Positions 1-64,000 of a stretch of 64,000 nt of DNA are shown here, piece after piece (within the stretch, counting starts at the first letter, position 1; every line of letters begins with the position of its first letter). Both the position numbers and the translations under genes were made by a program. The notes below the pieces were generated by a model that did no database searches, was not told the DNA's origin, and was given only the letters and a program-made list of their open reading frames with translations. The stretch comes from Candidatus Poribacteria bacterium (GTDB lineage Bacteria; Poribacteria; WGA-4E; WGA-3G): the NCBI GenBank assembly GCA_022825665.1, contig JAJDWI010000086.1:1-64000 (forward strand), written 5' to 3'.

Positions 1-78
1 GTTTTGTTTGTTGTGCGGTAATCACGCTTTTTATTAGAGATTTTGAGTGGCATAATATCTCATCTTTTTATGATTGTG

Positions 79-97
79 TATGGTATATTATACCATA
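79..97. repeat. 19-bp perfect palindrome, possible operator
   Basis: Positions 79-87 (TATGGTATA) are the exact reverse complement of 89-97, with a single central base at 88. A 9-bp perfect dyad in AT-rich DNA 150 bp ahead of the lipoprotein gene could bind a dimeric regulator or arise by chance. No regulator gene is visible nearby. Confidence 0.35.
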
Positions 98-138
98 GAT
101 TGATTAGATTATCAAATTAATTTTCAATAACAGCCTTA

Positions 139-180
139 GCCGTCTACATTCCACAAGCTAAAGCATGGGGATTTGACGGA
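139..180 (-). repeat. IS200/IS605-type end hairpin (remnant)
   Basis: Read on the minus strand, an outer stem (CCGTC, 140-144, with GACGG, 175-179) encloses an inner imperfect stem around CCCCATGCTTTAG. The same core, CCCAATGCTTTAG-type with a loop CTTTAG, occurs at 24339-24358 and 24830-24850. Subterminal hairpins of this form are typical of IS200/IS605 ends. No transposase is present, so this would be a solo end or a palindromic miniature derivative. Confidence 0.4.
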
Positions 181-246
181 AGAGCGTTAAATTACTCTAT
201 TTTCTTCTGGACAACATTTCAAGTAAACTGTAAAATCTCAGATGTA

Positions 247-999
247 ATGAGGACATTATTTTTCACACTATGCAGTATCTTGTTGCTTTTTGCATGTGGT
301 TCCGATGAACTACCAGAACCTGCCAAGACAAAACCGAACTACTTCCCCGATGCTTTCGGCAGCAGGTGGGTTTATAGAAATGCTGACGGATCAGAATGGG
401 TGCGGGAAGTTACAGAAAGCAACGACTCTCAAGATAAAGATTATCTGACCTTTGCCTATAATCCTTCAAATGCAGAAACAGAAATTGATTTCCTAAATCC
501 GACATTCTTCAGTGTTAAACAGAATCAGATCCTTTTTGATGTTGGAGAACAGATAGACCGCTATATACAAACCAATCTCCTTACATCAGTAAAAGATGAA
601 TTTGAAGGCTTGGAAGTAAATGTAACACTTGAACCAATTACATATCCTGACCTACTTTTCCTCCAAATCCCTTTGATTTCCAATTCTCAATGGAATGTGC
701 TCAATGTAGAAGTCAATGGAAATATATCTTTACAAAACCTGACTCTCCTTAATTTTCCTTTTGAGGTGCATTTCATGGTTGATAGTGTAGTAATAAGTGA
801 AGAGACCATTGAAACCCCCGTAGGTATGTTTGAAACCACATTTCAAATCAAATATAATACTAAAATCCTGCAAACCTTGTTATCAAATGAGGTATCAATT
901 ATACGCGAGCAAACGATCTGGTTTGTACCTTATGTAGGCATAGTTAAAATTGAAGATGAACACGGCATTTCTGAATTGATTGAATATAAACTACAATGA
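247..999 (+). CDS. hypothetical secreted lipoprotein
   Basis: This 250-residue protein starts with a short lipoprotein signal peptide. The hydrophobic run at 4-16 ends in the lipobox Leu14-Phe15-Ala16-Cys17, so the mature protein should be lipid-anchored at Cys17. The rest is beta-rich with alternating hydrophobic residues, and a YFP...GSRWVYR motif near residues 32-43 that recurs in uncharacterised lipoproteins of related bacteria. The stop overlaps the next gene by 4 bases (ATGA), so the two are probably translationally coupled. Its function is unknown; a carrier or ligand-binding role in the envelope is a guess. Confidence 0.8.
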   Translation: MRTLFFTLCSILLLFACGSDELPEPAKTKPNYFPDAFGSRWVYRNADGSEWVREVTESNDSQDKDYLTFAYNPSNAETEIDFLNPTFFSVKQNQILFDVGEQIDRYIQTNLLTSVKDEFEGLEVNVTLEPITYPDLLFLQIPLISNSQWNVLNVEVNGNISLQNLTLLNFPFEVHFMVDSVVISEETIETPVGMFETTFQIKYNTKILQTLLSNEVSIIREQTIWFVPYVGIVKIEDEHGISELIEYKLQ

Positions 1000-2084
1000 A
1001 TATTGTTGTGTTAAGTGATAAAAAGCCAGGGCATTACAAACAATCATTAGGCATTATCAATAAAATACCAGATTGTCGTATGGAATGGCTTGAGATAGAA
1101 TTCCAACATAAATGGCGCGATAATCTCCTACGCATAATCATGTGTGTTTCCGGAGGCATGCCACTGTCAACCTCAATGATTCGTTTCCTCCTTCGCTGGA
1201 GTCTTACTACTTCCTCCTACAATGCAGTTTTACAAATTCAAGGTATGGACTTAGTTCTTTCGACTGGATCATCCGTAGCTGCTGTTAATTTACTTCTCGG
1301 TAAACTCCTCAATGCTAAAACAGTCACCTGTCGCAGACCTTCGCCTATTGGTATCCGACATTTTGACCTTGCAATTCTACCGATGTTATCATGGAATAGT
1401 GCCAAAGACCGAAACAATGTATGCAAAACAATTGGTGTCCCAAACCCAATTTCTCCTGACGTCCTAAAGACGAAGCGAGACAATCTGAAACAAGCCCTAC
1501 ACCTGCAAGAACGTCCAGTAATTGGAATCCTTTTAGGAGGAACCGATCAATACGAGACAATAACGGTTGAAGATGCAAAACAGCTGCATACAACATGTGA
1601 TAAAGTTGCTAAAACCATCAACGCGCAGATATTACTAACGACATCTCGAAGAACACCTACAGACGTTTCTAATTACTTAAAATCAAAGTTCACAAATGCG
1701 GATTGGTGTCCTTTGTTCATTGATCCTGATACACCTTCAGATCTTGATGATCCGTATCAAACCATTCTATCAGCAAGTGATTTACTTATCGTAACAGCAG
1801 ACAGTTTTTCAATGGTATGTGAAGCAGCATCCAGTGGTTGCAAGGTGATAGTTCTATCTCTCACACAGCAAAGACAGAAACAACATAAAAGGTATGAAGT
1901 TTATAGTTATATGCAAGAACAGTCGATATTGAATCTCTGTAGTCTTGAGGAACTTTCGCATGAAATTGATAGAATTTTAGCACTACAACATCAGAACACT
2001 ATTCTCCGAGATACAGAAACAGCAGTGAGTGCAATCCAGCATCTATTTGAAAGTAATCATAAAAAAGATAATGGAACAATGTAA
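996..2084 (+). CDS. ELM1/GtrOC1-family (DUF1022) putative glycosyltransferase
   Basis: This 362-residue protein matches the ELM1 family (mitochondrial fission ELM1-like, PF06258). The hallmark N-terminal SDKKPGHYKQS sits at residues 7-17. An LGGTDQYET segment lies near 180, a TTSRRTP segment near 215 and a TADSFSMVCEA segment at about 267-277. The last resembles the nucleotide-sugar pocket of GT-B enzymes. Bacterial members are thought to act on cell-surface sugars, but the reaction is not established. The start overlaps the upstream lipoprotein stop by 4 bases. No signal peptide is seen, so it is probably cytoplasmic. Confidence 0.85.
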   Translation: MNIVVLSDKKPGHYKQSLGIINKIPDCRMEWLEIEFQHKWRDNLLRIIMCVSGGMPLSTSMIRFLLRWSLTTSSYNAVLQIQGMDLVLSTGSSVAAVNLLLGKLLNAKTVTCRRPSPIGIRHFDLAILPMLSWNSAKDRNNVCKTIGVPNPISPDVLKTKRDNLKQALHLQERPVIGILLGGTDQYETITVEDAKQLHTTCDKVAKTINAQILLTTSRRTPTDVSNYLKSKFTNADWCPLFIDPDTPSDLDDPYQTILSASDLLIVTADSFSMVCEAASSGCKVIVLSLTQQRQKQHKRYEVYSYMQEQSILNLCSLEELSHEIDRILALQHQNTILRDTETAVSAIQHLFESNHKKDNGTM

Positions 2085-2205
2085 GAAAATAGGTGTATTA
2101 AAAAGTAATCTATCCGTTAGAATAGTCTAACTATTCACCAACCGATATTGACAACTATCATTAGTTAAAATGATTCAATTTATATTATTGTTATGGAGAA
2201 GAACA

Positions 2206-3519
2206 ATGAAAAACTATAGTGCCTATTTTGCTATTGCCCTCATAATGCTTCTGGGATTAACAGCCTTCTATATAGTCAATGCTGATACAAAAACCGTTGA
2301 TGATCCATGGAAAACTTGGGTGGAACAACAGACTGAGACTATGTTAAAAGCTGCTGGAGATATAGATAAAGAACGTTGGACGGAAATGCAATCTAATATT
2401 AAAGAACAGTTTTCTGCTATTGCCGCAGAATTAAAAAAAGATATTAGTTCTCCTCCCATGTTTGTAAAAGAGAATATAGATCATGATATCAAGAAAACCC
2501 TCAAGTATTTACTAACAGAAGAAATTATCAATTCTAAGAAAATAGACGATCTGATTAAAAAAATAACAGATGAAGACCTATCTTATATAGAAGAGCGTGT
2601 AGTTGTGGATAAATTGCCAGAATCCAAATTACACAAAGGTAATTCCAAAATCCAAGTAAAGACTTATTTTGACACGAAAAACAATGATTTGGAGATAACA
2701 TCAGAAGCGCATGTCAATGCACATATTCTGAGAGATCTATTTGATAAAGATATCCGAAATCTGCCCAAAGACGTGGATCAAAATGTTGATGCATTACGTG
2801 AAGCTTATGACAAAGCATATAATGGCATGTTGAAAACATCCTCACAATACTTTACACATCAGAGAGATGGGAAGGTTGTTCTGAAGTACAAAATCCCTGC
2901 TCCCATAGAAGTAGTAGATGAAAAATATCCGCGAGATGAATGGCTTCAAATGTTACTGGATGAAAAGATAAAAATTAGCAATTTCTATGAATATCAGGCA
3001 TATCTGTTGGAACGAGATGTATTGGTCCACATTGAAAAGAACCCTAAGGTTTGGTCTTCAGGTCTCTTCGGTATTGATGCAACTGATGATTGGGAAACTT
3101 ACAAAGAAGCATATATGCAGGAGAGGGTATACAAACTCAAACCATTCATCAGATCACAAATAATAATAGATGCCAAGAAAATCAGTGAAATGAAGGAAAA
3201 GATACTGAAACAGTCTGAGGATATGAAACATGACACTGATGAAGTTGCAGAGAAGGTTAGGGCAATAGTTGAGGAACTTAACAAAAAGTCAACTACAGCC
3301 CTTGATAAAGCTGACATAGTAAAGTTAATTGATGTTGACCCAATCATAACTAAAGTTACCCCATCCATTACTACCAAGCCATACGTTCACACCAAGGTTC
3401 TCAAAGCCCTTTCTACAGAGAATGAATTAGAAAAAAAGATTGAAAAACTTGTTGATAGGATTGATAAGTTAATTGATAAACTTGAAGAAAATCAATCACA
3501 GTCTACAGAAACAGAATAA
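2206..3519 (+). CDS. hypothetical secreted or membrane-anchored Lys/Glu-rich protein
   Basis: I chose the ATG at 2206 because GGAGAAG lies 7 bases upstream. An earlier in-frame ATG at 2170 would add 12 residues without a ribosome-binding site. The product of about 437 residues begins with a signal peptide or anchor helix (residues about 7-25). A charged, mostly helical body follows, ending in a strongly coiled-coil-like segment (about the last 110 residues, rich in Lys and Glu heptads). No family was recognised. It ends just before a strong bidirectional hairpin. It could be a periplasmic structural or scaffold protein. Confidence 0.75.
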   Translation: MKNYSAYFAIALIMLLGLTAFYIVNADTKTVDDPWKTWVEQQTETMLKAAGDIDKERWTEMQSNIKEQFSAIAAELKKDISSPPMFVKENIDHDIKKTLKYLLTEEIINSKKIDDLIKKITDEDLSYIEERVVVDKLPESKLHKGNSKIQVKTYFDTKNNDLEITSEAHVNAHILRDLFDKDIRNLPKDVDQNVDALREAYDKAYNGMLKTSSQYFTHQRDGKVVLKYKIPAPIEVVDEKYPRDEWLQMLLDEKIKISNFYEYQAYLLERDVLVHIEKNPKVWSSGLFGIDATDDWETYKEAYMQERVYKLKPFIRSQIIIDAKKISEMKEKILKQSEDMKHDTDEVAEKVRAIVEELNKKSTTALDKADIVKLIDVDPIITKVTPSITTKPYVHTKVLKALSTENELEKKIEKLVDRIDKLIDKLEENQSQSTETE

Positions 3520-3541
3520 TCTTCCTACATTCACCTTAAAT

Positions 3542-3577
3542 AACAATGGCGAGGTACTACCCTCGCCATTGTTGTTT
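3542..3577. terminator. 13-bp hairpin between convergent genes
   Basis: AACAATGGCGAGG (3542-3554) is the exact reverse complement of 3561-3573 with a 6-base loop, followed by GTTT on the plus strand. It lies 22 bases after the stop at 3519 and 54 bases beyond the end of the convergent minus-strand gene (3631). It probably terminates both transcripts, although the U-tract is weak. Confidence 0.7.
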
Positions 3578-3630
3578 AACAGCAAAGAACACAAGAAGTG
3601 TTAATAAGAAACATGCTAATTTTCCATTGC

Positions 3631-4572
3631 TTATTGTGTTTCAGTTGAAATGTAATAACCTGAACCGAACAGATACCCATCGTGTCGGATCGCCCAGGTG
3701 CGTTTCAGTTCAGTTACACCACTTTCCGGATTTGGCCACAAATAATCAATCCAGTCTCCTGTTACGGAAGCCTTAGCAATTTTTGTACCTAATGTTGACC
3801 CATCATGACGTTCTACATCCTCATCAAGCCATTCAACATCTTTGAGATCTGTACCTATGAAGTCTGGTCTTGGCGCGTGTGCGACAAAGTGATCGTTTTC
3901 ATCAGTAATAAATACATACCACTGACCATCTATATTAGTTTTATCGTTGTAGTAGGTCGCAGTGGCTTCTTTTCCAGTATATTCGTAACGCGCAATTGCT
4001 TCCAAGACAATTGCATGTGTATACGCCGCTGGATCTTCTTTTGAAACAACAGGAGGTGTCGCAGGATCTGGTCTCCACGGCACATAATATCCTGAAGCAA
4101 AGAGGTAACCATCATACCGAATTGACCAGGTCCGCTTTTGTTCCAATTTGTTTGTTTCTGGATTCGGCCACAAATAATCAGTCCACTTTCCTTCTTCTGT
4201 CGCCATAGCTATTTCAGCCCCAAGGTCTGAACTATCAATCCCTGGCAGTACTTTAAGATCTTGATCTATCAAATGTGGACTCTGAGCATGTGCGATAAAG
4301 TGGTCGTTTTCATCAGTTATGAACACATACCATTGACCATCAATATTCGCAGGATCATTGTGATAGGATATTACGGCATCTTTACCATCAGATTTGTATA
4401 GATCAATGGCAGATTGAACTAATGCAACAGCATACGCCTCAGGATCATCCTTTGATGGTGCATCGGGTTGATCAACAACATCCATCACAGAATCTACCAT
4501 TTGTTTTTCACATCCAGTAGTATATATTACTGCCAGTATGAGAATAAGCAGTATTATGAAATAATTCCTCAA
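3631..4572 (-). CDS. lipoprotein with two tandem Cache-like domains
   Basis: This 313-residue protein starts at TTG (4572-4570) with GGAG 7 bases upstream. A lipoprotein signal ends at Cys21 (TTGC). Two copies of one domain follow (about 42-170 and 180-313), each holding NIDGQWYVFITDENDHF, then ...GtdL..., ...YLWPNPE..., KRTW[SA]IRyDGYLF.SGYY. This pattern is that of the small-ligand-binding single-Cache (sCache_2) domains usually found outside the membrane in chemoreceptors and histidine kinases. Here there is no transmembrane helix or signalling output. It may be a stand-alone binding protein or the sensing half of a split receptor. The ligand is unknown. Confidence 0.8.
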   Translation of the reverse strand: MRNYFIILLILILAVIYTTGCEKQMVDSVMDVVDQPDAPSKDDPEAYAVALVQSAIDLYKSDGKDAVISYHNDPANIDGQWYVFITDENDHFIAHAQSPHLIDQDLKVLPGIDSSDLGAEIAMATEEGKWTDYLWPNPETNKLEQKRTWSIRYDGYLFASGYYVPWRPDPATPPVVSKEDPAAYTHAIVLEAIARYEYTGKEATATYYNDKTNIDGQWYVFITDENDHFVAHAPRPDFIGTDLKDVEWLDEDVERHDGSTLGTKIAKASVTGDWIDYLWPNPESGVTELKRTWAIRHDGYLFGSGYYISTETQ

Positions 4573-4665
4573 TTTGTAACTCCTTCATATAATTTTTCTC
4601 ACTGAATTGTAATCAGAATTATCGGGTTTGTCAAATTTCTTAAGTATGAGGACAAAACGAAATAT

Positions 4666-4694
4666 TTGACATAAACTCTAAATTGTAGTATCAT
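4666..4694 (+). promoter_or_regulatory. sigma70-type promoter for the radical SAM gene
   Basis: TTGACA (4666-4671) and TATCAT (4689-4694) are separated by 17 bases. They lie about 90 bases ahead of the chosen start at 4785, within the divergent intergenic region. Confidence 0.65.
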
Positions 4695-4784
4695 ACATAG
4701 TGAAATATATCTAACCAATTCATTCTTCAAAAACTATTGGCAAGATGGGTGTTTCATTTACCCATTAGGAGTATTGTATATATT

Positions 4785-6770
4785 ATGCCAAATGCCCTAT
4801 TCGTTTATCCTAAATTCCCACCTTCTTATTGGGGATTTAAATATGCCTTAGAATTCCTCGGTAAAAAATCTTCAATGCCACCGCTTGGTTTATTGACCAT
4901 TGCCGGAATGTTCCCAAATAATTACAACTTACAAGTCGTTGATATGAACATTGAGACGTTAACTGATGAACATCTCGATTGGGCAGATATGGTCCTCACG
5001 TCAACAATGATTGTACAGAAAGAATCGTTATATGAGGTAGTAGAACGATGCAACCGGGCAGCTGTGCCAATAATCGCTGGTGGTCCTCATCCTACATCCT
5101 ACTATGACAATATCAAAGAAGAGTGTGATGGAACAGTTGATCATTTCCTATTTGGTGAAGTAGAGGAAATATTTGAAGGTTTTTTGACAGATTTTGAGAG
5201 TGGTTCTGCAGATGAAGTTTACAAGGAAACAAGAAAACCTGATATAACAAAGACACCTCCACCTCGATATGACCTTATTGATATAAACGCTTACGGTTCA
5301 ATGGCACTCCAATTCTCTCGCGGATGTCCATTCAACTGTGAATTTTGTGACATTACTAAGTTATTTGGTCGAGTGCCACGCACAAAAAGCAATGAACAAA
5401 TGCTCAATGAGTTTGAATTACTGTATAAACTTGGTTGGAGAGGGGCTATGTTCGTTGTTGATGACAATTTTATAGGAAACAAACGTGATGCAATGCGGTT
5501 ACTGCCAGCAGTTCAGGAGTGGCAAAAGGAACGCGACTTCCCATTTACACTTTATACCGAAGCGAGTGTGAATCTTGTTGAAATACCAGAAATGCTTGAT
5601 GCAATAACTGCTGCAGGATTTAATATGGTTTTCCTTGGAATTGAAACGCCAAATGAAGAAGCATTGATCACAACTTCTAAAGGACAAAACACAAGTAAAG
5701 AAGAAGAAGCGGGAAGTTACCTGTTAAACGCTATTAGAAAAATACAGAAAGCAGGTTTGGAGGTGACTGGAGGATTTATTATAGGGCTTGATGGAGACAC
5801 AGAATTTGACTCTCACATTAATTTTATTCAGAATGCTGGTATCCCAATGGCTATGGCTGGCTTACTCACAGCGTTGAAAGAAACCGATCTGTGGCACAGA
5901 CTGAAAATGGAAGACAGATTACTTGTAGAGTCCAGCGGTAACAATACCGATATGAGTTTGAATTTTGTCCCTGAAATGCCGCGTGAGCAACTTATCCAAG
6001 AATACCGACGTGTTATTTCAACACTTTATGACCCCACTTTGAAGAACTACTTTGATCGCTGCTATACTTTGCTCAAACACATGCCACGTACCCCACATAA
6101 TGTTAGACCTATAAAGAAAGAAGAAGTACGTGCATTTTTGCTATCAATCAAGCGACAACTCTTCTCCAGACAGGGCATAGAATATGCAAAATTTTTAGTT
6201 CGGACAATAAAACTTGATAGAAAAATGTTTCCTGAAGCTGTAAAATTAGCAGTCATGGGTTACCATCTGGAAAAAATGACCCGCCATACAGTTGCAGTAG
6301 AGGATTTTAGAACGTTTCTGAGTGGCGAATTGGAGTCCTATAAAACAAAAATTGCACAATATGTCAATTCTCAAGGTGATAAGATACAGGAATTGCAGAA
6401 ATACGCATTACAACTTAGCGCAAGAGTTAAGAAAGAATACGAAACTATACATATAGATTTTCAATATGCTGCCCACAATGCCCTTGCAAATTTTCATGAT
6501 TCCTTGTTTGCTGAATATTTAGAGGCAGAATTGACGGCATTTAAAGAAGCGGTTGCTGCATTTGCAAAAGCACAAAGTGAACGTATTGGCGAGTTACAAG
6601 CGTATGTTAGCAATCTCTTAACCCGTGTCCGCGCACAACAAACACAACTCCATGCTGATTTCAAACAGAACCTTCAGGAAACCTTTGATGCTTTCACGGA
6701 ATCCATATCCAATTATTTAGAGCAACGTTTCGGTTCCATACCATTTCAGATTGAAGAATTGCAAACCTAA
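4785..6770 (+). CDS. B12-binding-domain radical SAM protein (DUF4070 type)
   Basis: The start MPNALFVYPKFPPSYWGFKY is the usual N-terminus of this family, so I prefer ATG 4785 over the in-frame ATG at 4737. Of about 661 residues, the first 150 form a cobalamin-binding-like Rossmann domain. The radical SAM motif Cys-x3-Cys-x2-Cys (GCPFNCEFC) is at Cys181, Cys185 and Cys188. A TIM-barrel and DUF4070 region runs to about 480. Relatives include class B methylases such as those of hopanoid tailoring (HpnP/HpnR). The substrate cannot be read from sequence. The last 150 residues form a helical, coiled-coil-like extension with two related segments (YxxxxLxAF...IxELQxY) beyond the usual family end. 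An ECF transporter gene follows 22 bases later. Confidence 0.85.
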   Translation: MPNALFVYPKFPPSYWGFKYALEFLGKKSSMPPLGLLTIAGMFPNNYNLQVVDMNIETLTDEHLDWADMVLTSTMIVQKESLYEVVERCNRAAVPIIAGGPHPTSYYDNIKEECDGTVDHFLFGEVEEIFEGFLTDFESGSADEVYKETRKPDITKTPPPRYDLIDINAYGSMALQFSRGCPFNCEFCDITKLFGRVPRTKSNEQMLNEFELLYKLGWRGAMFVVDDNFIGNKRDAMRLLPAVQEWQKERDFPFTLYTEASVNLVEIPEMLDAITAAGFNMVFLGIETPNEEALITTSKGQNTSKEEEAGSYLLNAIRKIQKAGLEVTGGFIIGLDGDTEFDSHINFIQNAGIPMAMAGLLTALKETDLWHRLKMEDRLLVESSGNNTDMSLNFVPEMPREQLIQEYRRVISTLYDPTLKNYFDRCYTLLKHMPRTPHNVRPIKKEEVRAFLLSIKRQLFSRQGIEYAKFLVRTIKLDRKMFPEAVKLAVMGYHLEKMTRHTVAVEDFRTFLSGELESYKTKIAQYVNSQGDKIQELQKYALQLSARVKKEYETIHIDFQYAAHNALANFHDSLFAEYLEAELTAFKEAVAAFAKAQSERIGELQAYVSNLLTRVRAQQTQLHADFKQNLQETFDAFTESISNYLEQRFGSIPFQIEELQT

Positions 6771-6792
6771 CAGTTGACATTTCTATGTTATC

Positions 6793-8313
6793 ATGGTTCC
6801 AATTCAGATTGAAGATCTCTCCTATACTTATCCAAGTCGCGAAACACCAACACTGAATGGTATAAATGCTCAAATATCACCCGGTGATTTTGTGCTGTTA
6901 ACAGGTCCAACCGGATGTGGTAAATCTACGTTTCTCCGCACTATAAACGGACTGATTCCCCATTCCTCTGGGGGAACACTCACTGGAACTGTCTGTATTA
7001 ACAATACTGACGTTTCCACGCAACCCCTCGCAACGACATGTCAACAAGTCTCCCTTCTTTTTCAAAATCCTGATGATCAATTGTTTTGTACACTGGTAGA
7101 GGATGAAATCGCATTTGGACTCGAAAATCTTGGTATTCCACCTGATAAAATCAGACAACGAATAACTACAGCCTTAGAACAGGTAGGTCTGAGTGGATTT
7201 GAAAATAGACGAATTGCAGAACTCTCTGGAGGAGAGAAACAACGTATAGCACTTGCATCAATCTGTGCAATGCAACCACAGGTTTTACTGCTTGATGAAC
7301 CTACAAGTCATCTGGATCCACGTGCAACGAGAGATATTCTCAACATTGTCAAACAATTGAATACTGATCTTGGAATTACTATTGTATTGGCAACACACCG
7401 AGTCAAACAGGTACAACATCTATGTAACCGTGTATGGTTGATGCATGAGGGAAATCTACGCTTAGACTTACCAAAAAATGAAGCGTTTCAAGACGATACA
7501 ATTTTCCATAACTTAGGTGTCGAGTTGCCAGATTCAACAGATACTACCACACCGATGTCCACAAAACGCACTTCATTACAGCATTCTAATGGGACTATAC
7601 TTGGTGTCCATAAACTACGCTTTCAATATCCAAACAGTGATATAAATGCTGTCAGTGATGTTTCTTTAAAGGTGTCACGTGGAGAAGTCGTTGCCGTAAT
7701 GGGGGAAAATGGTTCAGGTAAAACAACGCTACTCCATCTGATATGCGGTTTGCTGCGACCTACAGCCGGCGAAGTAAAGGTTGATGGAAAGACAACGCAA
7801 CAAATAAAACTTCGCAAATTTGCTGGCAAAGTAGGAATAGTATTTCAGAATCCAGACCTATTGTTGCAAGCTGAGACGGTGAGGAGTGAGGTGAGATTTG
7901 GTCCCAAGAATCTGAAGGTGAAACCTGACAAACTGAATGCCTTAGTCAATGACACGTTGACTCAGTTTAGGTTGTCTGATTTTGCGGAAGAAGCACCGTA
8001 TTCTCTTTCTCGCGGTCAGCGACAACGCGTTGCAGTTGCGTCAACTTTTTCCCTACATCCCGATATATTCTTGCTTGATGAACCGACATCTGGTCAAGAT
8101 GCTCGACACTTACAAAGTATGATGGACAGACTCTGTAATCAGATCCGACAACAGAATAAAACTCTTATGTTTGCCACGCATAACATTGAACTCACCCAGA
8201 AATATGCGGATCGCATCCTATTGATGCATGAAGGAAAATTAATTTATGATGGATCACCTATTACTGCATTTAATGATCAGGAACTAATCGAAAAGTGTTC
8301 GTTGACGTTTTAG
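6793..8313 (+). CDS. fused double-ATPase subunit of an ECF transporter (EcfA-EcfA')
   Basis: The 506-residue protein contains two complete ABC ATPase domains. Domain 1 has Walker A GPTGCGKST (38-46), signature LSGGEKQR and Walker B LLLDEPTSHLD. Domain 2 has Walker A GENGSGKTT (about 304-312), signature LSRGQRQR and Walker B FLLDEPTSGQD. Both signatures contain FQNPD after the Q-loop, characteristic of the CbiO/EcfA group. In most organisms the two ATPases are separate genes; fusions are known. It powers uptake of a vitamin or metal ion together with the EcfT protein encoded next. No substrate-binding S component is adjacent. No clear Shine-Dalgarno sequence precedes the start, so it may be coupled to the radical SAM gene. 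Confidence 0.93.
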   Translation: MVPIQIEDLSYTYPSRETPTLNGINAQISPGDFVLLTGPTGCGKSTFLRTINGLIPHSSGGTLTGTVCINNTDVSTQPLATTCQQVSLLFQNPDDQLFCTLVEDEIAFGLENLGIPPDKIRQRITTALEQVGLSGFENRRIAELSGGEKQRIALASICAMQPQVLLLDEPTSHLDPRATRDILNIVKQLNTDLGITIVLATHRVKQVQHLCNRVWLMHEGNLRLDLPKNEAFQDDTIFHNLGVELPDSTDTTTPMSTKRTSLQHSNGTILGVHKLRFQYPNSDINAVSDVSLKVSRGEVVAVMGENGSGKTTLLHLICGLLRPTAGEVKVDGKTTQQIKLRKFAGKVGIVFQNPDLLLQAETVRSEVRFGPKNLKVKPDKLNALVNDTLTQFRLSDFAEEAPYSLSRGQRQRVAVASTFSLHPDIFLLDEPTSGQDARHLQSMMDRLCNQIRQQNKTLMFATHNIELTQKYADRILLMHEGKLIYDGSPITAFNDQELIEKCSLTF

Positions 8314-8359
8314 GATATTGAACGTTTCTTGGATCTTCTAAAAAAAGTGTATAATCAAA

Positions 8360-9223
8360 ATGTTTATATGTAAATCTAAACTGGAATCCAGAACTAAAAT
8401 CATAATCATGATGATAATCGGGTGTCTTGTCATTTTGCTGGACAGTCCATCTGCATTGTTGGTCTGTTTTTTGGCAAGTATCCTCCTTGTTGTCTCATCT
8501 ATGCCTACTCTAAAGCAAATTCGATTACTGTTGATCTTCCTTTTCTTTACCACTTGGGGACTCATTTACAGTCAAGGCATATTCTATAATGCATTTCCTC
8601 GCACGGTATTGATTACACTCGTCCCTGTAGATTTTCCTCTCATTGGTAAGTGGACAGGTGGTATTCATGTGTATCGTGAGGGGTTGTTTCACGGGATTAT
8701 TCAATCATTAAGGTTCAATTCTACGCTTGTTATCGGTTGTTATATTGTGTGGAGCACACAACCACGTGACCTTCTTCTTGCTTTGTCGCAATTGCGTGTG
8801 CCGGGGGCACTTGCCTTTATGGTGACAACTGCATTACACTTTATACCCGTGATTGCCTCTGAAGCCGCAGCGGTGATACGTTCACAGAGATTACGAGGGG
8901 CCCGTTATCTACGGTTCAATCTGTTTGCATCTGTACGAGGTGTCGTCAATAGTTTTCGTCCTATCTTAGCAGGAAATATACGACATGCGACAAACCTCGG
9001 AGAATCGGTGGAGAGTAGAGGATTCTCTCCAGAGACTTCAATGCAAAGGACATCTCTGCGGTCATCACAGATGGGTAGGTTAGATTATGGTTTGATTGCG
9101 GTACTGTCCCTTTGCCTGATATGTGTTATTGCATTGAAAGTGCTATATTTCTGTTATGCGAATGGCATCTATTATGGATCTTGGTTAAGGGGTTTGTATA
9201 CCTTTACCCGTGAGATTCTGTAG
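8360..9223 (+). CDS. ecfT: ECF transporter transmembrane subunit EcfT
   Basis: This 287-residue protein has several hydrophobic helices and the two coupling motifs of EcfT/CbiQ proteins: the Ala-Arg-Gly-like segment in SQRLRGARYL (about residue 177) and the one in VESRGFSPE (about 217). These helices dock on the EcfA ATPases. The gene follows the double ATPase by 46 bases. A TATAAT at 8350-8355 sits only 4 bases before the ATG and no Shine-Dalgarno is visible, which could mean a leaderless transcript, or simply read-through from upstream. It converges with moaB, leaving 8 bases between stops. A global S component encoded elsewhere would define the substrate. Confidence 0.9.
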   Translation: MFICKSKLESRTKIIIMMIIGCLVILLDSPSALLVCFLASILLVVSSMPTLKQIRLLLIFLFFTTWGLIYSQGIFYNAFPRTVLITLVPVDFPLIGKWTGGIHVYREGLFHGIIQSLRFNSTLVIGCYIVWSTQPRDLLLALSQLRVPGALAFMVTTALHFIPVIASEAAAVIRSQRLRGARYLRFNLFASVRGVVNSFRPILAGNIRHATNLGESVESRGFSPETSMQRTSLRSSQMGRLDYGLIAVLSLCLICVIALKVLYFCYANGIYYGSWLRGLYTFTREIL

Positions 9224-9231
9224 TGCATATA

Positions 9232-9750
9232 TCAACGTCCAACTTCCCAAGCCAAATGTTCAAGTTCAGGACCAATGAGTTTTTCCCACGCTAACCGAAC
9301 AGCTGCATTTGATCCAGGTGTGGAGACAACAACCTTCCCTCTATAGACACCTGCCGTTGCGCGTGATAACATTGCTGCAGCACCGACTTGGTCATAACTG
9401 AACATCCTGAAGAGTTCACCAAACCCAGGTAATGTCTTTTCTAATTTGCGATTGAGAACATCAAATGTCGTATCTCGCGGGGCAATACCGGTGCCGCCGT
9501 TGAAAATAATAACTTGTGCATCGGTCTCAGCCATTTTGTCCAATACATCAGATACTTGGTCAGGTTCATCTTTGATTATCTGATATGCGACTACACCGTT
9601 TCCTTCGGACTCAAGTTGTTCGCGTAGGAATACTGCGTTAGTGTCTGTTTCTGGCGTGCGTGAATCGCTTACTGTTACTATTGCAACTGAAATAGGTCCT
9701 TGTTCAGCTGCAATCTCTCTGTGTTGTTGAGTGCTTGTTGAAGTCGACAT
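9232..9750 (-). CDS. moaB: molybdenum cofactor biosynthesis protein MoaB
   Basis: The 172-residue protein has the MoaB/MogA fold signatures: VTVSDSR near residue 27, [10 protein letters not shown] near 85 (the pterin and nucleotide-binding loop) and a [17 protein letters not shown] segment near the C-terminus. It is predicted to adenylylate molybdopterin before metal insertion. The extra 20 polar N-terminal residues precede the usual start, so an internal start is possible, but no other in-frame ATG fits. It sits 25 bases downstream of the VWA gene on the same strand. No other moa or moe genes are in the window. Confidence 0.9.
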
Positions 9751-9775
9751 TAATATAAAACCCTTTCTCTACAAT

Positions 9776-12016
9776 TTATTGGTTGGGATAGTCTTTTTCT
9801 AAATGATTAGGCATTGTATAGAATAATCCCTTTGTTTCATTTGCAAGTTTTGTTTGTAAATCATCAGGATTTGGGTGCCCTATTACATAAGCCTTTATTC
9901 CGTAGGATCGGCATAGATTTAGTGCTTGTTCAGCGGTGTATTTTCCTTTTGTGGGTTCATCGGTCAGAATGAGTAGGAATCGCTTAGCGTAAGGACTAAA
10001 TCTTATTTTTGGTAACCCATCTACGATTGCGTTTGTCAGATGTTCATCTCCACCAAATGGATCAGCCAATAGTTGTTCGATAACAACCTCGTTGAGTGGC
10101 ATTTGGCTGACAATTTCACCATCAACTGCTTTAATAGCATCTTTTGCTTCTGCGAAACGGATTAATCCTACGCGGTATTTTAGGGGAAAAATAGAAAGTC
10201 TACCGATGAGTGTGCTTAATCCGAGCATAATTGCCTGCGATTTCCCACCCATGCTCCGACTATAGTCTAACATTACAACAATGTCGACGACGGGTTCTGA
10301 TGAAGCGTTGGAAGCGGTTCCAGGCTGTCCTCCTATGTGGACAGCGAGAAGATCTTTGTCTTTGATGAAGGTATAATTTTGTCGATTGGGTTGGTCATAG
10401 AGTACCCACCTTGTGCCACTTTGTTGCTTTCGAGCGATAAGATCCTCTCCAATATTCCAATGTTCAGGATAATTGGCTTCATAAACTGTAATTTTATTCT
10501 TTTCACGGCGTATCGCATAGAGTAGTCCGTTTGCATGGTCAATTATAATCCATAGATCACTATCAACATTTTGCAGTATTTCGGCATTTTCAGATTGTAT
10601 GATATGATCTTTCAATACAATCCCATTGTTAAATAATTCCTGTTTTAATTTTTCAATATTAAACATTCCATCTAAAAAGATCGTAGTGAACTTTGTATGA
10701 AGACTGAACAGTGATTTTCCACCACTTTTGCGTATATCTACAGCAATTTCTCTGAAAACTTTTAGGAACTTTTGGTTTCCAACGCGATTACTCGGTAGTG
10801 CAGTAGCACTTCGGACACTGCCGGGTATTTCCTGCCAAGTTCCTCCAGTCGTTTCCGCTAAGGTTTGTTGAAAGGGTTCGTAATGTCCGAGGACGTTAAC
10901 TCTTACTTCCTCAAATTGTGCCCGATCAATTACCTTCGTTTGCATCATCTTTTTTGGATTTTCTTGTCTCATGTTTGTTGTTGCTTGTTCATTTGGATTT
11001 TCTTGTCTCATGCTCGTTGTTGCTTGTTCATCAGTAACGAGAATTAAATGTCTATCCGCGTCCGCGTGAAATTCAATTAAGTCAAACGTCTGTAAAAGTG
11101 CATCAAGTGCGTTCTCATCTCCACTCAATTTGACATTTTTCATTCGTCTACGTAGTGTGCTAACATCTGGCAAAAGAGCCCGTGTTTTTATTTCTTGTCC
11201 GTCGCGCCGAACACTAAATTCAGTCATCCCTAAGTGGTATTCCAGATTGACAAGATCGAATGCATCAGTCATTGTAAACAGGTTATCTGCGACCTGTTGT
11301 ATGTTATCCTGCATACTTTGACTCGTATCAAGTACAAAAACCACGTTGACTTTATCAAGTTCGCGTGTGCTAATAATATGGTCTGCAATCTGTTTTAGTG
11401 CTTCACCAAAGGGATTAGTACCACCGTTTCCGTTTCCATCACCATCACCATTTCCATCTCCCAACCCTTCACCGATGGAACCGATATCTGCTGTTCCCTT
11501 AGATTCAAGTCTGTGAAATCCACCATCACCGTTACCTTTTACCCGTTGCCGAAGACTTTCCACACCTTTTCCAGAAGTTATTTCAAATGGACTTTGCACT
11601 GATTTAGCGATTGATGTAGCATTACTATTTAGGAGTCTTGCTTGTGTTGTAACATCAGGGAGTTCGGTTGCAGTTGGAGAAACCGTTTCTGTTGCATTAT
11701 GCATGAGTATTTCGTCAGATGGTTTAACGGTTTCATCAATCGGATTTGATGATGCAGATAGGTCAGCAAATTTTGGACGGAATTCAGAAAACTCTTTGGT
11801 CTGTTTTTGTGTTAGGGGCTTTTTCGGAGGTCTTTTTAATATGCGTTGTTTTACATCTTTATCCATATCAATAAATTCCATGTCCACTACATCATGAATT
11901 TCGTAACTTAGATGTGTGTAGTAGAATAATGTCAATAGGATAGCGAAACAAACGTGTAATATTCCTGCAATCAGGCAGGCATTTAGGGATCGTTGTTTCT
12001 TCTCAAAACGATTCAT
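9776..12016 (-). CDS. membrane-anchored protein with TonB-like N-terminus and two VWA domains
   Basis: This protein has 746 residues. A single transmembrane helix (about 13-34) follows a basic start, giving an inward N-terminus as in TonB. Next comes a Pro/Lys-rich and polar linker with KRPPKKP, then a Gly/Asp/Asn-rich stretch (about 183-200). VWA domain 1 (about 222-390) has the metal-binding DTSQS starting at Asp230. VWA domain 2 (about 578-735) has DYSRS starting at Asp584. A 13-residue unit is duplicated in tandem within domain 1. GGAGGTG precedes the ATG. VWA domains usually mediate metal-dependent protein contacts in the periplasm. The partner is unknown. Confidence 0.85.
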   Translation of the reverse strand: MNRFEKKQRSLNACLIAGILHVCFAILLTLFYYTHLSYEIHDVVDMEFIDMDKDVKQRILKRPPKKPLTQKQTKEFSEFRPKFADLSASSNPIDETVKPSDEILMHNATETVSPTATELPDVTTQARLLNSNATSIAKSVQSPFEITSGKGVESLRQRVKGNGDGGFHRLESKGTADIGSIGEGLGDGNGDGDGNGNGGTNPFGEALKQIADHIISTRELDKVNVVFVLDTSQSMQDNIQQVADNLFTMTDAFDLVNLEYHLGMTEFSVRRDGQEIKTRALLPDVSTLRRRMKNVKLSGDENALDALLQTFDLIEFHADADRHLILVTDEQATTSMRQENPNEQATTNMRQENPKKMMQTKVIDRAQFEEVRVNVLGHYEPFQQTLAETTGGTWQEIPGSVRSATALPSNRVGNQKFLKVFREIAVDIRKSGGKSLFSLHTKFTTIFLDGMFNIEKLKQELFNNGIVLKDHIIQSENAEILQNVDSDLWIIIDHANGLLYAIRREKNKITVYEANYPEHWNIGEDLIARKQQSGTRWVLYDQPNRQNYTFIKDKDLLAVHIGGQPGTASNASSEPVVDIVVMLDYSRSMGGKSQAIMLGLSTLIGRLSIFPLKYRVGLIRFAEAKDAIKAVDGEIVSQMPLNEVVIEQLLADPFGGDEHLTNAIVDGLPKIRFSPYAKRFLLILTDEPTKGKYTAEQALNLCRSYGIKAYVIGHPNPDDLQTKLANETKGLFYTMPNHLEKDYPNQ
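10953..11030. repeat. 39-bp in-frame tandem duplication inside the VWA gene
   Basis: Positions 10953-10991 and 10992-11030 are identical apart from two bases. They encode EQATTSMRQENPN and EQATTNMRQENPK. The unit is a multiple of three and preserves the frame. It probably arose by recent slippage and sits in a surface loop of VWA domain 1. Confidence 0.85.
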
Positions 12017-12180
12017 GATTCACCTCCAATATGTTTATTCTGTATGATTTTATATTTGCAGAATTGTTATACTCATTATATCATTTCTATTATGAAATTT
12101 CAATGATAGTATTTTTTAGTCAGTGATATTTAGTTTAAGATTTCTAAGTTGATGCGTGTTACTAAGCGTTTATATTAAAT

Positions 12181-12206
12181 GTCGCTACGCTCGCTCCGAC
12201 CTACAT
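12181..12206 (-). repeat. dispersed intergenic repeat (GTAGGTCGGAGCGA family)
   Basis: On the minus strand this reads GTAGGTCGGAGCGAGCG then TAGCGAC. It matches 39683-39706 over 24 bases with three differences in the loop. It lies in the 238-base gap 12017-12254 between the VWA gene and the preceding operon's end, where nothing else beyond the VWA gene's ribosome-binding site was recognised. It is probably a REP-like element. Confidence 0.6.
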
Positions 12207-12254
12207 GTTCATGTTTTGCATTGGCTCCCGATGTCATTTGCTTTCAAATTACCT

Positions 12255-13526
12255 TCAAATATTTCTCCTTAAAAGGTTGCCTTGATTTGAAGTTGTTCCG
12301 TTAATCATTCTCTGTCTATTTAGTTCGAATAATAATATACCAGCTGCAACACCAACATTTAAGGACGATTGTCCAGCTGCCATTGGAATTCGGACTAATT
12401 CAGTGCATTGTTGTCGTGTTTCCTCAGACAATCCTGTATTCTCATTACCAACAACTATTGCAGTAGGAGATGGAAATTGCATATCGTAGAGTTCAATTTC
12501 TGCACTTGCTGTTGCCCCTATAATATTCCACCCGGCTTGTTTTAGTTCGTCAATTGAACAGATGGTATCTGTAGCATAGAATGTGGGAATACGTCCAACT
12601 GCACCGCGGGATGCGCGTATGCAGTTTTTGTGAAGAGGACTTGCACCTTCACCACATATTAAGACAGCAGATACACCTGCAGCGTCTGCAGTGCGTAGTG
12701 TCATACCAAGATTATCAGGGTTACTTACATTTTCCGCAATTAGTAGGCTACAGTTTTTACTAAAATGTAGGTTTAGGTGTCCAGTATCAGTTAGCAAGGG
12801 AGGATAAGTGAGATGCACAGAAGCAAGGATTGAGGGTACTGGTCGAGTTGATGTGATAGAACCCATCAATCCATCGTTCACCTGAAAGCAAGATAGATTT
12901 TCGTTAACTGCTTGATTTAGGAAGTTCTTTCTATCAAGTGTTGATATATAATTTGTTGTATACAGGATCGCTTCAATTGGTAATCCATCTGAAAATGCTC
13001 TCTCTACCAACATCTCACCTTCTAAAACATATTGTGCATTGTCAATTTTACCTTTTAGCGAGGTTAATTTTCGAAATTGTGCTGCAATGTTATCCTTTCT
13101 TTTTGATATAATTCGATGCTCTGCTTTCGCTTTATTCCCACGTTTGATACCACGATAGTATTTTCCGTATTTTGTTAAAATAAATTCTCCTTCAAATATT
13201 GCTTGGACTCTTTCTTCTATTATATTACCCGTTGGACTAAACAAGCCAACGGCTTTCCTTGGAAATGCAAGTAATAGTTCCGATAAACTCCGTTCATTTG
13301 TAGCGATTAGATAAACCTGATAGTCCGCGTCTTCTATGTTATCTGGTGTCATTATCATTGCACCCTCAAGTTCTAACGTACCAGATGTTATAACCTTATA
13401 TTCAGGTTGCCACTTCCCTGTTTTTATATAGTTTTCATAAGCTTGCCGAAACTTATCTATTTCACCAGAATGTATATTCTGATTTTCAATAAATGCAATT
13501 AACTCATCGTAGTTTATCAAAGACAT
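12255..13526 (-). CDS. SpoU/TrmH-family RNA 2'-O-methyltransferase
   Basis: The C-terminal 150 residues carry the three SPOUT motifs: ENVSNPDNLGMTLRTADAAG, VVGNENTGLSEE and IPMAAGQSSLNVGVAAGILLFEL. These form the trefoil-knot SAM site that methylates ribose in tRNA or rRNA. The N-terminal portion (about 265 residues) is longer than usual; its latter part includes a typical SpoU substrate-binding segment (about 165-260) and the first part is unassigned. I chose the ATG at 13526, giving about 423 residues. An ATG at 13550 that overlaps the UbiA stop (ATGGTGA) is an alternative. The gene closes a long co-directional run. Confidence 0.88.
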   Translation of the reverse strand: MSLINYDELIAFIENQNIHSGEIDKFRQAYENYIKTGKWQPEYKVITSGTLELEGAMIMTPDNIEDADYQVYLIATNERSLSELLLAFPRKAVGLFSPTGNIIEERVQAIFEGEFILTKYGKYYRGIKRGNKAKAEHRIISKRKDNIAAQFRKLTSLKGKIDNAQYVLEGEMLVERAFSDGLPIEAILYTTNYISTLDRKNFLNQAVNENLSCFQVNDGLMGSITSTRPVPSILASVHLTYPPLLTDTGHLNLHFSKNCSLLIAENVSNPDNLGMTLRTADAAGVSAVLICGEGASPLHKNCIRASRGAVGRIPTFYATDTICSIDELKQAGWNIIGATASAEIELYDMQFPSPTAIVVGNENTGLSEETRQQCTELVRIPMAAGQSSLNVGVAAGILLFELNRQRMINGTTSNQGNLLRRNI

Positions 13527-13543
13527 TATTGTGGCGAGGTAAT

Positions 13544-14410
13544 TCACCATCCCCCATTTGCATTGAAAATTGTTCCTATGTATATTGCTACCAACCCGAC
13601 AAATATATCCCATTTCATCCAACGTTGGACACATGTGCAGCTGTCTTTAGATGCGTCCTTCCATAGACGAATTCCTAAGACGATTAACACAATATCTACC
13701 CCTAATACGATGGCTACCAAATAGTGCCACGTATACCATCCGATTATATACGGTAAAGGACTGAATATAATGACAGATCCCATGAACACCAACGTTACAA
13801 CAACTGCAAGCTTTGGGCTGAGAATTGCCAGTGTGTTAAGATTATTCCTTTTATCACCTTCAGTATCCTCAATATCTTTTACAATTTCTCTTGCAGTTGT
13901 GAAGAGAAAGGCAAATATTGCGGGGATGATAGTTCCGTGTACGAGTCCGATTGCGACCCCTCCAGATATAAATGTTATACTTGTCAAACTACTAACTACT
14001 ATATTTCCAAAAAATGGAGTGCGTTTTAACCAAACTGCATAACTTACAAGCAAACAGCATACGAGTATTGCAATTCCAACAGCGTAAATATTTATTAACA
14101 CACCGAGTCCAATACCAGTTACCATTAGTATAATAGAGAATATTAGTGCGTGGAATTTCTTAATGCGTTTTGATGGGAGTGGTCGTTTAGGTTTATTGAT
14201 CAGGTCAATGTTGAAATCGCAATAATCGTTGATGGCATTTCCAGCAGAAAGTAGTAGCAAGGCAGCAATACTCACATAAAACAACTTTATGTTGGTTATG
14301 GTGTCTAATTTATGTCCACCAGCGAAAATTCCACCTAACCATGCTGAGATGAAAGCAATTGTTCCATTTAGTGGACGTGCAAGTTCAACATACGCCAATA
14401 GCGTTTTCAT
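13544..14410 (-). CDS. UbiA-family prenyltransferase
   Basis: This is a 288-residue polytopic membrane protein. The first aspartate-rich motif is NDYCDFNID (Asn61, Asp62, Asp65, Asp69), followed by KPKRPLPS. The second motif is DIEDTEGDKRNN near residue 180. Both coordinate Mg-prenyl diphosphate. This close NDxxDxxxD with a following RPLPS is common in the geranylgeranylglycerol-phosphate and quinone-type branches. The acceptor cannot be decided. It lies 93 bases after lpxD and is coupled with the downstream SpoU gene. Confidence 0.9.
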   Translation of the reverse strand: MKTLLAYVELARPLNGTIAFISAWLGGIFAGGHKLDTITNIKLFYVSIAALLLLSAGNAINDYCDFNIDLINKPKRPLPSKRIKKFHALIFSIILMVTGIGLGVLINIYAVGIAILVCCLLVSYAVWLKRTPFFGNIVVSSLTSITFISGGVAIGLVHGTIIPAIFAFLFTTAREIVKDIEDTEGDKRNNLNTLAILSPKLAVVVTLVFMGSVIIFSPLPYIIGWYTWHYLVAIVLGVDIVLIVLGIRLWKDASKDSCTCVQRWMKWDIFVGLVAIYIGTIFNANGGW

Positions 14411-14503
14411 TGTGATTCCGATAATTCAATCAATAGATATTCTTGTAGAAAAATGGTGTGGTTTAAGCTGGAGAGGATAGTATTTGGGTGATTTATTATG
14501 TAA

Positions 14504-15559
14504 TTATTGATTTTCAGAATTTTTGAGTTTTTCTTCCAATTCTTCAACACGTTTTTGAAGTTGGGAAAACTCTTGCATTAGATCGGGTACCTTTCGGGTT
14601 GCGGCTTGAGTACGTAACTCCTGTTTATGAGTTTGGGCAGGAATACCTGAGAGATGACTTCCGGAAGGCATATCCTTTGTAACAGCAGTTTTGGCGTAAA
14701 TGACACTATTTTCCCCAAGTTTCAGATGTCCGACCACACCAGATTGTCCCGCAATGTTAACACGGTCACCTATAATGGTACTACCCGCTATGCCTGATTG
14801 TGCTGCAAGGCAGCAGTCCTGTCCGATAACTACATTGTGTGCAATCTGTACTAAGTTATCAAGTTTCGTTCCGCTCTTGATAATCGTTTCAGAAAGAGTC
14901 GCCCTATCTATAGTGGTATTTGCTCCGATTTCGACATCGTCTTCAATTACGACTGATCCAATTTGAGGAATTTTATATGGTCTCTGGTTCTTAGGTTCAG
15001 GTGTGAAGCCGAAACCATCACTACCAATCACAGCCCCACAGTGTATAATGACTCTATTTCCAATAGTAATGTTTTCACGTATGCTTACATTAGCATAGAT
15101 TAAACCGTCACTTCCAATTTTGCTACCATCTCCCACATAAACAAGTGGCATGATAACGGTATTATCACCAATCTCTACATTGTCACAAATAACACTGTTT
15201 GCTTGAACTGTTACACCTTCTCCAAGTGTAACATTTTCTCCGATAATTGCAGTTTTATGTATTCCAGATTCTGTTTGTTTGTTTGAATCCCAAGAGAATA
15301 ATTCCAAAGTTTGTACGAATCCCCAATATGGGTCATCAACACATATTGTTGGTTTGCCGTTGCCTGAAACACCACGTCCAATAATGATTGCTGATGCTTG
15401 GGTTGTAGCAATTGCCCCAAGGTACTTAGCATTTGCAACAAAGGTAATCTGGCTTGGTTCTGCCTCATTGATACCAGAAACACCGGTAATGTTAATTTCA
15501 CCATCACCGGATAGGTCTCCACCTAAATGCTTACAAATATCTTTGAGTTTGATACTCAT
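14504..15559 (-). CDS. lpxD: UDP-3-O-acylglucosamine N-acyltransferase LpxD
   Basis: The protein has 351 residues. An N-terminal uridine-binding domain (about 1-100) is followed by a left-handed beta-helix of hexapeptide repeats (about 105-300; [19 protein letters not shown] and so on). The catalytic histidine is in the QIAHNVVIG segment near 245, and the [13 protein letters not shown] segment is conserved. A C-terminal coiled tail (about 325-351) forms the trimer helix bundle. It adds the N-linked acyl chain in lipid A synthesis, so the organism probably makes lipopolysaccharide. The gene follows skp as in many Gram-negatives, but fabZ, lpxA and lpxC are not next to it. Confidence 0.96.
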
Positions 15560-15648
15560 AGGTTACCTCGTTATATTGAGTTCCCTCGAAACTAATTATA
15601 GAAACTAATCGTCTGGTAATACTAAAATGTATAGGGAGAATGACAGAG

Positions 15649-16227
15649 TTAATTTCCATCACTATTCTGTTGCGTAGGGATCTCAGCATCTGTTTGGTCG
15701 GTATCCCCTTCTTTTTTAGCACCTTCATTAATTAATTTAATCAGATTTTCAGACATATCGTATTTCTCATTCAAATAAAATACAGCTTGCTTGTCGATAA
15801 TAAGATCATAATTCTCTTCTTTTCCGACCTTGATTATGAGATCCTGTAATTCTTTAAAGATAGGTGTCATCCATTCTTGGTTCTTTTCTAAGAGAGCATC
15901 TCTACCTTGATTGAATTCTTGCTGGTATTGCTGCTGTAGTTGTTGTATTTCGCTTTCTAACTTAGCAGTTTGCGCTTCTTCAACAAATAGTTCTGTCTTC
16001 TCTTTTTTCTCTTGCTTCGTGCTGATTTCTTCACGGATGTCATTAAGTTTGTCTTTCCAACGTTTTTCTGCTGCTTTTAGTTGGTTATCTACCTCGATAG
16101 CCTTGCTATAATTTAATAACACACGTTGTGTATCTACCACACCTATTTTTAATGCTTCTTGTCCGATACTGCCTGACAGGACACCGAACAGCATCAATGG
16201 TAATATAACAATCAGAAGTTTCTTCAT
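15649..16227 (-). CDS. skp: OmpH/Skp-family periplasmic chaperone
   Basis: The 192-residue precursor has a signal peptide (residues 1 to about 22, MKKLLIVILPLMLF...). After it comes the family start IGVVDTQRVL and a long charged coiled-coil (about 45-115) that makes the tentacles of the trimer. A C-terminal acidic and Gln tail of about 20 residues is extra. It should hold unfolded outer-membrane proteins for BamA, encoded 89 bases upstream, matching the bamA-skp-lpxD order of other bacteria. Confidence 0.92.
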   Translation of the reverse strand: MKKLLIVILPLMLFGVLSGSIGQEALKIGVVDTQRVLLNYSKAIEVDNQLKAAEKRWKDKLNDIREEISTKQEKKEKTELFVEEAQTAKLESEIQQLQQQYQQEFNQGRDALLEKNQEWMTPIFKELQDLIIKVGKEENYDLIIDKQAVFYLNEKYDMSENLIKLINEGAKKEGDTDQTDAEIPTQQNSDGN

Positions 16228-16316
16228 AATTTATCCTTTTCGTGAATACAAAATAAAACTGATTAAGGTTGTATATCTAAAAATAGTGATATATAAAATA
16301 TAATAATTGCAGTGAA

Positions 16317-18746
16317 TTAAAAACCTGGACCGATAGTAAAATAGAATCTTCCTTGTGGATCTCTATTTTGGCGATCAAATGCGTAACCCCATCCAAACCG
16401 TGCTAACATCCCTAACATCTGTAATCGTGCTTCTACACCAGCACCCCGTTTTAGGTTGATTTGATTAAATGGGTTTTTGACTGTTTCATCCCAAACTTGT
16501 CCTATGTCAAAAAATACTGCAGTTGTGAGTTGCGGGGAGACAGGAATACGGTACTCAAAATTACTGAAAAACACTTTGTTGCCACCAAATGGATTTGGAA
16601 TACCTGATTCGTCAGGATCGGGATATATTTCCCAGTCCTCATACCCCCTGACTGTGTCTACACCACCCAGATAAAATCTCTCATAGAATAGTTCTCTTCT
16701 ATCAGTGATTTTACTTTGCATATATCCTGCGCGTGCATGTACAGCGAAGACATGGTTCCACCAAGGATTGACAAACCAACTTGAATCTGCAGTATATTTC
16801 TGAAACTGATTGTCTGCCCCTAAGATTCCTCCAGAATATTCATAGGAAATACTATTTGAACTACCACCCATCGGGTCGTAGAGTGAGGTTCTATAATCTC
16901 GTGTATCACGTCCTACAGCGAAAAGAATACTGCGTGTAGATCGATTAAACAGGTTCTCTTCTTGTGTTCTCGCTTTAACGAGTTCATTACGAAATCGGAC
17001 TGATAGGTCAATATCAAAAGCAATTGGTCGTCCGAGAGAAATCGATCCTCCTCGTGTATCCCACACATATCTGTCTCTGAGATAGTCTTGTTCCTGTAAA
17101 GCACCTATAGTGCCGTAGTATCGTCGAAAGCGTCTATTGTTGTATAGACGGGCGTTCAACCGAGTGGGGGTTCCCATTATCCACGGTGTACCAAAACTTG
17201 CCTCAGCAGTATGATGGTCTCGTGTTCCCAGTTCACCTTTTAGGTGTACACGATAAGCGCGTCCAAAAAGGTTGTGTTGTCCAATTTCTGCTGACCCGAA
17301 AATACCACCTTCACTTCCGTATCCGCCACCTACACTTAGTGTGCCGGTAGTGGGAGATTCGGCTATATTGACAACAAGGTTTTTTCTGCTGTCGTTATTC
17401 GTATCGCTTGGAACGAAATCTACTGCGCGAATAAAAGGACCCATTTGAAAAAGACGTTGTCTTGCTTTGCGTAGCACTTTTACATCAAGGAGTTCGTCTG
17501 ACTTGATGTTCAGATAATCAAGTTCACGTCTAATTACTGGTTCCTTAGTCTTTGCTAAACCTCTGATAGGAACATTGTCAATAATTATAACGTCACCTTG
17601 GTTGATTTTCAAGGTTATGTTAACAGATGCAGTCTGTTCATCAAATAATGGGATCGGAATAACATCAGCGAGGAGATAGCCTTTATCAAGATATTTCTGG
17701 CGTAATTCGTTAATTGATTCTTCAAAGATGTCTCTGTTGAAGATTTCTCCTTCAGCGGGATCTATCATATTTAAGATTTTCTGTTGAGAAAAAACAACTT
17801 TCTCACCTGTCTCAAGTTCAACAGTATAATGTCCGACTACAAACTTTTCCCCTTCGTCAACGGTAATATCAAGCATCAATCCGGTTTTATCTTCAGTGAA
17901 ACGTTTTGTGTGTCCTACAATCTTTATTTGTGCGAAGCCTAAGTCCTCGTAGTAATTTCTTAGGTTTAGACTTAAATCTTCCTCTTTAAATAGAATTTCA
18001 TCAAAATGTTTCCCGATCCTTGTTTTCATCTTTTTGTGTAATTTTTTTGCATCAACTTGATCGTTTCCTATGAAGTTGATTTCTGTGATTCTGATGCGTG
18101 GTCCTTCATTTATCTCAAATGTTACTTGGGTTGTGTTATCTTCTTCATTTTTGTCAAGATGTACTTGTATACTTACGAGGTAATAGCCTTTTTCGTGGTA
18201 TAATTTTTGTATAGCGCGCTCACTTTGCCAACGTAGAAAATCACTGAATGTTTCTGAACGTCTTAACATCATCTTGTCCATTAATTTTCCGGTGTCTAAT
18301 TCATCATTTCCGATGATGGTAATTCCCTCAATTTTTGGACTTTCCTCAAGGAGATACGTAACCTGAAACCCTCCACCATCTACTCCAACAACATCTACGG
18401 CTATATCATAGAAAAATCCTGTATCTTTATAAAGGTTTTCAATGTCTTTTGAAATTAGTTCGTCAGATATTTCTTGACCAACCTGTGTTTGAATTAAGGT
18501 TTGCAGCATCTCCTCTTGGAGATTTTTGACACCTTTGAACTCTATTTTTTTTACGATAAATGTTTCGTCAATAGATGAATCTGTCTGACTTTCTTCAATA
18601 TTTTCTATTTCTCCTGCAGGTTTTGGTCCAAATATATTTTCGTCCGATTCATCTGAAAATACGTTCATATACGAAGTAAAAAGTAATAAATGAAAACAGA
18701 TTATACTTATATATACTTTAAGTGCTGATTTATTGGGTAAATACAT
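16317..18746 (-). CDS. bamA: outer membrane protein assembly factor BamA
   Basis: The protein has 809 residues: a signal peptide or hydrophobic N-terminus (about 8-30), five POTRA domains (about 65-435; for example FIVKKIEFKGVKNL, KIEGITIIGNDEL and RIRITEINFIGND), then the Omp85 16-strand barrel (about 460-809). The barrel contains GGGYGSEGG, RDYRTSLYDP, the loop-6 motif VRGYE (the conserved VRGF/Y) and a terminal Phe. This is the core of the outer-membrane insertion machine. A TTGACA lies 60 bases upstream of the start within the end of ilvE, a possible internal promoter. GGAG precedes the ATG. Confidence 0.96.
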   Translation of the reverse strand: MYLPNKSALKVYISIICFHLLLFTSYMNVFSDESDENIFGPKPAGEIENIEESQTDSSIDETFIVKKIEFKGVKNLQEEMLQTLIQTQVGQEISDELISKDIENLYKDTGFFYDIAVDVVGVDGGGFQVTYLLEESPKIEGITIIGNDELDTGKLMDKMMLRRSETFSDFLRWQSERAIQKLYHEKGYYLVSIQVHLDKNEEDNTTQVTFEINEGPRIRITEINFIGNDQVDAKKLHKKMKTRIGKHFDEILFKEEDLSLNLRNYYEDLGFAQIKIVGHTKRFTEDKTGLMLDITVDEGEKFVVGHYTVELETGEKVVFSQQKILNMIDPAEGEIFNRDIFEESINELRQKYLDKGYLLADVIPIPLFDEQTASVNITLKINQGDVIIIDNVPIRGLAKTKEPVIRRELDYLNIKSDELLDVKVLRKARQRLFQMGPFIRAVDFVPSDTNNDSRKNLVVNIAESPTTGTLSVGGGYGSEGGIFGSAEIGQHNLFGRAYRVHLKGELGTRDHHTAEASFGTPWIMGTPTRLNARLYNNRRFRRYYGTIGALQEQDYLRDRYVWDTRGGSISLGRPIAFDIDLSVRFRNELVKARTQEENLFNRSTRSILFAVGRDTRDYRTSLYDPMGGSSNSISYEYSGGILGADNQFQKYTADSSWFVNPWWNHVFAVHARAGYMQSKITDRRELFYERFYLGGVDTVRGYEDWEIYPDPDESGIPNPFGGNKVFFSNFEYRIPVSPQLTTAVFFDIGQVWDETVKNPFNQINLKRGAGVEARLQMLGMLARFGWGYAFDRQNRDPQGRFYFTIGPGF

Positions 18747-18807
18747 GTCAGGTTTTCTCCTTACTCAATTATTTGTCGTGTTATTTATTACATCTGATTA
18801 ATGTATG

Positions 18808-19689
18808 TCAAGTATTTTCAGGATAAATAGATGTACCAAAGTTGTTTGCGAGATGACGGAATGCTGCAATAAGTTTCTGTGTGACTTTACCGGGTTCCCC
18901 AGTTCCGATAACACGTTGGTCAAGTTTTACAACAGGTATGACTTCCGCTGCAGTACCTGTAAGGAAACACTCATCAGCAATATATATATCATGTCGTGTA
19001 AACACCCGTTCATCGACTTGAAATCCAGCTTCTTGTGCAAGTGTAATGACGCTGTTTCGTGTGACACCCTCCAAAATACCGATGTGAGGTGGTGGAGTTA
19101 TGATGACTTCATTCTTGACCAAAAATATATTATCTCCACTACACTCCACAACATATCCGTCGTTATTTAGCATTAAAGCTTCAACTGCCCCCGATTGTTT
19201 TGCTTCAATTTTTGCCAAAATATTGTTGAGATAATTTAGTGATTTAATGCGTGGGTTTATTGCCTCAGGATAATTGCGTCGTACTGAGACGGTGACGATT
19301 TCTAAGCCGTTATCATAATAATGTTGTGGATATAGTGAGATTTTATCCGCAATAATGATGATTGATGGATGCGGACACTTTTCAGGATCAAGTCCTAAAT
19401 CACCAATCCCACGAGTGACGATCAATCGTATATATCCTTCACGGAGTTGATTTTGACGTAGCGTTTCAAGTACATCTTGCTTCAGTGTTTCAATTGGGAT
19501 TGGGATTTGCAGCATAAGTGATTTAGCTGAATCATATAGTCTTTCTAAGTGTTCGTCAAGTTTGAAGACATACCCGTTATAGCAACGGATGCCTTCAAAA
19601 ACACCATCCCCATATAGTAATCCGTGGTCAAACACAGAAATCTTTGCATCTGCGTAAGGTAGAAACTCTCCGTCAATATATATCAACAT
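18808..19689 (-). CDS. ilvE: branched-chain amino acid aminotransferase
   Basis: This 293-residue fold-type IV PLP enzyme begins LIYIDGEFLPYADAKISVFDHGLLYGDGVFEGIR, which is typical of IlvE/Dat. The PLP lysine is in RIKSLNYLNN (about residue 150), and EGVTRNSV and the GTAAEVIPV segment bind cofactor and carboxylate. It transfers the amino group between glutamate and the branched 2-oxo acids. A D-amino acid transaminase or ADC lyase is less likely given the YGDGVFEGIR and GTAAEV motifs. Its position between lolD and bamA is unusual but co-directional, with 31 bases to lolD. Confidence 0.92.
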   Translation of the reverse strand: MLIYIDGEFLPYADAKISVFDHGLLYGDGVFEGIRCYNGYVFKLDEHLERLYDSAKSLMLQIPIPIETLKQDVLETLRQNQLREGYIRLIVTRGIGDLGLDPEKCPHPSIIIIADKISLYPQHYYDNGLEIVTVSVRRNYPEAINPRIKSLNYLNNILAKIEAKQSGAVEALMLNNDGYVVECSGDNIFLVKNEVIITPPPHIGILEGVTRNSVITLAQEAGFQVDERVFTRHDIYIADECFLTGTAAEVIPVVKLDQRVIGTGEPGKVTQKLIAAFRHLANNFGTSIYPENT

Positions 19690-19720
19690 TATCTATCCCT
19701 TCCTGTCTACAAATAAGTTG

Positions 19721-20428
19721 TTATTCTGCTATTCTTCCATCTACAAGGTGAACTGTTCGTTTTGCCCGTTCTGATATGCGATAATCGTGTGTAACAATAA
19801 TAAATGTTTGGTTCATCCGTTCATTTATATCTTGTAAGACATCAAGTACTAATTCGCTTGTTCTGTCGTCAATGTTTCCAGTCGGTTCATCAGCAAGTAT
19901 GACTTTAGGTTGATTTACGAGTGCCCGAGCGATTGCGACGCGTTGCCGTTCTCCGCCAGATAATTGGCTTGGGAAATGAGATAGGCGTTCAGATAAACCG
20001 ACGCTATCCAGAAGATGTTCTGCTGTTTCGTATGTGTCCTTACGGTCAAAGATTGTATCGTTATCAGTTTTGTTTTTCTTTGATTGTCTGATTATTCGTG
20101 CCATTGCAACATTTTCTAATGCGGAAAACTCTGGTAATAATTGGTGAAACTGAAATACAAAACCGATTGCATTGTTTCTGAATCTTGCGAGTTCTATTTC
20201 AGAGAAAGCCGTAATGTCTTGGTCTTCGTAAAAAATATTCCCATCAGTTGGACGATCAAGTGTGCCGATGAGATGCAACAGAGTGCTTTTTCCAACACCT
20301 GATGCTCCCATTATCGTAAGTATCTCCGATTTGTGGACATCAAGGTTAACACCTTTCAGCACTTTCAGTTCTGCGTCACCATCATAAAATGATTTATGTA
20401 AATTGTCAATTCTAATTAAATTTTCCAT
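19721..20428 (-). CDS. lolD: lipoprotein-releasing ABC transporter ATPase LolD
   Basis: This 235-residue ABC ATPase has Walker A GASGVGKST (about 39-47), a Q-loop in FVFQFHQLLPEFSALENV (the FQxHxLLPEFxALENV motif of LolD), signature LSGGERQR and Walker B VILADEPTGNID. It energises extraction of lipoproteins from the inner membrane. The permease gene is 49 bases upstream. A short insertion (about 100-115, KKNKTDNDT) lies between the Q-loop and the signature. Confidence 0.95.
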   Translation of the reverse strand: MENLIRIDNLHKSFYDGDAELKVLKGVNLDVHKSEILTIMGASGVGKSTLLHLIGTLDRPTDGNIFYEDQDITAFSEIELARFRNNAIGFVFQFHQLLPEFSALENVAMARIIRQSKKNKTDNDTIFDRKDTYETAEHLLDSVGLSERLSHFPSQLSGGERQRVAIARALVNQPKVILADEPTGNIDDRTSELVLDVLQDINERMNQTFIIVTHDYRISERAKRTVHLVDGRIAE

Positions 20429-20477
20429 TGGTTTTTCACATAAGATAACTTAACTACATAGGATTGCAATTCAGTAA

Positions 20478-21941
20478 TTATTCATACTGCAGTGCCTCAA
20501 TTGGATTTAGTTTGGATGCCTGCAGTGCTGGGTATATCGTTGCTAACCAACAGATAACGAATGAAAGTAGATTTATGAAACATACAAAGAACCAATTTAC
20601 TTTTATTGGTAATTGGTTCATCTGGTATATTTCGCTGAAACCTAATTCTTTAAGAGAAATTGGTTTCACGAGACAATATAACACAAAACACGCAGCCAGA
20701 GTCCAGAAGATTGCCAATCCCATTTTCATAACTTTTGATTTAGGTATTAAACGGCGGAATGCAATTATGGTCTGACATAGAATTAGAACTATAATAGTTG
20801 CTATTGCAATCCAAGGAGAAGGTCTCAATATATTTGTGCTTAATAACCAGCAGAGTCCAAGTCCTAAGGCAGTTCCAGCAAATGTTCCTAACATACCGAT
20901 AACACTTCCTTGAATAATGAAAATTCTCATTATATTTCCGCGTGTTGCTCCGAGCGTTCGGAGTGTCCCAACATCTCGTGTTTTTTCCATCACAGTCATA
21001 ATTAGTGTGCTTGCGATATTAAATGCTGCCACTAATATAATAAGTGCTTCGATTATAACAGTTGCGATTTTTTCCATTTTCAACGCAGCGAACAGAGCAG
21101 AATGTGTTTCTAACCACGTTGTCGAAATAGGCATTTCCAAAAACGAAAACGCTGCTTCCTCAAGGATGGGACTTAGAGTAGGTGCCATTTCAGCATCTTC
21201 TAATCTAACTAAGATGACATTTACGTTTCCAACTTGATTATATAGTTTTTGTGCGATTTTATAATCAATAAAGCCGATACGGTTGTCATAAACCGCAAGC
21301 TCAGATTCATAGACTCCAATGACTACAAAATTGGAGAAATCAACTAAGAGCATCGGTGAACCAGAGGTTGCCGGATCTTCCACAAGTTTTACAACAAGAC
21401 GTAAAACATCACCTCTTGTCAGCCCATGCCTTTGTGCTAAACGTGATCCCAGTACTATTCCCCCAGCAATTGTTTCCCCTTCTCTGAGTTCTGCTTCAGC
21501 AATTAATGGTGACGATTGAAAATCTATGGAACCGTTGACTAATTGAGAAAAACCGGTTACCTTATCTTCCTGCGAAATGTCAATTCCTTTGACATAAATG
21601 GTATCCGTAATTCCTTCGCTGCCAGTCTGAAACACCCCCATTTGCGAATAGACCACAGGAGAGGCAGCAACAACACCCTCTACATCCATAATTCGTTCAA
21701 TTCTATCTTGATAGTTACCAAAAAAACTGTTGCCTACCAATCTTAGAGCGATATGTGCTTCATTTGCAAGAAACCTATCTCTCAGTCCATGTTCCACACC
21801 ATCAAGAACTGCGATGACTAAAATAACAGTGGCAACACCGAGACCAACGCCAACAATTGAGATAATGCTGATAATTGAAATAAAGGACTGTTTGCGTCGA
21901 GATAACAGATAACGGGATGCTACGAACCATTCAAATTTCAT
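20478..21941 (-). CDS. lolC: LolC/LolE-family lipoprotein-releasing permease with an extra two-helix insertion
   Basis: At 487 residues it is longer than the usual 400-415. The family start KFEWFVASRYLLSRRKQSFISIISIISIVGVGLGVATVI is conserved, followed by a periplasmic domain (about 45-270) and FtsX-type helices (EKTRDVGTLRTLGATRGNI near 315). It ends ATIYPALQASKLNPIEALQYE. Between the third helix and the final PIKVNW...LATIYP segment lies an insertion of about 60-70 residues with two additional hydrophobic helices (about 365-415). Normal LolC goes straight from GLGLCWLL to a short periplasmic loop. A single permease gene implies a homodimer (LolF-like) or a partner elsewhere. Confidence 0.9.
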   Translation of the reverse strand: MKFEWFVASRYLLSRRKQSFISIISIISIVGVGLGVATVILVIAVLDGVEHGLRDRFLANEAHIALRLVGNSFFGNYQDRIERIMDVEGVVAASPVVYSQMGVFQTGSEGITDTIYVKGIDISQEDKVTGFSQLVNGSIDFQSSPLIAEAELREGETIAGGIVLGSRLAQRHGLTRGDVLRLVVKLVEDPATSGSPMLLVDFSNFVVIGVYESELAVYDNRIGFIDYKIAQKLYNQVGNVNVILVRLEDAEMAPTLSPILEEAAFSFLEMPISTTWLETHSALFAALKMEKIATVIIEALIILVAAFNIASTLIMTVMEKTRDVGTLRTLGATRGNIMRIFIIQGSVIGMLGTFAGTALGLGLCWLLSTNILRPSPWIAIATIIVLILCQTIIAFRRLIPKSKVMKMGLAIFWTLAACFVLYCLVKPISLKELGFSEIYQMNQLPIKVNWFFVCFINLLSFVICWLATIYPALQASKLNPIEALQYE

Positions 21942-21995
21942 ATTTATTTATGCTTTTTATTAGGTGTTTTATCAATGCAATCTGCTGAAGCAGTA

Positions 21996-22568
21996 TTATA
22001 TTTTTGTTAATTTTGTATAATGTTCAATCTTTATGTTGTATTTAACTAAATTTTCAAGTACACCCCACTTTTCTGCCTGTTTATGGAAACACTCCTCAAA
22101 TTGCATGCCAATCTTTTGTAGGACCCTGCCTGATGCGATGTTTCTGTCAATATGGAATGCGTGAATACTCCTTAATTTTATAACGTCAAAAGCATAATTT
22201 AGGATTACTCTGGCAGCTTCGGTACAATACCCACAATTCCAATACGGTTTACCTATCCAATATCCGAGTTCACCTATTTTTTCTATTTTATCTATTTTTA
22301 TGCTGATAGCTCCAATTAAAACTGGTTTGCTTACTTTATCATTTTCTTTCAGAATAATTGCGAGGTTGATTCCTTTACCATTTTCAAAGTCATCGGCATG
22401 AGTGTCAATCCACGCCTCTGCCATTCCATCCTCATAAGGATGCGGTATTGCACACGTCATTGCGGCAATGTCCTTATCACCGGCAAGACGTTGCACCTCT
22501 GGAGCATCCTCAAGTGTAAATGAGCGGAGTATCAATCGTTCTGTGTGGAGTATTGGGGCAGTGATCAT
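21996..22568 (-). CDS. GNAT-family acetyltransferase (RimJ/RimL-like)
   Basis: This 190-residue protein begins LHTERLILRSFTLEDAPEVQRLAGD, the classic opening of RimJ/RimL-type N-acetyltransferases. ELGYWIGKPYWNCGYCTEAARVIL holds the acetyl-CoA binding loop, here with GYCTEA in place of the common GYATEA. VLQKIGMQFEE is near the end. The substrate is unknown. The start is one base after the lysS stop (TGATATG), so translation is coupled. Confidence 0.88.
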   Translation of the reverse strand: MITAPILHTERLILRSFTLEDAPEVQRLAGDKDIAAMTCAIPHPYEDGMAEAWIDTHADDFENGKGINLAIILKENDKVSKPVLIGAISIKIDKIEKIGELGYWIGKPYWNCGYCTEAARVILNYAFDVIKLRSIHAFHIDRNIASGRVLQKIGMQFEECFHKQAEKWGVLENLVKYNIKIEHYTKLTKI

Positions 22569-22569
22569 A

Positions 22570-24042
22570 TCAATTTTCTGGTCGCATTTGTGGAAACAGG
22601 ATTACATCTCGGATAGAATATTGGTCTGTCAATAGCATTGTTAGTCGGTCAATTCCTATGCCAAGTCCACCTGTAGGTGGCATTCCGTATTCCAATGCCC
22701 GTAAATAATCTTCGTCAACCATGAATGCTTCCTCATCACCTTTTGCTAAATTACTTGCTTGTTCCATAAAACGTTGTCGTTGGTCAATTGGGTCGTTAAG
22801 TTCACTAAACGCATTACCAACTTCCATTCCACAAATAAAAAATTCAAACCTTTCCACAAGTTCTGGATTCTCCGGTTTCTTTTTTGCAAAGGGTGATACT
22901 TCAATAGGATAATCGTAGACTATAGTCGGTTGAATAAGTTTTGATTCTACAAGTACGTCAAATATTTCAGCGATAATTTCTCCAATTGATTCGTCTCCAT
23001 CCAATTCAATCCCAGCACTTTTTGCTTTCGTAGAAATTTCATGTTCAGATAGAGTTTCAGGATCAATGTTAGTATATTTTTGAATAGACTCAATCATTGT
23101 CATTCTTCGCCATGGGGGAGTAAAATCTATTTCTTGGTCTTGGTATGATATTTTAGTCGTACCGTGTATGTTTTTTACAGTCTTAGCAATTAGATTTTCT
23201 GTTAACTCCATAATTTCCAAGTAATCTGCATAAGCCTGATAGAGTTCAAGCATGGTAAATTCGGGATTATGATCTCTATCCATTCCTTCATTACGAAAAT
23301 CACGTGAAAACTCGTAGACTCTATCAAACCCTCCAACAATAAGCCGTTTTAGGTAAAGTTCATTGGCAATACGAAGATATAAAGGTTGGTCTAATGTGTT
23401 ATGATATGTTGTAAATGGTCGTGCGCTTGCACCACCGTATATTGGTTGAAGAACAGGGGTTTCTACTTCAATAAATTCCTGTTCGTTTAACATATCCCGA
23501 ATGGCTTGAACAATTTGTGTGCGTTTGACGAATACCTCTTTCACTTCAGGGTTCATGATGAGATCGGCATATCGTTGTCTATACCGTGTCTGCTTGTCTT
23601 GTAAACCGTGCCATTTTTCCGGGAGCGGTCGGATAGATTTCGAGAGTAGTTCAACGGAGTCAGCAAGGATGGTTAATTCACCAGTCCGAGTCCGAAAAAC
23701 AATTCCATTTACCCCAATAATATCTCCTACATCAAACCGACGATAAACCAGGTAAGATTCTGCCCCTATGTCATCTCGGCGCACGTAAATCTGAATTTGT
23801 CCAGTGCTATCTTGCAAATGTGCGAAACTACTTTTACCATGATCGCGCTTGGTCATAATCCTGCCTGCGACAGTGACACGGTTGGTTTCATCTGGAGTTT
23901 CAGTGACATCCTCGAATTCTACGCGGATTTTTTCTGTTGTGTGGGTAGGAGCATATTGATGTGGATAGGGGTCTATACCTGCTTTTCGTATTTCACTCAG
24001 TTTTTCCTTGCGTTGCCGCATTAAGTCATTTGTCTCTTCCAT
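22570..24042 (-). CDS. lysS: lysyl-tRNA synthetase, class II
   Basis: The protein has 490 residues. An N-terminal OB-fold (about 55-160, VTVAGRIMTKRDHGKSSFAHLQD) binds the anticodon. Class II motif 2 is FRNEGMDRDHNPEFTMLE and motif 3 is GMPPTGGLGIGIDRLTMLLT near the C-terminus. It charges tRNA-Lys. It heads the long minus-strand run down to 12255, with GGAGGG upstream of the ATG and a good promoter at 24078-24106. The lysS plus lolC/lolD arrangement is seen in several phyla. Confidence 0.97.
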   Translation of the reverse strand: MEETNDLMRQRKEKLSEIRKAGIDPYPHQYAPTHTTEKIRVEFEDVTETPDETNRVTVAGRIMTKRDHGKSSFAHLQDSTGQIQIYVRRDDIGAESYLVYRRFDVGDIIGVNGIVFRTRTGELTILADSVELLSKSIRPLPEKWHGLQDKQTRYRQRYADLIMNPEVKEVFVKRTQIVQAIRDMLNEQEFIEVETPVLQPIYGGASARPFTTYHNTLDQPLYLRIANELYLKRLIVGGFDRVYEFSRDFRNEGMDRDHNPEFTMLELYQAYADYLEIMELTENLIAKTVKNIHGTTKISYQDQEIDFTPPWRRMTMIESIQKYTNIDPETLSEHEISTKAKSAGIELDGDESIGEIIAEIFDVLVESKLIQPTIVYDYPIEVSPFAKKKPENPELVERFEFFICGMEVGNAFSELNDPIDQRQRFMEQASNLAKGDEEAFMVDEDYLRALEYGMPPTGGLGIGIDRLTMLLTDQYSIRDVILFPQMRPEN

Positions 24043-24077
24043 GTGTCTACCCTCCTTTCAACTTTATGAACAACTTA

Positions 24078-24106
24078 ATTATACCTTCATTTTCTGTTTG
24101 TTGCAA
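24078..24106 (-). promoter_or_regulatory. sigma70-type promoter for lysS
   Basis: On the minus strand TTGCAA (24106-24101) and TATAAT (24083-24078) are separated by 17 bases, 36 bases before the lysS start. It probably drives the whole lysS-to-SpoU run. Confidence 0.75.
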
Positions 24107-24326
24107 CATGAAAACTTTGGAAGAACCGATTTGATCTACTTTTTGAATAACTACTTGATTACCTACATTTAAAACTTTTTACTTCTGAGTTCTCCCCACA
24201 AAACTAACTTTTTCCCAACAGCGTTTACACTAAGAACTTCTTCAACAGAGGATTGGAAACCCATCTATTTTGATGGACTGTTCGGTTTAAGATTGTAATC
24301 ATGTTTGTGAATATTTACCAAACGTT

Positions 24327-24858
24327 GCGGTGTGAAAGCCCAATGCTTTAGATTTGGGATGAAACACCGCCAAACGTCTCCTTCGTTAAAAATAACCTTG
24401 ATTTTATCCAAGAAATGTGGTATCCTATTTATACCAACTGGATAGGAGAGCAATCATTCACTACCTTGTGAATGTCCTATCCAATCCGATTGCTCGGACA
24501 GAGTTGGTGTTGGAAAAACCGACAATACCATATTCGGACTATACTTATGAGGTTATGATCCTCACTTCGTTTATGATGAGTTCTGAAATCGCATCATAGA
24601 GATCGTGTAGGTGTTCCCTACCCGACCGCGATAGAAACAGAACGCCAAGAAAAAGTATCTGGGTCGCGCATTTGGGGAATATACGGACCCCGTTAGTCGT
24701 GCCTTGGCGGGCACCCCCGCAGTTGCTGCAACGGTCAACTCGGCTTAAAACTGAGTGAGTATGCTATAAGCATATAAAAGATGCCCACATTTTCAAAATA
24801 CGCAAGGCGTGAGAAGATGACCTAAGGAACCCCAATCCTTTAGGTTTGGGAGCCGTCA
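24327..24858 (+). mobile_element. degenerate IS200/IS605-like element without transposase
   Basis: The right end shows the typical IS605 terminal hairpin (24830-24850, CCCAATCCT-TT-AGGTTTGGG) followed by AGCCGTCAG. A related hairpin with the same CCCAA..CTTTAG..TTGGG core and an outer stem GCGGTGT/ACACCGC lies at 24327-24370 and would be the left end. Between them is densely structured sequence (stems at 24434-24507, GTGCC/GGCAC near 24700, ATGCT/AGCAT near 24763). An interrupted reading frame ending near 24747 (AFGEYTDPVSRALAGTP) could be the tail of a tnpB-like gene. No intact TnpA or TnpB is present. It abuts and truncates the beta-helix gene. In the 797-base gap 24043-24839, I recognise nothing in 24107-24326. 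Confidence 0.5.
24434..24507 (+). ncRNA. pseudoknot-capable structured segment, possibly from an omega-RNA-like transcript
   Basis: Four perfect complementarities occur in 74 bases. CCAACT (24434-24439) pairs with AGTTGG (24502-24507). GGATAGGA (24440-24447) pairs with 24475-24482. GAGCAATC (24448-24455) pairs with 24488-24495. ATTCAC (24456-24461) pairs with 24468-24473. The second and third pairings cross, so they form either a pseudoknot or alternative folds. TnpB guide RNAs also precede the IS right end and are structured, but the identification here is inference. Confidence 0.4.
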
Positions 24859-25424
24859 GTATCTCCATACAGGTAAACACCTCCTCCAATATCAGAACCT
24901 GCACGGTTGCCCTTTATTATACAGGATGATAGATATAAATTAGAATCAATACAATATATTCCACCCCCGGTTCCACTGGAATCAAAAAAATCTCCTGCGC
25001 TGTTTTCAGTTATGACACAGTTTCTAATTGTTGGTGAGGAATTGTTACAATATATACCAGCCCCATTTAGATGTAATCCATTTGTTATAGTGAATCCATC
25101 TAATACCGAGTTGTTGGTTTCTCTGCTGTGGAATATGAATCCTCTTGTTTTTTCCTTTCTTTTACAATCAATTATTGTCACCTCTGGACCATTTTGAGAC
25201 TTAAGTGTTATCTGTTTCCCTTTGAAATCAATGTTTACATTTCCTATACCTTTGTAAACACCATCAGCAACTAATACAGTATCACCATCTATTGCTGTAT
25301 TAATACCTGCTTGTATTGTAGGATGTTCAGCAGGCACACGAATCACTGCTGCAAATGTATGTACATTGGCGAAAAGTAATAATAGAATAATCATTATATT
25401 GACAATAACCCTACTAAATTTCAT
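24840..25424 (-). pseudogene. secreted parallel beta-helix protein, truncated by the IS605-like end
   Basis: I chose the ATG at 25424, which has GGAGG 7 bases upstream; the ATG at 25436 overlaps the previous gene. The roughly 194-residue product has a signal peptide (about 1-26) and then the same N-terminal block as its two upstream paralogues: VPAEHPTIQAGI, GDTVLVADGVYKG.GNVNIDFKGKQI and VLDGFTITNG. It stops after about five helix turns, and the last residues GSQT are encoded by the IS605-like hairpin. The paralogues have 463-470 residues and end in GKR..WAD.KR, which is missing here. No remainder is recognisable beyond the element. Confidence 0.75.
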
Positions 25425-25426
25425 GA

Positions 25427-26839
25427 TTACCTCCATCTATTATGTCTATGGTCCTTTCGTTTTATATCTGCCCATCTTAACAACCGTTTACCAACAGGTA
25501 CAACACTTAGGGCACCTCCAACCGAAGTTTGTGGTCCCATACCTAATACTGGACTATCTCCCCTAAGCCTATAGTCTCCTCGGTCAGGATTTCTAAAAAG
25601 TGGATCCATATCTATGTTGTCTTCATAAACAAACAAATTTCCATCAGGTTCTTGTCCAATATGATCGAGTCCATCCCTAATAACGTTTGATTTAAATACT
25701 ATCCCTCTACCAGCAACAAATACCTCAGGATTTCTGTCATCCGAATTATTACCCCAGACAATTGAATTAGTTAACTTAAATGAGGTTAAACTAAAAACAT
25801 ATAAACCACCACCTCTCTCGCTTGCAGTATTCCGCGTGATAGTGCAATTACTAATTTCTGCATATCCATGCTTAGACTCACCGACTTCAATTCCACCACC
25901 CCACCTTGTGGCTATGTTTTCAGCTATAATACAGTTAGAAACTTCGATAATTCCTGATGGACTACAGTAAATTCCTCCACCGTTTTTTGCTGTGTTTTGT
26001 CTGATGTATGAATTGTCGATCTTTATTCTGGAATACTCACTTGCTTCCAAACCACCCCCAGTGTTTTGGGCAATTTCACAATTTGTAATGAATGTGGTAC
26101 CTGCAAAAAATGAACATACAACACCGCGTAAACTATTATGTAATATCTTAGAATCTTTGATTTCACAACTGACGAAATCCAGTATATGAACGCCACTGCC
26201 AGTATTCTCTGAAATAATACAATTGATTAGTTGCGGTTGAAAATACGTGTCTCTAAATCCACCATCAATTTCATTACTTCCATCAAAGTATATTCCACCA
26301 CCATACGTGTATTCTGCAATATTGTTTGATATTGTAGAATCAATTATTATTGCTTCAGAATTGAAACAATATATTCCACCACCCCGTCCTGTACCACTTT
26401 CGTCCCTAAGTGCTTTGTTCCATGAAATGACACAATTCTTAATTGTTGGAGAAGCATTATTGCAGTAAATCCCACCACCATTTAAATCTCTACCATTTTT
26501 AATAGTAAATCCATCTAATACTGATGTATGTGTTTCTTCATTTTGAAAGGTAAAACCACGCGTATTTGGGGTCCACAAACAGTTGATAATTGTCCCTTCA
26601 GGTCCATTCTTGGACTTAACTATAATCTGTTTTCCCTTAAAGTCTATGTTGACATTACCGTCACCTTTGTATACTCCATTAGCAACTAAAACCGTATCCC
26701 CGTTTTGTGCAGAGTCAATACCCGCTTGAATTGTTGGTTGATCGGCAGGTACATTAATTGTTACAGCATAGGTTGAGATATTCACACAAAGCAAAATTAT
26801 ATAGATAAAGATGTGGACACAAAATCTATTAATGTTCAT
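25427..26839 (-). CDS. secreted right-handed parallel beta-helix protein (pectate-lyase-like fold)
   Basis: This 470-residue precursor has a signal peptide (about 1-26) and the block VPADQPTIQAGIDSAQNGDT..VANGVYKGDGNVNIDFKGKQI. About 12 beta-helix rungs of the form GGGIYC..S....I.NC.I..N.A follow. The C-terminus has LSVVPVGKRLLRWADIKR, shared with the paralogue at 26867-28258. Such proteins bind or cleave polysaccharide or act as adhesins; the enzymatic residues of pectate lyases are not evident. AGGAGG precedes the ATG. The last codons provide the ribosome-binding site of the next copy (stop 25427, start 25424). Confidence 0.85.
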   Translation of the reverse strand: MNINRFCVHIFIYIILLCVNISTYAVTINVPADQPTIQAGIDSAQNGDTVLVANGVYKGDGNVNIDFKGKQIIVKSKNGPEGTIINCLWTPNTRGFTFQNEETHTSVLDGFTIKNGRDLNGGGIYCNNASPTIKNCVISWNKALRDESGTGRGGGIYCFNSEAIIIDSTISNNIAEYTYGGGIYFDGSNEIDGGFRDTYFQPQLINCIISENTGSGVHILDFVSCEIKDSKILHNSLRGVVCSFFAGTTFITNCEIAQNTGGGLEASEYSRIKIDNSYIRQNTAKNGGGIYCSPSGIIEVSNCIIAENIATRWGGGIEVGESKHGYAEISNCTITRNTASERGGGLYVFSLTSFKLTNSIVWGNNSDDRNPEVFVAGRGIVFKSNVIRDGLDHIGQEPDGNLFVYEDNIDMDPLFRNPDRGDYRLRGDSPVLGMGPQTSVGGALSVVPVGKRLLRWADIKRKDHRHNRWR

Positions 26840-26866
26840 GTAATCCTCCTAATCTTACGCCACTAT

Positions 26867-28258
26867 TTAGTTACGCTTCAGGTCTGCCCATTTAATTATT
26901 CGTTTCCCTGTAGAGGACACACTAAGAGAATCCTCAATAAAATTCTCTTCCCCTTGATCATTTGCTTCTTGATCCTCTTCTTCACGGGATGCGGTTGCTC
27001 CCATTTCTGTTGCCGGACTTACACGTTTAAGTGTATAATTCCCATTCTCAGCATTTACGAACAGTGGGTCTTCATCAATGCTATCTTTATAAACAATAGA
27101 TTTAGCCCATTGCTCCCCAAATCCTTCAAGTCCGCCTCGTAAAACACATGAAATAATACGAACTGTTGGACCAGCTCCGAAAAATTCTGGGTGAGTACCA
27201 TTTGATGTATTGCCCCAGATAATAGATTTAGTGCATTTGAAGGTTGAACCTTCAAGAAGAGCATGCACCCCGCCACCTCTATTATTCGCTGAGTTTCTTG
27301 TAATTGTACAATATGATATGTTTACATGTCCAAAGGTAGAAATAGAATCAATACCACCACCAGATTCTGTTGCTATGTTCTCTGCAATAACACATCCAAT
27401 AACGTTAAGCCTTGATGTTGGACTACAAAGGATACCGCCACCGTTTTCAGCTGTATTCTGTTTGATAATTGAATCAGTAATTGTTAAACCGGAATATTCC
27501 CTACATTCAACACCACCATCCAAGTTCTGTGAGATTATACAATTCGTAATTTTTGCACCTGAAAAAGAGTTACAAAAAATACCCCGACCAATGTTTTGAG
27601 AGACTGTGCTTTTTGTTATTGTTGCGGATGCATGAAGTAAACAATAAATTCCATGTCCTTTATTTTCAGATATATCACAATTGATTAGATTCGGTCCACT
27701 AATAGGTTTTTCTATTACCTCACCATTCCTTGTATCCGGTTCTAAAATCAGGATACCATTGCCATCTCGGTTGTTTGTAATCTGACAGTCAATTATTTTA
27801 GCCTCAGAAACAATACAGAATATTCCACCACCGCTGTTATCCGTTATAATACAATTCTTTATCGTCGGTGACGAAACATCACAAAAGATTCCACCACCAT
27901 CACTATTATTTCCATTCTTAATTGCAAAACCCTCTAACACAGTATCATTGGTTTCCTTATTTTGAAAAATAAACCCTCGTGAATTTGGTGTGGATAGACA
28001 GTTGATTATAGCTGCCTCTGGACCATTCTGTGATTTTAAGGTAATTTGTTTACCCTTGAAATCTATGTTAGTATTACCTTCACCACTATAGATTCCATCA
28101 GCAACTAAAACCGTATCACCGTCTTTTGCAGCATCAATGCCTGCTTGAATTGTCGGCTGATCTGAAGGCACTTGAACCACCGCTGCAAATAGAATCGCAT
28201 TTACACATAAACAACAAATTACGATTGATATATACAGAAAAGTTTTATAGATATTCAT
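26867..28258 (-). CDS. secreted right-handed parallel beta-helix protein, paralogue
   Basis: The 463-residue precursor has a signal peptide (about 1-26), the shared opening VPSDQPTIQAGIDAAKDGDTVLVADGIYSGEGNTNIDFKGKQI, then beta-helix rungs (NGGGI.C..S....I.NC.I..N). An acidic linker (EEEDQEANDQGEEN, about 420-438) leads into the tail LSVSSTGKRIIKWADLKRN. This is the first gene of the tandem trio, with GGAG before the ATG and 31 bases to prfB upstream. The family is probably exported to the surface or periplasm. Ligand and activity are unknown. Confidence 0.85.
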   Translation of the reverse strand: MNIYKTFLYISIVICCLCVNAILFAAVVQVPSDQPTIQAGIDAAKDGDTVLVADGIYSGEGNTNIDFKGKQITLKSQNGPEAAIINCLSTPNSRGFIFQNKETNDTVLEGFAIKNGNNSDGGGIFCDVSSPTIKNCIITDNSGGGIFCIVSEAKIIDCQITNNRDGNGILILEPDTRNGEVIEKPISGPNLINCDISENKGHGIYCLLHASATITKSTVSQNIGRGIFCNSFSGAKITNCIISQNLDGGVECREYSGLTITDSIIKQNTAENGGGILCSPTSRLNVIGCVIAENIATESGGGIDSISTFGHVNISYCTITRNSANNRGGGVHALLEGSTFKCTKSIIWGNTSNGTHPEFFGAGPTVRIISCVLRGGLEGFGEQWAKSIVYKDSIDEDPLFVNAENGNYTLKRVSPATEMGATASREEEDQEANDQGEENFIEDSLSVSSTGKRIIKWADLKRN

Positions 28259-28289
28259 GAGTGACTCCTATACTGTGGGCGATCACTTA

Positions 28290-29388
28290 TTAGGTGGGTT
28301 TCATTTTCAGATAACTCTCAATAAACATATCAATTTCACCGTTCAGGACTGCATCAACATTACCGGTCTCTATATTTGTTCGGGTATCTTTCACGCGTTG
28401 ATAGGGATGAAGGACATAAGATCGGATTTGACTTCCGAAGTCAATATTCCGTCTTTCAGGTTGTAGTTTCGCAATTTCTTCATCACGTTGTGCTTGAAAA
28501 TGGTTGAATAGTCGAGAACGGAGGACTTTCATTGCAATTTCTCGGTTTCTGTGTTGAGATCGTTCATTCTGACACTGTACCATAATATTGGTAGGTATGT
28601 GAGTTATTCTGACAGCGGAATCGGTTACGTTAACATGTTGTCCGCCGGCACCACTTGCGCGGTAGGTATCTATGCGTAGGTCTTCTGTGTTTATTTCCAC
28701 CTCTATGTTATCATCTATTTCAGGAGTTAGATGCACCGCGGCAAAAGAGGTGTGTCGACGATTGTTAAAATCATACGGTGACAGACGGACAAGACGGTGA
28801 ACACCTGATTCTGCCTTTAGGTAACCATAAGCGTAAACACCTTTCACTAAAATAGTAACACCTTTTATACCGGCTTCATCACCAGATGTTAGATCAACTA
28901 TTTCAGTTGTATAGTTATGTTGATCACACCAACGGAGATACATACGCATTAGCATACCTGCCCAATCTTGTGCGTCAACACCTCCTGCACCAGGATGAAT
29001 GTTTAGGATTGCATTGTTCTCATCAAACTCCCCATCCAACATCAATCGGAGTTCTATTTTCTCAAACTGTGTACCGATTGTTGATAATCCATTCTGAATT
29101 TCCGGTTCTAAACTTGTATCATCTTCCTCTATAGCAAGTTCCAAGAGAGTCTGTATATCATCAACCGAACTCCTCAACTTTTCATATTCGCCTATTTCAT
29201 CTTTAAGGGCTGCAATACGTTGATTCACAGTTTGTACCCGTTGAGGATTCCCCCAAAAATCGGTTGCCATTGCTTCCTTTTCCAGATCCTCTAATTCTTT
29301 CTGCTTTGAAGCAAGGTCAAAGAAACCCCCTAAGCTCATTTAGTCGCGTTATTACTGATTCAACATCTGTTTTTATCTCTGTTAACAT
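28290..29388 (-). CDS. prfB: peptide chain release factor 2, expressed by programmed +1 frameshift
   Basis: RF2 recognises UGA and UAA. The GGQ loop reads SGAGGQHVNVTDSAVRITHIPT and the stop-codon recognition tripeptide is SPY in RLSPYDFNNRRHTS (SPF is usual). The true start is the ATG at 29388-29386 with AGGTG upstream. It encodes MLTEIKTDVESVITRLNELR, then GFL, then an in-frame TGA at 29319-29317. A +1 slip on CTT-T continues with DLASKQKELEDLEK, matching the RF2 family. The total is about 365 residues. Starting at the downstream ATG (29339) would discard the conserved N-terminus. It is 3 bases after the lnt stop. Confidence 0.95.
29317..29334 (-). promoter_or_regulatory. RF2 programmed frameshift (recoding) site
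   Basis: The minus strand reads CTT-AGG-GGG-TTT-CTT-TGA-C. It has the internal Shine-Dalgarno AGGGGG just upstream of the CTT-T slippery codon and the UGA stop followed by C, as in the Escherichia coli prfB autoregulatory site. When RF2 is scarce the ribosome shifts +1 and makes full-length factor. Confidence 0.95.
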
Positions 29389-29391
29389 TTA

Positions 29392-31038
29392 TCACCTTTC
29401 AATTTGTCTGTCATCAGACTTGATAACTGAGTAATGTATTAAAATTTTATATATTATCAATGCTAAACAAAGTATACTACATAGAATTGGCAACCAATCT
29501 CCATAACGAGTATATATTGTATGATCTCCATCTGATAGTGCCACATTTGCAATTAAGAACTCATCAGATGTATGTGGAGTTACAAAGGGTGTACTGATAC
29601 GTCCAAATCTATTAACAGCACATGTATATCCCCCATTTGCACACCGAAAAACCGCAACTCGGTTTTCAACAGCACGAAATGGTGCCATTGCTAAATGAAG
29701 TTCTGGTAAGGCTGTGCCAACAAACCAAGCATCGTTGGTAAGTATTGCCATTACATTAGCACCATTTTTCACAAACCTACGAAAATGGTTTGGAAAAGAC
29801 GACTCAAAGCATATTGAAGTACCTACTTCTATAGTCTTGCCAGATTGATTTTTTTCATTAATTGTTATTGGTAGTAATTTGATTTCCTTTCCATTTTCAA
29901 AAGGATGAAACTGAACAAAATTTGGAAGAAAGTCTGCTAAAGGCACATATTCACCAAACGGAACCAGACGCATTTTTGCATATTTCCCAAGTAATTCTCC
30001 TTCGGAAGATACAGAAATAACTCGGTTGTATAAATCTTCAAATGTATCAACGTCCGTTGCTCCCATAAGCATAGGTATGCCACCATTTTCTCCAAACATC
30101 TGTTTGTATACGTTATGAAATTTCGTCCATTGACGAAATGACACTTGTACTGCCCATTCACCAGATAACATCCCTCCTCTAAATGTTGTCTCAGGTAAGA
30201 CAATTACATCAGGGTTTTTAATGGAACTTTTTCGTGTCAAATTGAGGTATTTCTTTACAATCTTTCCGACATTTTCTGATTTCCATTTCTCAATTTGCGG
30301 TATATTTCCTGGTACAAGGGCAACTTTGATAGTTTCTGTTTGGTTGTCTTTACTATTATTGATAATGACATATCCGTAAATGAGAGTCATCCCCGCAAGT
30401 AGACAAGGAACAAGAACAGTAACAATTTCCTTTTTCCATTTATGTCTGTCTTGTATCAAGGCTGCAATCCCTGCATTGAAAAAGACGATAACAAAACTTA
30501 CGCCATATACGCCAGCAAAGGATGCTATTTGAATACTGGGTTGGTAATTCCATTGCGAATAACCGATGTTACCCCATGGAAATCCTGTGAGTAGCCAACT
30601 ACGAACCCATTCTAAACCCACCCAAATGGTTGCGACACCTAATGGATATAGTATCCCTGACTGCCACGGTAAATGATAAACTAATACTGCAGCTACAGCA
30701 AAATAGAGTGCTGTATATCCTACTAAAAGCAAGTAACCTAAAACTGTTGTAAATATATTCGCATAAGGATATAATAATGCTATTGCTAACAATAAACCCG
30801 CGAAAAACAGGAATCCTGCTACATATCCAAGGCTGAATGCAGTTTTCCAATGATCAACGGATTGCAGTGTTAGTAACAGTGGAACTAATCCAAACCATGC
30901 AAGAGGGAAGAAATTAACACTGGGAAAACTACAAAATAAGATTACTCCTGAACTTAAAGCAAACAGATAACGGTGTCGTTTAATTGTATTCAAAATGTCT
31001 TCCACAGGTAGGTAATGATTATGTGAACATAGTAACAC
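29392..31038 (-). CDS. lnt: apolipoprotein N-acyltransferase
   Basis: The 548-residue protein has about seven N-terminal membrane helices (to about 230) and then a carbon-nitrogen hydrolase domain. The catalytic triad segments are VVLPETTF (Glu), GKYAKMRLVPFGEYVP (Lys) and TSICFESSFP (Cys). A final membrane helix follows (about 520-540). It adds the third acyl chain to lipoproteins, consistent with the lipoprotein genes and LolCD in this window. The start is uncertain: the longest frame begins at GTG 31038 without a clear ribosome-binding site, and GTG 31002 (VEDILNTIKRH) is an alternative. It is co-transcribed with prfB. Confidence 0.93.
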   Translation of the reverse strand: MLLCSHNHYLPVEDILNTIKRHRYLFALSSGVILFCSFPSVNFFPLAWFGLVPLLLTLQSVDHWKTAFSLGYVAGFLFFAGLLLAIALLYPYANIFTTVLGYLLLVGYTALYFAVAAVLVYHLPWQSGILYPLGVATIWVGLEWVRSWLLTGFPWGNIGYSQWNYQPSIQIASFAGVYGVSFVIVFFNAGIAALIQDRHKWKKEIVTVLVPCLLAGMTLIYGYVIINNSKDNQTETIKVALVPGNIPQIEKWKSENVGKIVKKYLNLTRKSSIKNPDVIVLPETTFRGGMLSGEWAVQVSFRQWTKFHNVYKQMFGENGGIPMLMGATDVDTFEDLYNRVISVSSEGELLGKYAKMRLVPFGEYVPLADFLPNFVQFHPFENGKEIKLLPITINEKNQSGKTIEVGTSICFESSFPNHFRRFVKNGANVMAILTNDAWFVGTALPELHLAMAPFRAVENRVAVFRCANGGYTCAVNRFGRISTPFVTPHTSDEFLIANVALSDGDHTIYTRYGDWLPILCSILCLALIIYKILIHYSVIKSDDRQIER

Positions 31039-31139
31039 ATCTACTTGTAAGTGTCAACTAAAAGAAAACTGTTTGACGTGATGACTCGTAATATATCTTG
31101 TCTATGTATCTGGTTGATATTCTCTGTATAAATGGAATC

Positions 31140-31257
31140 AGGACTTACGCATAAACGGTAGGCGCGCTTTGTAAGCGCGCAAAATACCCACTATTCAGCT
31201 GAAATTGACCATTTTGTCCATAATTATTGAATAAATCGTGGAAAATGCGTAAGTCCT
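31140..31257. mobile_element. 118-bp MITE with 12-bp terminal inverted repeats
   Basis: AGGACTTACGCA (31140-31151) is exactly inverted at 31246-31257. The element is flanked by AATGGAAT at 31131-31138 and 31258-31265, an 8-bp target duplication, with one extra C at 31139. A perfect 8-bp internal hairpin (GCGCGCTT, 31162-31169, with 31173-31180) lies near the left end. It carries no coding capacity. A full-length IS with the same ends should exist elsewhere in the genome. It fills part of the 418-base gap 31039-31456; the rest shows a GGGAGGA at about 31397 without a usable start, and TTGACG at 31335 as a weak promoter candidate. Confidence 0.8.
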
Positions 31258-31456
31258 AATGGAATATAATTGTCTTATGTATTTGTTGCATCATATCTAT
31301 AGTAACTTCAATAAATGTAAACCGAAATAATACAATTGACGTTTATAGATATATTCTAAGACATTTATTTATAATTACATAAAACCAACAGATATAGGGA
31401 GGAACTATTCTTGTAGACAATACCCTTAATCTCTACGAAGATAGTCGTGCTTTTTT

Positions 31457-32575
31457 ATGTTTAGATATGTCACTATATTACTATGGGTAGTTTTCATTAT
31501 ACCTTCAACAGTGTTAGCTGGTCCGGGTAGGACAGGCGCACAAATATTAAGTTTAGGTGGTGGGGCTCGAGCCAGAGCATTAGGAGATGCATTTTCTGCT
31601 ATGTCTGGAGATGTAACTGCATCACTTTGGAATCCAAGTGGTTTAGCACAGATGCCAGAAAGCAGAATACGATCCGGTAAAATGGGAGCACAAGCATCTA
31701 TGTTTTACACGGATTACAGCGGTCCTTTTGGAGAAGCAGGAGAAGGATTATATTATACTTTCATTTCTGGAGCATTACCACTCGGAGAGATAGGCACTGT
31801 TGGTGCAACTCTACAACTGAACGGACAGGGAACAATTGCCGTTACCAGTGATTCCCCTGATGTACTTCGTGAAGAAAGTCTTGGGACGAATATGGCGTTA
31901 ACTTTATCTTATGCTGATACACTCACAAGTTTATTAGCAGCAGGTGTCAATGCAAAGATGATACGTATGGTACTTGGTAGAGAAAACGGCACTTCTTATG
32001 CGGTTGACATGGGAATTCAGTATTTACTTCCATTTAGACCGATACCGACTACTATCGGTTTAGCGATACAGAACGTCGGTCCGGGTATCTCATTTATTGA
32101 TGAAAATCAAGCGGACCCATTACCACGTATGCTTAGGATAGGGACATCAATGAGTCTGTATCAGGATAGATATAACCACCTTCGTTTTGTAACTGGGATT
32201 TCAGCATATATTGATAAATTGAGAGAAGATGAAACAGAATTAGATGCAGACTTGGAACGACTTAATGCTGACAGGTCAGAATCTGAATTACTTACTAAAG
32301 AACAACTATTATCAGATCGAGGGGTTGGCTACCGAGCATTTGAATGGCGACATTTACAAAAAAATCTCGGTTTGGAATACTGGCTTGGTAATACACTGGC
32401 ATTAAGGGTAGGATACAAATCTGAACCCGGAATTAATTTACCTGATTTGGCTGATTACATTACCTACGGTATTGGTGTAAAAATATATTTATTCAATTTA
32501 GATTTAACATACGGTCCGCGATTTGGACCATTACAAGAGAGACTAATTGAGATGACAGGTATAATCGTATTTTAG
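31457..32575 (+). CDS. PorV/PorQ-type outer-membrane beta-barrel protein
   Basis: This 372-residue precursor has a signal peptide (1 to about 21, ending VLA). The family signature GGARARALGDAFSAMSGDVTASLWNPSGLA (about residues 33-61) is followed by alternating beta strands and a terminal Phe. PorV belongs to the FadL-like barrels; in Bacteroidota it shuttles type IX secretion substrates, but the family is widespread without that system. A charged insertion (about 255-275) is in a loop. It is followed 27 bases later by a DUF5683-like gene, suggesting co-expression. Confidence 0.85.
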   Translation: MFRYVTILLWVVFIIPSTVLAGPGRTGAQILSLGGGARARALGDAFSAMSGDVTASLWNPSGLAQMPESRIRSGKMGAQASMFYTDYSGPFGEAGEGLYYTFISGALPLGEIGTVGATLQLNGQGTIAVTSDSPDVLREESLGTNMALTLSYADTLTSLLAAGVNAKMIRMVLGRENGTSYAVDMGIQYLLPFRPIPTTIGLAIQNVGPGISFIDENQADPLPRMLRIGTSMSLYQDRYNHLRFVTGISAYIDKLREDETELDADLERLNADRSESELLTKEQLLSDRGVGYRAFEWRHLQKNLGLEYWLGNTLALRVGYKSEPGINLPDLADYITYGIGVKIYLFNLDLTYGPRFGPLQERLIEMTGIIVF

Positions 32576-32602
32576 GCTTTCAAATTAGGAATAAGTTAAC
32601 AA

Positions 32603-33400
32603 GTGAAACGAAACCCAATAATCTTAACACTAATCATTCTCAGTATAACATCCCATATTTGTTTAGCTTCCAGTGAATCACACACAACTATGCTGACAAA
32701 TTTCTATTTAGAATCCAATCTTGGTATCCGAGAAATTGCCAATCAAACCGCTGTTTCTCCTAATCCAGAAATAAGACTCTTTAATCGCAAATCACCTAAT
32801 GAAGCATTTCTTTATTCACTGGCAATTCCAGGTATGGGGCAACTGTATACTGGTGCAAAGCATGGATACCTCTATACTGCAGCAGAAGTAGGTTTATTTG
32901 TCACCTATTTTATACTTCGAAATAATGCAATTAATACACGAGATGACTATCGAGATGTTGTTCGAGATAACATTATTTTTATTGGACCAGCCTCTTTTGA
33001 TAAATGGGATCTCGTAGAAGATTTTGAACACGCAACACAATATGAAAATTGGAACCACGTCTATGATTCTGAAGCAACACGAAATCGTACAGGTAAGTGG
33101 TATTGGAAAGATCTTGATCCATCATTGAAAGATGAAAAAGACACCGAAATTGAGTTTGATTCAAAATATAGATTGGAAGCGTTCGATCTACGTCAAAAGG
33201 CGAATGACACATTTCAAACCGCACGTACAATGTTAGGTTTGGTTATATTAAACCATATCGTTAGTGCAGTGGAAGCACGTATTACCACGAAACGTTGGAA
33301 TCAAAGACAAGAAAGATTAAATGGTTTTGAGATAGATGTACAGACAGATGTCACTTCTGGATCGGTAAAAAGTGCGTTGGTTCTAAGAAAACATTTTTAA
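32603..33400 (+). CDS. DUF5683-like membrane protein
   Basis: This 265-residue protein starts at GTG with a signal peptide (about 1-22). The segment LYSLAIPGMGQLYTGAKHGYLYTAAEVGLFVTYFILRN (about 72-110) is the 'PG.GQ.Y.G....G' motif and hydrophobic hairpin of DUF5683 and related small envelope proteins. A second hydrophobic segment, MLGLVILNHIVSAVEA, is near 214. The function is unknown. It is probably an outer- or inner-membrane-associated partner of the barrel encoded just upstream. Confidence 0.75.
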   Translation: MKRNPIILTLIILSITSHICLASSESHTTMLTNFYLESNLGIREIANQTAVSPNPEIRLFNRKSPNEAFLYSLAIPGMGQLYTGAKHGYLYTAAEVGLFVTYFILRNNAINTRDDYRDVVRDNIIFIGPASFDKWDLVEDFEHATQYENWNHVYDSEATRNRTGKWYWKDLDPSLKDEKDTEIEFDSKYRLEAFDLRQKANDTFQTARTMLGLVILNHIVSAVEARITTKRWNQRQERLNGFEIDVQTDVTSGSVKSALVLRKHF

Positions 33401-33413
33401 TTTGGAGTTACCT

Positions 33414-34352
33414 ATGCTATTTGAATTACCACAACTCATAGATGCTCTCAATTCCGTAACTGCAATCCCTGTGATACCATTTAAAGAAAACAAGATTGAT
33501 TATGTTGGACATGCAAAGAACATAGACTATTTGATGAATAACAATTACCTTGATGAGGGACGAAAAAGGGTTATTGCAATTGCAGGAACAAGTTTAATTC
33601 ACCATATATCTGAAACACAACAACTACGATTGATAGACAGAACGGGACAACAGATGGGATCCGACGGTGTCTTAATATCAGGAATCGTCCCGAATCCTAT
33701 CAACCAAGCAGGACAACTCATAGAAGCACAATCTGAACTTAATAGACCACCTGATGCATATCTGTTGATGCCATTGACGGGTATTAGTAGTCCGGAAGGT
33801 ATCTACGAACATTTTATGAAATTCGCAGAACATTACGGTACTTCTTGTAATGCAAGATTTCTCTACTATTTTAGGCAAAAGCGAGACTTAGATGCAGTTA
33901 TCCGTTTGTTGAAAGATTCACTACATTTCATTGGCGTGAAAATCGGAACTGATGAAGATGATGTGATCCCACTCATTGAAGGTATTGGTGATTCTGGTAT
34001 AGTAATGTGGGGAATTGGAGATAGATGCACACGGCCTGCACAACTTGGTACAAAGGGACATACATCTGGTATTGCAGTTGCTTATGCCCGTGCCTCTGAT
34101 GAAATCAATAACGCACAACGGCGCGGAGATTATGAAACTTCGGAACGAATTGAAGCTGATATAACCCCACTTGAAGAGATACGTTTTTGGAATGGAAGAG
34201 TATACAACTATTCTGCTGTTGTGGAAACGATGATTTTGAGCGGTTTTGAGGATATTGAAGCTGGGACAGGGGGTCCATTCAATCCACGTGTCCCTCCTGA
34301 TATTCAAAAACAACTACGCAGCATTACGAATAACTTGAAACGGTATCATTAA
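33414..34352 (+). CDS. DapA-family (dihydrodipicolinate synthase/N-acetylneuraminate lyase) aldolase
   Basis: I chose the ATG at 33414 (MLFELPQ) because GGAG lies 7 bases upstream; the frame is open from a TTG at 33402. The 312-residue TIM barrel has AGTSLIHHISETQQ at the usual GTTGE position, FLYYFRQ carrying the catalytic Tyr, and FIGVKIGT with the Schiff-base Lys. The family cleaves or condenses 2-oxo acids such as pyruvate. The first motif departs from the GTTGE of true DapA, so lysine biosynthesis is not assured; a sugar-acid lyase is equally possible. No biosynthetic neighbours. Confidence 0.8.
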   Translation: MLFELPQLIDALNSVTAIPVIPFKENKIDYVGHAKNIDYLMNNNYLDEGRKRVIAIAGTSLIHHISETQQLRLIDRTGQQMGSDGVLISGIVPNPINQAGQLIEAQSELNRPPDAYLLMPLTGISSPEGIYEHFMKFAEHYGTSCNARFLYYFRQKRDLDAVIRLLKDSLHFIGVKIGTDEDDVIPLIEGIGDSGIVMWGIGDRCTRPAQLGTKGHTSGIAVAYARASDEINNAQRRGDYETSERIEADITPLEEIRFWNGRVYNYSAVVETMILSGFEDIEAGTGGPFNPRVPPDIQKQLRSITNNLKRYH

Positions 34353-34420
34353 TGACAAACCGATGGCTGTATGTTTAGTAGTACTTCAATTGAAATTGAA
34401 ACTACCTATCTGAGTAACCC

Positions 34421-36130
34421 ATGTCTTTTGATAGTTTAACACTTCATCATGTAACGGACGAGATGTCCCATTTACTTATTGGCGGTACAATTCGTCACAT
34501 TGAACAAGCAAATCCAAGCACTTTTAACTTCAAGATTGATCAAGGAACACAACCCCATTGGCTTACGATATCAGCGCATTCAGTTCATGCCCGTGCACAC
34601 CTCATACATAAACCACCTCCCGGACAAAAGCAATCCTATTTTGCCGATTTTCTTGCAACCCATCTGAAACATGGTAAAATTATTGACATAAAACAGATCG
34701 GTTGGGATCGTATACTAAAAGTTACTGTTCAACCAGTTTCCGATGAACCAGTTAAACCTCCATACAAAGCCATAATTGCTGAATTTATGGGAAGACACAG
34801 TAATATCATTCTGATTGACGATACTGATAACAGAATCTTAGAATGCTGGAAACATATTGATGATACAATGAGTCGGTATCGGGAAGTCCTCCCAGGTGAA
34901 ACTTATGATTTACCACCACAACAGGAGAAAATTGATCCATTAACTTTGGATAAGACAACTTTTACTGAACTATTTACGTCCCCAGAAACTACGTGGAAAT
35001 CACTATTTAGTAGAATAGATGGACTGAGTCCAATGATTGCTAATGAAATAATCGCTCGTGCAGATAAATCAGGACTATGGGAAGCTTATCAACAAGTAAG
35101 CGTTTATTTTCACACGAAAAACGTTAAACCACAAGTCCTTATGGATGGAGATGAACCGTTAACCACATCACCTATGCCATTAGAACAATTTCCTGATTCA
35201 GTTTCTCACTCTTATGATACTATGAGTGAAGCGTTAACAGAATATTACGACGCTATCACACTGAAAGAAAACATTGCATCAGAAAAACACAAACTCAAAC
35301 AAGCATTAGAAAAACAGAAAAAGTTACTTACGCGAAAAGAGAGAGAACTACAGAAAGATTTAGAACGTGCTGAAAAGGCTGAAGATTACCGTATCCATGG
35401 GGAACTATTGCTTGCCAACCTCCATAACATTACCCGTGGACAAAAACAAGTGGAACTTCAAAACTATTATAGTCCAGAACTTGATACATTGACAATCTCA
35501 CTTGATCCTGAATTAACTCCTTCTGACAATGCACAATCGTATTTTAAGAAGTACACCAAAGCAAAACGTGGTTTTTCCAGAATACAACAACTTATTGCTG
35601 CTCTTGAAGCGGAACAAAAAATCCTCAGTAGATATGAAATTAAGTTAGAATCATCTGATACACTTGAGTCCCTCCAAAAACTTAGTTCAGAGTTTGTTGA
35701 AAATGGGTATCTGAAAACGCAGCATAAGAACAAAAAACAACAAGATATAAATGAGGGTCCTTTCCGTAAGTATATCTCAAAAAACGGATTTCACATGTAT
35801 GTAGGTCGGAATAGTGAATCTAATGATCTGCTGTTACGGCAGATAGCAAAACCTCGCGATATGTGGCTCCATGCCAAGCAAATACATGGATCACATGTCA
35901 TCATACGTAATCCAGAAAATAAACCAGACATCCCAATGCCTACATTGTTGCAAGCAGCCCAACTGGCAGCATATTTCAGTAAGGCACATCACTCAAGTTT
36001 TGTCCCCGTAGACTATACATGGGCAAAATATGTTGTAAAACGAAAAGGCAACGTCGCTGGATATGTGCATTACACACGCGAAAAGACATTGTATGTAGAA
36101 CCAGCAGTGCCATCCACAAAAAATCTATGA
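34421..36130 (+). CDS. rqcH: NFACT/RqcH-family ribosome quality-control protein
   Basis: The 569-residue protein has NFACT-N (about 1-200, SFDSLTLHHVTDEM...), a central helical coiled-coil arm (about 285-425, rich in Lys/Glu) and the NFACT-R RNA-binding domain (about 440-550). NFACT-R has FRKYISKNGFHMYVGRNSESND, PRDMWLHAKQIHGSHVII and YTWAKYVVKRKGNVAGYVHYTREKTLYV. RqcH and its eukaryotic homologue Rqc2 bind obstructed large subunits and recruit tRNA-Ala to add alanine tails marking stalled peptides. Its occurrence in an LPS-bearing lineage is less common than in Firmicutes but known. Confidence 0.9.
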   Translation: MSFDSLTLHHVTDEMSHLLIGGTIRHIEQANPSTFNFKIDQGTQPHWLTISAHSVHARAHLIHKPPPGQKQSYFADFLATHLKHGKIIDIKQIGWDRILKVTVQPVSDEPVKPPYKAIIAEFMGRHSNIILIDDTDNRILECWKHIDDTMSRYREVLPGETYDLPPQQEKIDPLTLDKTTFTELFTSPETTWKSLFSRIDGLSPMIANEIIARADKSGLWEAYQQVSVYFHTKNVKPQVLMDGDEPLTTSPMPLEQFPDSVSHSYDTMSEALTEYYDAITLKENIASEKHKLKQALEKQKKLLTRKERELQKDLERAEKAEDYRIHGELLLANLHNITRGQKQVELQNYYSPELDTLTISLDPELTPSDNAQSYFKKYTKAKRGFSRIQQLIAALEAEQKILSRYEIKLESSDTLESLQKLSSEFVENGYLKTQHKNKKQQDINEGPFRKYISKNGFHMYVGRNSESNDLLLRQIAKPRDMWLHAKQIHGSHVIIRNPENKPDIPMPTLLQAAQLAAYFSKAHHSSFVPVDYTWAKYVVKRKGNVAGYVHYTREKTLYVEPAVPSTKNL

Positions 36131-36216
36131 AATAGAAAAGGAGGGTTTCTAACCCCGATTTCTTTCTGCCTGTATCACAGATTACGCGTTCTCCGCACCT
36201 ATCTTCCTCCTCTTCT

Positions 36217-36242
36217 GTAGGAGCGACATCCTTGTCGCTACC
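36217..36242. repeat. REP-like hairpin repeat
   Basis: GTAGGAGCGACATCCTTGTC then GCTACC contains the stem AGCGAC (36222-36227) with GTCGCT (36234-36239). It shares the GTAGG..GGAGCGA..GCGAC theme of the repeats at 12181 and 39683, and likely belongs to one dispersed family. Confidence 0.5.
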
Positions 36243-36247
36243 TCTTA

Positions 36248-36292
36248 TCCTGAAAATCCTGCACATCCTGAAAATCCTGGTTCAGACAATTC
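36248..36292. repeat. AATCCTG direct repeats and TTCAGACAATTC tail
   Basis: ATCCTGAAAATCCTG is present twice, at 36248-36262 and 36266-36280 (CAC... spacer), followed by TTCAGACAATTC (36281-36292). The same 12-mer is found at 39876-39887 in the gap ahead of 40016, so this is a dispersed intergenic family. Confidence 0.6.
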
Positions 36293-36298
36293 TAAAAA

Positions 36299-36328
36299 CT
36301 GAAACATACATGAAACATACATGAAACT
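36299..36328. repeat. 11-bp tandem repeat
   Basis: TGAAACATACA is present twice in tandem, followed by a partial third copy (TGAAAC). No function is evident. Confidence 0.7.
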
Positions 36329-36390
36329 TATGGTTCTAATCACCACAAACCCTTCCATCTTTTTCCAACACCTGTTATAATACTACTACT

Positions 36391-36507
36391 ATGGAACACA
36401 AAAACCGCATACACCCCACATTCTCAACAAAAACCCTCACCCGTTACCTAAAAAATATCCACCCAAAAACCGACTACAGTCAAGAAAATAAAAACGTACC
36501 AAATTGA
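36391..36507 (+). pseudogene. 38-codon basic open frame, possible remnant
   Basis: An ATG at 36391 opens a frame encoding MEHKNRIHPTFSTKTL and so on to a TGA at 36505-36507. TATAAT at 36375-36380 lies 10 bases before the ATG, but no Shine-Dalgarno is seen. The Lys/Arg/His-rich composition and the abrupt end in an A-rich tract suggest the head of a broken DNA-binding or mobile-element gene. I do not recognise it. It could equally be non-coding. Confidence 0.25.
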
Positions 36508-36611
36508 AATTCTCAAAAAAAATCGTACCACCTTATAAACCCAGTCCCAGACTGGCATAATCCCAAAAAGCAAAACGTACCAAGAAACGAAAAACAGCCG
36601 TTTTTGGTACG
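36495..36611. repeat. CGTACCA motif, three direct and one inverted copy, with long hairpin
   Basis: CGTACCA occurs at 36495-36501, 36524-36530 and 36576-36582, and inverted (TGGTACG) at 36605-36611. The last two are the arms of a long stem: 36572-36589 pairs with 36599-36615 (AAAACGTACCAA with TTGGTACGTTTT, then AAACG with CGTTT) around a 9-base loop. A smaller stem CCAGTC/GACTGG is at 36541-36555. It may be a terminator for upstream transcripts (it ends in a T run) or a protein-binding array. Confidence 0.55.
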
Positions 36612-36692
36612 TTTTTAGAAGGAGCAAAAACCGATGTATTTACAAGCAAGACACAAAGAAATTGACATTTGAATGCCTCTGATGACTAAAAA

Positions 36693-36721
36693 TTGACTTT
36701 ACGCAATGAGCATGTTATAAT
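36693..36721 (+). promoter_or_regulatory. sigma70-type promoter for groEL
   Basis: TTGACT (36693-36698), 17 bases, TATAAT (36716-36721). The start codon follows 57 bases later with AGGAGG. Near-consensus elements imply strong constitutive expression. A sigma32-like or CIRCE element was not seen. Confidence 0.8.
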
Positions 36722-36778
36722 TTATCATCTCTATTTAGTATGAATTCAGTATTCTAAGATTATATAAGGAGGAATTAT

Positions 36779-38410
36779 ATGCCAGCCAAACAAATTATCT
36801 TTGATGAAGAGGCGAGGGTAGCACTCAAACGTGGGGCAGATACTCTCGCTAATGCTGTAAAAGTTACACTCGGACCACGAGGACGAAATGTAGTTATTCA
36901 AAAGTCATTTGGTGCACCAATAGTAACATGTGATGGAGTTACCGTCGCGAAAGAAATTGAACTCCCAGATCCTTATGAGAATATGGGGGCACAATTGTTG
37001 GAATCCATTGCTACCAAAACTAATGATGTCGCTGGTGATGGAACGACAACTGCAACTTTGTTAGGACAAGAAATACTGCATGAAGGGCTAAAAAACGTTA
37101 CTGCTGGTGCAGACCCGATGCAGCTGAAAATTGGAATTGATAAAGCCGTTGATGCAGCTGTTAACGCAATTTCCGCACAAAGCCGTGATGTAAATACACA
37201 TGAAGACATCCTACATGTCGCTTCAATAGCAGCTAACGATCCCGCTAACGATAGCAATATCGGAACCATCATTGCTGAAGCAATCGAAAGAGTTGGGAAC
37301 GATGGTGCGATAACAATTGAAGAGGGTAAATCATCCGAAACCAACGTTGACATTGTTGAAGGAATGCAGTTTGATAGAGGTTTCTTATCACCTCACTTTG
37401 TAACTGATTTGGAAGCACAGGTAGTAGAATTTGAAAATCCGTATATTCTCATTAACACGGAAAAAGTCACTGGTGTTGCAGACCTTGTGCCGATATTAGA
37501 AAAAGTAATGCAACTATCACGTCCCTTGCTTATAATTGCTGAAGATATAGAAGGGGAGGCTCTTTCTACATTAGTCGTCAACAAACTACGAGCAAATATG
37601 CAGGTTGCAGCAGTTAAAGCACCCGGATTCGGTGATAGACGTAAGGAAATGCTTGAAGATATTGCAGTCTTAACTGCTGGTCAGGTAATCTCTGAAGATA
37701 CTGGTATCCGATTAGAAAACATCGTAGTCGGCATGTTAGGCACTGCACAAAGAGTTACGATTGATAAGGATACTACAACTATTGTTGGTGGCTTTGGATC
37801 AAAAGAGAGCATTGATGGTAGAGTCGCACAGATTCGCACACAGATTGAGGATACATCCTCCGAATATGACCGTGAAAAACTTGAAGAAAGACTTGCTAAA
37901 CTCGCTGGTGGTGTTGCTGTGGTAAACGTTGGTGCTGCTACTGAAATTGAAATGAAGGAAAAAAAGGCACGGTGTGAGGACGCACTTGCTGCAACACGAG
38001 CTGCTATAGAAGAAGGTATAGTCGCAGGAGGGGGGACTACGCTCTTACGTGCTATCACAGGACTTGAATCCCTTGAACTTGATGGGGACCAAAACACTGG
38101 ACGAAACATCGTCCAAGAGGCATTACGTTCTCCTATCAAAGCGATTGCGGAAAACGCTGGATTAGAAGGGGCAGTTGTTCTATCTAATGTTGAAAGTGGT
38201 GAAGGTAACTACGGTTTCAATGCAGCAACCGAAGAATATGGGGATATGTTGGAATATGGAGTTATTGACCCAACGAAGGTTGTAAGATCCGCACTACAAA
38301 ACGCAAGTAGTATTGCGGGATTGCTATTGACCACTGAAACGCTGATTACTGAGATTGAAGAACCACCTGAATTTCATGATGAAGCGGATCTAGATGGCCA
38401 CATGCATTAA
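36779..38410 (+). CDS. groL: chaperonin GroEL
   Basis: The protein has 543 residues. It begins [38 protein letters not shown]. The ATP site includes [20 protein letters not shown] and [12 protein letters not shown] (Asp87 region), and later GGGTTLLRA and [23 protein letters not shown]. The apical domain is intact. The C-terminus ends ADLDGHMH and lacks the GGM repeats of many GroELs. AGGAGG lies upstream. No groES gene is adjacent, so this may be a second GroEL copy or the co-chaperonin is encoded elsewhere. Confidence 0.97.
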
Positions 38411-38481
38411 AATAGAATATTTTTCTGATTCTCTAAGACGCATTTAATGTGAAATTGTTAGAACTTAGAAGACAATTATTA

Positions 38482-38507
38482 GCGCGTTCTTTACGGACGC
38501 GCTTTTT
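38482..38507 (+). terminator. Rho-independent terminator of groEL
   Basis: GCGCGT (38482-38487) pairs with ACGCGC (38497-38502) across a 9-base loop and is followed by TTTTT (38503-38507), 70 bases after the groEL stop. Confidence 0.85.
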
Positions 38508-38532
38508 CAATTGGATTACGATTGAAAATAAC

Positions 38533-39006
38533 TTATACACGGTAACGTGCAACCATACCACTATCCCAATCGCAATCTAAACAGAACATTTCTTTTGGAC
38601 CTAAATACTGAATCTTATTACCACCACATGTTGGACATTCCAAAACTTTGTCAGATACATCATCGCTCTCGTTCTGTTGAAAAATATTCAGATGGTAAAC
38701 CTTCATGATTCCTGAATATCTATGTCCAAGTGGACACCTTATCTGGTTAGTATCTTCATTCTCAAATCGTTCAATTAACTCACGTAGAAACTTCAAAGGA
38801 TGGTGACATATAGGACAAGGATTTGGTACAAGTTCCTTAACGACGATAATGTCTGTATCCTCTGACTTAACAGATACAGGTAATGTAAGATGATGCTCAA
38901 GCCTTAGAGACTCGTTGTCATCAGAACCAGTGGTTTCCGTATCAAGACGTTCCGTTACAACTTTATCATAACTATCAGGGCTCAACACAACTGCAGTCGG
39001 CACCAT
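38533..39006 (-). CDS. hypothetical protein with two zinc-ribbon-like motifs
   Basis: This 157-residue protein has two likely metal sites. The first is Cys-Pro-Ile-Cys (about 63-66) with a later CPLGH (about 90-94). The second is CPTCGG with CLDCD about 22 residues on, near the C-terminus. The N-terminal 55 residues are acidic and low-complexity. Zinc ribbons usually bind nucleic acid or protein. I do not recognise the family. It converges with groEL across the terminator. No clear ribosome-binding site except AAGG at about 39018. Confidence 0.65.
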   Translation of the reverse strand: MVPTAVVLSPDSYDKVVTERLDTETTGSDDNESLRLEHHLTLPVSVKSEDTDIIVVKELVPNPCPICHHPLKFLRELIERFENEDTNQIRCPLGHRYSGIMKVYHLNIFQQNESDDVSDKVLECPTCGGNKIQYLGPKEMFCLDCDWDSGMVARYRV

Positions 39007-39169
39007 CGTTCCACCTTTTAAACTTGATATGAGTCTGTAGATGCGTTCTAAAATGGTCTGGTACCTCCAAATTATAAACTAATCTTCTTATCATTTGGTA
39101 TGAATGTATAAGGAATTACGTTTCATCTGCAAATGTGTTGTTGACAATTATTATATCTATACCTTTACA

Positions 39170-39532
39170 TTAAACCACTGGATCAGATGACAATAACTGT
39201 TCACGAGAACGTGCTAAAGATGATGAACCACGTTGTTTGCGATATGCATCGCCAGGTTGGTTTTTGACAATAAAAATTTCATTACCATCACGAATTATAG
39301 CATCACCTTCAATCAATGTAGTTTCGAATTTTCTCATACTTGTTATGAAATTGACGGTCACTCGTCCTGTATCAAGTATCTGTATTGTCCAGCCATTCTC
39401 AGAACTGACTTTGCTGAATCGCTGTTCAATTTCCATAGTTTGCATCTGTTCTACATTTAGGACTACACCACTTTCTGAGGGACCTTGATTAGTACTTTCA
39501 GTCATTTCGTCCATTGCATTTTCTTCAACCAT
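39170..39532 (-). CDS. small hypothetical protein
   Basis: The 120-residue protein has an acidic N-terminus (to about 35) and then a beta-rich core with LDTGRVTVNFITSMRKFETTLIEGDAIIRDGNEIFIV, likely a small OB-like or SH3-like barrel. AAGGAGACG lies 7 bases before the ATG. There is no signal peptide or membrane helix. It shares strand with the zinc-ribbon gene 163 bases downstream. Its function is unknown. Confidence 0.65.
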   Translation of the reverse strand: MVEENAMDEMTESTNQGPSESGVVLNVEQMQTMEIEQRFSKVSSENGWTIQILDTGRVTVNFITSMRKFETTLIEGDAIIRDGNEIFIVKNQPGDAYRKQRGSSSLARSREQLLSSDPVV

Positions 39533-39682
39533 TTTCGTCTCCTTCTAAAAAATTGACATATCCCTATTTTATCCAATGATATAGTCATTTGTCAACCTAT
39601 TTTACCAAACTTACAGGGTTATTTAGTTTTCTATAATTCTAACACTTGTGTTCACAAACGTGGTTTTTGAAAAATTAGTATA

Positions 39683-39716
39683 GTAGGTCGGAGCGAACAT
39701 AGCGACCTCCGACATG
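39683..39716. repeat. dispersed intergenic repeat
   Basis: GTAGGTCGGAGCGAACATAG then CGACCTCCGACATG includes two arms (AGGTCGGAG and CTCCGACAT) that can partly pair (GTCGGAG with CTCCGAC). It matches the repeat at 12181-12206 on the opposite strand. Confidence 0.6.
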
Positions 39717-39751
39717 TTATACCCAGTTTTCATAGTATCGTTCTCTTTTGT

Positions 39752-39775
39752 AGCACAAACTTGAAAGTTTGTGCT
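39752..39775. repeat. perfect 11-bp hairpin
   Basis: AGCACAAACTT (39752-39762) is exactly inverted at 39765-39775 with a 2-base centre. It is part of the repeat cluster and not followed by a T run. Confidence 0.75.
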
Positions 39776-39953
39776 ATTCAGCACGAACATTGCAAAAGGT
39801 TGTCAACATATAATAGGATTCCGACATCTCCAACTCAATGCTTTGCGTAATCTACGTAATCAGTGTAATCCGCGCTTCAGACAATTCCGTGACTTCTATG
39901 ATTCAGATAAAAAATCGACAATTAATTGCCTTTGGTTTTCAAATAAAATCATA

Positions 39954-39983
39954 TTGACAGTGACCACACTTACAGGATATAAT
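39954..39983 (+). promoter_or_regulatory. sigma70-type promoter
   Basis: TTGACA (39954-39959), 18 bases, TATAAT (39978-39983). The gene at 40016 starts 32 bases downstream. Confidence 0.75.
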
Positions 39984-40015
39984 TTTATAGATTAAATTGA
40001 GAAAGTATACATAGA

Positions 40016-42325
40016 ATGCAGTTCACATACTATTTGCCTCTTTGGGCAATAATACTTGCAATCATCATTTCAATAGGCATTACTTTATATGGGTACACTA
40101 AAGCAGGTCAACCTATACCTCAGTTCCTCCGTTATTTACTCATTACATTACGTTTTATAGCAATAGTAATTTTACTTAGTTGCTTATTAGCACCGGTTAT
40201 ACTCCAAAAAAAAGATGTTACGCCTCCAACACATCTATCCATATTAGTGGATACATCACGAAGTATGCAATTGGAAGATAACTATCTTGGTAAGACAGAT
40301 TCCTCAAGAATGAATCAAGTAAACCGATTGCTTTTTGATGAATCAAGCCAATTCTTACAAAATGTGAATAGTGAACACAAAGTCCATCTATACCATTTTG
40401 ATAATTCCTTACATGAAAGTACAAAAAGTGTAGCTAATTTTGAACCAGATGGGTCACTCACAGATATTGCTGCTGCGATTAAGGAGACGGTGGAAGCATG
40501 GCGCGGACAACCTAACGCTGGTATAATTTTAATATCTGACGGCGCACATAATACATCTAACCTTTCAATTGATAACATTGCTGCTATGAATACACCTGTT
40601 TATGCAATAGGGGTCGGTTCGCCACTACCTCCAAAAGATATACAGATTCAGAAAGTTGATGTGTTACCAATTGCCTATACAGGACATGAAACACTAATTC
40701 GTATCACAGTTGGTCAGACAGGATATGCAGATGAATCTATTAGATTATCACTGCGAGATACCAGTACTAATCGTCTTGTTGATGCGTCAATGGTGACTTT
40801 TCCTGAGGATAATAATGAGCAATCAATTACTATTGATGAACAACGTTTACCGAAAGGCAGTCAACAGGTCATTGAACTAAAATTGACACCTCAGACAGAA
40901 GGTAATTTTCAATATCAGGTAGGGCTTCCTACATTAGAAGGTGAACTAACCGATAAAAACAATGAAAAGACGTTTACCATAAAAGTGGTGAAGGCGAAAC
41001 TAAATGTCCTTTATTTTGAAGGAAGACCTCGTTGGGAATATGCATTTCTCAAACGCACTTTAGAACGCGATCCAGATATTGATCCTACTTTTGCTATACA
41101 ATCGAAGAAATCTGTCAGCGACTCAGTCCTATCTCGTTACAATGGGTTTTTCCCGCAAGACAGTGATACTACACCTACTCGGTTCCCTGAAACTCGTGAA
41201 GAACTCTACCAATATGATGTGTTGATATTAGGTGATATATCTGCAGAACATCTTACAATTGCACAGCAGCAGTCGATTGTTGATTTTGTTGAGCAGCGCG
41301 GAAAGGCTGTGATTTTTTTACCATCACATAATGCTTTAGGGGTAGATGGATTTAGAAAGACGGAAATTTCCAAAATACTACCAATCCAGATACCCGCAAA
41401 TGGATGTAGGGAACAAAAGGGAGAGTATGCACTTAACCTAACACAAAACGGTATATTTCATCCGATTTTGCAACTTACTGATAAAATAGAACGTAACAAC
41501 GAAATATGGCAAAACTTACCTGCACTTTCACATTCCTTTCGAAGATTCCAACTCAGAGCGGGAGCAACAACACTCATAAATAAGGACAATGGAGAACCTA
41601 TTCTGATATTCCATCGAGTTGGTCTTGGAAAAAGTCTTTTCTTTGCAGCAGAGGGTATTTGGAATTGGGATTTTGGCGTAAATTCATATAAGGATGAAGT
41701 ATATCAAACAGTGTATTCCCGTTTTTGGGCACAGACACTAAGATGGATGGCACAACAGTCTGATGAAAATCAGATATATATCTCAACTGATGCCTCTACA
41801 TATTCGCAAGGTGAAACTGCAAAGATTAACATTAGGACATTTTCACTTACTATTGATCCACAAATTAACACTGAAATTCAATTATCCGTTACAACCCCAA
41901 GTGGAACACAATTTCCACTGAAAACACATACTGAAACAAGTGGAACACAATTACGCAATGCAGGAAATTACACTACGCAATTGAAAGTTGAGGAAAAAGG
42001 AACCTATAATATTCGTGCAGTGGGTAAAGCTGGAAATATACCATTGGGTGAGGATGAAATTGATCTATTCGTACACCCTCAACTGATTGAATTAGAAGCA
42101 CCTCAACTAAACGAACCGCTACTGAAAGAACTCGCTACGAAGACTGGTGGTGTCTATTCTATAATTGATAATGCACACTCACTTCCTGATAAGATAAACA
42201 TTGAACAGGACCCAATATTTGTGGATACTGAACGCGATTTATGGGCACATCCCATAGTCCTTATAGCAATTGTTGGTTTGTTAGGTACTGAATGGTTTAT
42301 ACGAAAACGTGTAGGTTTGATTTAA
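40016..42325 (+). CDS. membrane-anchored VWA and glutamine amidotransferase-like protein
   Basis: The protein has 769 residues. Two N-terminal helices (about 6-27 and 40-62) are followed by a VWA-like domain (about 72-205) with DTSRS starting at Asp79 and LISDGAHNTSN near 178. Next come Ig-like beta segments, then a region starting LNVLYFEGRPRWEYAFLKRTL (about 335) that resembles the glutamine amidotransferase-like domain of such proteins. A C-terminal helix (about 745-763) with RKR ends the protein. This arrangement occurs in clusters with DUF4159 and DUF4175 proteins and MoxR/DUF58 in other bacteria (aerotolerance-type operons). The role is structural or regulatory, not enzymatic, by inference. 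Confidence 0.8.
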   Translation: MQFTYYLPLWAIILAIIISIGITLYGYTKAGQPIPQFLRYLLITLRFIAIVILLSCLLAPVILQKKDVTPPTHLSILVDTSRSMQLEDNYLGKTDSSRMNQVNRLLFDESSQFLQNVNSEHKVHLYHFDNSLHESTKSVANFEPDGSLTDIAAAIKETVEAWRGQPNAGIILISDGAHNTSNLSIDNIAAMNTPVYAIGVGSPLPPKDIQIQKVDVLPIAYTGHETLIRITVGQTGYADESIRLSLRDTSTNRLVDASMVTFPEDNNEQSITIDEQRLPKGSQQVIELKLTPQTEGNFQYQVGLPTLEGELTDKNNEKTFTIKVVKAKLNVLYFEGRPRWEYAFLKRTLERDPDIDPTFAIQSKKSVSDSVLSRYNGFFPQDSDTTPTRFPETREELYQYDVLILGDISAEHLTIAQQQSIVDFVEQRGKAVIFLPSHNALGVDGFRKTEISKILPIQIPANGCREQKGEYALNLTQNGIFHPILQLTDKIERNNEIWQNLPALSHSFRRFQLRAGATTLINKDNGEPILIFHRVGLGKSLFFAAEGIWNWDFGVNSYKDEVYQTVYSRFWAQTLRWMAQQSDENQIYISTDASTYSQGETAKINIRTFSLTIDPQINTEIQLSVTTPSGTQFPLKTHTETSGTQLRNAGNYTTQLKVEEKGTYNIRAVGKAGNIPLGEDEIDLFVHPQLIELEAPQLNEPLLKELATKTGGVYSIIDNAHSLPDKINIEQDPIFVDTERDLWAHPIVLIAIVGLLGTEWFIRKRVGLI

Positions 42326-42446
42326 TGACTTTGTCATACATATTGTATTGATAGTTAATATTCCTTACCGTTTATTTGAAATTAAAGTGGCACAATTAAC
42401 CTCGCTATAATATAATCAAGTAGATGTTGATCAAGGACATTCAAAT

Positions 42447-43154
42447 ATGAAAAGAAGGGATAAAAACTGGAACTTCCAACATATCTATACAAGAAAATGG
42501 CTTCTACTTCTAATCTTCTTCTTGTTTTTCTGCATTCTTATTAGTACACAACAGGCTGGAGAACAATTTACAATTGCACAAGTTCAGTATGGTGGTGGAG
42601 GAGATTGGTATGGCGATCCATCTGCAATAGGAAATTGGCTCCGTCTGCTCAGGGAACGGACTGAAATTGAAACTGCTGATGACCGTGTGATTCTCAAATT
42701 AACTGATCATGAATTATATCAGTATCCTATGTTATATCTGGTGGGACACGGAAATATCCGTCTAACTGAGGATGAAGTTACTTCGCTACGACAATATCTT
42801 ACAAAGGGTGGATTCCTTTTTGTAAACGATGACTACGGATTAGACAAGAGTTTCCGAAGAGAGATAAGTAGGGTTTTTCCAAAGCAGGAATTGCAACCGA
42901 TACCAAATTCGCACCCGATATATCACTGTTTTTACGATTTACCCGGTTTACCGAAAATCCATGAACACGATTCAGAACCAGCTCAAGGATTTGGTATTTT
43001 TCACGATGGAAGAATGGTAGTCTTTTACGCTTACAGTGCTGACATTGGAGACGGGTTGGAAGACCCAAGAGTCCATCCAGACGACACACCAGAAATCCGA
43101 GAACTTGCATCAAAAATGGCGGTAAACATTGCTGTCTATGTTCTGTCTCATTAA
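42447..43154 (+). CDS. DUF4159 domain-containing protein
   Basis: This 235-residue protein has an N-terminal helix (about 18-38; positively charged start) and then the DUF4159 domain. It begins FTIAQVQYGGGGDWYGDPSAI and continues YLVGHGNIRLT, LTKGGFLFVNDDYG, IPNSHPIYHCFYDL and VVFYAYSADIGDG. The fold resembles glutamine-amidotransferase-like flavodoxin folds; HPIYHCFY is a family hallmark. It lies 121 bases after the VWA gene and 74 before the DUF4175-like gene. The function is unknown. Confidence 0.88.
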   Translation: MKRRDKNWNFQHIYTRKWLLLLIFFLFFCILISTQQAGEQFTIAQVQYGGGGDWYGDPSAIGNWLRLLRERTEIETADDRVILKLTDHELYQYPMLYLVGHGNIRLTEDEVTSLRQYLTKGGFLFVNDDYGLDKSFRREISRVFPKQELQPIPNSHPIYHCFYDLPGLPKIHEHDSEPAQGFGIFHDGRMVVFYAYSADIGDGLEDPRVHPDDTPEIRELASKMAVNIAVYVLSH

Positions 43155-43228
43155 GTAAAATCGGAGTATATCTATATACTCGTACTTGTGGTATACAGTC
43201 TCCATATAACTGAATACGAGGAAATAAA

Positions 43229-46200
43229 ATGTCAAATCAAAACACCAATCAGATTTACCAATCTATCATCAACAAACTCAATAGAGTCCGAAGTACTTGG
43301 CGATGGCTTATTCTATCTGAGAATCTCTTAAAATGGGTTGCTGTACTCTCAATCGTCATGACTGTTGTTCTCCTCTGTTTTCAGTTGGCATTACCCCTAA
43401 TATTCCGAGGTGCTATCGTCGTTTTCTCATTAGGAATTGCACTATATTTCACTATTCGTATTTTGATCCGTCCACTGTTTCGTAAATTTACCTATACCTC
43501 AGTAGCAGCCTATCTCGAAAAAGCATATCCGAATATAGAAAATAGGATACTAAGTGCAGTCCAACTGAAAAATACACTTGATAACAACAGGTTAGGGTAT
43601 GCACAAGAATTTGTTGAGCAGTTGATAAATCAAACACAAGATGATATAGATAAGATTGAGTTAAAGAAGATTTTTCACAGAGAAGTTCATGGAATAAAAC
43701 AGTACGCTGGTGTTGCTGTTATATCTTTGTGTGTTTTGTTACTGACTACATTCCTATTACCATCTGCATTGAAGGGATTCACACAAACATTTGAGACACT
43801 ACCTAAGACAACAATGGAGGGATTTACTGCACACATAGATCAAGTTTCTCCTGGGAACATTCAAATAAAACGTGGAGAAGATGTAACCATTAGTGCAAAG
43901 GTTAGTGGTCATCTGGATGCGTCTGTTTATGTCTATTACAGATTGGCACAAACTGACGAGAAAGAAAATGATCAGACTAATGGAAAGGTATTAACTGATA
44001 CAGATAATAACATAAATGATGTAAAGAATCCATTACCGCATACACAGGAAGGAGAAACGTGGCAATCTTTACTAATGAATCGTGAACCCACAGATGTCCC
44101 ATTTACCGCAACGATAAAAAATATTGATCGTTCAATATACTACTATGTTTCAACAAAAGACATTGCGTCAGAACGATTTCAAATTGCTGTAAGTCATGAA
44201 CCTATCATTCAATCCTTCCAACTACAGCTCAACTTTCCCGCATACACACAACTTCCATCGAAAACCCTTGAAGCAAACACAGGTAATACAGAAGTGCTTT
44301 ATGGTACAGAGATAATTATCACTGGAGAAAGTAATAAGCCACTGACAGAATCAAATATTATATTTAATGAATCTGATCCTGTTCCATTACAAATCGTATC
44401 TGAAACTGGAATCAAAGGTAGTTTTATCGCACAAGAAGCGGACACATACCACATACAAATACAAGACAAAGAAGGTCTGACAAATACTGACTCACTTGTT
44501 TATACACTCAACGTTTATAAGGATAATATCCCTCAAGTGGAGATTGTTGAACCGGGTAAAGACCTTGATTTAGATAATGATATGCTTATCAAACTCAAGG
44601 TTGAAGCAACTGATGATTATGGACTCCAGACATTACAATTGGTGCATCGAATTCAGAAAGAAAACGCTGACGATGTATTTGTTACACTCAAGCAAATATC
44701 TTCAACCACATCACCACCACAAACATCGCAGTTCCTATCATATACTTGGGATATTGATCCGATTGGTCTTTTTCCCGGTGAGATACTTTCTTATTATGTA
44801 CAAGCACTTGATATAGATGATGTATCAGGTCCTAACATTGGCAAATCGCGCACATATACACTCCGTTTTCCAACGCTTGATGAATTATATAAAGAACTTG
44901 CAACTGAGCAGGAAACTGAACAGTATAGTCTTGATGAATTATTTGACGAACAGTCTGAAGCAACAGGTATGGTAGAAGAACTTCTTGACAAAATTCGGAA
45001 ATTTAATGAGTTCTCTTTAACCGATAAAAAACTATTACAACAAGTAGTTGAAACCCAAGAACAGATAGAAAAGAAAGCGAATGAACTCATTACAGACATG
45101 CAACAGACTACTACAGATATAGAGAAAAACCAACTCTTTGAACCAGAAACCATACAAAAATACCAAGAACTTCAAGAATTGATGAAGGAAGCACTGTCAG
45201 AAGAACATCAGGAACTTCTGAAAAAATTGAGCGAGGCATTAGCTCAACAACAAATATCTGATCAAGAACAAGCAATGACTGAAGCCAATTTCAATCAAGA
45301 ACTGTTTCAACAACAGCTTGAACGCATGAAATCGCTTTATCAACAAATGATAATGCAACAGAAACTTGAGGCAGCAGCCAAACAAGCACAAGCTCTCGCA
45401 GAACAGCAGAAAGAACTAATGGATTCCATAGACACAAAATCCGCACAGAATACAGATGACTCAACTTCCTCTGAAGCCGCTGAATCAGCAGACACTCAGC
45501 AATCTACAAATCAGGAACAAGATCAAACAGCAAAGAATAATTTAGAAAAAGCAAAACTAAATGACTCGGCACAAAAAGAGGATAGGATTAGAGGAGAATC
45601 TGATAAACTTAGCGATAAATTAGACTCTCTTGGCAATGAAATGTCTGAAATGGCAAAATCTCAAGAAAATACTGCTCCGCAAATACAGAAAATCGCTGAT
45701 GAAGTCAAGAGACTCAACGAATTTACCAAAGATCAAAACCTATCTGAAAATCTGCAAAATACAAGTGAAAGTCTACGAAAGGAACAGCAACAAAAAGCAC
45801 TTCAAACAGGTAGAGAAGCAGAACAAACAATGACTGAATTAGCACAAGGGTTGGATAATGCATTAGAATTTATGGAAGGTGCAAATTCTAATCAAGCGTT
45901 GGTTGCAATGCGAGAGGCAGTAAAGAGCAGTCTATATTTTTCGCACCTTCATGAGAAAGCGATAAATCAAACAAGCGAACTTGTTACATCTAATACAATG
46001 GATTACATCCCAAGTGAAATACAACGGCTACAAAAGCTTGCGTCAGATGAACTAAGTGTTGCAAATGGGATCTCACATCTTGCTAATAAACTCTGGGAAC
46101 TGGGAAAGCAACAGATGCAAATAGACCCTGAAATTGTGTGGCAATTGAATTCATCAAGTGATGCCTTAAACCGTGCTGCACGCGCGTTGGAAGATAGACA

Positions 46201-46867
46201 AACTAATCTTGCACTACCAATACAAAAGCAGGGATTGGCAGAACTCAATCAAGCAATCTCTGACATGCTCGACGCCATGGCACAAATGAATCAACAGATG
46301 GGTGCTGGTGGTTTGGAAGATATGCTACAACAACTTCAACAACTTGCGCAAAGTCAAGAACAATTGAATCAGATGGCACAAAACCTTAGTCAGCAAATGC
46401 GAGAACAAGGCAGAACTCCTGGACTTCAACAACGCCTCGATAGACTTGCAGCACAACAACAACTCATCCGTGAAGCAACAGAAAGACTTGCAGAATTAGC
46501 AGAAGAGGCAGCAGAAATGCTCGGAAGTCTAAAAAATGTTGCTGAAGAAATGGCTGATGTTGAGAGAAAACTCGAACAAGGAACACTCAATGATCAAGTC
46601 ATTGAACAACAAGAACGGATTGTAACACGAATGCTTGATAGTCTAAAATCGCTGCAGAAACGTGATGTCGGTAGACAGAGAAAAGCACAGGTTGCCAAAA
46701 GACCCTCAGCATCACCCCAAGACATACCACCGTTACATCCAGAACTATTAGAAATCGTTCGTAAATTTGAAACCACACCAAATGCTAAGGAATTGGAAAA
46801 TATACCATTTCAATATCGTGAATTACTAAAGCAATATTTTAAAGCACTATCACAAAAAACACAGTAA
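43229..46867 (+). CDS. very long DUF4175-like membrane protein with coiled-coil
   Basis: The protein has 1212 residues. Two or three membrane helices lie near the N-terminus (about 36-80 and 155-177), with the family motif SVAAYLEKAYPNIENRILSAVQL at 92-114. Ig-like beta domains span about 195-555. Then a huge Gln/Glu-rich helical region (about 560-1140) has QQLQQLAQSQEQLNQMAQ-type heptads, ending in a conserved IPFQYRELLKQYFKALS tail. It could span the periplasm as a rod. Its genetic partners are the two genes upstream. The low-complexity repeats may explain its length. Confidence 0.82.
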   Translation: MSNQNTNQIYQSIINKLNRVRSTWRWLILSENLLKWVAVLSIVMTVVLLCFQLALPLIFRGAIVVFSLGIALYFTIRILIRPLFRKFTYTSVAAYLEKAYPNIENRILSAVQLKNTLDNNRLGYAQEFVEQLINQTQDDIDKIELKKIFHREVHGIKQYAGVAVISLCVLLLTTFLLPSALKGFTQTFETLPKTTMEGFTAHIDQVSPGNIQIKRGEDVTISAKVSGHLDASVYVYYRLAQTDEKENDQTNGKVLTDTDNNINDVKNPLPHTQEGETWQSLLMNREPTDVPFTATIKNIDRSIYYYVSTKDIASERFQIAVSHEPIIQSFQLQLNFPAYTQLPSKTLEANTGNTEVLYGTEIIITGESNKPLTESNIIFNESDPVPLQIVSETGIKGSFIAQEADTYHIQIQDKEGLTNTDSLVYTLNVYKDNIPQVEIVEPGKDLDLDNDMLIKLKVEATDDYGLQTLQLVHRIQKENADDVFVTLKQISSTTSPPQTSQFLSYTWDIDPIGLFPGEILSYYVQALDIDDVSGPNIGKSRTYTLRFPTLDELYKELATEQETEQYSLDELFDEQSEATGMVEELLDKIRKFNEFSLTDKKLLQQVVETQEQIEKKANELITDMQQTTTDIEKNQLFEPETIQKYQELQELMKEALSEEHQELLKKLSEALAQQQISDQEQAMTEANFNQELFQQQLERMKSLYQQMIMQQKLEAAAKQAQALAEQQKELMDSIDTKSAQNTDDSTSSEAAESADTQQSTNQEQDQTAKNNLEKAKLNDSAQKEDRIRGESDKLSDKLDSLGNEMSEMAKSQENTAPQIQKIADEVKRLNEFTKDQNLSENLQNTSESLRKEQQQKALQTGREAEQTMTELAQGLDNALEFMEGANSNQALVAMREAVKSSLYFSHLHEKAINQTSELVTSNTMDYIPSEIQRLQKLASDELSVANGISHLANKLWELGKQQMQIDPEIVWQLNSSSDALNRAARALEDRQTNLALPIQKQGLAELNQAISDMLDAMAQMNQQMGAGGLEDMLQQLQQLAQSQEQLNQMAQNLSQQMREQGRTPGLQQRLDRLAAQQQLIREATERLAELAEEAAEMLGSLKNVAEEMADVERKLEQGTLNDQVIEQQERIVTRMLDSLKSLQKRDVGRQRKAQVAKRPSASPQDIPPLHPELLEIVRKFETTPNAKELENIPFQYRELLKQYFKALSQKTQ

Positions 46868-46896
46868 TCAACTATCATCAACACATTTAGCATATT

Positions 46897-48567
46897 ATGT
46901 ATTTTATCAATAAAACTCTCCTATGTTTATTTTTTATAGTTCTTACTGTATCTTATTCCTTTGCTCTCACAGATGCAGAGATAGAGGGACTCATTGGTAG
47001 GATGTCTTTAGATGAAAAGATTGGACAGCTTTTTATTGTCGGTACTGGTGGAAGACAAGTAGGACCAGTACCCAAAGCACACATATCCAAACGTTATGTC
47101 GGTGGAATAATTCTGTATGAGAAAAATATAAGTGTTCCGGAACAAGTAGCAGCCCTAACAACTGAACTTCAACTACTTGCACAAAAAACACCAAAAGGTA
47201 TTCCTTTATTTATTGCAATTGACCAAGAGGGAGGCAAAGTCTCAAGATTTCAGAGAGGGGCAACTATTTTTTCAGGAAACATGGCTTTAGGTGCAACACA
47301 ATCAGAACCCTTAGCATTAAAAGCAGGAAAAATCACAGGTATAGAATTAAGTGTAATGGGAATAAACTTAAATCTTGCACCTGTCCTTGATGTCAATACT
47401 AATCCGAAAAATCCTGCCATCGGTATCCGATCTTACGGGGAATCTCCACAACTTGTCTCCCAACTTGGTGCAGCCTATATCCGCGGTTTACAAACACAAG
47501 ATGTACTTGCTACAGCGAAACACTTTCCAGGACACGGAGATGCAAACGCAGACTCTTATAAAAAATTACCTTTGGTTACAAAAGATCAAAAGAGTTTAAA
47601 CAAAGTTGAATTGCTACCATTTCGCAAAGCAATAGATTCAGGTGTTGCAGCAATTATGACAGCACATATACTATATCCCGGTCTGGACAATCAGATGCCA
47701 GCAACACTTTCACATACGATTCTCACTAAACTTCTACGAGAAGAACTTGGTTTTGAAGGTATAATCATTACCGATGATCTTGAGATGAAGGCTATTTCGG
47801 AAAAATACGAAATTGATAAGGCAGCTGTCATGGCAATACAAGCAGGTGCAGATATGCTACTGATTCCTTGGACATTGCAAAAGCAACAAACTGCATATAA
47901 TGCAGTACGTCAAGCAGTAAGAACCCGAAGGATTACAACGACAAGATTGGATAACTCACTTCGACGAATATTGAAAGCTAAAAATGCTTGCGGAGCGTTT
48001 GATAAAACGATAGCACATATTGAAAATCCACAGGCGATCAATTCACCATTAGCAATTGTAGGAAGCAGGGAACACAGAGAAACTGCACAAACAATTTCAA
48101 CACAAGCAGTATCAATCGTCAAAGAAACACCCGGTATATTACCTTTAGATGCAGAACCTAAGGAATCTGTTCTCATCCTCAGTCCTTCGCGTGACTTTTC
48201 AAATACTTTCTTAAAGGCACATACAGATCTTACACATGTCACAGCACTTCTAATGCCTCCTTTAATTATCGCGCGTCAATATATACCACATATATTGTCA
48301 TCCAAACCGAAAGTTATTGTTGCGGGTATCGCAAGTCTAAAGCATGCACAACTTGTACATCAGTTGAGTCGTAATACCGATGTTCCGATAATTGCTATTT
48401 CCGTTGCATCACCGTATCTACTGGGTGAATGTCCTAATGTTGAATGTGCTATTGCAGCTTACGATAATAACTATTTTTCTCTACTCGCAGCAGTGGAAGT
48501 ATTATTAGGTAAAAAACAAGCAACAGGTAAGTTACCTGTTACCATACCTTACCAATTGAAGAACTAA
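46897..48567 (+). CDS. glycoside hydrolase family 3 (NagZ/beta-glucosidase-like), exported
   Basis: The 556-residue precursor has a signal peptide (1 to about 23). The GH3 N-terminal barrel contains MSLDEKIGQLF, the DQEGGKVSRF site, KHFPGHGD (208-215), which carries the His general acid of NagZ-type enzymes, and ITDDLEM with the nucleophile in the Asp293-Asp294 pair. A second alpha/beta domain (about 370-556) follows. NagZ-type activity would release N-acetylglucosamine from peptidoglycan fragments. Unlike cytoplasmic NagZ, this one is exported and has the extra domain, as in some secreted beta-N-acetylhexosaminidases. The gene is 29 bases after the coiled-coil gene. Confidence 0.9.
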   Translation: MYFINKTLLCLFFIVLTVSYSFALTDAEIEGLIGRMSLDEKIGQLFIVGTGGRQVGPVPKAHISKRYVGGIILYEKNISVPEQVAALTTELQLLAQKTPKGIPLFIAIDQEGGKVSRFQRGATIFSGNMALGATQSEPLALKAGKITGIELSVMGINLNLAPVLDVNTNPKNPAIGIRSYGESPQLVSQLGAAYIRGLQTQDVLATAKHFPGHGDANADSYKKLPLVTKDQKSLNKVELLPFRKAIDSGVAAIMTAHILYPGLDNQMPATLSHTILTKLLREELGFEGIIITDDLEMKAISEKYEIDKAAVMAIQAGADMLLIPWTLQKQQTAYNAVRQAVRTRRITTTRLDNSLRRILKAKNACGAFDKTIAHIENPQAINSPLAIVGSREHRETAQTISTQAVSIVKETPGILPLDAEPKESVLILSPSRDFSNTFLKAHTDLTHVTALLMPPLIIARQYIPHILSSKPKVIVAGIASLKHAQLVHQLSRNTDVPIIAISVASPYLLGECPNVECAIAAYDNNYFSLLAAVEVLLGKKQATGKLPVTIPYQLKN

Positions 48568-48607
48568 TATACCGATTTTTCTTTGTATATAAAATTGGAT
48601 ATATCTG

Positions 48608-50668
48608 ATGAAGATAAAAACTTTCTCTATTGTGTTGACATTGTTTTTTCTATCAATATTCTTTCTATCAAATACCTTCGCACAGGACATCACACAATGG
48701 AGTTTGCCAGAGGGAGCAAAAGCCCGCCTCGGAAAAGGAATTGTAAACGAGATAGCATATTCACCGAATGGCAAGCATTTAGCAGTAGCATCAAGCATCG
48801 GTATCTGGCTCTATGATATGATAAAGTATCAGGAGTTAGCACTGCTTACCGAAAATAATTCAGGTCCTGTTAGTAGTGTTGCCTTCAGTCCAGATGGAAA
48901 TACGATCATTAGTGGTAATGAAGATGGATCCGTCAGTGTATGGAATACGCACACATTCGAACACATCCAATCCTTTAATACTGCAGACTGGGTATTGAGT
49001 GTCGCATTTAGTCCAGATGGAAAGACTATCGCTGGAGGAGGAGGACATGTTGAAGGTTTAGGTTCAGGAATCCAATTGTTTGATATCAAAACTGGTGAAC
49101 ATCTCAAAGCATTCGGAGGACCCTATGCAACTTTAAGCGTATGTTTCAGTCCGGATGGAAAAACCCTCGCTAGTAGTGGAGATGAATGGGACAGCAACAT
49201 CCGCTTGTGGGATGTTCAGAGTGGCGAACTGCTCAAAACCCTCAAAAAACGTATAGCTTTTGAAAACACGTCTTTTCAAGATCGCATAGTCAACAGTGTA
49301 GTCTTCAACCCGGATGGAGATATTATCGCCAGCGGCAGTGGCAATGGAACCATCCGCCTATGGGATGCTAACACTGGTGAATTCATCAAATTTCTTGTAG
49401 GTCACACGAAATCTGTCAACAGCATAGCTTTCAGCCCGAACGGAAAGACGCTCATGAGTGCTGGCACGGACGGTGCCTGTTTATGGGATGTCAACACCAG
49501 TGAATACATTGAAGACGTTCCAATTCCTGCCGTCAAGGCAATTTTCAGTCCAGATGGAAATACATGCGTGATTGTAAATGAATCAGGTATATCTGTATGG
49601 AATGCTCATACCTTACAACACCTCAAGAGTCTTACGGAAAATGAAGGTTTAGAAGATAAATACAGTGGAAAAGACATAGGTTCAATCGGAAGTGTGGCTT
49701 TCAGTCCAGATGGTAACACGATAATTAGTTGTGGTGGAAACAACATCCACCTATGGGATTCTCACACAAACCAACTCCTCAACACGTTGATTGGACATTT
49801 GGGATCTGTCAACAGTGTAGTCTTTAGTCCGGATGGAAAAACAATTGCCAGTGCAAGTAACGACAGAACAATCCGCCTATGGAATGTCAACACACGTGAA
49901 CACATCAAAACGCTGATGGGACATACGGATTCGGTAAGTTGTGTAGTTTTCAGATCGAATGGAGATATTATCGCCAGCGGGGGCAACGACAGAACTATCC
50001 GATTATGGAATGCCAATACTGGTGAACTTCTCAAAACCCTTATAGGACATATAGAAAACGTCAACACCGTAGTTTTCAGTCCGGATGGGACCACAATCAT
50101 CAGTGGTAGCGGTAGGTTGGTATATCACGGAAGAGGGGAGGATCAGGGCACATGTGAGGGGCAGGAAATCCGACTTTGGAATGTCAACACCGCTGAGCAT
50201 TTAAGGACTCTAACAGCACATACATCCGTAGTTAATAGTGTAGTTTTCAGTCCAGACGGAAACACTATCGCAAGCGGCAGCGGACATTGGGCGGGTTATG
50301 AAAGCACCTACAGTGACGGTGAGGAAATCCGTTTATGGAATGCCAACACCGGTCAACTCATAAAAACTCTAACAGGACATAAAGATGTGGTCTCAAGTGT
50401 GGTATTCAGTCCCGATGGAAATCTTATCGTTAGTGGCGACTGGTATTCCTGGGATGGGTATCTCAGCAGCGGGACTTGGAGCGGAGAAATTCGTGTATGG
50501 AATGCACACACTGGTGAACATCTCAAAACACTCAAAGGACATACTGGTGGTGTCTCAAGTTTGGCATTCAGCTCAGATGGGAAAACACTTGCAAGTGGAA
50601 GGACAGATGGTACAGTACTTCTATGGGACTTCTCCTCGCAACCTGAAAAACCCAACCGTAGCGAATAA
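48608..50668 (+). CDS. secreted WD40 protein with 14 repeats (two propellers)
   Basis: The 686-residue precursor has a signal peptide (about 1-25, ending TFA). Fourteen WD40-like units of the form V.SV.FSPDG.TI.SG....IRLWN.. cover the whole mature protein. That number suits two seven-bladed beta-propellers side by side. Some units carry insertions, for example near residues 137-150, 500-515 and 560-575. No enzymatic domain is seen. It most likely provides a protein-binding surface outside the cytoplasm. It is 40 bases after the GH3 gene. Confidence 0.9.
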   Translation: MKIKTFSIVLTLFFLSIFFLSNTFAQDITQWSLPEGAKARLGKGIVNEIAYSPNGKHLAVASSIGIWLYDMIKYQELALLTENNSGPVSSVAFSPDGNTIISGNEDGSVSVWNTHTFEHIQSFNTADWVLSVAFSPDGKTIAGGGGHVEGLGSGIQLFDIKTGEHLKAFGGPYATLSVCFSPDGKTLASSGDEWDSNIRLWDVQSGELLKTLKKRIAFENTSFQDRIVNSVVFNPDGDIIASGSGNGTIRLWDANTGEFIKFLVGHTKSVNSIAFSPNGKTLMSAGTDGACLWDVNTSEYIEDVPIPAVKAIFSPDGNTCVIVNESGISVWNAHTLQHLKSLTENEGLEDKYSGKDIGSIGSVAFSPDGNTIISCGGNNIHLWDSHTNQLLNTLIGHLGSVNSVVFSPDGKTIASASNDRTIRLWNVNTREHIKTLMGHTDSVSCVVFRSNGDIIASGGNDRTIRLWNANTGELLKTLIGHIENVNTVVFSPDGTTIISGSGRLVYHGRGEDQGTCEGQEIRLWNVNTAEHLRTLTAHTSVVNSVVFSPDGNTIASGSGHWAGYESTYSDGEEIRLWNANTGQLIKTLTGHKDVVSSVVFSPDGNLIVSGDWYSWDGYLSSGTWSGEIRVWNAHTGEHLKTLKGHTGGVSSLAFSSDGKTLASGRTDGTVLLWDFSSQPEKPNRSE

Positions 50669-50729
50669 GGTTGACGGTATGAATAAGATGAAGATAAGAA
50701 ACACATAACCGACTTGACAGGAGACAGCA

Positions 50730-51470
50730 ATGAACGTATTACTTGTTGGTGGATCAGGACACGTGGGTACAATGACACTTCCATATATGAAAGAACATCA
50801 CAATTTCCGTGTCCTTGATCTTTCTCCGCCAAAAGATGATTCCATTGAATACATCCAAGGTTCCGTTACAGATGTCAACATCGTTCAAGAAGCGTTAAAA
50901 GGTATGGACACATTCATCTACATGGTGATGCTACGTCCAACAAGTGATCGTTCATCCGTGGCAGATTTCCCAGATATCATTGCTAACTATGATGTGAATG
51001 CAAAAGGACTTCATATTCTACTTCATGCGGCAAAGGAAGCTGGAATAAAACACGGTGTCTACACAAGCACATTCACAGTGCATGAACGGACACGAAATAG
51101 TTATCCGTATGAAGATATCGTGCCACGTGATAATCCTGGGGTTTACGGACTAACCAAAAGTTTTGGCGAACAGGTATGCGAATACTTTGCTCGCGAACAT
51201 AATATGTCTCTTATTGCACTGAGGATTACAGGACCATCAACCCGTGAACAGTGGTTAGAACGTCGCACCCAACCCAAAGACCAATCTGTCCATATCTGGT
51301 GGACAGATGAGGAAGACCTCGCACGAGCATATCTGACAGCCATTTCAGTTGAACATCAAGGGTTTGATGCAGTCTTTATCGCTGGAGACTATGAACAGAA
51401 GGAAATCAATCTCTCAAAAGCAAAACGTCTTCTCGGATGGGAACCACTAACTCACAAGTCAAATTTGTAA
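50730..51470 (+). CDS. NAD(P)-dependent extended SDR epimerase/dehydratase
   Basis: This 246-residue protein has the dinucleotide-binding Gly7-x2-Gly10-x2-Gly13 (GGSGHVG), the SVTD segment, STFTVHERTR (with the catalytic Thr/Ser), and the YGLTKSFGE Tyr-x3-Lys active site (about 138-142). Family relatives act on nucleotide sugars or polyols. It is on the short side for an extended SDR (typically 300), ending soon after LLGWEPLT. The substrate is unknown. AGGAGACAG precedes the ATG. Confidence 0.85.
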   Translation: MNVLLVGGSGHVGTMTLPYMKEHHNFRVLDLSPPKDDSIEYIQGSVTDVNIVQEALKGMDTFIYMVMLRPTSDRSSVADFPDIIANYDVNAKGLHILLHAAKEAGIKHGVYTSTFTVHERTRNSYPYEDIVPRDNPGVYGLTKSFGEQVCEYFAREHNMSLIALRITGPSTREQWLERRTQPKDQSVHIWWTDEEDLARAYLTAISVEHQGFDAVFIAGDYEQKEINLSKAKRLLGWEPLTHKSNL

Positions 51471-51501
51471 CAAATAAAATAGATTCCCGTTTACTGTTTA
51501 T

Positions 51502-51530
51502 TTGACAATAATGTCACTTCATGCTATTAT
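51502..51530 (+). promoter_or_regulatory. sigma70-type promoter for the small gene
   Basis: TTGACA (51502-51507), 17 bases, TATTAT (51525-51530), which is 48 bases before the ATG at 51579. Confidence 0.7.
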
Positions 51531-51578
51531 ATTCACGAAGATTACTAAAAATAGTGTGTAATTATGGTATAGTTGCTA

Positions 51579-51773
51579 ATGAAAGAAAAACCTGAGGCAT
51601 TCACGGATCCTATCTTAGAAGAATTTTATCGCTACAAAACAACATACCCTACAAAATTAATCACCCTACAAGAACTCATTGATTATTTGCAGTCATACCA
51701 AACACAGTTAGACCATCCCAATGAGAATCTGTTTACGCTATCACACCCGACTGGAAGAAGTAATGATGACTGA
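51579..51773 (+). CDS. small hypothetical protein (64 residues)
   Basis: The start ATG at 51579 gives MKEKPEAFTDPILEEFYRYK and so on, with no clear ribosome-binding site. The frame is also open from TTG 51573. The protein is acidic and alpha-helical (LQELIDYLQSYQTQ), with no signal or membrane segment. The consensus-like promoter just upstream supports that it is expressed. It sits between the SDR gene and sdhC. I do not recognise it. Confidence 0.5.
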   Translation: MKEKPEAFTDPILEEFYRYKTTYPTKLITLQELIDYLQSYQTQLDHPNENLFTLSHPTGRSNDD

Positions 51774-51914
51774 TTTTTTAACAGATGTTTCAAATAATCA
51801 AAAAATAAAAACTAACTAATGATCTCAAATACTTTACACACACCGTAAGGATGTAAATACTTGCAAAAATATTAAAATTATGATATTCTCTTAGTTATTG
51901 AAGGATAATTTGAA

Positions 51915-52760
51915 ATGCAGCAACCAGAACTTACATTAACTGAACACCGACCCTTCCAAACCCAAAGAAAAGATACCTGGTGGGTTCAGCCTATGGCTGT
52001 TTTTCTCGGGTTAGGATTATTCATCGTTTATGCAACCTTTAGGGTTTTTGAAGGGAATCACTTCATACACGGACCCTACTTGACCCCATTTTATTCACCA
52101 CTGCTTTTTATTCCGAAACATTTTCCAGAACTTTTTGGTCCTGAATCTGATACGGTTAGGCATGCCCTTAACCATAGTGTGTTTCGTTCAACAATGCCAT
52201 CTTGGATACCTGGTATTATCACACCTGCAGTCCTAATCTTATGGGCACCGCTTGGATTCCGATTCACATGCTACTACTATCGCGGTGCATATTATAAAGC
52301 ATTTTGGGCTGATCCACCCTCTTGCACAGTATCTGAACCACGTAAAGGTTATCGAGGTGAACATTCGTTTCCATTGGTTGTCCAAAACATACACCGCTAT
52401 TTTCTATATGTTGCAATCGTTATAGTAGGTATATTGGCTTATGATGTTTGGAAGGCTCTCTGGTTTGATGTGAACGGTGAAACAAAATTCGGAATAGGAA
52501 TAGGCACAATCATATTAGCAGGTAATGTTGTCCTATTAGGCGGATATACTTTTGGGTGTCACTCATTGCGACACTTAGTTGGTGGTGTTGTCGACTTACT
52601 TTCAAAAGCACCTATCCGCCGTAATATGTACAACTGTATCAGTTGTTTGAATCAAAGACACATGCTCTGGGCGTGGATGAGTCTGTGTTGGGTAGGTTTA
52701 TCTGATTTCTATGTCCGCACAATTGCAGTCACAGGTTGGCAGGATTACATTACATTTTAA
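51915..52760 (+). CDS. sdhC: succinate dehydrogenase membrane anchor, single-subunit five-helix type
   Basis: The 281-residue protein has about five hydrophobic helices. Candidate heme or quinone ligands are in QNIHRYFLY, FGCHSLRHLVGG and NQRHMLWAWM. A single larger anchor of this length, followed by sdhA and sdhB, matches the actinobacterial-type SdhC/FrdC anchors (Mycobacterium Sdh1). ATP coupling by menaquinone cannot be inferred. It starts the sdhCAB set, with GAAGGA upstream of the ATG. Confidence 0.85.
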   Translation: MQQPELTLTEHRPFQTQRKDTWWVQPMAVFLGLGLFIVYATFRVFEGNHFIHGPYLTPFYSPLLFIPKHFPELFGPESDTVRHALNHSVFRSTMPSWIPGIITPAVLILWAPLGFRFTCYYYRGAYYKAFWADPPSCTVSEPRKGYRGEHSFPLVVQNIHRYFLYVAIVIVGILAYDVWKALWFDVNGETKFGIGIGTIILAGNVVLLGGYTFGCHSLRHLVGGVVDLLSKAPIRRNMYNCISCLNQRHMLWAWMSLCWVGLSDFYVRTIAVTGWQDYITF

Positions 52761-52822
52761 TATATAAATTGAATCCTAAAATTACGTAAAAATACGGTTC
52801 GGAAAAGCGAGGATAATATAGT

Positions 52823-54640
52823 TTGGCATCTTATGAAACTTTTGAACATGACGTGTTAATCATCGGGGCAGGTGGCGCAGGACTACGTGCTGCAATAGAA
52901 GCAGCTGCAGATGGTTTAAAAGTCGGATTAGTATGTAAATCTCTACTTGGAAAAGCACATACGGTAATGGCAGAAGGCGGTGTTGCTGCAGCATTAGCGA
53001 ATGTTGATGAGAGAGATAGTTGGCGTGTTCATTTTGCTGACACAATGCGTGGTGGACAGTATCTCTCAAATGCACGAATGGCAGAACTCCACGCAAAAGA
53101 ATCACCTGATAGAGTCCGTGAACTGGAAGCATGGGGTGCACTCTTTGATCGCACAAAAGAAGGAAGTATACTGCAGCGGAACTTTGGAGGACATCAGTAT
53201 CCAAGACTCGCTCACGTTGGTGATCGAACAGGTTTAGAAATGATTCGTGCATTGCAAGATCACGGTATTCACCAAGGTATTGATGTTCACATGGAAAATA
53301 CCATTGTTTCTCTCCTAAAAACAGGAGATAGAGTTTCAGGTGCTTTCGGATACGAACGCGAAAAAGGACGTTTCAAAATCTTTTCTGCCAAAGCAGTTGT
53401 GTTGGCAACAGGAGGCGTTGGAAAAGCTTACAAAATCACGAGTAACAGTTGGGAATATACAGGTGACGGTCATTCACTCGCATACCATGCTGGTGCTGAA
53501 CTAATTGATATGGAATTTGTCCAGTTTCACCCAACAGGTATGGTGTGGCCCCCCAGTGTTAGAGGTATATTGGTTACCGAGGGAGTTAGAGGAGAAGGTG
53601 GAATCCTTACAAATAGTGAGGGAAACCGTTTCATGTTTGACGATATCCCTGAATTATATGTGAACCAAACTGCTGACAGTCCTGAAGAAGGATGGAATTA
53701 CACACAAGGAGACAGAGAAGCACGAAGACCACCGGAATTACTGACACGCGATCATGTTGCTCGCTGTATTGTTCGAGAAGTGCATGAAGGTAGAGGGAGT
53801 CCGCACGGTGGAGTGTTCTTAGACATCGCTTGGATTAAAGAAAAAATTCCAAATGCTCAGGAACATATCCGCAGAAAACTACCAAGCATGTATCATCAAT
53901 TTAAAGAACTCGCTGACATAGACATTACACAAGAACCTATGGAGGTGGGTCCTACAACTCATTATATCATGGGAGGTATCAAAGTTGATGCGGATACACA
54001 AATGACTTGTGTACCTGGTCTATTTGCCGCGGGTGAATGTGCAGCAGGTCTACACGGGGCAAACCGTCTCGGTGGTAATTCGCTTTCTGACCTACTTGTT
54101 TTTGGTAAACGAGCAGGTGAATACGCTGCCCAATTTGCTGCCGATAATGGCGAGGTAGCACTTGATGATAGTGCAATTGAGGAAATAGCACAACAGGTTC
54201 TACAACCATTTGATAACCCAGAAGATGGTGATAACCCTTATGAAATTCAAGCACAACTTCAAGACAAGATGCAGGAATTAGTGGGTATCGCACGTAGTCA
54301 AGAAAGTCTGATGCAAGCTTTAGAAGAAATACAGACCCTACGCGAGAAAGCGGACAGTGTTCATGCAATAGGAAATCGTGAATACAACGCAGGATGGCAC
54401 ACAGCACTTGATCTTGACTGTTTACTCACTGTCTCCGAATCAATTGCACTTGCAGCTTTGGAACGTAAAGCAAGTATCGGCGCACATTCTCGTGACGATT
54501 TCCCTGAGAAAGAGGAACAGGGTGCTGGAAAATATAATACTATTGTCCAAAAATCTCAAGATAACACAATGGGTATTCGCCGTGAACCCGTTCCTGAATT
54601 GACCGAAGAATACCAAGAAATCATTGATGAAATGGGATAA
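52823..54640 (+). CDS. sdhA: succinate dehydrogenase/fumarate reductase flavoprotein subunit
   Basis: This 605-residue protein starts at TTG. FAD binding is shown by DVLIIGAGGAGLRAA (Gly15 onwards), the GGHQYPRLAHVGDRTG segment near 130 that carries the histidine linked to FAD in the family, and TTHYIMGGIKVD with AGECAAGLHGANRLGGNSL. The active site includes HPTG and RGEGGILTN. It oxidises succinate or reduces fumarate and passes electrons to SdhB. The GGHQYPRLAHVGDRTG-type wording is typical of the Sdh1 group. It lies 62 bases after sdhC. Confidence 0.95.
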   Translation: MASYETFEHDVLIIGAGGAGLRAAIEAAADGLKVGLVCKSLLGKAHTVMAEGGVAAALANVDERDSWRVHFADTMRGGQYLSNARMAELHAKESPDRVRELEAWGALFDRTKEGSILQRNFGGHQYPRLAHVGDRTGLEMIRALQDHGIHQGIDVHMENTIVSLLKTGDRVSGAFGYEREKGRFKIFSAKAVVLATGGVGKAYKITSNSWEYTGDGHSLAYHAGAELIDMEFVQFHPTGMVWPPSVRGILVTEGVRGEGGILTNSEGNRFMFDDIPELYVNQTADSPEEGWNYTQGDREARRPPELLTRDHVARCIVREVHEGRGSPHGGVFLDIAWIKEKIPNAQEHIRRKLPSMYHQFKELADIDITQEPMEVGPTTHYIMGGIKVDADTQMTCVPGLFAAGECAAGLHGANRLGGNSLSDLLVFGKRAGEYAAQFAADNGEVALDDSAIEEIAQQVLQPFDNPEDGDNPYEIQAQLQDKMQELVGIARSQESLMQALEEIQTLREKADSVHAIGNREYNAGWHTALDLDCLLTVSESIALAALERKASIGAHSRDDFPEKEEQGAGKYNTIVQKSQDNTMGIRREPVPELTEEYQEIIDEMG

Positions 54641-54754
54641 CAGACACATTATTAGGACTCACACAATTCCCGGTAGGTGCAGTTTCTAATCGCACTACAT
54701 GGTAATAGCGATAAACATGTAAATTGCGTAAGTTCTGACAACAAGGAATCCATA

Positions 54755-55495
54755 ATGGAAAAAGCAACTTTTAGAATTTGGCGTGGTGATGCTAACGAAG
54801 CACAATATGTTGATTACGAAACTGAAGTCTCGGAAGGGATGGTAGTTTTAGATGCCGTACACCGCATTCAAGCTGAACAAGCAAATGATTTGGCTGTTAG
54901 ATGGAATTGTAAAGCTGGTAAATGTGGATCCTGTTCCGCTGAGGTAAATGGCAACCCAAAATTATTGTGTATGACACGTCTTAACGATTTACCACTTGAC
55001 CAACCTGTTACCGTTGAACCGATGCGTGCATTTCCCATTATCAAGGACCTGGTTACAGATGTGTCATGGAATTTTAAGGTAAAAGAAAAGATGAAACCAT
55101 TTACTCCGCGTCCACCAGATGAGGAAGATGGCACGTGGAGAATGGAACAAGAGGACATTGACCATATTCAAGAATTCCGTAAATGCATTGAATGTTTTCT
55201 GTGTCAGGACGTGTGTCATGTTTTACGCGAACATGATCTACACGATGAATTCATCGGACCCCGATTCTTCGTCTATGCCGCATCTTTAGAAATGCATCCT
55301 ATTGATACTGAAAATCGTTTGGAGGAATTGAAAAATCAGGACGGGATCGGATATTGTAACATTACCAAATGCTGCACGAAAGTTTGTCCAGAACATATCA
55401 CGATTACAGATAATGCCATCATCCCACTAAAAGAACGCGTTGTTGACCAGTTTTATGATCCAATAAAAAGACTTTTCCGTGTGTTTAGTAGTTAA
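54755..55495 (+). CDS. sdhB: succinate dehydrogenase/fumarate reductase iron-sulfur subunit
   Basis: I chose the ATG at 54755 (MEKATFRIWRGD), which has AAGGAA upstream; an upstream in-frame ATG at 54677 would add 26 atypical residues. The 246-residue protein has a plant-ferredoxin-like [2Fe-2S] site CKAGKCGSC with LLCMTRL, a [4Fe-4S] site CIECFLCQDVC and a [3Fe-4S] site CNITKCCTKVCPEH (residues about 185-200). It bridges SdhA to the anchor. A 114-base gap after sdhA is longer than usual. Confidence 0.93.
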   Translation: MEKATFRIWRGDANEAQYVDYETEVSEGMVVLDAVHRIQAEQANDLAVRWNCKAGKCGSCSAEVNGNPKLLCMTRLNDLPLDQPVTVEPMRAFPIIKDLVTDVSWNFKVKEKMKPFTPRPPDEEDGTWRMEQEDIDHIQEFRKCIECFLCQDVCHVLREHDLHDEFIGPRFFVYAASLEMHPIDTENRLEELKNQDGIGYCNITKCCTKVCPEHITITDNAIIPLKERVVDQFYDPIKRLFRVFSS

Positions 55496-55514
55496 ACGTT
55501 AGGAGTAAGTAATA

Positions 55515-56648
55515 ATGGCAAGCAAAAATGATATATTGAGAGTCGGTGTGATTGGACCTGGTGGTGCTGGACGTGGAAATACAATGGGATTTGCGACACG
55601 TCCCGATGCAAAGGTCGTAGCCGCAGCCGACGCGTACGAATCAAGTTTAGATGCTTTAGAAAACGCACTACAGGAACGTGTTGAAGATTATAAACCCAAT
55701 AGTATGAAACGTTATCTCGGTGAATATGAATTTATTGAGATGCTCAATCATGAAGATTTAGACATTGTTGGTGTCTTCTCACCACATTCTATGCACGATA
55801 TTCATGTCAAATACGCCCTACGTGCTGGATGTCATGTTATCGTTGAAAAACCGATGGCAAATATTGTCGGAGATGCCATAACCATTACAAGAATAGCCCT
55901 CGGTAGTGACTTGCATCTGGTCGGTGGTTACCAACGGCACTACGAAAATACATACATTACCGGTAGACGCGGTATTGCAGAAGGTCTCATCGGTAACCTG
56001 AAAAAGTTTGAGGTATACATGGCACAAAGATGGGGTGCTGGTGGATGGCGTGGTGACCCTCGTTTTTCTGGTGGTGGACAACCCAACGATTCAGGCAGCC
56101 ACCTACAGGATATATTCCTGTGGATGACCAATACTTTACCCGCTGAAGTTTATGGGACAACTGATATGAAATTTGAGGACGATGACGGTAATCTCGTACC
56201 AAAATTTGTTGAGATTAATTCATACTCCGATGTAAAACTTGACAATGGTGCAGAAGGCACAATCACTATCCTTGGAAATACACGTGTGGGGTTCGAAGAG
56301 TGGGTGATTCTTGAAGGAGACGAAGGTACAATCGAAATCAAAAATGGAATACGTTATACTCCAAAAGGTGGAGAAACTGAAGAACTTTCATTCCCACGTC
56401 CTGAAGGATATCCAAGAAGCAAGGTTGACCAACTTGTTGGTCTCGTAAAAGGTGAATATAAGTCAAATTACACATCAGGAATCAACGGAATACGAACAAG
56501 TTGGTTGACAAACTCAATTCTTGAAGCAGGAAGAGGACCGGATGAAAAAAATAGGATTGATTGTGATGAACTTATTGAAAAAGAAGGATATACTCGTCAA
56601 GATGTATTGGATTTAATTGATCAATGCACCTCAAAACAGATGTTTTAG
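55515..56648 (+). CDS. Gfo/Idh/MocA-family oxidoreductase
   Basis: This 377-residue enzyme has an N-terminal Rossmann fold (GVIGPGGAGRGN near 10-21), ADAYESSLDALENAL and HVIVEKPMAN (the EKP of the family, near 115). A C-terminal alpha/beta domain has GGGQPNDSGSHLQDIFLWM (with the proposed Asp-x3-His pair). It probably oxidises a sugar or inositol with NAD(P). It lies 19 bases after sdhB; co-transcription may be incidental. AGGAGTAAGT precedes the ATG. Confidence 0.9.
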   Translation: MASKNDILRVGVIGPGGAGRGNTMGFATRPDAKVVAAADAYESSLDALENALQERVEDYKPNSMKRYLGEYEFIEMLNHEDLDIVGVFSPHSMHDIHVKYALRAGCHVIVEKPMANIVGDAITITRIALGSDLHLVGGYQRHYENTYITGRRGIAEGLIGNLKKFEVYMAQRWGAGGWRGDPRFSGGGQPNDSGSHLQDIFLWMTNTLPAEVYGTTDMKFEDDDGNLVPKFVEINSYSDVKLDNGAEGTITILGNTRVGFEEWVILEGDEGTIEIKNGIRYTPKGGETEELSFPRPEGYPRSKVDQLVGLVKGEYKSNYTSGINGIRTSWLTNSILEAGRGPDEKNRIDCDELIEKEGYTRQDVLDLIDQCTSKQMF

Positions 56649-56721
56649 ATAAAATATGCTCTCCGTGTGTTGAAATGGATTCAATACTCATTGTTCATTC
56701 AGATTAGTAAGGAGAAAAACC

Positions 56722-58659
56722 ATGAAATATGTCAACTTTTGTCTATTGGCTACTCTCTTATTCATAATGATCGCAATGATAGGTTGTTTACCCGGTAGTG
56801 AATTGGGTACAGCGAAAAAATTAGAGGAAGCAAAGGACTATAGAGGAGCGATAGAAGTATACCAAGGTGTAGTAGTTAACAAACCTGGCACTACTGAGGC
56901 ACGACAAGCACAACTTGCTATCGGTAAACTTTACATAGAAAAGATGAATAGACCGCAAGAAGGCATCAAAGCTTATCAAGCAGTTATCAATGATGCTCCA
57001 GAAAGTGATGAAGCTGCCGAAGCACGATATAGTCTTGGAATGCAATACTATCGTCAACAGGAATATGAGGAAGCACAAACACAATTTGATACAATTATCA
57101 ACGACTTCCCTAATCTTGAATTGAGTCACAAAGCACAGTTGATGTTAGCTAAAAGTTATGAAGATGGACAGAAATATGAACTTGCTGTAGAGGTATTTGA
57201 TAACTTCGCAAACAGGAACCCACAAAGTGAACGTGCAGCACAAGCACTCGCAAATAAAGCACGTATCCAAAGAAATCTTCTAAAAGACGATGACGAGGCA
57301 AAACGCACACTACAGTTTTTGGTTAAAAAGTATGGTAATATAGATACCGCACAGTCCCATATTGAAAAAGCTAAAGAAGAGTTAAATGATCTCAATGCTG
57401 AAATTCCGAAACCAGAGAATCCTGAAGAAACTCAAATCGGAAGGGCTATGGCGAGACAACAGGAACGACGGGAAATGAATCGTCCACGTGGTGGAAGCGA
57501 AGTAAGCCCAACTATGAAATCAAAGGTTGTCGTTGAGGATTCAGGTTTTGGTATTAGTGCCGAGGAAGTTATGAGAAGTTTTGGTGGAGAAACTGCTATA
57601 GCAGGTGACGAACAAGGCACATATTATGATGCCGAATTGATGATTGCTGGGTTTTTCTATGGAGACGAAAACTATCGTGATGCCGGAGCACTGTACTTTG
57701 ATGCAATATCACGCGCAGAAGCAGAAAAGGTTAGGCTTGAACCACTCAATTACCTGCGCCTTTCAATTTGTTATCGGAAACTTGGTATGCATCAAAAAGC
57801 TGCAAAGGTTCTGAAGAAAGCCGCAAGTCGCGACCCAAAGGTTATTGATGCAGTAAAATCTACGGGACAGAATCAATATACCAATGGTGAATATGAAAAA
57901 GCACTTGAGACATTTAAGTCTGTGATCGGACTGAACCGAAACAAAGATACCGAATTATATTGGTTTGTAGGTAAGACCTATGAAAAACTTGGTGACTATA
58001 AAAAAGAGAGAGAAGCCTTTGAACGTGCTGTTGCAATTAATCCTGAGGATACGGACGCATTGCAAAGTCTCGCGGAAGTACTACATTTCCGTTTGAAGGA
58101 ACGTAAGTTAGCAGTAGTTTTCCAAGACCTCGTAGAAAATAAGAGAGATTCTTTTGAAACGATGAAAATCCTTGGGGACGTTTGTTATAAATACGGTGAA
58201 TACAGCAAAGCACAAATTAAGTATAAGGCTGCCGCCAGAACCGCAAAACGGCATCTGGAAAAATCAGAAAATGTTGCTGAGAAAAAGATACTAACTCACC
58301 AGTACGGTCATGGTACAATCCTTGCAGCAATTTCAACATATAAACAAGGTCGGGAAGAAGATGCACTAAAGTTAATTGACACACTCACAAGTGAATATCC
58401 TGATCATACACTGCTTCCTTATGCAAATGGTGAAATTGCACTCATTAAAGGGGATGAACAGGGAGCGGTTGATGCATTTAAAGAAGCTATCGAAAAAAAT
58501 CCGAATTCGGATATTCCTGTAATTGCTCTTGGAGATTACTATGTATCAAAAGGATATAATGACGAAGCAATAGCATTATGGGAAGGATATTTGGAAACGG
58601 ATAAGTATAATGCCAAAGTCATGCGCCGGTTAAAGCCGCTTAAGGATAGTAGTGAGTAA
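56722..58659 (+). CDS. TPR-repeat lipoprotein
   Basis: The 645-residue protein has a lipoprotein signal ending at Cys22 (MIGC). N-terminal TPRs (about 30-215) read A..AY..V....P.S..A..A.Y..G..YY....Y..A, like BamD/YbgF. A low-complexity linker (QERREMNRPRGG, about 248-260) and a further long TPR array (about 300-640) follow, with YWFVGKTYEKLGDYKKEREAFERAVAINPEDTDAL-type units. A lipid anchor plus TPRs suggests a scaffold in the periplasm. AAGGAGAAA lies upstream. An outer-membrane assembly role is possible but unproven. Confidence 0.87.
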   Translation: MKYVNFCLLATLLFIMIAMIGCLPGSELGTAKKLEEAKDYRGAIEVYQGVVVNKPGTTEARQAQLAIGKLYIEKMNRPQEGIKAYQAVINDAPESDEAAEARYSLGMQYYRQQEYEEAQTQFDTIINDFPNLELSHKAQLMLAKSYEDGQKYELAVEVFDNFANRNPQSERAAQALANKARIQRNLLKDDDEAKRTLQFLVKKYGNIDTAQSHIEKAKEELNDLNAEIPKPENPEETQIGRAMARQQERREMNRPRGGSEVSPTMKSKVVVEDSGFGISAEEVMRSFGGETAIAGDEQGTYYDAELMIAGFFYGDENYRDAGALYFDAISRAEAEKVRLEPLNYLRLSICYRKLGMHQKAAKVLKKAASRDPKVIDAVKSTGQNQYTNGEYEKALETFKSVIGLNRNKDTELYWFVGKTYEKLGDYKKEREAFERAVAINPEDTDALQSLAEVLHFRLKERKLAVVFQDLVENKRDSFETMKILGDVCYKYGEYSKAQIKYKAAARTAKRHLEKSENVAEKKILTHQYGHGTILAAISTYKQGREEDALKLIDTLTSEYPDHTLLPYANGEIALIKGDEQGAVDAFKEAIEKNPNSDIPVIALGDYYVSKGYNDEAIALWEGYLETDKYNAKVMRRLKPLKDSSE

Positions 58660-58675
58660 ACGAAACAAGATTGTC

Positions 58676-58708
58676 TGTGTAGATGCGGTAATTAAACCCA
58701 TCTACACA
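58676..58708 (+). terminator. hairpin after the TPR gene
   Basis: TGTGTAGATG (58676-58685) pairs exactly with CATCTACACA (58699-58708), with a 13-base loop, 16 bases after the stop. A U-tract is absent, so termination may need Rho or may be weak. Confidence 0.5.
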
Positions 58709-58780
58709 AGATAATTGTTAGTTGTATACCTCATTTTTCTTTTATAGTTTTCAATGCTTAAGGTTTTTTTGAAAAAAGAC

Positions 58781-58809
58781 TTGACATAAAATATAAAATT
58801 GTGTATAAT
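58781..58809 (+). promoter_or_regulatory. consensus sigma70 promoter for rho
   Basis: TTGACA (58781-58786), exactly 17 bases, TATAAT (58804-58809). Both hexamers match the consensus, 416 bases before the rho ATG. Confidence 0.85.
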
Positions 58810-59225
58810 ATAAACTGAAATGATTCAAACGATGGATCAACATTCGGTCCAACACATAGAGGATGTCATATTCCTACCAACTTTTCATACGGACCCCAAA
58901 AATAAATTCCAAATACAGTATTTGTCAGACATGTACCCGCCAAAATTAACCAATAGTTGATGCTGGTGCTTGTTTGCCCACCGAGTGTGATGAATATTTA
59001 CCCTACAATGTATAATACGTTCCAAAAAACTCTTATAACTCATTTATATATCTCTGGTATTATTGACCAGAACTTAACTAACTATATTAGACAGTACTGT
59101 GAAGAGTACAGTCTACTGTCAGAATCACAAGTAATTCCCTGTACCAAAATTAACTATGTCAAAAGATAATCTATATTTGACGTGTTGTAAGTTGACACAG
59201 GTTTTTCTGAGGAGTATGAATAAAT
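58810..59225 (+). other. 416-nt rho 5' leader
   Basis: No supported gene lies between the promoter and rho. The leader includes CATTCGGTCCAACACATAG near 58841 and ACTGTGAAGAGTACAGT near 59096, which can form a stem with ACTGT/ACAGT arms. A GAGGAG before the rho start is at 59208-59213. A 70-codon frame (58957-59169) has no ribosome-binding site. Long rho leaders control rho by premature termination in other bacteria; that role here is inference. Confidence 0.6.
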
Positions 59226-60554
59226 ATGGAGAGCTTGGAAATCGGCAAGCTCCGTGAAATGGAGATTTCCACCTTAAAAACCATGGGGCAATCCTACGGT
59301 ATTGAAGACTGTAGTTCATTTCGAAAGGATGAACTCATTGCACGTATTCTTGAAGTGGTATCTGAAAAGAATATCCCCCTATATGGAAAAGGAGTGCTTC
59401 AAATCTTAGATGACCGTGATCAGAATTACGGTTTTCTACGGTCTCCGCGCTCAAATTATTTTCAGAGTGATGAAGATATATATGTCTCATCTTCACAAAT
59501 ACGATTGTTTGGGCTGCAGACTGGACATGTTGTGGAAGGGTTGGTACGTCCTCCAAAAAAATCGGAGAACAAAACTGAACGCTATTATGCGTTGTTACAG
59601 ATAGAGAAAGTCAACGGTGAACCACCGGAATTAGTTAAAACCAGAACATCTTTTGACGACCCAATGCCGGTTTTTCCCTATGAACAGTTAAAATTGGAAC
59701 ACAAATCTTCTGAATTCGGCACGCGTATTATTGACCTGATTTCGCCTATCGGTAAAGGACAGCGCGGTTTAATTGTCGCACCACCTTACTGTGGTAAAAC
59801 AACACTGTTAAAAAATATAGCCTGTGGGATTGAAGCGAATCATCCGGAAACTTCACTCATCTTTTTGCTAATTGATGAACGCCCGGAAGAGGTAACAGAT
59901 GTTATACGCACAGTACAAGGGGAAGTTATCAGTTCTACATTTGACGAACCGCCTGATCGACACATACAGGTTGCGGAAATGGCACTTGAAAAAGCAAAAC
60001 GCATGGTTGAATGCGGTGAAGACGTTGTCATATTACTCGACAGTATGACTCGACTTGCAAGAGCACACAATATGATCGCACCCAACAGTGGCAGAACCTT
60101 AACCGGTGGATTAGATGCTATGGCATTTGTAAAACCACGTAGATTCTGTGGTGCTGCACGTAAATTTGAAGAGGGAGGAAGTCTAACGATTATCGCTTCT
60201 GTTCTTGTTGATACTGAAAGTAGGTCGGATACCTATATCTATGAGGAATTCAAAGGTACAGCAAATATGGAAATCCACATGGATCGAACACTGTTAGAAC
60301 TACAGATCTTTCCTGCAATCAATATCGAAAAATCAAGAACGCGCCGCGAAGAACTTTTGTTAAAACCTGATGTACTCAACAAAGTATGGGTTTTACGTAA
60401 GTTTATCAGTCAAATGAGCATGGCTGAATCAATGGAACTCCTGCTACAGCAATTTAGCAAGTGTGAAACCAATGAAGAATTTCTTGAAAGAATGACTGCT
60501 GATGCAGGGGATACAGGAAAACAACGTCCTAAACCTGTCAGATCTGGAAAATAA
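59226..60554 (+). CDS. rho: transcription termination factor Rho
   Basis: The 442-residue protein has an N-terminal helical domain (about 1-45), a CSD-like RNA-binding domain (about 50-120, including GVLQILDDRDQNYGFLRSP) and a RecA-like ATPase domain. The Walker A region reads GLIVAPPYCGKTTLL (about 181-195), where most Rho have APPKAGKT. Walker B is DVVILLDSMTRLARAHN and the R-loop is GRTLTGGLDAMA. A 13-codon frame from the ATG at 59217 overlaps the start in another frame. The gene leads the rho-rpmE-prfA-prmC block found in many bacteria. Confidence 0.97.
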   Translation: MESLEIGKLREMEISTLKTMGQSYGIEDCSSFRKDELIARILEVVSEKNIPLYGKGVLQILDDRDQNYGFLRSPRSNYFQSDEDIYVSSSQIRLFGLQTGHVVEGLVRPPKKSENKTERYYALLQIEKVNGEPPELVKTRTSFDDPMPVFPYEQLKLEHKSSEFGTRIIDLISPIGKGQRGLIVAPPYCGKTTLLKNIACGIEANHPETSLIFLLIDERPEEVTDVIRTVQGEVISSTFDEPPDRHIQVAEMALEKAKRMVECGEDVVILLDSMTRLARAHNMIAPNSGRTLTGGLDAMAFVKPRRFCGAARKFEEGGSLTIIASVLVDTESRSDTYIYEEFKGTANMEIHMDRTLLELQIFPAINIEKSRTRREELLLKPDVLNKVWVLRKFISQMSMAESMELLLQQFSKCETNEEFLERMTADAGDTGKQRPKPVRSGK

Positions 60555-60654
60555 TCTATATCATCAATCTTTGTATAGAATCTATCCCTAACTACGTTTA
60601 TTTATTAATTTCAATATAATCAACACCACATATTTAAAATGAAGGATTGAACTT

Positions 60655-60867
60655 ATGAAACCTGAAATCCATCCAGAAACAACAGAATGCACTATCAACT
60701 GTGTTTGTGGAGCAACTTATCAAACAGTTACAGTCGAATCAGAGATGAGAGTAGACGTTTGTGCTAAATGTCATCCGTTCTATACTGGGCAACAAACAAG
60801 ATTTATTGATACTGCTGGACGTGTGGAAAGTTTCCGTCGTCGTTATGGTATTACAGATAAATCGTAA
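60655..60867 (+). CDS. rpmE: 50S ribosomal protein L31
   Basis: The 70-residue protein begins MKPEIHPE and has the zinc-type motifs [11 protein letters not shown] (Cys16, Cys18) and [10 protein letters not shown] (Cys37, Cys40), so it is the Zn-binding (C+) form. AAGGATTG lies upstream. It is a ribosome structural protein, located between rho and prfA as is common. Confidence 0.95.
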
Positions 60868-60967
60868 TTATACCAAGAGTGCCTTTATTTCCAGTTGATA
60901 CAAATCCTTAGTTATTTACTACAATGATTTTGTGTATATACTAATTCATTCTGTGAAGTGAAAAGTT

Positions 60968-62041
60968 ATGTTAGAGAGACTTAAAGACATACAAAATAAA
61001 TTTGTTGATGTTGAAAAATCCTTGAGCGATCCTGCACAAATTTCTAACCCGCAACGTCTACAGGAACTTTCAAAACTCCACGCAGAACTATCGCCAATAG
61101 TGTCAGCATATAAGGATTATCAGCAGTTAGAATCCGCTATAGAGGAGACACAAGCATTGCTTGATGAAGAAACTGATAGTGATATGTTGGAGTTAGCACA
61201 AGAGGAGTTAAATGAACTCAACAATCAACAAGAAGATCTAATTGAATCGCTTAAGATGCTCCTTGTTCCAAAAGACCCTAATGATGAGAAAAACGTCATA
61301 ATTGAAATACGTGCTGGAACAGGTGGAGAGGAAGCAAGTTTATTTGCTGCCGAGATCTTCCGTATGTACACACGATTCGCTGAGAGACAGAATTGGAAAG
61401 TCGAAATGCTCAGTGCAAATGCAACTGGTTTAAAAGGATTTAAAGAGGCTATCTTTTCTATAGAAGGTAAGTCAGCATATAGTCTTCTAAAATATGAAGG
61501 TGGTATTCATCGCGTACAACGTATTCCAACAACTGAAACGAGCGGACGTATTCATACTTCTGCAGTTACAGTTGCGGTACTTCCTGAAGCAGAAGAAGTT
61601 GATTTGCAGATTGATGAAGCTACTGAATTAAGGATAGATACCTACCGATCTTCAGGACCGGGTGGACAGAGCGTTAATACAACGGACTCTGCAATACGCA
61701 TTACACATCTACCAACAGGTCTTGTTGTAACCCAACAGGATGAAAAGTCGCAACACAAAAACCGATCCAAGGCAATGAAAATCCTCCGTGCTCGACTTCA
61801 TGAACTGAAACAAGCTGAATTGGACAGTGAACGTGCGGAAACCCGTCGATCTATGGTCGGTAGTGGAGACAGAAGCGAAAAAATACGCACATATAACTTT
61901 CCGCAATCCCGCGTGACTGATCATCGAATTAAATATACTTCACATCAGTTAGATTCTGTATTAGATGGAGATTTAGACTCGTTTATTGAAAGGTTGACAA
62001 CCGCAGACCAAGCGGAAAAGTTAAAGCACGAAGGAAACTAA
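60968..62041 (+). CDS. prfA: peptide chain release factor 1
   Basis: The 357-residue protein recognises UAA and UAG. The PxT tripeptide is PTT in VQRIPTTETSGRIHTSAVTVAVLPE. The GGQ loop is SGPGGQSVNTTDSAIRITHLP. The N-terminal coiled domain and the C-terminal EKIRTYNFPQSRVTDHRI segment are conserved. The downstream prmC methylates its GGQ glutamine. Confidence 0.97.
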   Translation: MLERLKDIQNKFVDVEKSLSDPAQISNPQRLQELSKLHAELSPIVSAYKDYQQLESAIEETQALLDEETDSDMLELAQEELNELNNQQEDLIESLKMLLVPKDPNDEKNVIIEIRAGTGGEEASLFAAEIFRMYTRFAERQNWKVEMLSANATGLKGFKEAIFSIEGKSAYSLLKYEGGIHRVQRIPTTETSGRIHTSAVTVAVLPEAEEVDLQIDEATELRIDTYRSSGPGGQSVNTTDSAIRITHLPTGLVVTQQDEKSQHKNRSKAMKILRARLHELKQAELDSERAETRRSMVGSGDRSEKIRTYNFPQSRVTDHRIKYTSHQLDSVLDGDLDSFIERLTTADQAEKLKHEGN

Positions 62042-62177
62042 GCATATAGACTCATAACTATAGAATCAATCATGAATGGATATAAGTTTGGTAATTATCC
62101 TTTCTATACATCCTACCAAGTTTACACCTTCCCGTTATTGCTACCTCACTTGTGGAGTTCTTGATAACAATTAGAAT

Positions 62178-63047
62178 ATGGCTACCAAAATCTGGCACGT
62201 GCTTGAACTTCTTGAGTGGACTACAGGTTATTTTGAGAAGCATAACATCCCAAATCCTCGTTTAGATGCTGAAGTTTTACTCGGACATCTACTTGATAAA
62301 AGCCGTCTACAACTATACCTACATTTTGATATGCCAGTTTTTCAAAATGATTTGACGTTGTTCCGAGAACTGATTAAGAAACGGGTAGCAAGAACACCAA
62401 TTAGTTATCTAACCAACCGTAAAGAGTTCATGTCACTTGATTTCTATGTAGATGAACGTGTGTTAATCCCACGTCCAGAAACAGAATTCATTGTGGAAAC
62501 TATTCTAAATTCTAATAGTGATGGAGATCAGCGTATTTTAGAAATAGGGACGGGTAGTGGAGTGATTGCAACTGCACTTGCAGTCAACAGACCGGAGTGG
62601 GAAATCATTGCAACTGACATATCATCTGAGGCATTAACAGTTGCTAAAAAGAATAGGGATGTCCATGAGTGCACTGAACGCATTACTTTACTTCAGGGTG
62701 ATCTTTTTGAACCTATTAAATTGCTGGATTCCTCAAGTTTTAACTGGATTGCATCCAACCCTCCGTATGTAAAAACCTGTGAACATGACACATTATGTTC
62801 TGACATCAGAGACTATGAACCGCATATTGCACTCTTCGCTGGTGAAGATGGTTTATCAATCGTTCGTTCACTGATAGCGGAAGCACCAAACCACCTCTGT
62901 CCTGAAGGCACACTTGTCATTGAAATTGGCGACACACAGGCAGACCCAGTTAGAGACTTACTTGAAGAACAATCCGTGTATAAGAACATTCAATTCATAA
63001 AAGACTACGCAGAAATAGAACGTATTGTTGTCGCAAGTGTTGATTAA
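62178..63047 (+). CDS. prmC: peptide chain release factor N5-glutamine methyltransferase
   Basis: The 289-residue protein has the N-terminal helical PrmC domain (about 1-85), a SAM-binding EIGTGSGVIATAL motif near 120, and the catalytic NPPY (Asn196, Pro, Pro, Tyr) in WIASNPPYVK. It methylates the GGQ glutamine of RF1 and RF2. Both genes (prfA and prfB) are in the window. No obvious ribosome-binding site, which may mean coupling to prfA by the 136-base gap is weak. Confidence 0.94.
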   Translation: MATKIWHVLELLEWTTGYFEKHNIPNPRLDAEVLLGHLLDKSRLQLYLHFDMPVFQNDLTLFRELIKKRVARTPISYLTNRKEFMSLDFYVDERVLIPRPETEFIVETILNSNSDGDQRILEIGTGSGVIATALAVNRPEWEIIATDISSEALTVAKKNRDVHECTERITLLQGDLFEPIKLLDSSSFNWIASNPPYVKTCEHDTLCSDIRDYEPHIALFAGEDGLSIVRSLIAEAPNHLCPEGTLVIEIGDTQADPVRDLLEEQSVYKNIQFIKDYAEIERIVVASVD

Positions 63048-63074
63048 ACTCTCTATCATAAGATTGTGTTTCAA

Positions 63075-63662
63075 TCATTGAGAATCATTTAATATTAATT
63101 CAGTGCGTGCATAAATATCCCGTAGATGCAAATCACAATCTATTGAACTCAACGTCACCACATCATCAGGTTTCAAAAACTCAGTGCGTGACCAACCAAT
63201 ATTCTGAAGATAGAAATGCTCAACTTTTATTTCTGCTTGAGAAACGAGCAGGTATTCGCGCAGGGAGTTATTTTGCTTATACAATTCGAATTTTTCACCT
63301 CTGTCATACGCTTCAGTTGATGGGGAGAGTACTTCTATGATAACTCTTGGGTTGAGGAGTGAGTCGTAATCTTTGTCTTCAAAGAGTGGTTCATTGCAAG
63401 CAACGACAACATCTGGGTAAAAGTATGAATTCGTCGATTGTATTCTAACACGCATATCACTGGAATGTACTTCACATTTTTGTCCTTTCAATTGCTCACG
63501 TAGTTCGCCAAAAATATCTCCAGTGATAAAACTATGTGCGCGACTTGCACCAGACATAGCAAAGATATGTCCTTTTCGATATTCGTGTTTTATAGTAGCT
63601 TTCCGTTCAAAAGTGAGATATTCTTCAGGTGTTAAATATGTTTGGGCTGCTGCGGACGACAT
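63075..63662 (-). CDS. Uma2-family (DUF820) PD-(D/E)XK-type nuclease-like protein
   Basis: I chose the ATG at 63662 (MSSAAAQTYLTPEEYLTFER) because GGAG precedes it by 8 bases; the ATG at 63674 would add 4 residues. The 195-residue protein has the Uma2 pattern: LTPEEYLTFER, KHEYRKGHIFAMSGAS.AHS, SSDMRV, YFYPDVVV (Asp), VIIEVLSPSTEAYDRGEKF (Glu...Lys-like) and YKQNNSLREYLLVSQAEIKVE. Uma2 proteins are abundant in cyanobacteria and related genomes and are linked to restriction-like nucleases, but activity is rarely shown. Confidence 0.85.
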   Translation of the reverse strand: MSSAAAQTYLTPEEYLTFERKATIKHEYRKGHIFAMSGASRAHSFITGDIFGELREQLKGQKCEVHSSDMRVRIQSTNSYFYPDVVVACNEPLFEDKDYDSLLNPRVIIEVLSPSTEAYDRGEKFELYKQNNSLREYLLVSQAEIKVEHFYLQNIGWSRTEFLKPDDVVTLSSIDCDLHLRDIYARTELILNDSQ

Positions 63663-63843
63663 AAATGACTCCAATATCCTGTTTGTTTAAATTAACTGTA
63701 TTTACTTCAGATACTATTCCTACTCTCATTATGTTAATTATAACATAATTCTTTACAAATTGTTAGTATAAAAGTATCTTTAAATCAGTGATTTTTTTCG
63801 GTATGATTGATAGAAAAGAAATATAGAATTATCATCAAATGAC

Positions 63844-63872
63844 TTGACACAAAAGCCACCTACAGATAAACT
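63844..63872 (+). promoter_or_regulatory. sigma70-type promoter
   Basis: TTGACA (63844-63849), 17 bases, TAAACT (63867-63872), 30 bases ahead of the partial gene at 63903. The gap 63675-63843 shows nothing else. Confidence 0.6.
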
Positions 63873-63902
63873 AAATAGAACATCCTTTTGTAAGGTATAC
63901 CT

Positions 63903-64000
63903 ATGCATATCAACGATCTTGATACTCCTACATTACTTGCTGACTTAGATGTTCTTGAGAAGAATATTAGTAGTATGGCAAAACATTGTAATGAGATTGG
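63903..64000 (+). CDS. D-threonine aldolase/D-serine dehydratase-like protein (partial, 5' end)
   Basis: The window ends after 33 codons that begin MHINDLDTPTLLADLDVLEK. The 'LDTPTLLVDLDVLEKNI' opening is the hallmark of fold-type III (alanine-racemase-like) PLP enzymes of the D-threonine aldolase and DSD1 group. The active-site Lys is beyond the window. Confidence 0.7.
   Translation, partial: MHINDLDTPTLLADLDVLEKNISSMAKHCNEI

Follow-up and report, generated by a model that had tools for sequence, protein, structure and literature searches.

Results

A protein-less IS200/IS605-type element

The window, i.e., the whole stretch of 64,000 nucleotides analyzed here, corresponds to contig C81 of genome G000, a sponge-type member of Candidatus Poribacteria. 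It contains three adjacent beta-helix genes (24840-28258), and a complete IS200/IS605-type element of 541 bases (24319-24859), delimited by sequence reading and alignment of copies, is inserted near the 3' end of the first of these genes. The last codons and the stop of this gene are supplied by the element. The order of features is a TTAC target, a left-end hairpin, promoter-like sequence, approximately 425 nt of structured sequence, a right-end hairpin, and GTCAG (Table 1). No protein gene lies inside the element; complete tnpA and tnpB genes are absent, as stated in the original prediction, which had been made from the letters of the window.

Table 1. Features of the element and its insertion site (window coordinates)
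Feature	Position	Strand	Basis or remark
Target tetranucleotide TTAC	24315-24318	+	Upstream of every copy in the left-end class of the window element
Left end with subterminal hairpin (24327-24370)	24319-24380	+	Identity to left ends of tnpB-bearing elements
Promoter-like sequence, sigma70-type, TTGATT-17-TATCCT, with TGG ahead of the second hexamer	24398-24426	+	Conservation across copies
5' RNA module: outer stem, P1 (GGATAGGA/TCCTATCC), hairpin, loop-loop pairing	24433-24508	+	Covariation
Middle RNA domain	24509-24652	+	Limited to the tnpB-less family; compensatory changes in helices 8-10
OmegaRNA-like scaffold	24653-24824	+	Match to model R1 at 24690-24824, 155 bits
Extra hairpin between scaffold and right-end hairpin	24788-24819	+	Compensatory changes in helix 16
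Right end: hairpin CCCCAATCC-TTTAGG-TTTGGG and terminal GTCAG	24830-24859	+	Kept in all copies
Expected guide, right flank TATCTCCATACAGGTAAACA	24860-24879	+	Inferred from TnpB omegaRNA architecture
Beta-helix ORF	24840-25436	-	Expected guide near its 3' end

The IS200/IS605-type identity that had been predicted is supported by the target, the ends and the copies. Subterminal hairpins are present and terminal inverted repeats are absent. Insertion is 3' of a short specific target, TTAC or TTAT, which is found upstream of all copies in the two main left-end classes and is not duplicated. The predicted closure of the element by a right-end hairpin (24830-24850) and GTCAG (24855-24859) was confirmed. 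The ends match IS605-family elements, including tnpB-bearing ones (L023, L025 and L104), whose left ends are 93-95% identical to that of the window element. A related element that shares the target and the end and carries a Y1 tnpA is present in another genome (G047:C12). By its ends and target, the window element is thus a non-autonomous IS200/IS605 element. A guide would be expected directly 3' of the right end, from 24860, much as had been foreseen; for an omegaRNA guided by this right flank, TTAC would be the expected TAM.

Copy number and mobility

The genome of origin contains 41 matches to the element, and homology begins and ends at the two hairpin ends. These limits identify the palindromes noted in the original prediction as the true ends of one repeated unit and not as unrelated repeats. 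Most of the matches sit at contig ends, as is expected of collapsed repeats. Aligned copies share the same first base after TTAC and have GTCAG as their last bases, and flanks diverge past GTCAG or its variant GTCAT; at least 12 right ends with distinct flanks were found in G000.

A single-contig Poribacteria chromosome (OY282386.1, genome G017) has 13 tnpB-less copies, with TTAT as the target and nearly all right ends reading GTCAT. Three of these copies are 99.1-99.8% identical, and two further pairs show 99.8% and 99.6% identity, all at different sites. A search with joined flanks revealed matching empty sites in two relatives, G009 and G006. In G009, the empty site for the L094 locus shows continuous homology through TTAT and the would-be guide bases, with no duplication. 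In a named-genome pattern scan, relatives occurred only in Candidatus Poribacteria among the matches listed. All genomes compared are metagenome assemblies. These sequence comparisons demonstrate precise ends, TTAC/TTAT targeting and recent multi-copy spread of the family; by this evidence, the tnpB-less family is recently mobile and the window element is not a lone remnant.

Several variants were also observed. Internally deleted and minimal derivatives occur in relatives (L126 and L131). In L091-L103, one RNA interior is joined to at least four left-end sequence classes, which suggests module exchange between elements. A tnpB-less RNA copy in G049 (L181 / L122; G049:C24, RKRR01000161) has a strong scaffold and right end and no left-end hairpin; it should therefore be immobile and is a candidate fixed RNA gene.

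Structure and conservation of the interior RNA

The densely structured, omegaRNA-like interior proposed in the original prediction was borne out by folding, covariation and scaffold homology to the 3' ends of tnpB genes (see below). Compared with 100 dinucleotide-shuffled controls, the interior is better folded (z = -3.67). The structure aligned over 19 tnpB-less copies has 100 pairs: 97.5% of cells are paired, sliding the partners lowers this to 43% or less, and compensatory changes on both sides occur at 35 of the 100 pairs. The structure came from the same alignment that was used for counting pairs; circularity is unlikely given the slid control and the loop pairing, which was found independently. 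The compensatory changes indicate that the RNA is under constraint and is not decaying.

The promoter-like sequence is located at a constant distance upstream of the RNA across copies. It matches 8 of 12 consensus positions in the window; other copies, read on the correct strand, and tnpB elements have 9-11 of 12 at the corresponding site. It scores below the threshold of a generic promoter scan and is absent from that scan's list, and the putative promoter call therefore rests on conservation.

The 5' module contains a loop-loop pairing between GAGCAAT (24448-24454) and ATTGCTC (24489-24495), and all seven pairs are formed in every variant (GAGCAAT, AAGCAAT, AAGCATT, GTTCCAA and ATGCAAT). Analogous pseudoknots occur in tnpB mRNA leaders: in L174, L182, L183, L184, L025, L132 and L104, a pseudoknotted 5' leader lies between the tnpB promoter and the start codon. 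Elsewhere in G000 (L136; G000:C113:69000-73500, minus strand), the promoter-like sequence and the 5' kissing-loop module (ATGCAAT/ATTGCAT) are found with no transposon ends and with an unrelated ORF downstream, possibly an exapted leader. For the 5' module, a topology like that of HDV ribozymes was rejected, as there is no P4 and no catalytic-C linker, and a long-range GGGCA/TGCCC pairing was dropped because it is broken in several copies. The middle domain had no BLAST match in tnpB elements, and no TnpB protein remnant was found in it.

Homology of the 3' domain to omegaRNA

The omegaRNA of TnpB is normally located at the 3' end of tnpB. A covariance model, R1, was built from the tnpB-less 3' domain only and run with strict filters on 85 Poribacteria genomes. 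Among the matches listed, the strong ones are tnpB-less copies in G000, G011, G014, G017 and G049, and 25 are weak (28-60 bits). Upstream sequence is visible in 20 of the weak ones, and 18 of these overlap tnpB 3' ends, with the stop codon within the RNA and followed by the right-end hairpin. Since R1 finds tnpB 3' ends, where omegaRNA sits, the 3' domain is homologous to the omegaRNA scaffold.

Aligned together, 13 tnpB-less sequences and 15 of the tnpB type, some of which lie at the start of a contig with tnpB not visible, keep 96.1% of pairs, against at most 47% when slid, and 24 of 32 pairs are compensatory. This alignment was fitted to R1, which favors the structure of the model; BLAST also finds the homology, with 64-68% identity between the 3' domains of tnpB-less and tnpB elements. 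These sequence data demonstrate homology between the 3' domain and the scaffold of tnpB-associated omegaRNAs, with conserved pairs. The position of the scaffold relative to the right end also fits omegaRNA architecture, yet the extra hairpin, missing from tnpB-associated versions, intervenes. By scaffold homology, the element carries an omegaRNA, with putative TnpB binding and guiding.

The segment 24670-24747, originally read as a possible C-terminal tail of a transposon protein, is instead a DNA-level match to the tnpB 3' end, which doubles as the omegaRNA scaffold; as TnpB protein, it was not significant against a profile of 11 cognate TnpBs. Rfam gave no match for the element at the gathering score and none at E values up to 10, and group I intron/IStron, HEARO and RAGATH-18 identities were rejected for want of such a covariance-model match.

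Candidate TnpB and TnpA partners

In the TnpB clade with R1-type omegaRNA, the RuvC-I and RuvC-III Asp residues are kept and a Glu is located six residues before the zinc-finger CxxC. One such element on OY282386.1 (L174) shares 90.6% identity at its left end with L094-L096; the canonical RuvC-II Glu is missing from its TnpB, which has a Glu six positions ahead of the zinc-finger cysteines. Gly replaces the canonical residue and the alternative Glu is conserved in L174, L175, L179, L182-L191 and L193. Such an alternative-E (Ealt) arrangement of TnpB has been described (PMC10711439).

In G000, tnpB is represented by 5' parts (L023 and L025, with a 95% identical left end) and by three omegaRNA 3' parts (on C167, C154 and C17), the middle having been lost in assembly; the contigs with collapsed tnpB copies are C71, C72, C167, C154 and C17. 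A complete tnpA-tnpB-omegaRNA element in G047 (C12) has the TTAC target and the GTCAG end exactly as in the window element. A cognate TnpB was not detected in G014 or G049, though both carry copies. A search of G000 and OY282386.1 for a Y1 TnpA whose ends match those of the element gave none; the metagenome-assembled genome may be incomplete. A Y1 transposase of G000 (C159) was rejected as the mobilizer because its ends differ. The Y1 seen on OY282386.1 is REP-type; the best match (L141; G017:C1:1608000-1612500) has CGCTCCAGCGGAGCG palindromes on its flanks, as in REP-associated transposases.

Discussion

We consider it probable that the locus is a non-autonomous member of the IS200/IS605 family without a protein gene, that it carries an orphan TnpB-type omegaRNA and that it is a satellite of TnpA and TnpB, probably moved by the former and served in trans by an Ealt-type form of the latter. 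By analogy with known systems, we infer transcription, TnpB loading and guided cleavage. The internal promoter would drive an RNA that extends past the right end, and the flanking sequence read in this way would become the guide (TATCTCCATACAGGTAAACA here). An Ealt-type TnpB from relatives in the same cell would load this RNA and cut the TTAC (TAM)-plus-guide site restored by element excision, and repair after the cut would copy the element back and so retain it, a scheme drawn from established TnpB biology. Y1 TnpA would move the element in trans. As both enzymes would act in trans in this scheme, the element would be a satellite of each.

Some observations speak against the guide reading. 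The extra hairpin before the right end, absent in tnpB versions, could impair loading. In the genomes searched, copies are present in G014 and G049 where the cognate TnpB was not detected, and the matching Y1 TnpA was not found in G000 and OY282386.1. In a studied case, TnpB trims the 5' side of the RNA (PMC10278001), and omegaRNA function therefore does not explain the 5' and middle domains, which may have a role in stability, processing or regulation.

Protein-less IS605 derivatives are already known, their ends alone suffice for movement, and relatives include the internally deleted and minimal forms L126 and L131. These facts would suit an ordinary MITE/PATE-like derivative, moved in trans by TnpA, in which the RNA structure is a functionless inheritance from a tnpB parent. 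We regard this as unlikely, because the 35 of 100 pairs that change on both sides do so in tnpB-less copies sharing the derived middle domain, and the loop-loop pairing is complete in all variants. Neutral passengers are expected to lose pairing, which disfavors such a reading. The RNA might instead be a trans-acting regulator or decoy that binds TnpB or a factor of the shared 5' leader and dampens TnpB, or tnpB translation, with no guiding. The 5' kissing-loop module common to tnpB mRNA leaders, the extra hairpin, which may prevent guiding, and the inhibitory mRNA region reported for AmaTnpB (PMC10278001) are consistent with this role; however, the right end and the guide position have been kept whole and scaffold conservation is like that of omegaRNAs, and we think this role quite improbable.

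A decaying remnant or a single domesticated RNA gene, the cases raised in the original prediction, would agree with the lack of a protein gene within the element, and the G049 copy in which the RNA is present but the left end is missing (L181) indicates that fixation can occur. Many intact copies, recent movement, empty sites and internal base-pair conservation refute this for the family as a whole, and domestication is not indicated for the window copy, which retains both ends; we give this possibility hardly any weight.

The orphan omegaRNA element favored here resembles the TnpB omegaRNA/reRNA of IS200/IS605 (IS1341-type) elements in its homologous 3' scaffold, its right-end hairpin, its guide position beyond the right end and TTAC/TTAT at the left end. 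It differs in that it has no tnpB, that an additional hairpin precedes the right end, that there is a dedicated middle domain and that the scaffold is not within an mRNA. Palindrome-associated or MITE-type IS605 derivatives are short and protein-less, have IS605 ends and are presumably mobilized in trans, whereas the interior of the window element is mostly covarying, omegaRNA-related RNA. Stand-alone IscB omegaRNAs and HEARO RNAs without an ORF likewise have a guide RNA separate from a nuclease gene, but IscB guides are at the 5' end with another scaffold, and HEARO gave no Rfam match (E up to 10). The RAGATH-18 reRNAs are also structured TnpB guide RNAs, and 64% of them adjoin a TnpB gene, so that a part does not (PMC11061315); these belong to the IS607 family, whereas the window element has no Rfam match. 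In the literature searched, we found no direct description of nuclease-less TnpB guide elements. Both IS605 derivatives that lack protein genes and guide RNAs that stand alone have precedents; what is new here is that a mobile family carries an elaborated orphan TnpB guide RNA as its payload.

TnpB is thought to retain its own transposon in the genome via a flank-derived guide. We see an even chance that the family is a guide-RNA-only transposon, which has dispensed with both enzymes and uses an elaborated guide RNA (with the 5' kissing-loop module, the new middle domain and the extra hairpin) to program the TnpB of others in trans, protecting its insertion sites. If true, such a mobile family would show that the retention benefit of TnpB can be parasitized in trans, and it would offer a natural test of whether guided cleavage selects for element persistence. 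For the Ealt TnpBs, which have been little studied, its RNA would provide an elaborated omegaRNA variant of natural origin.
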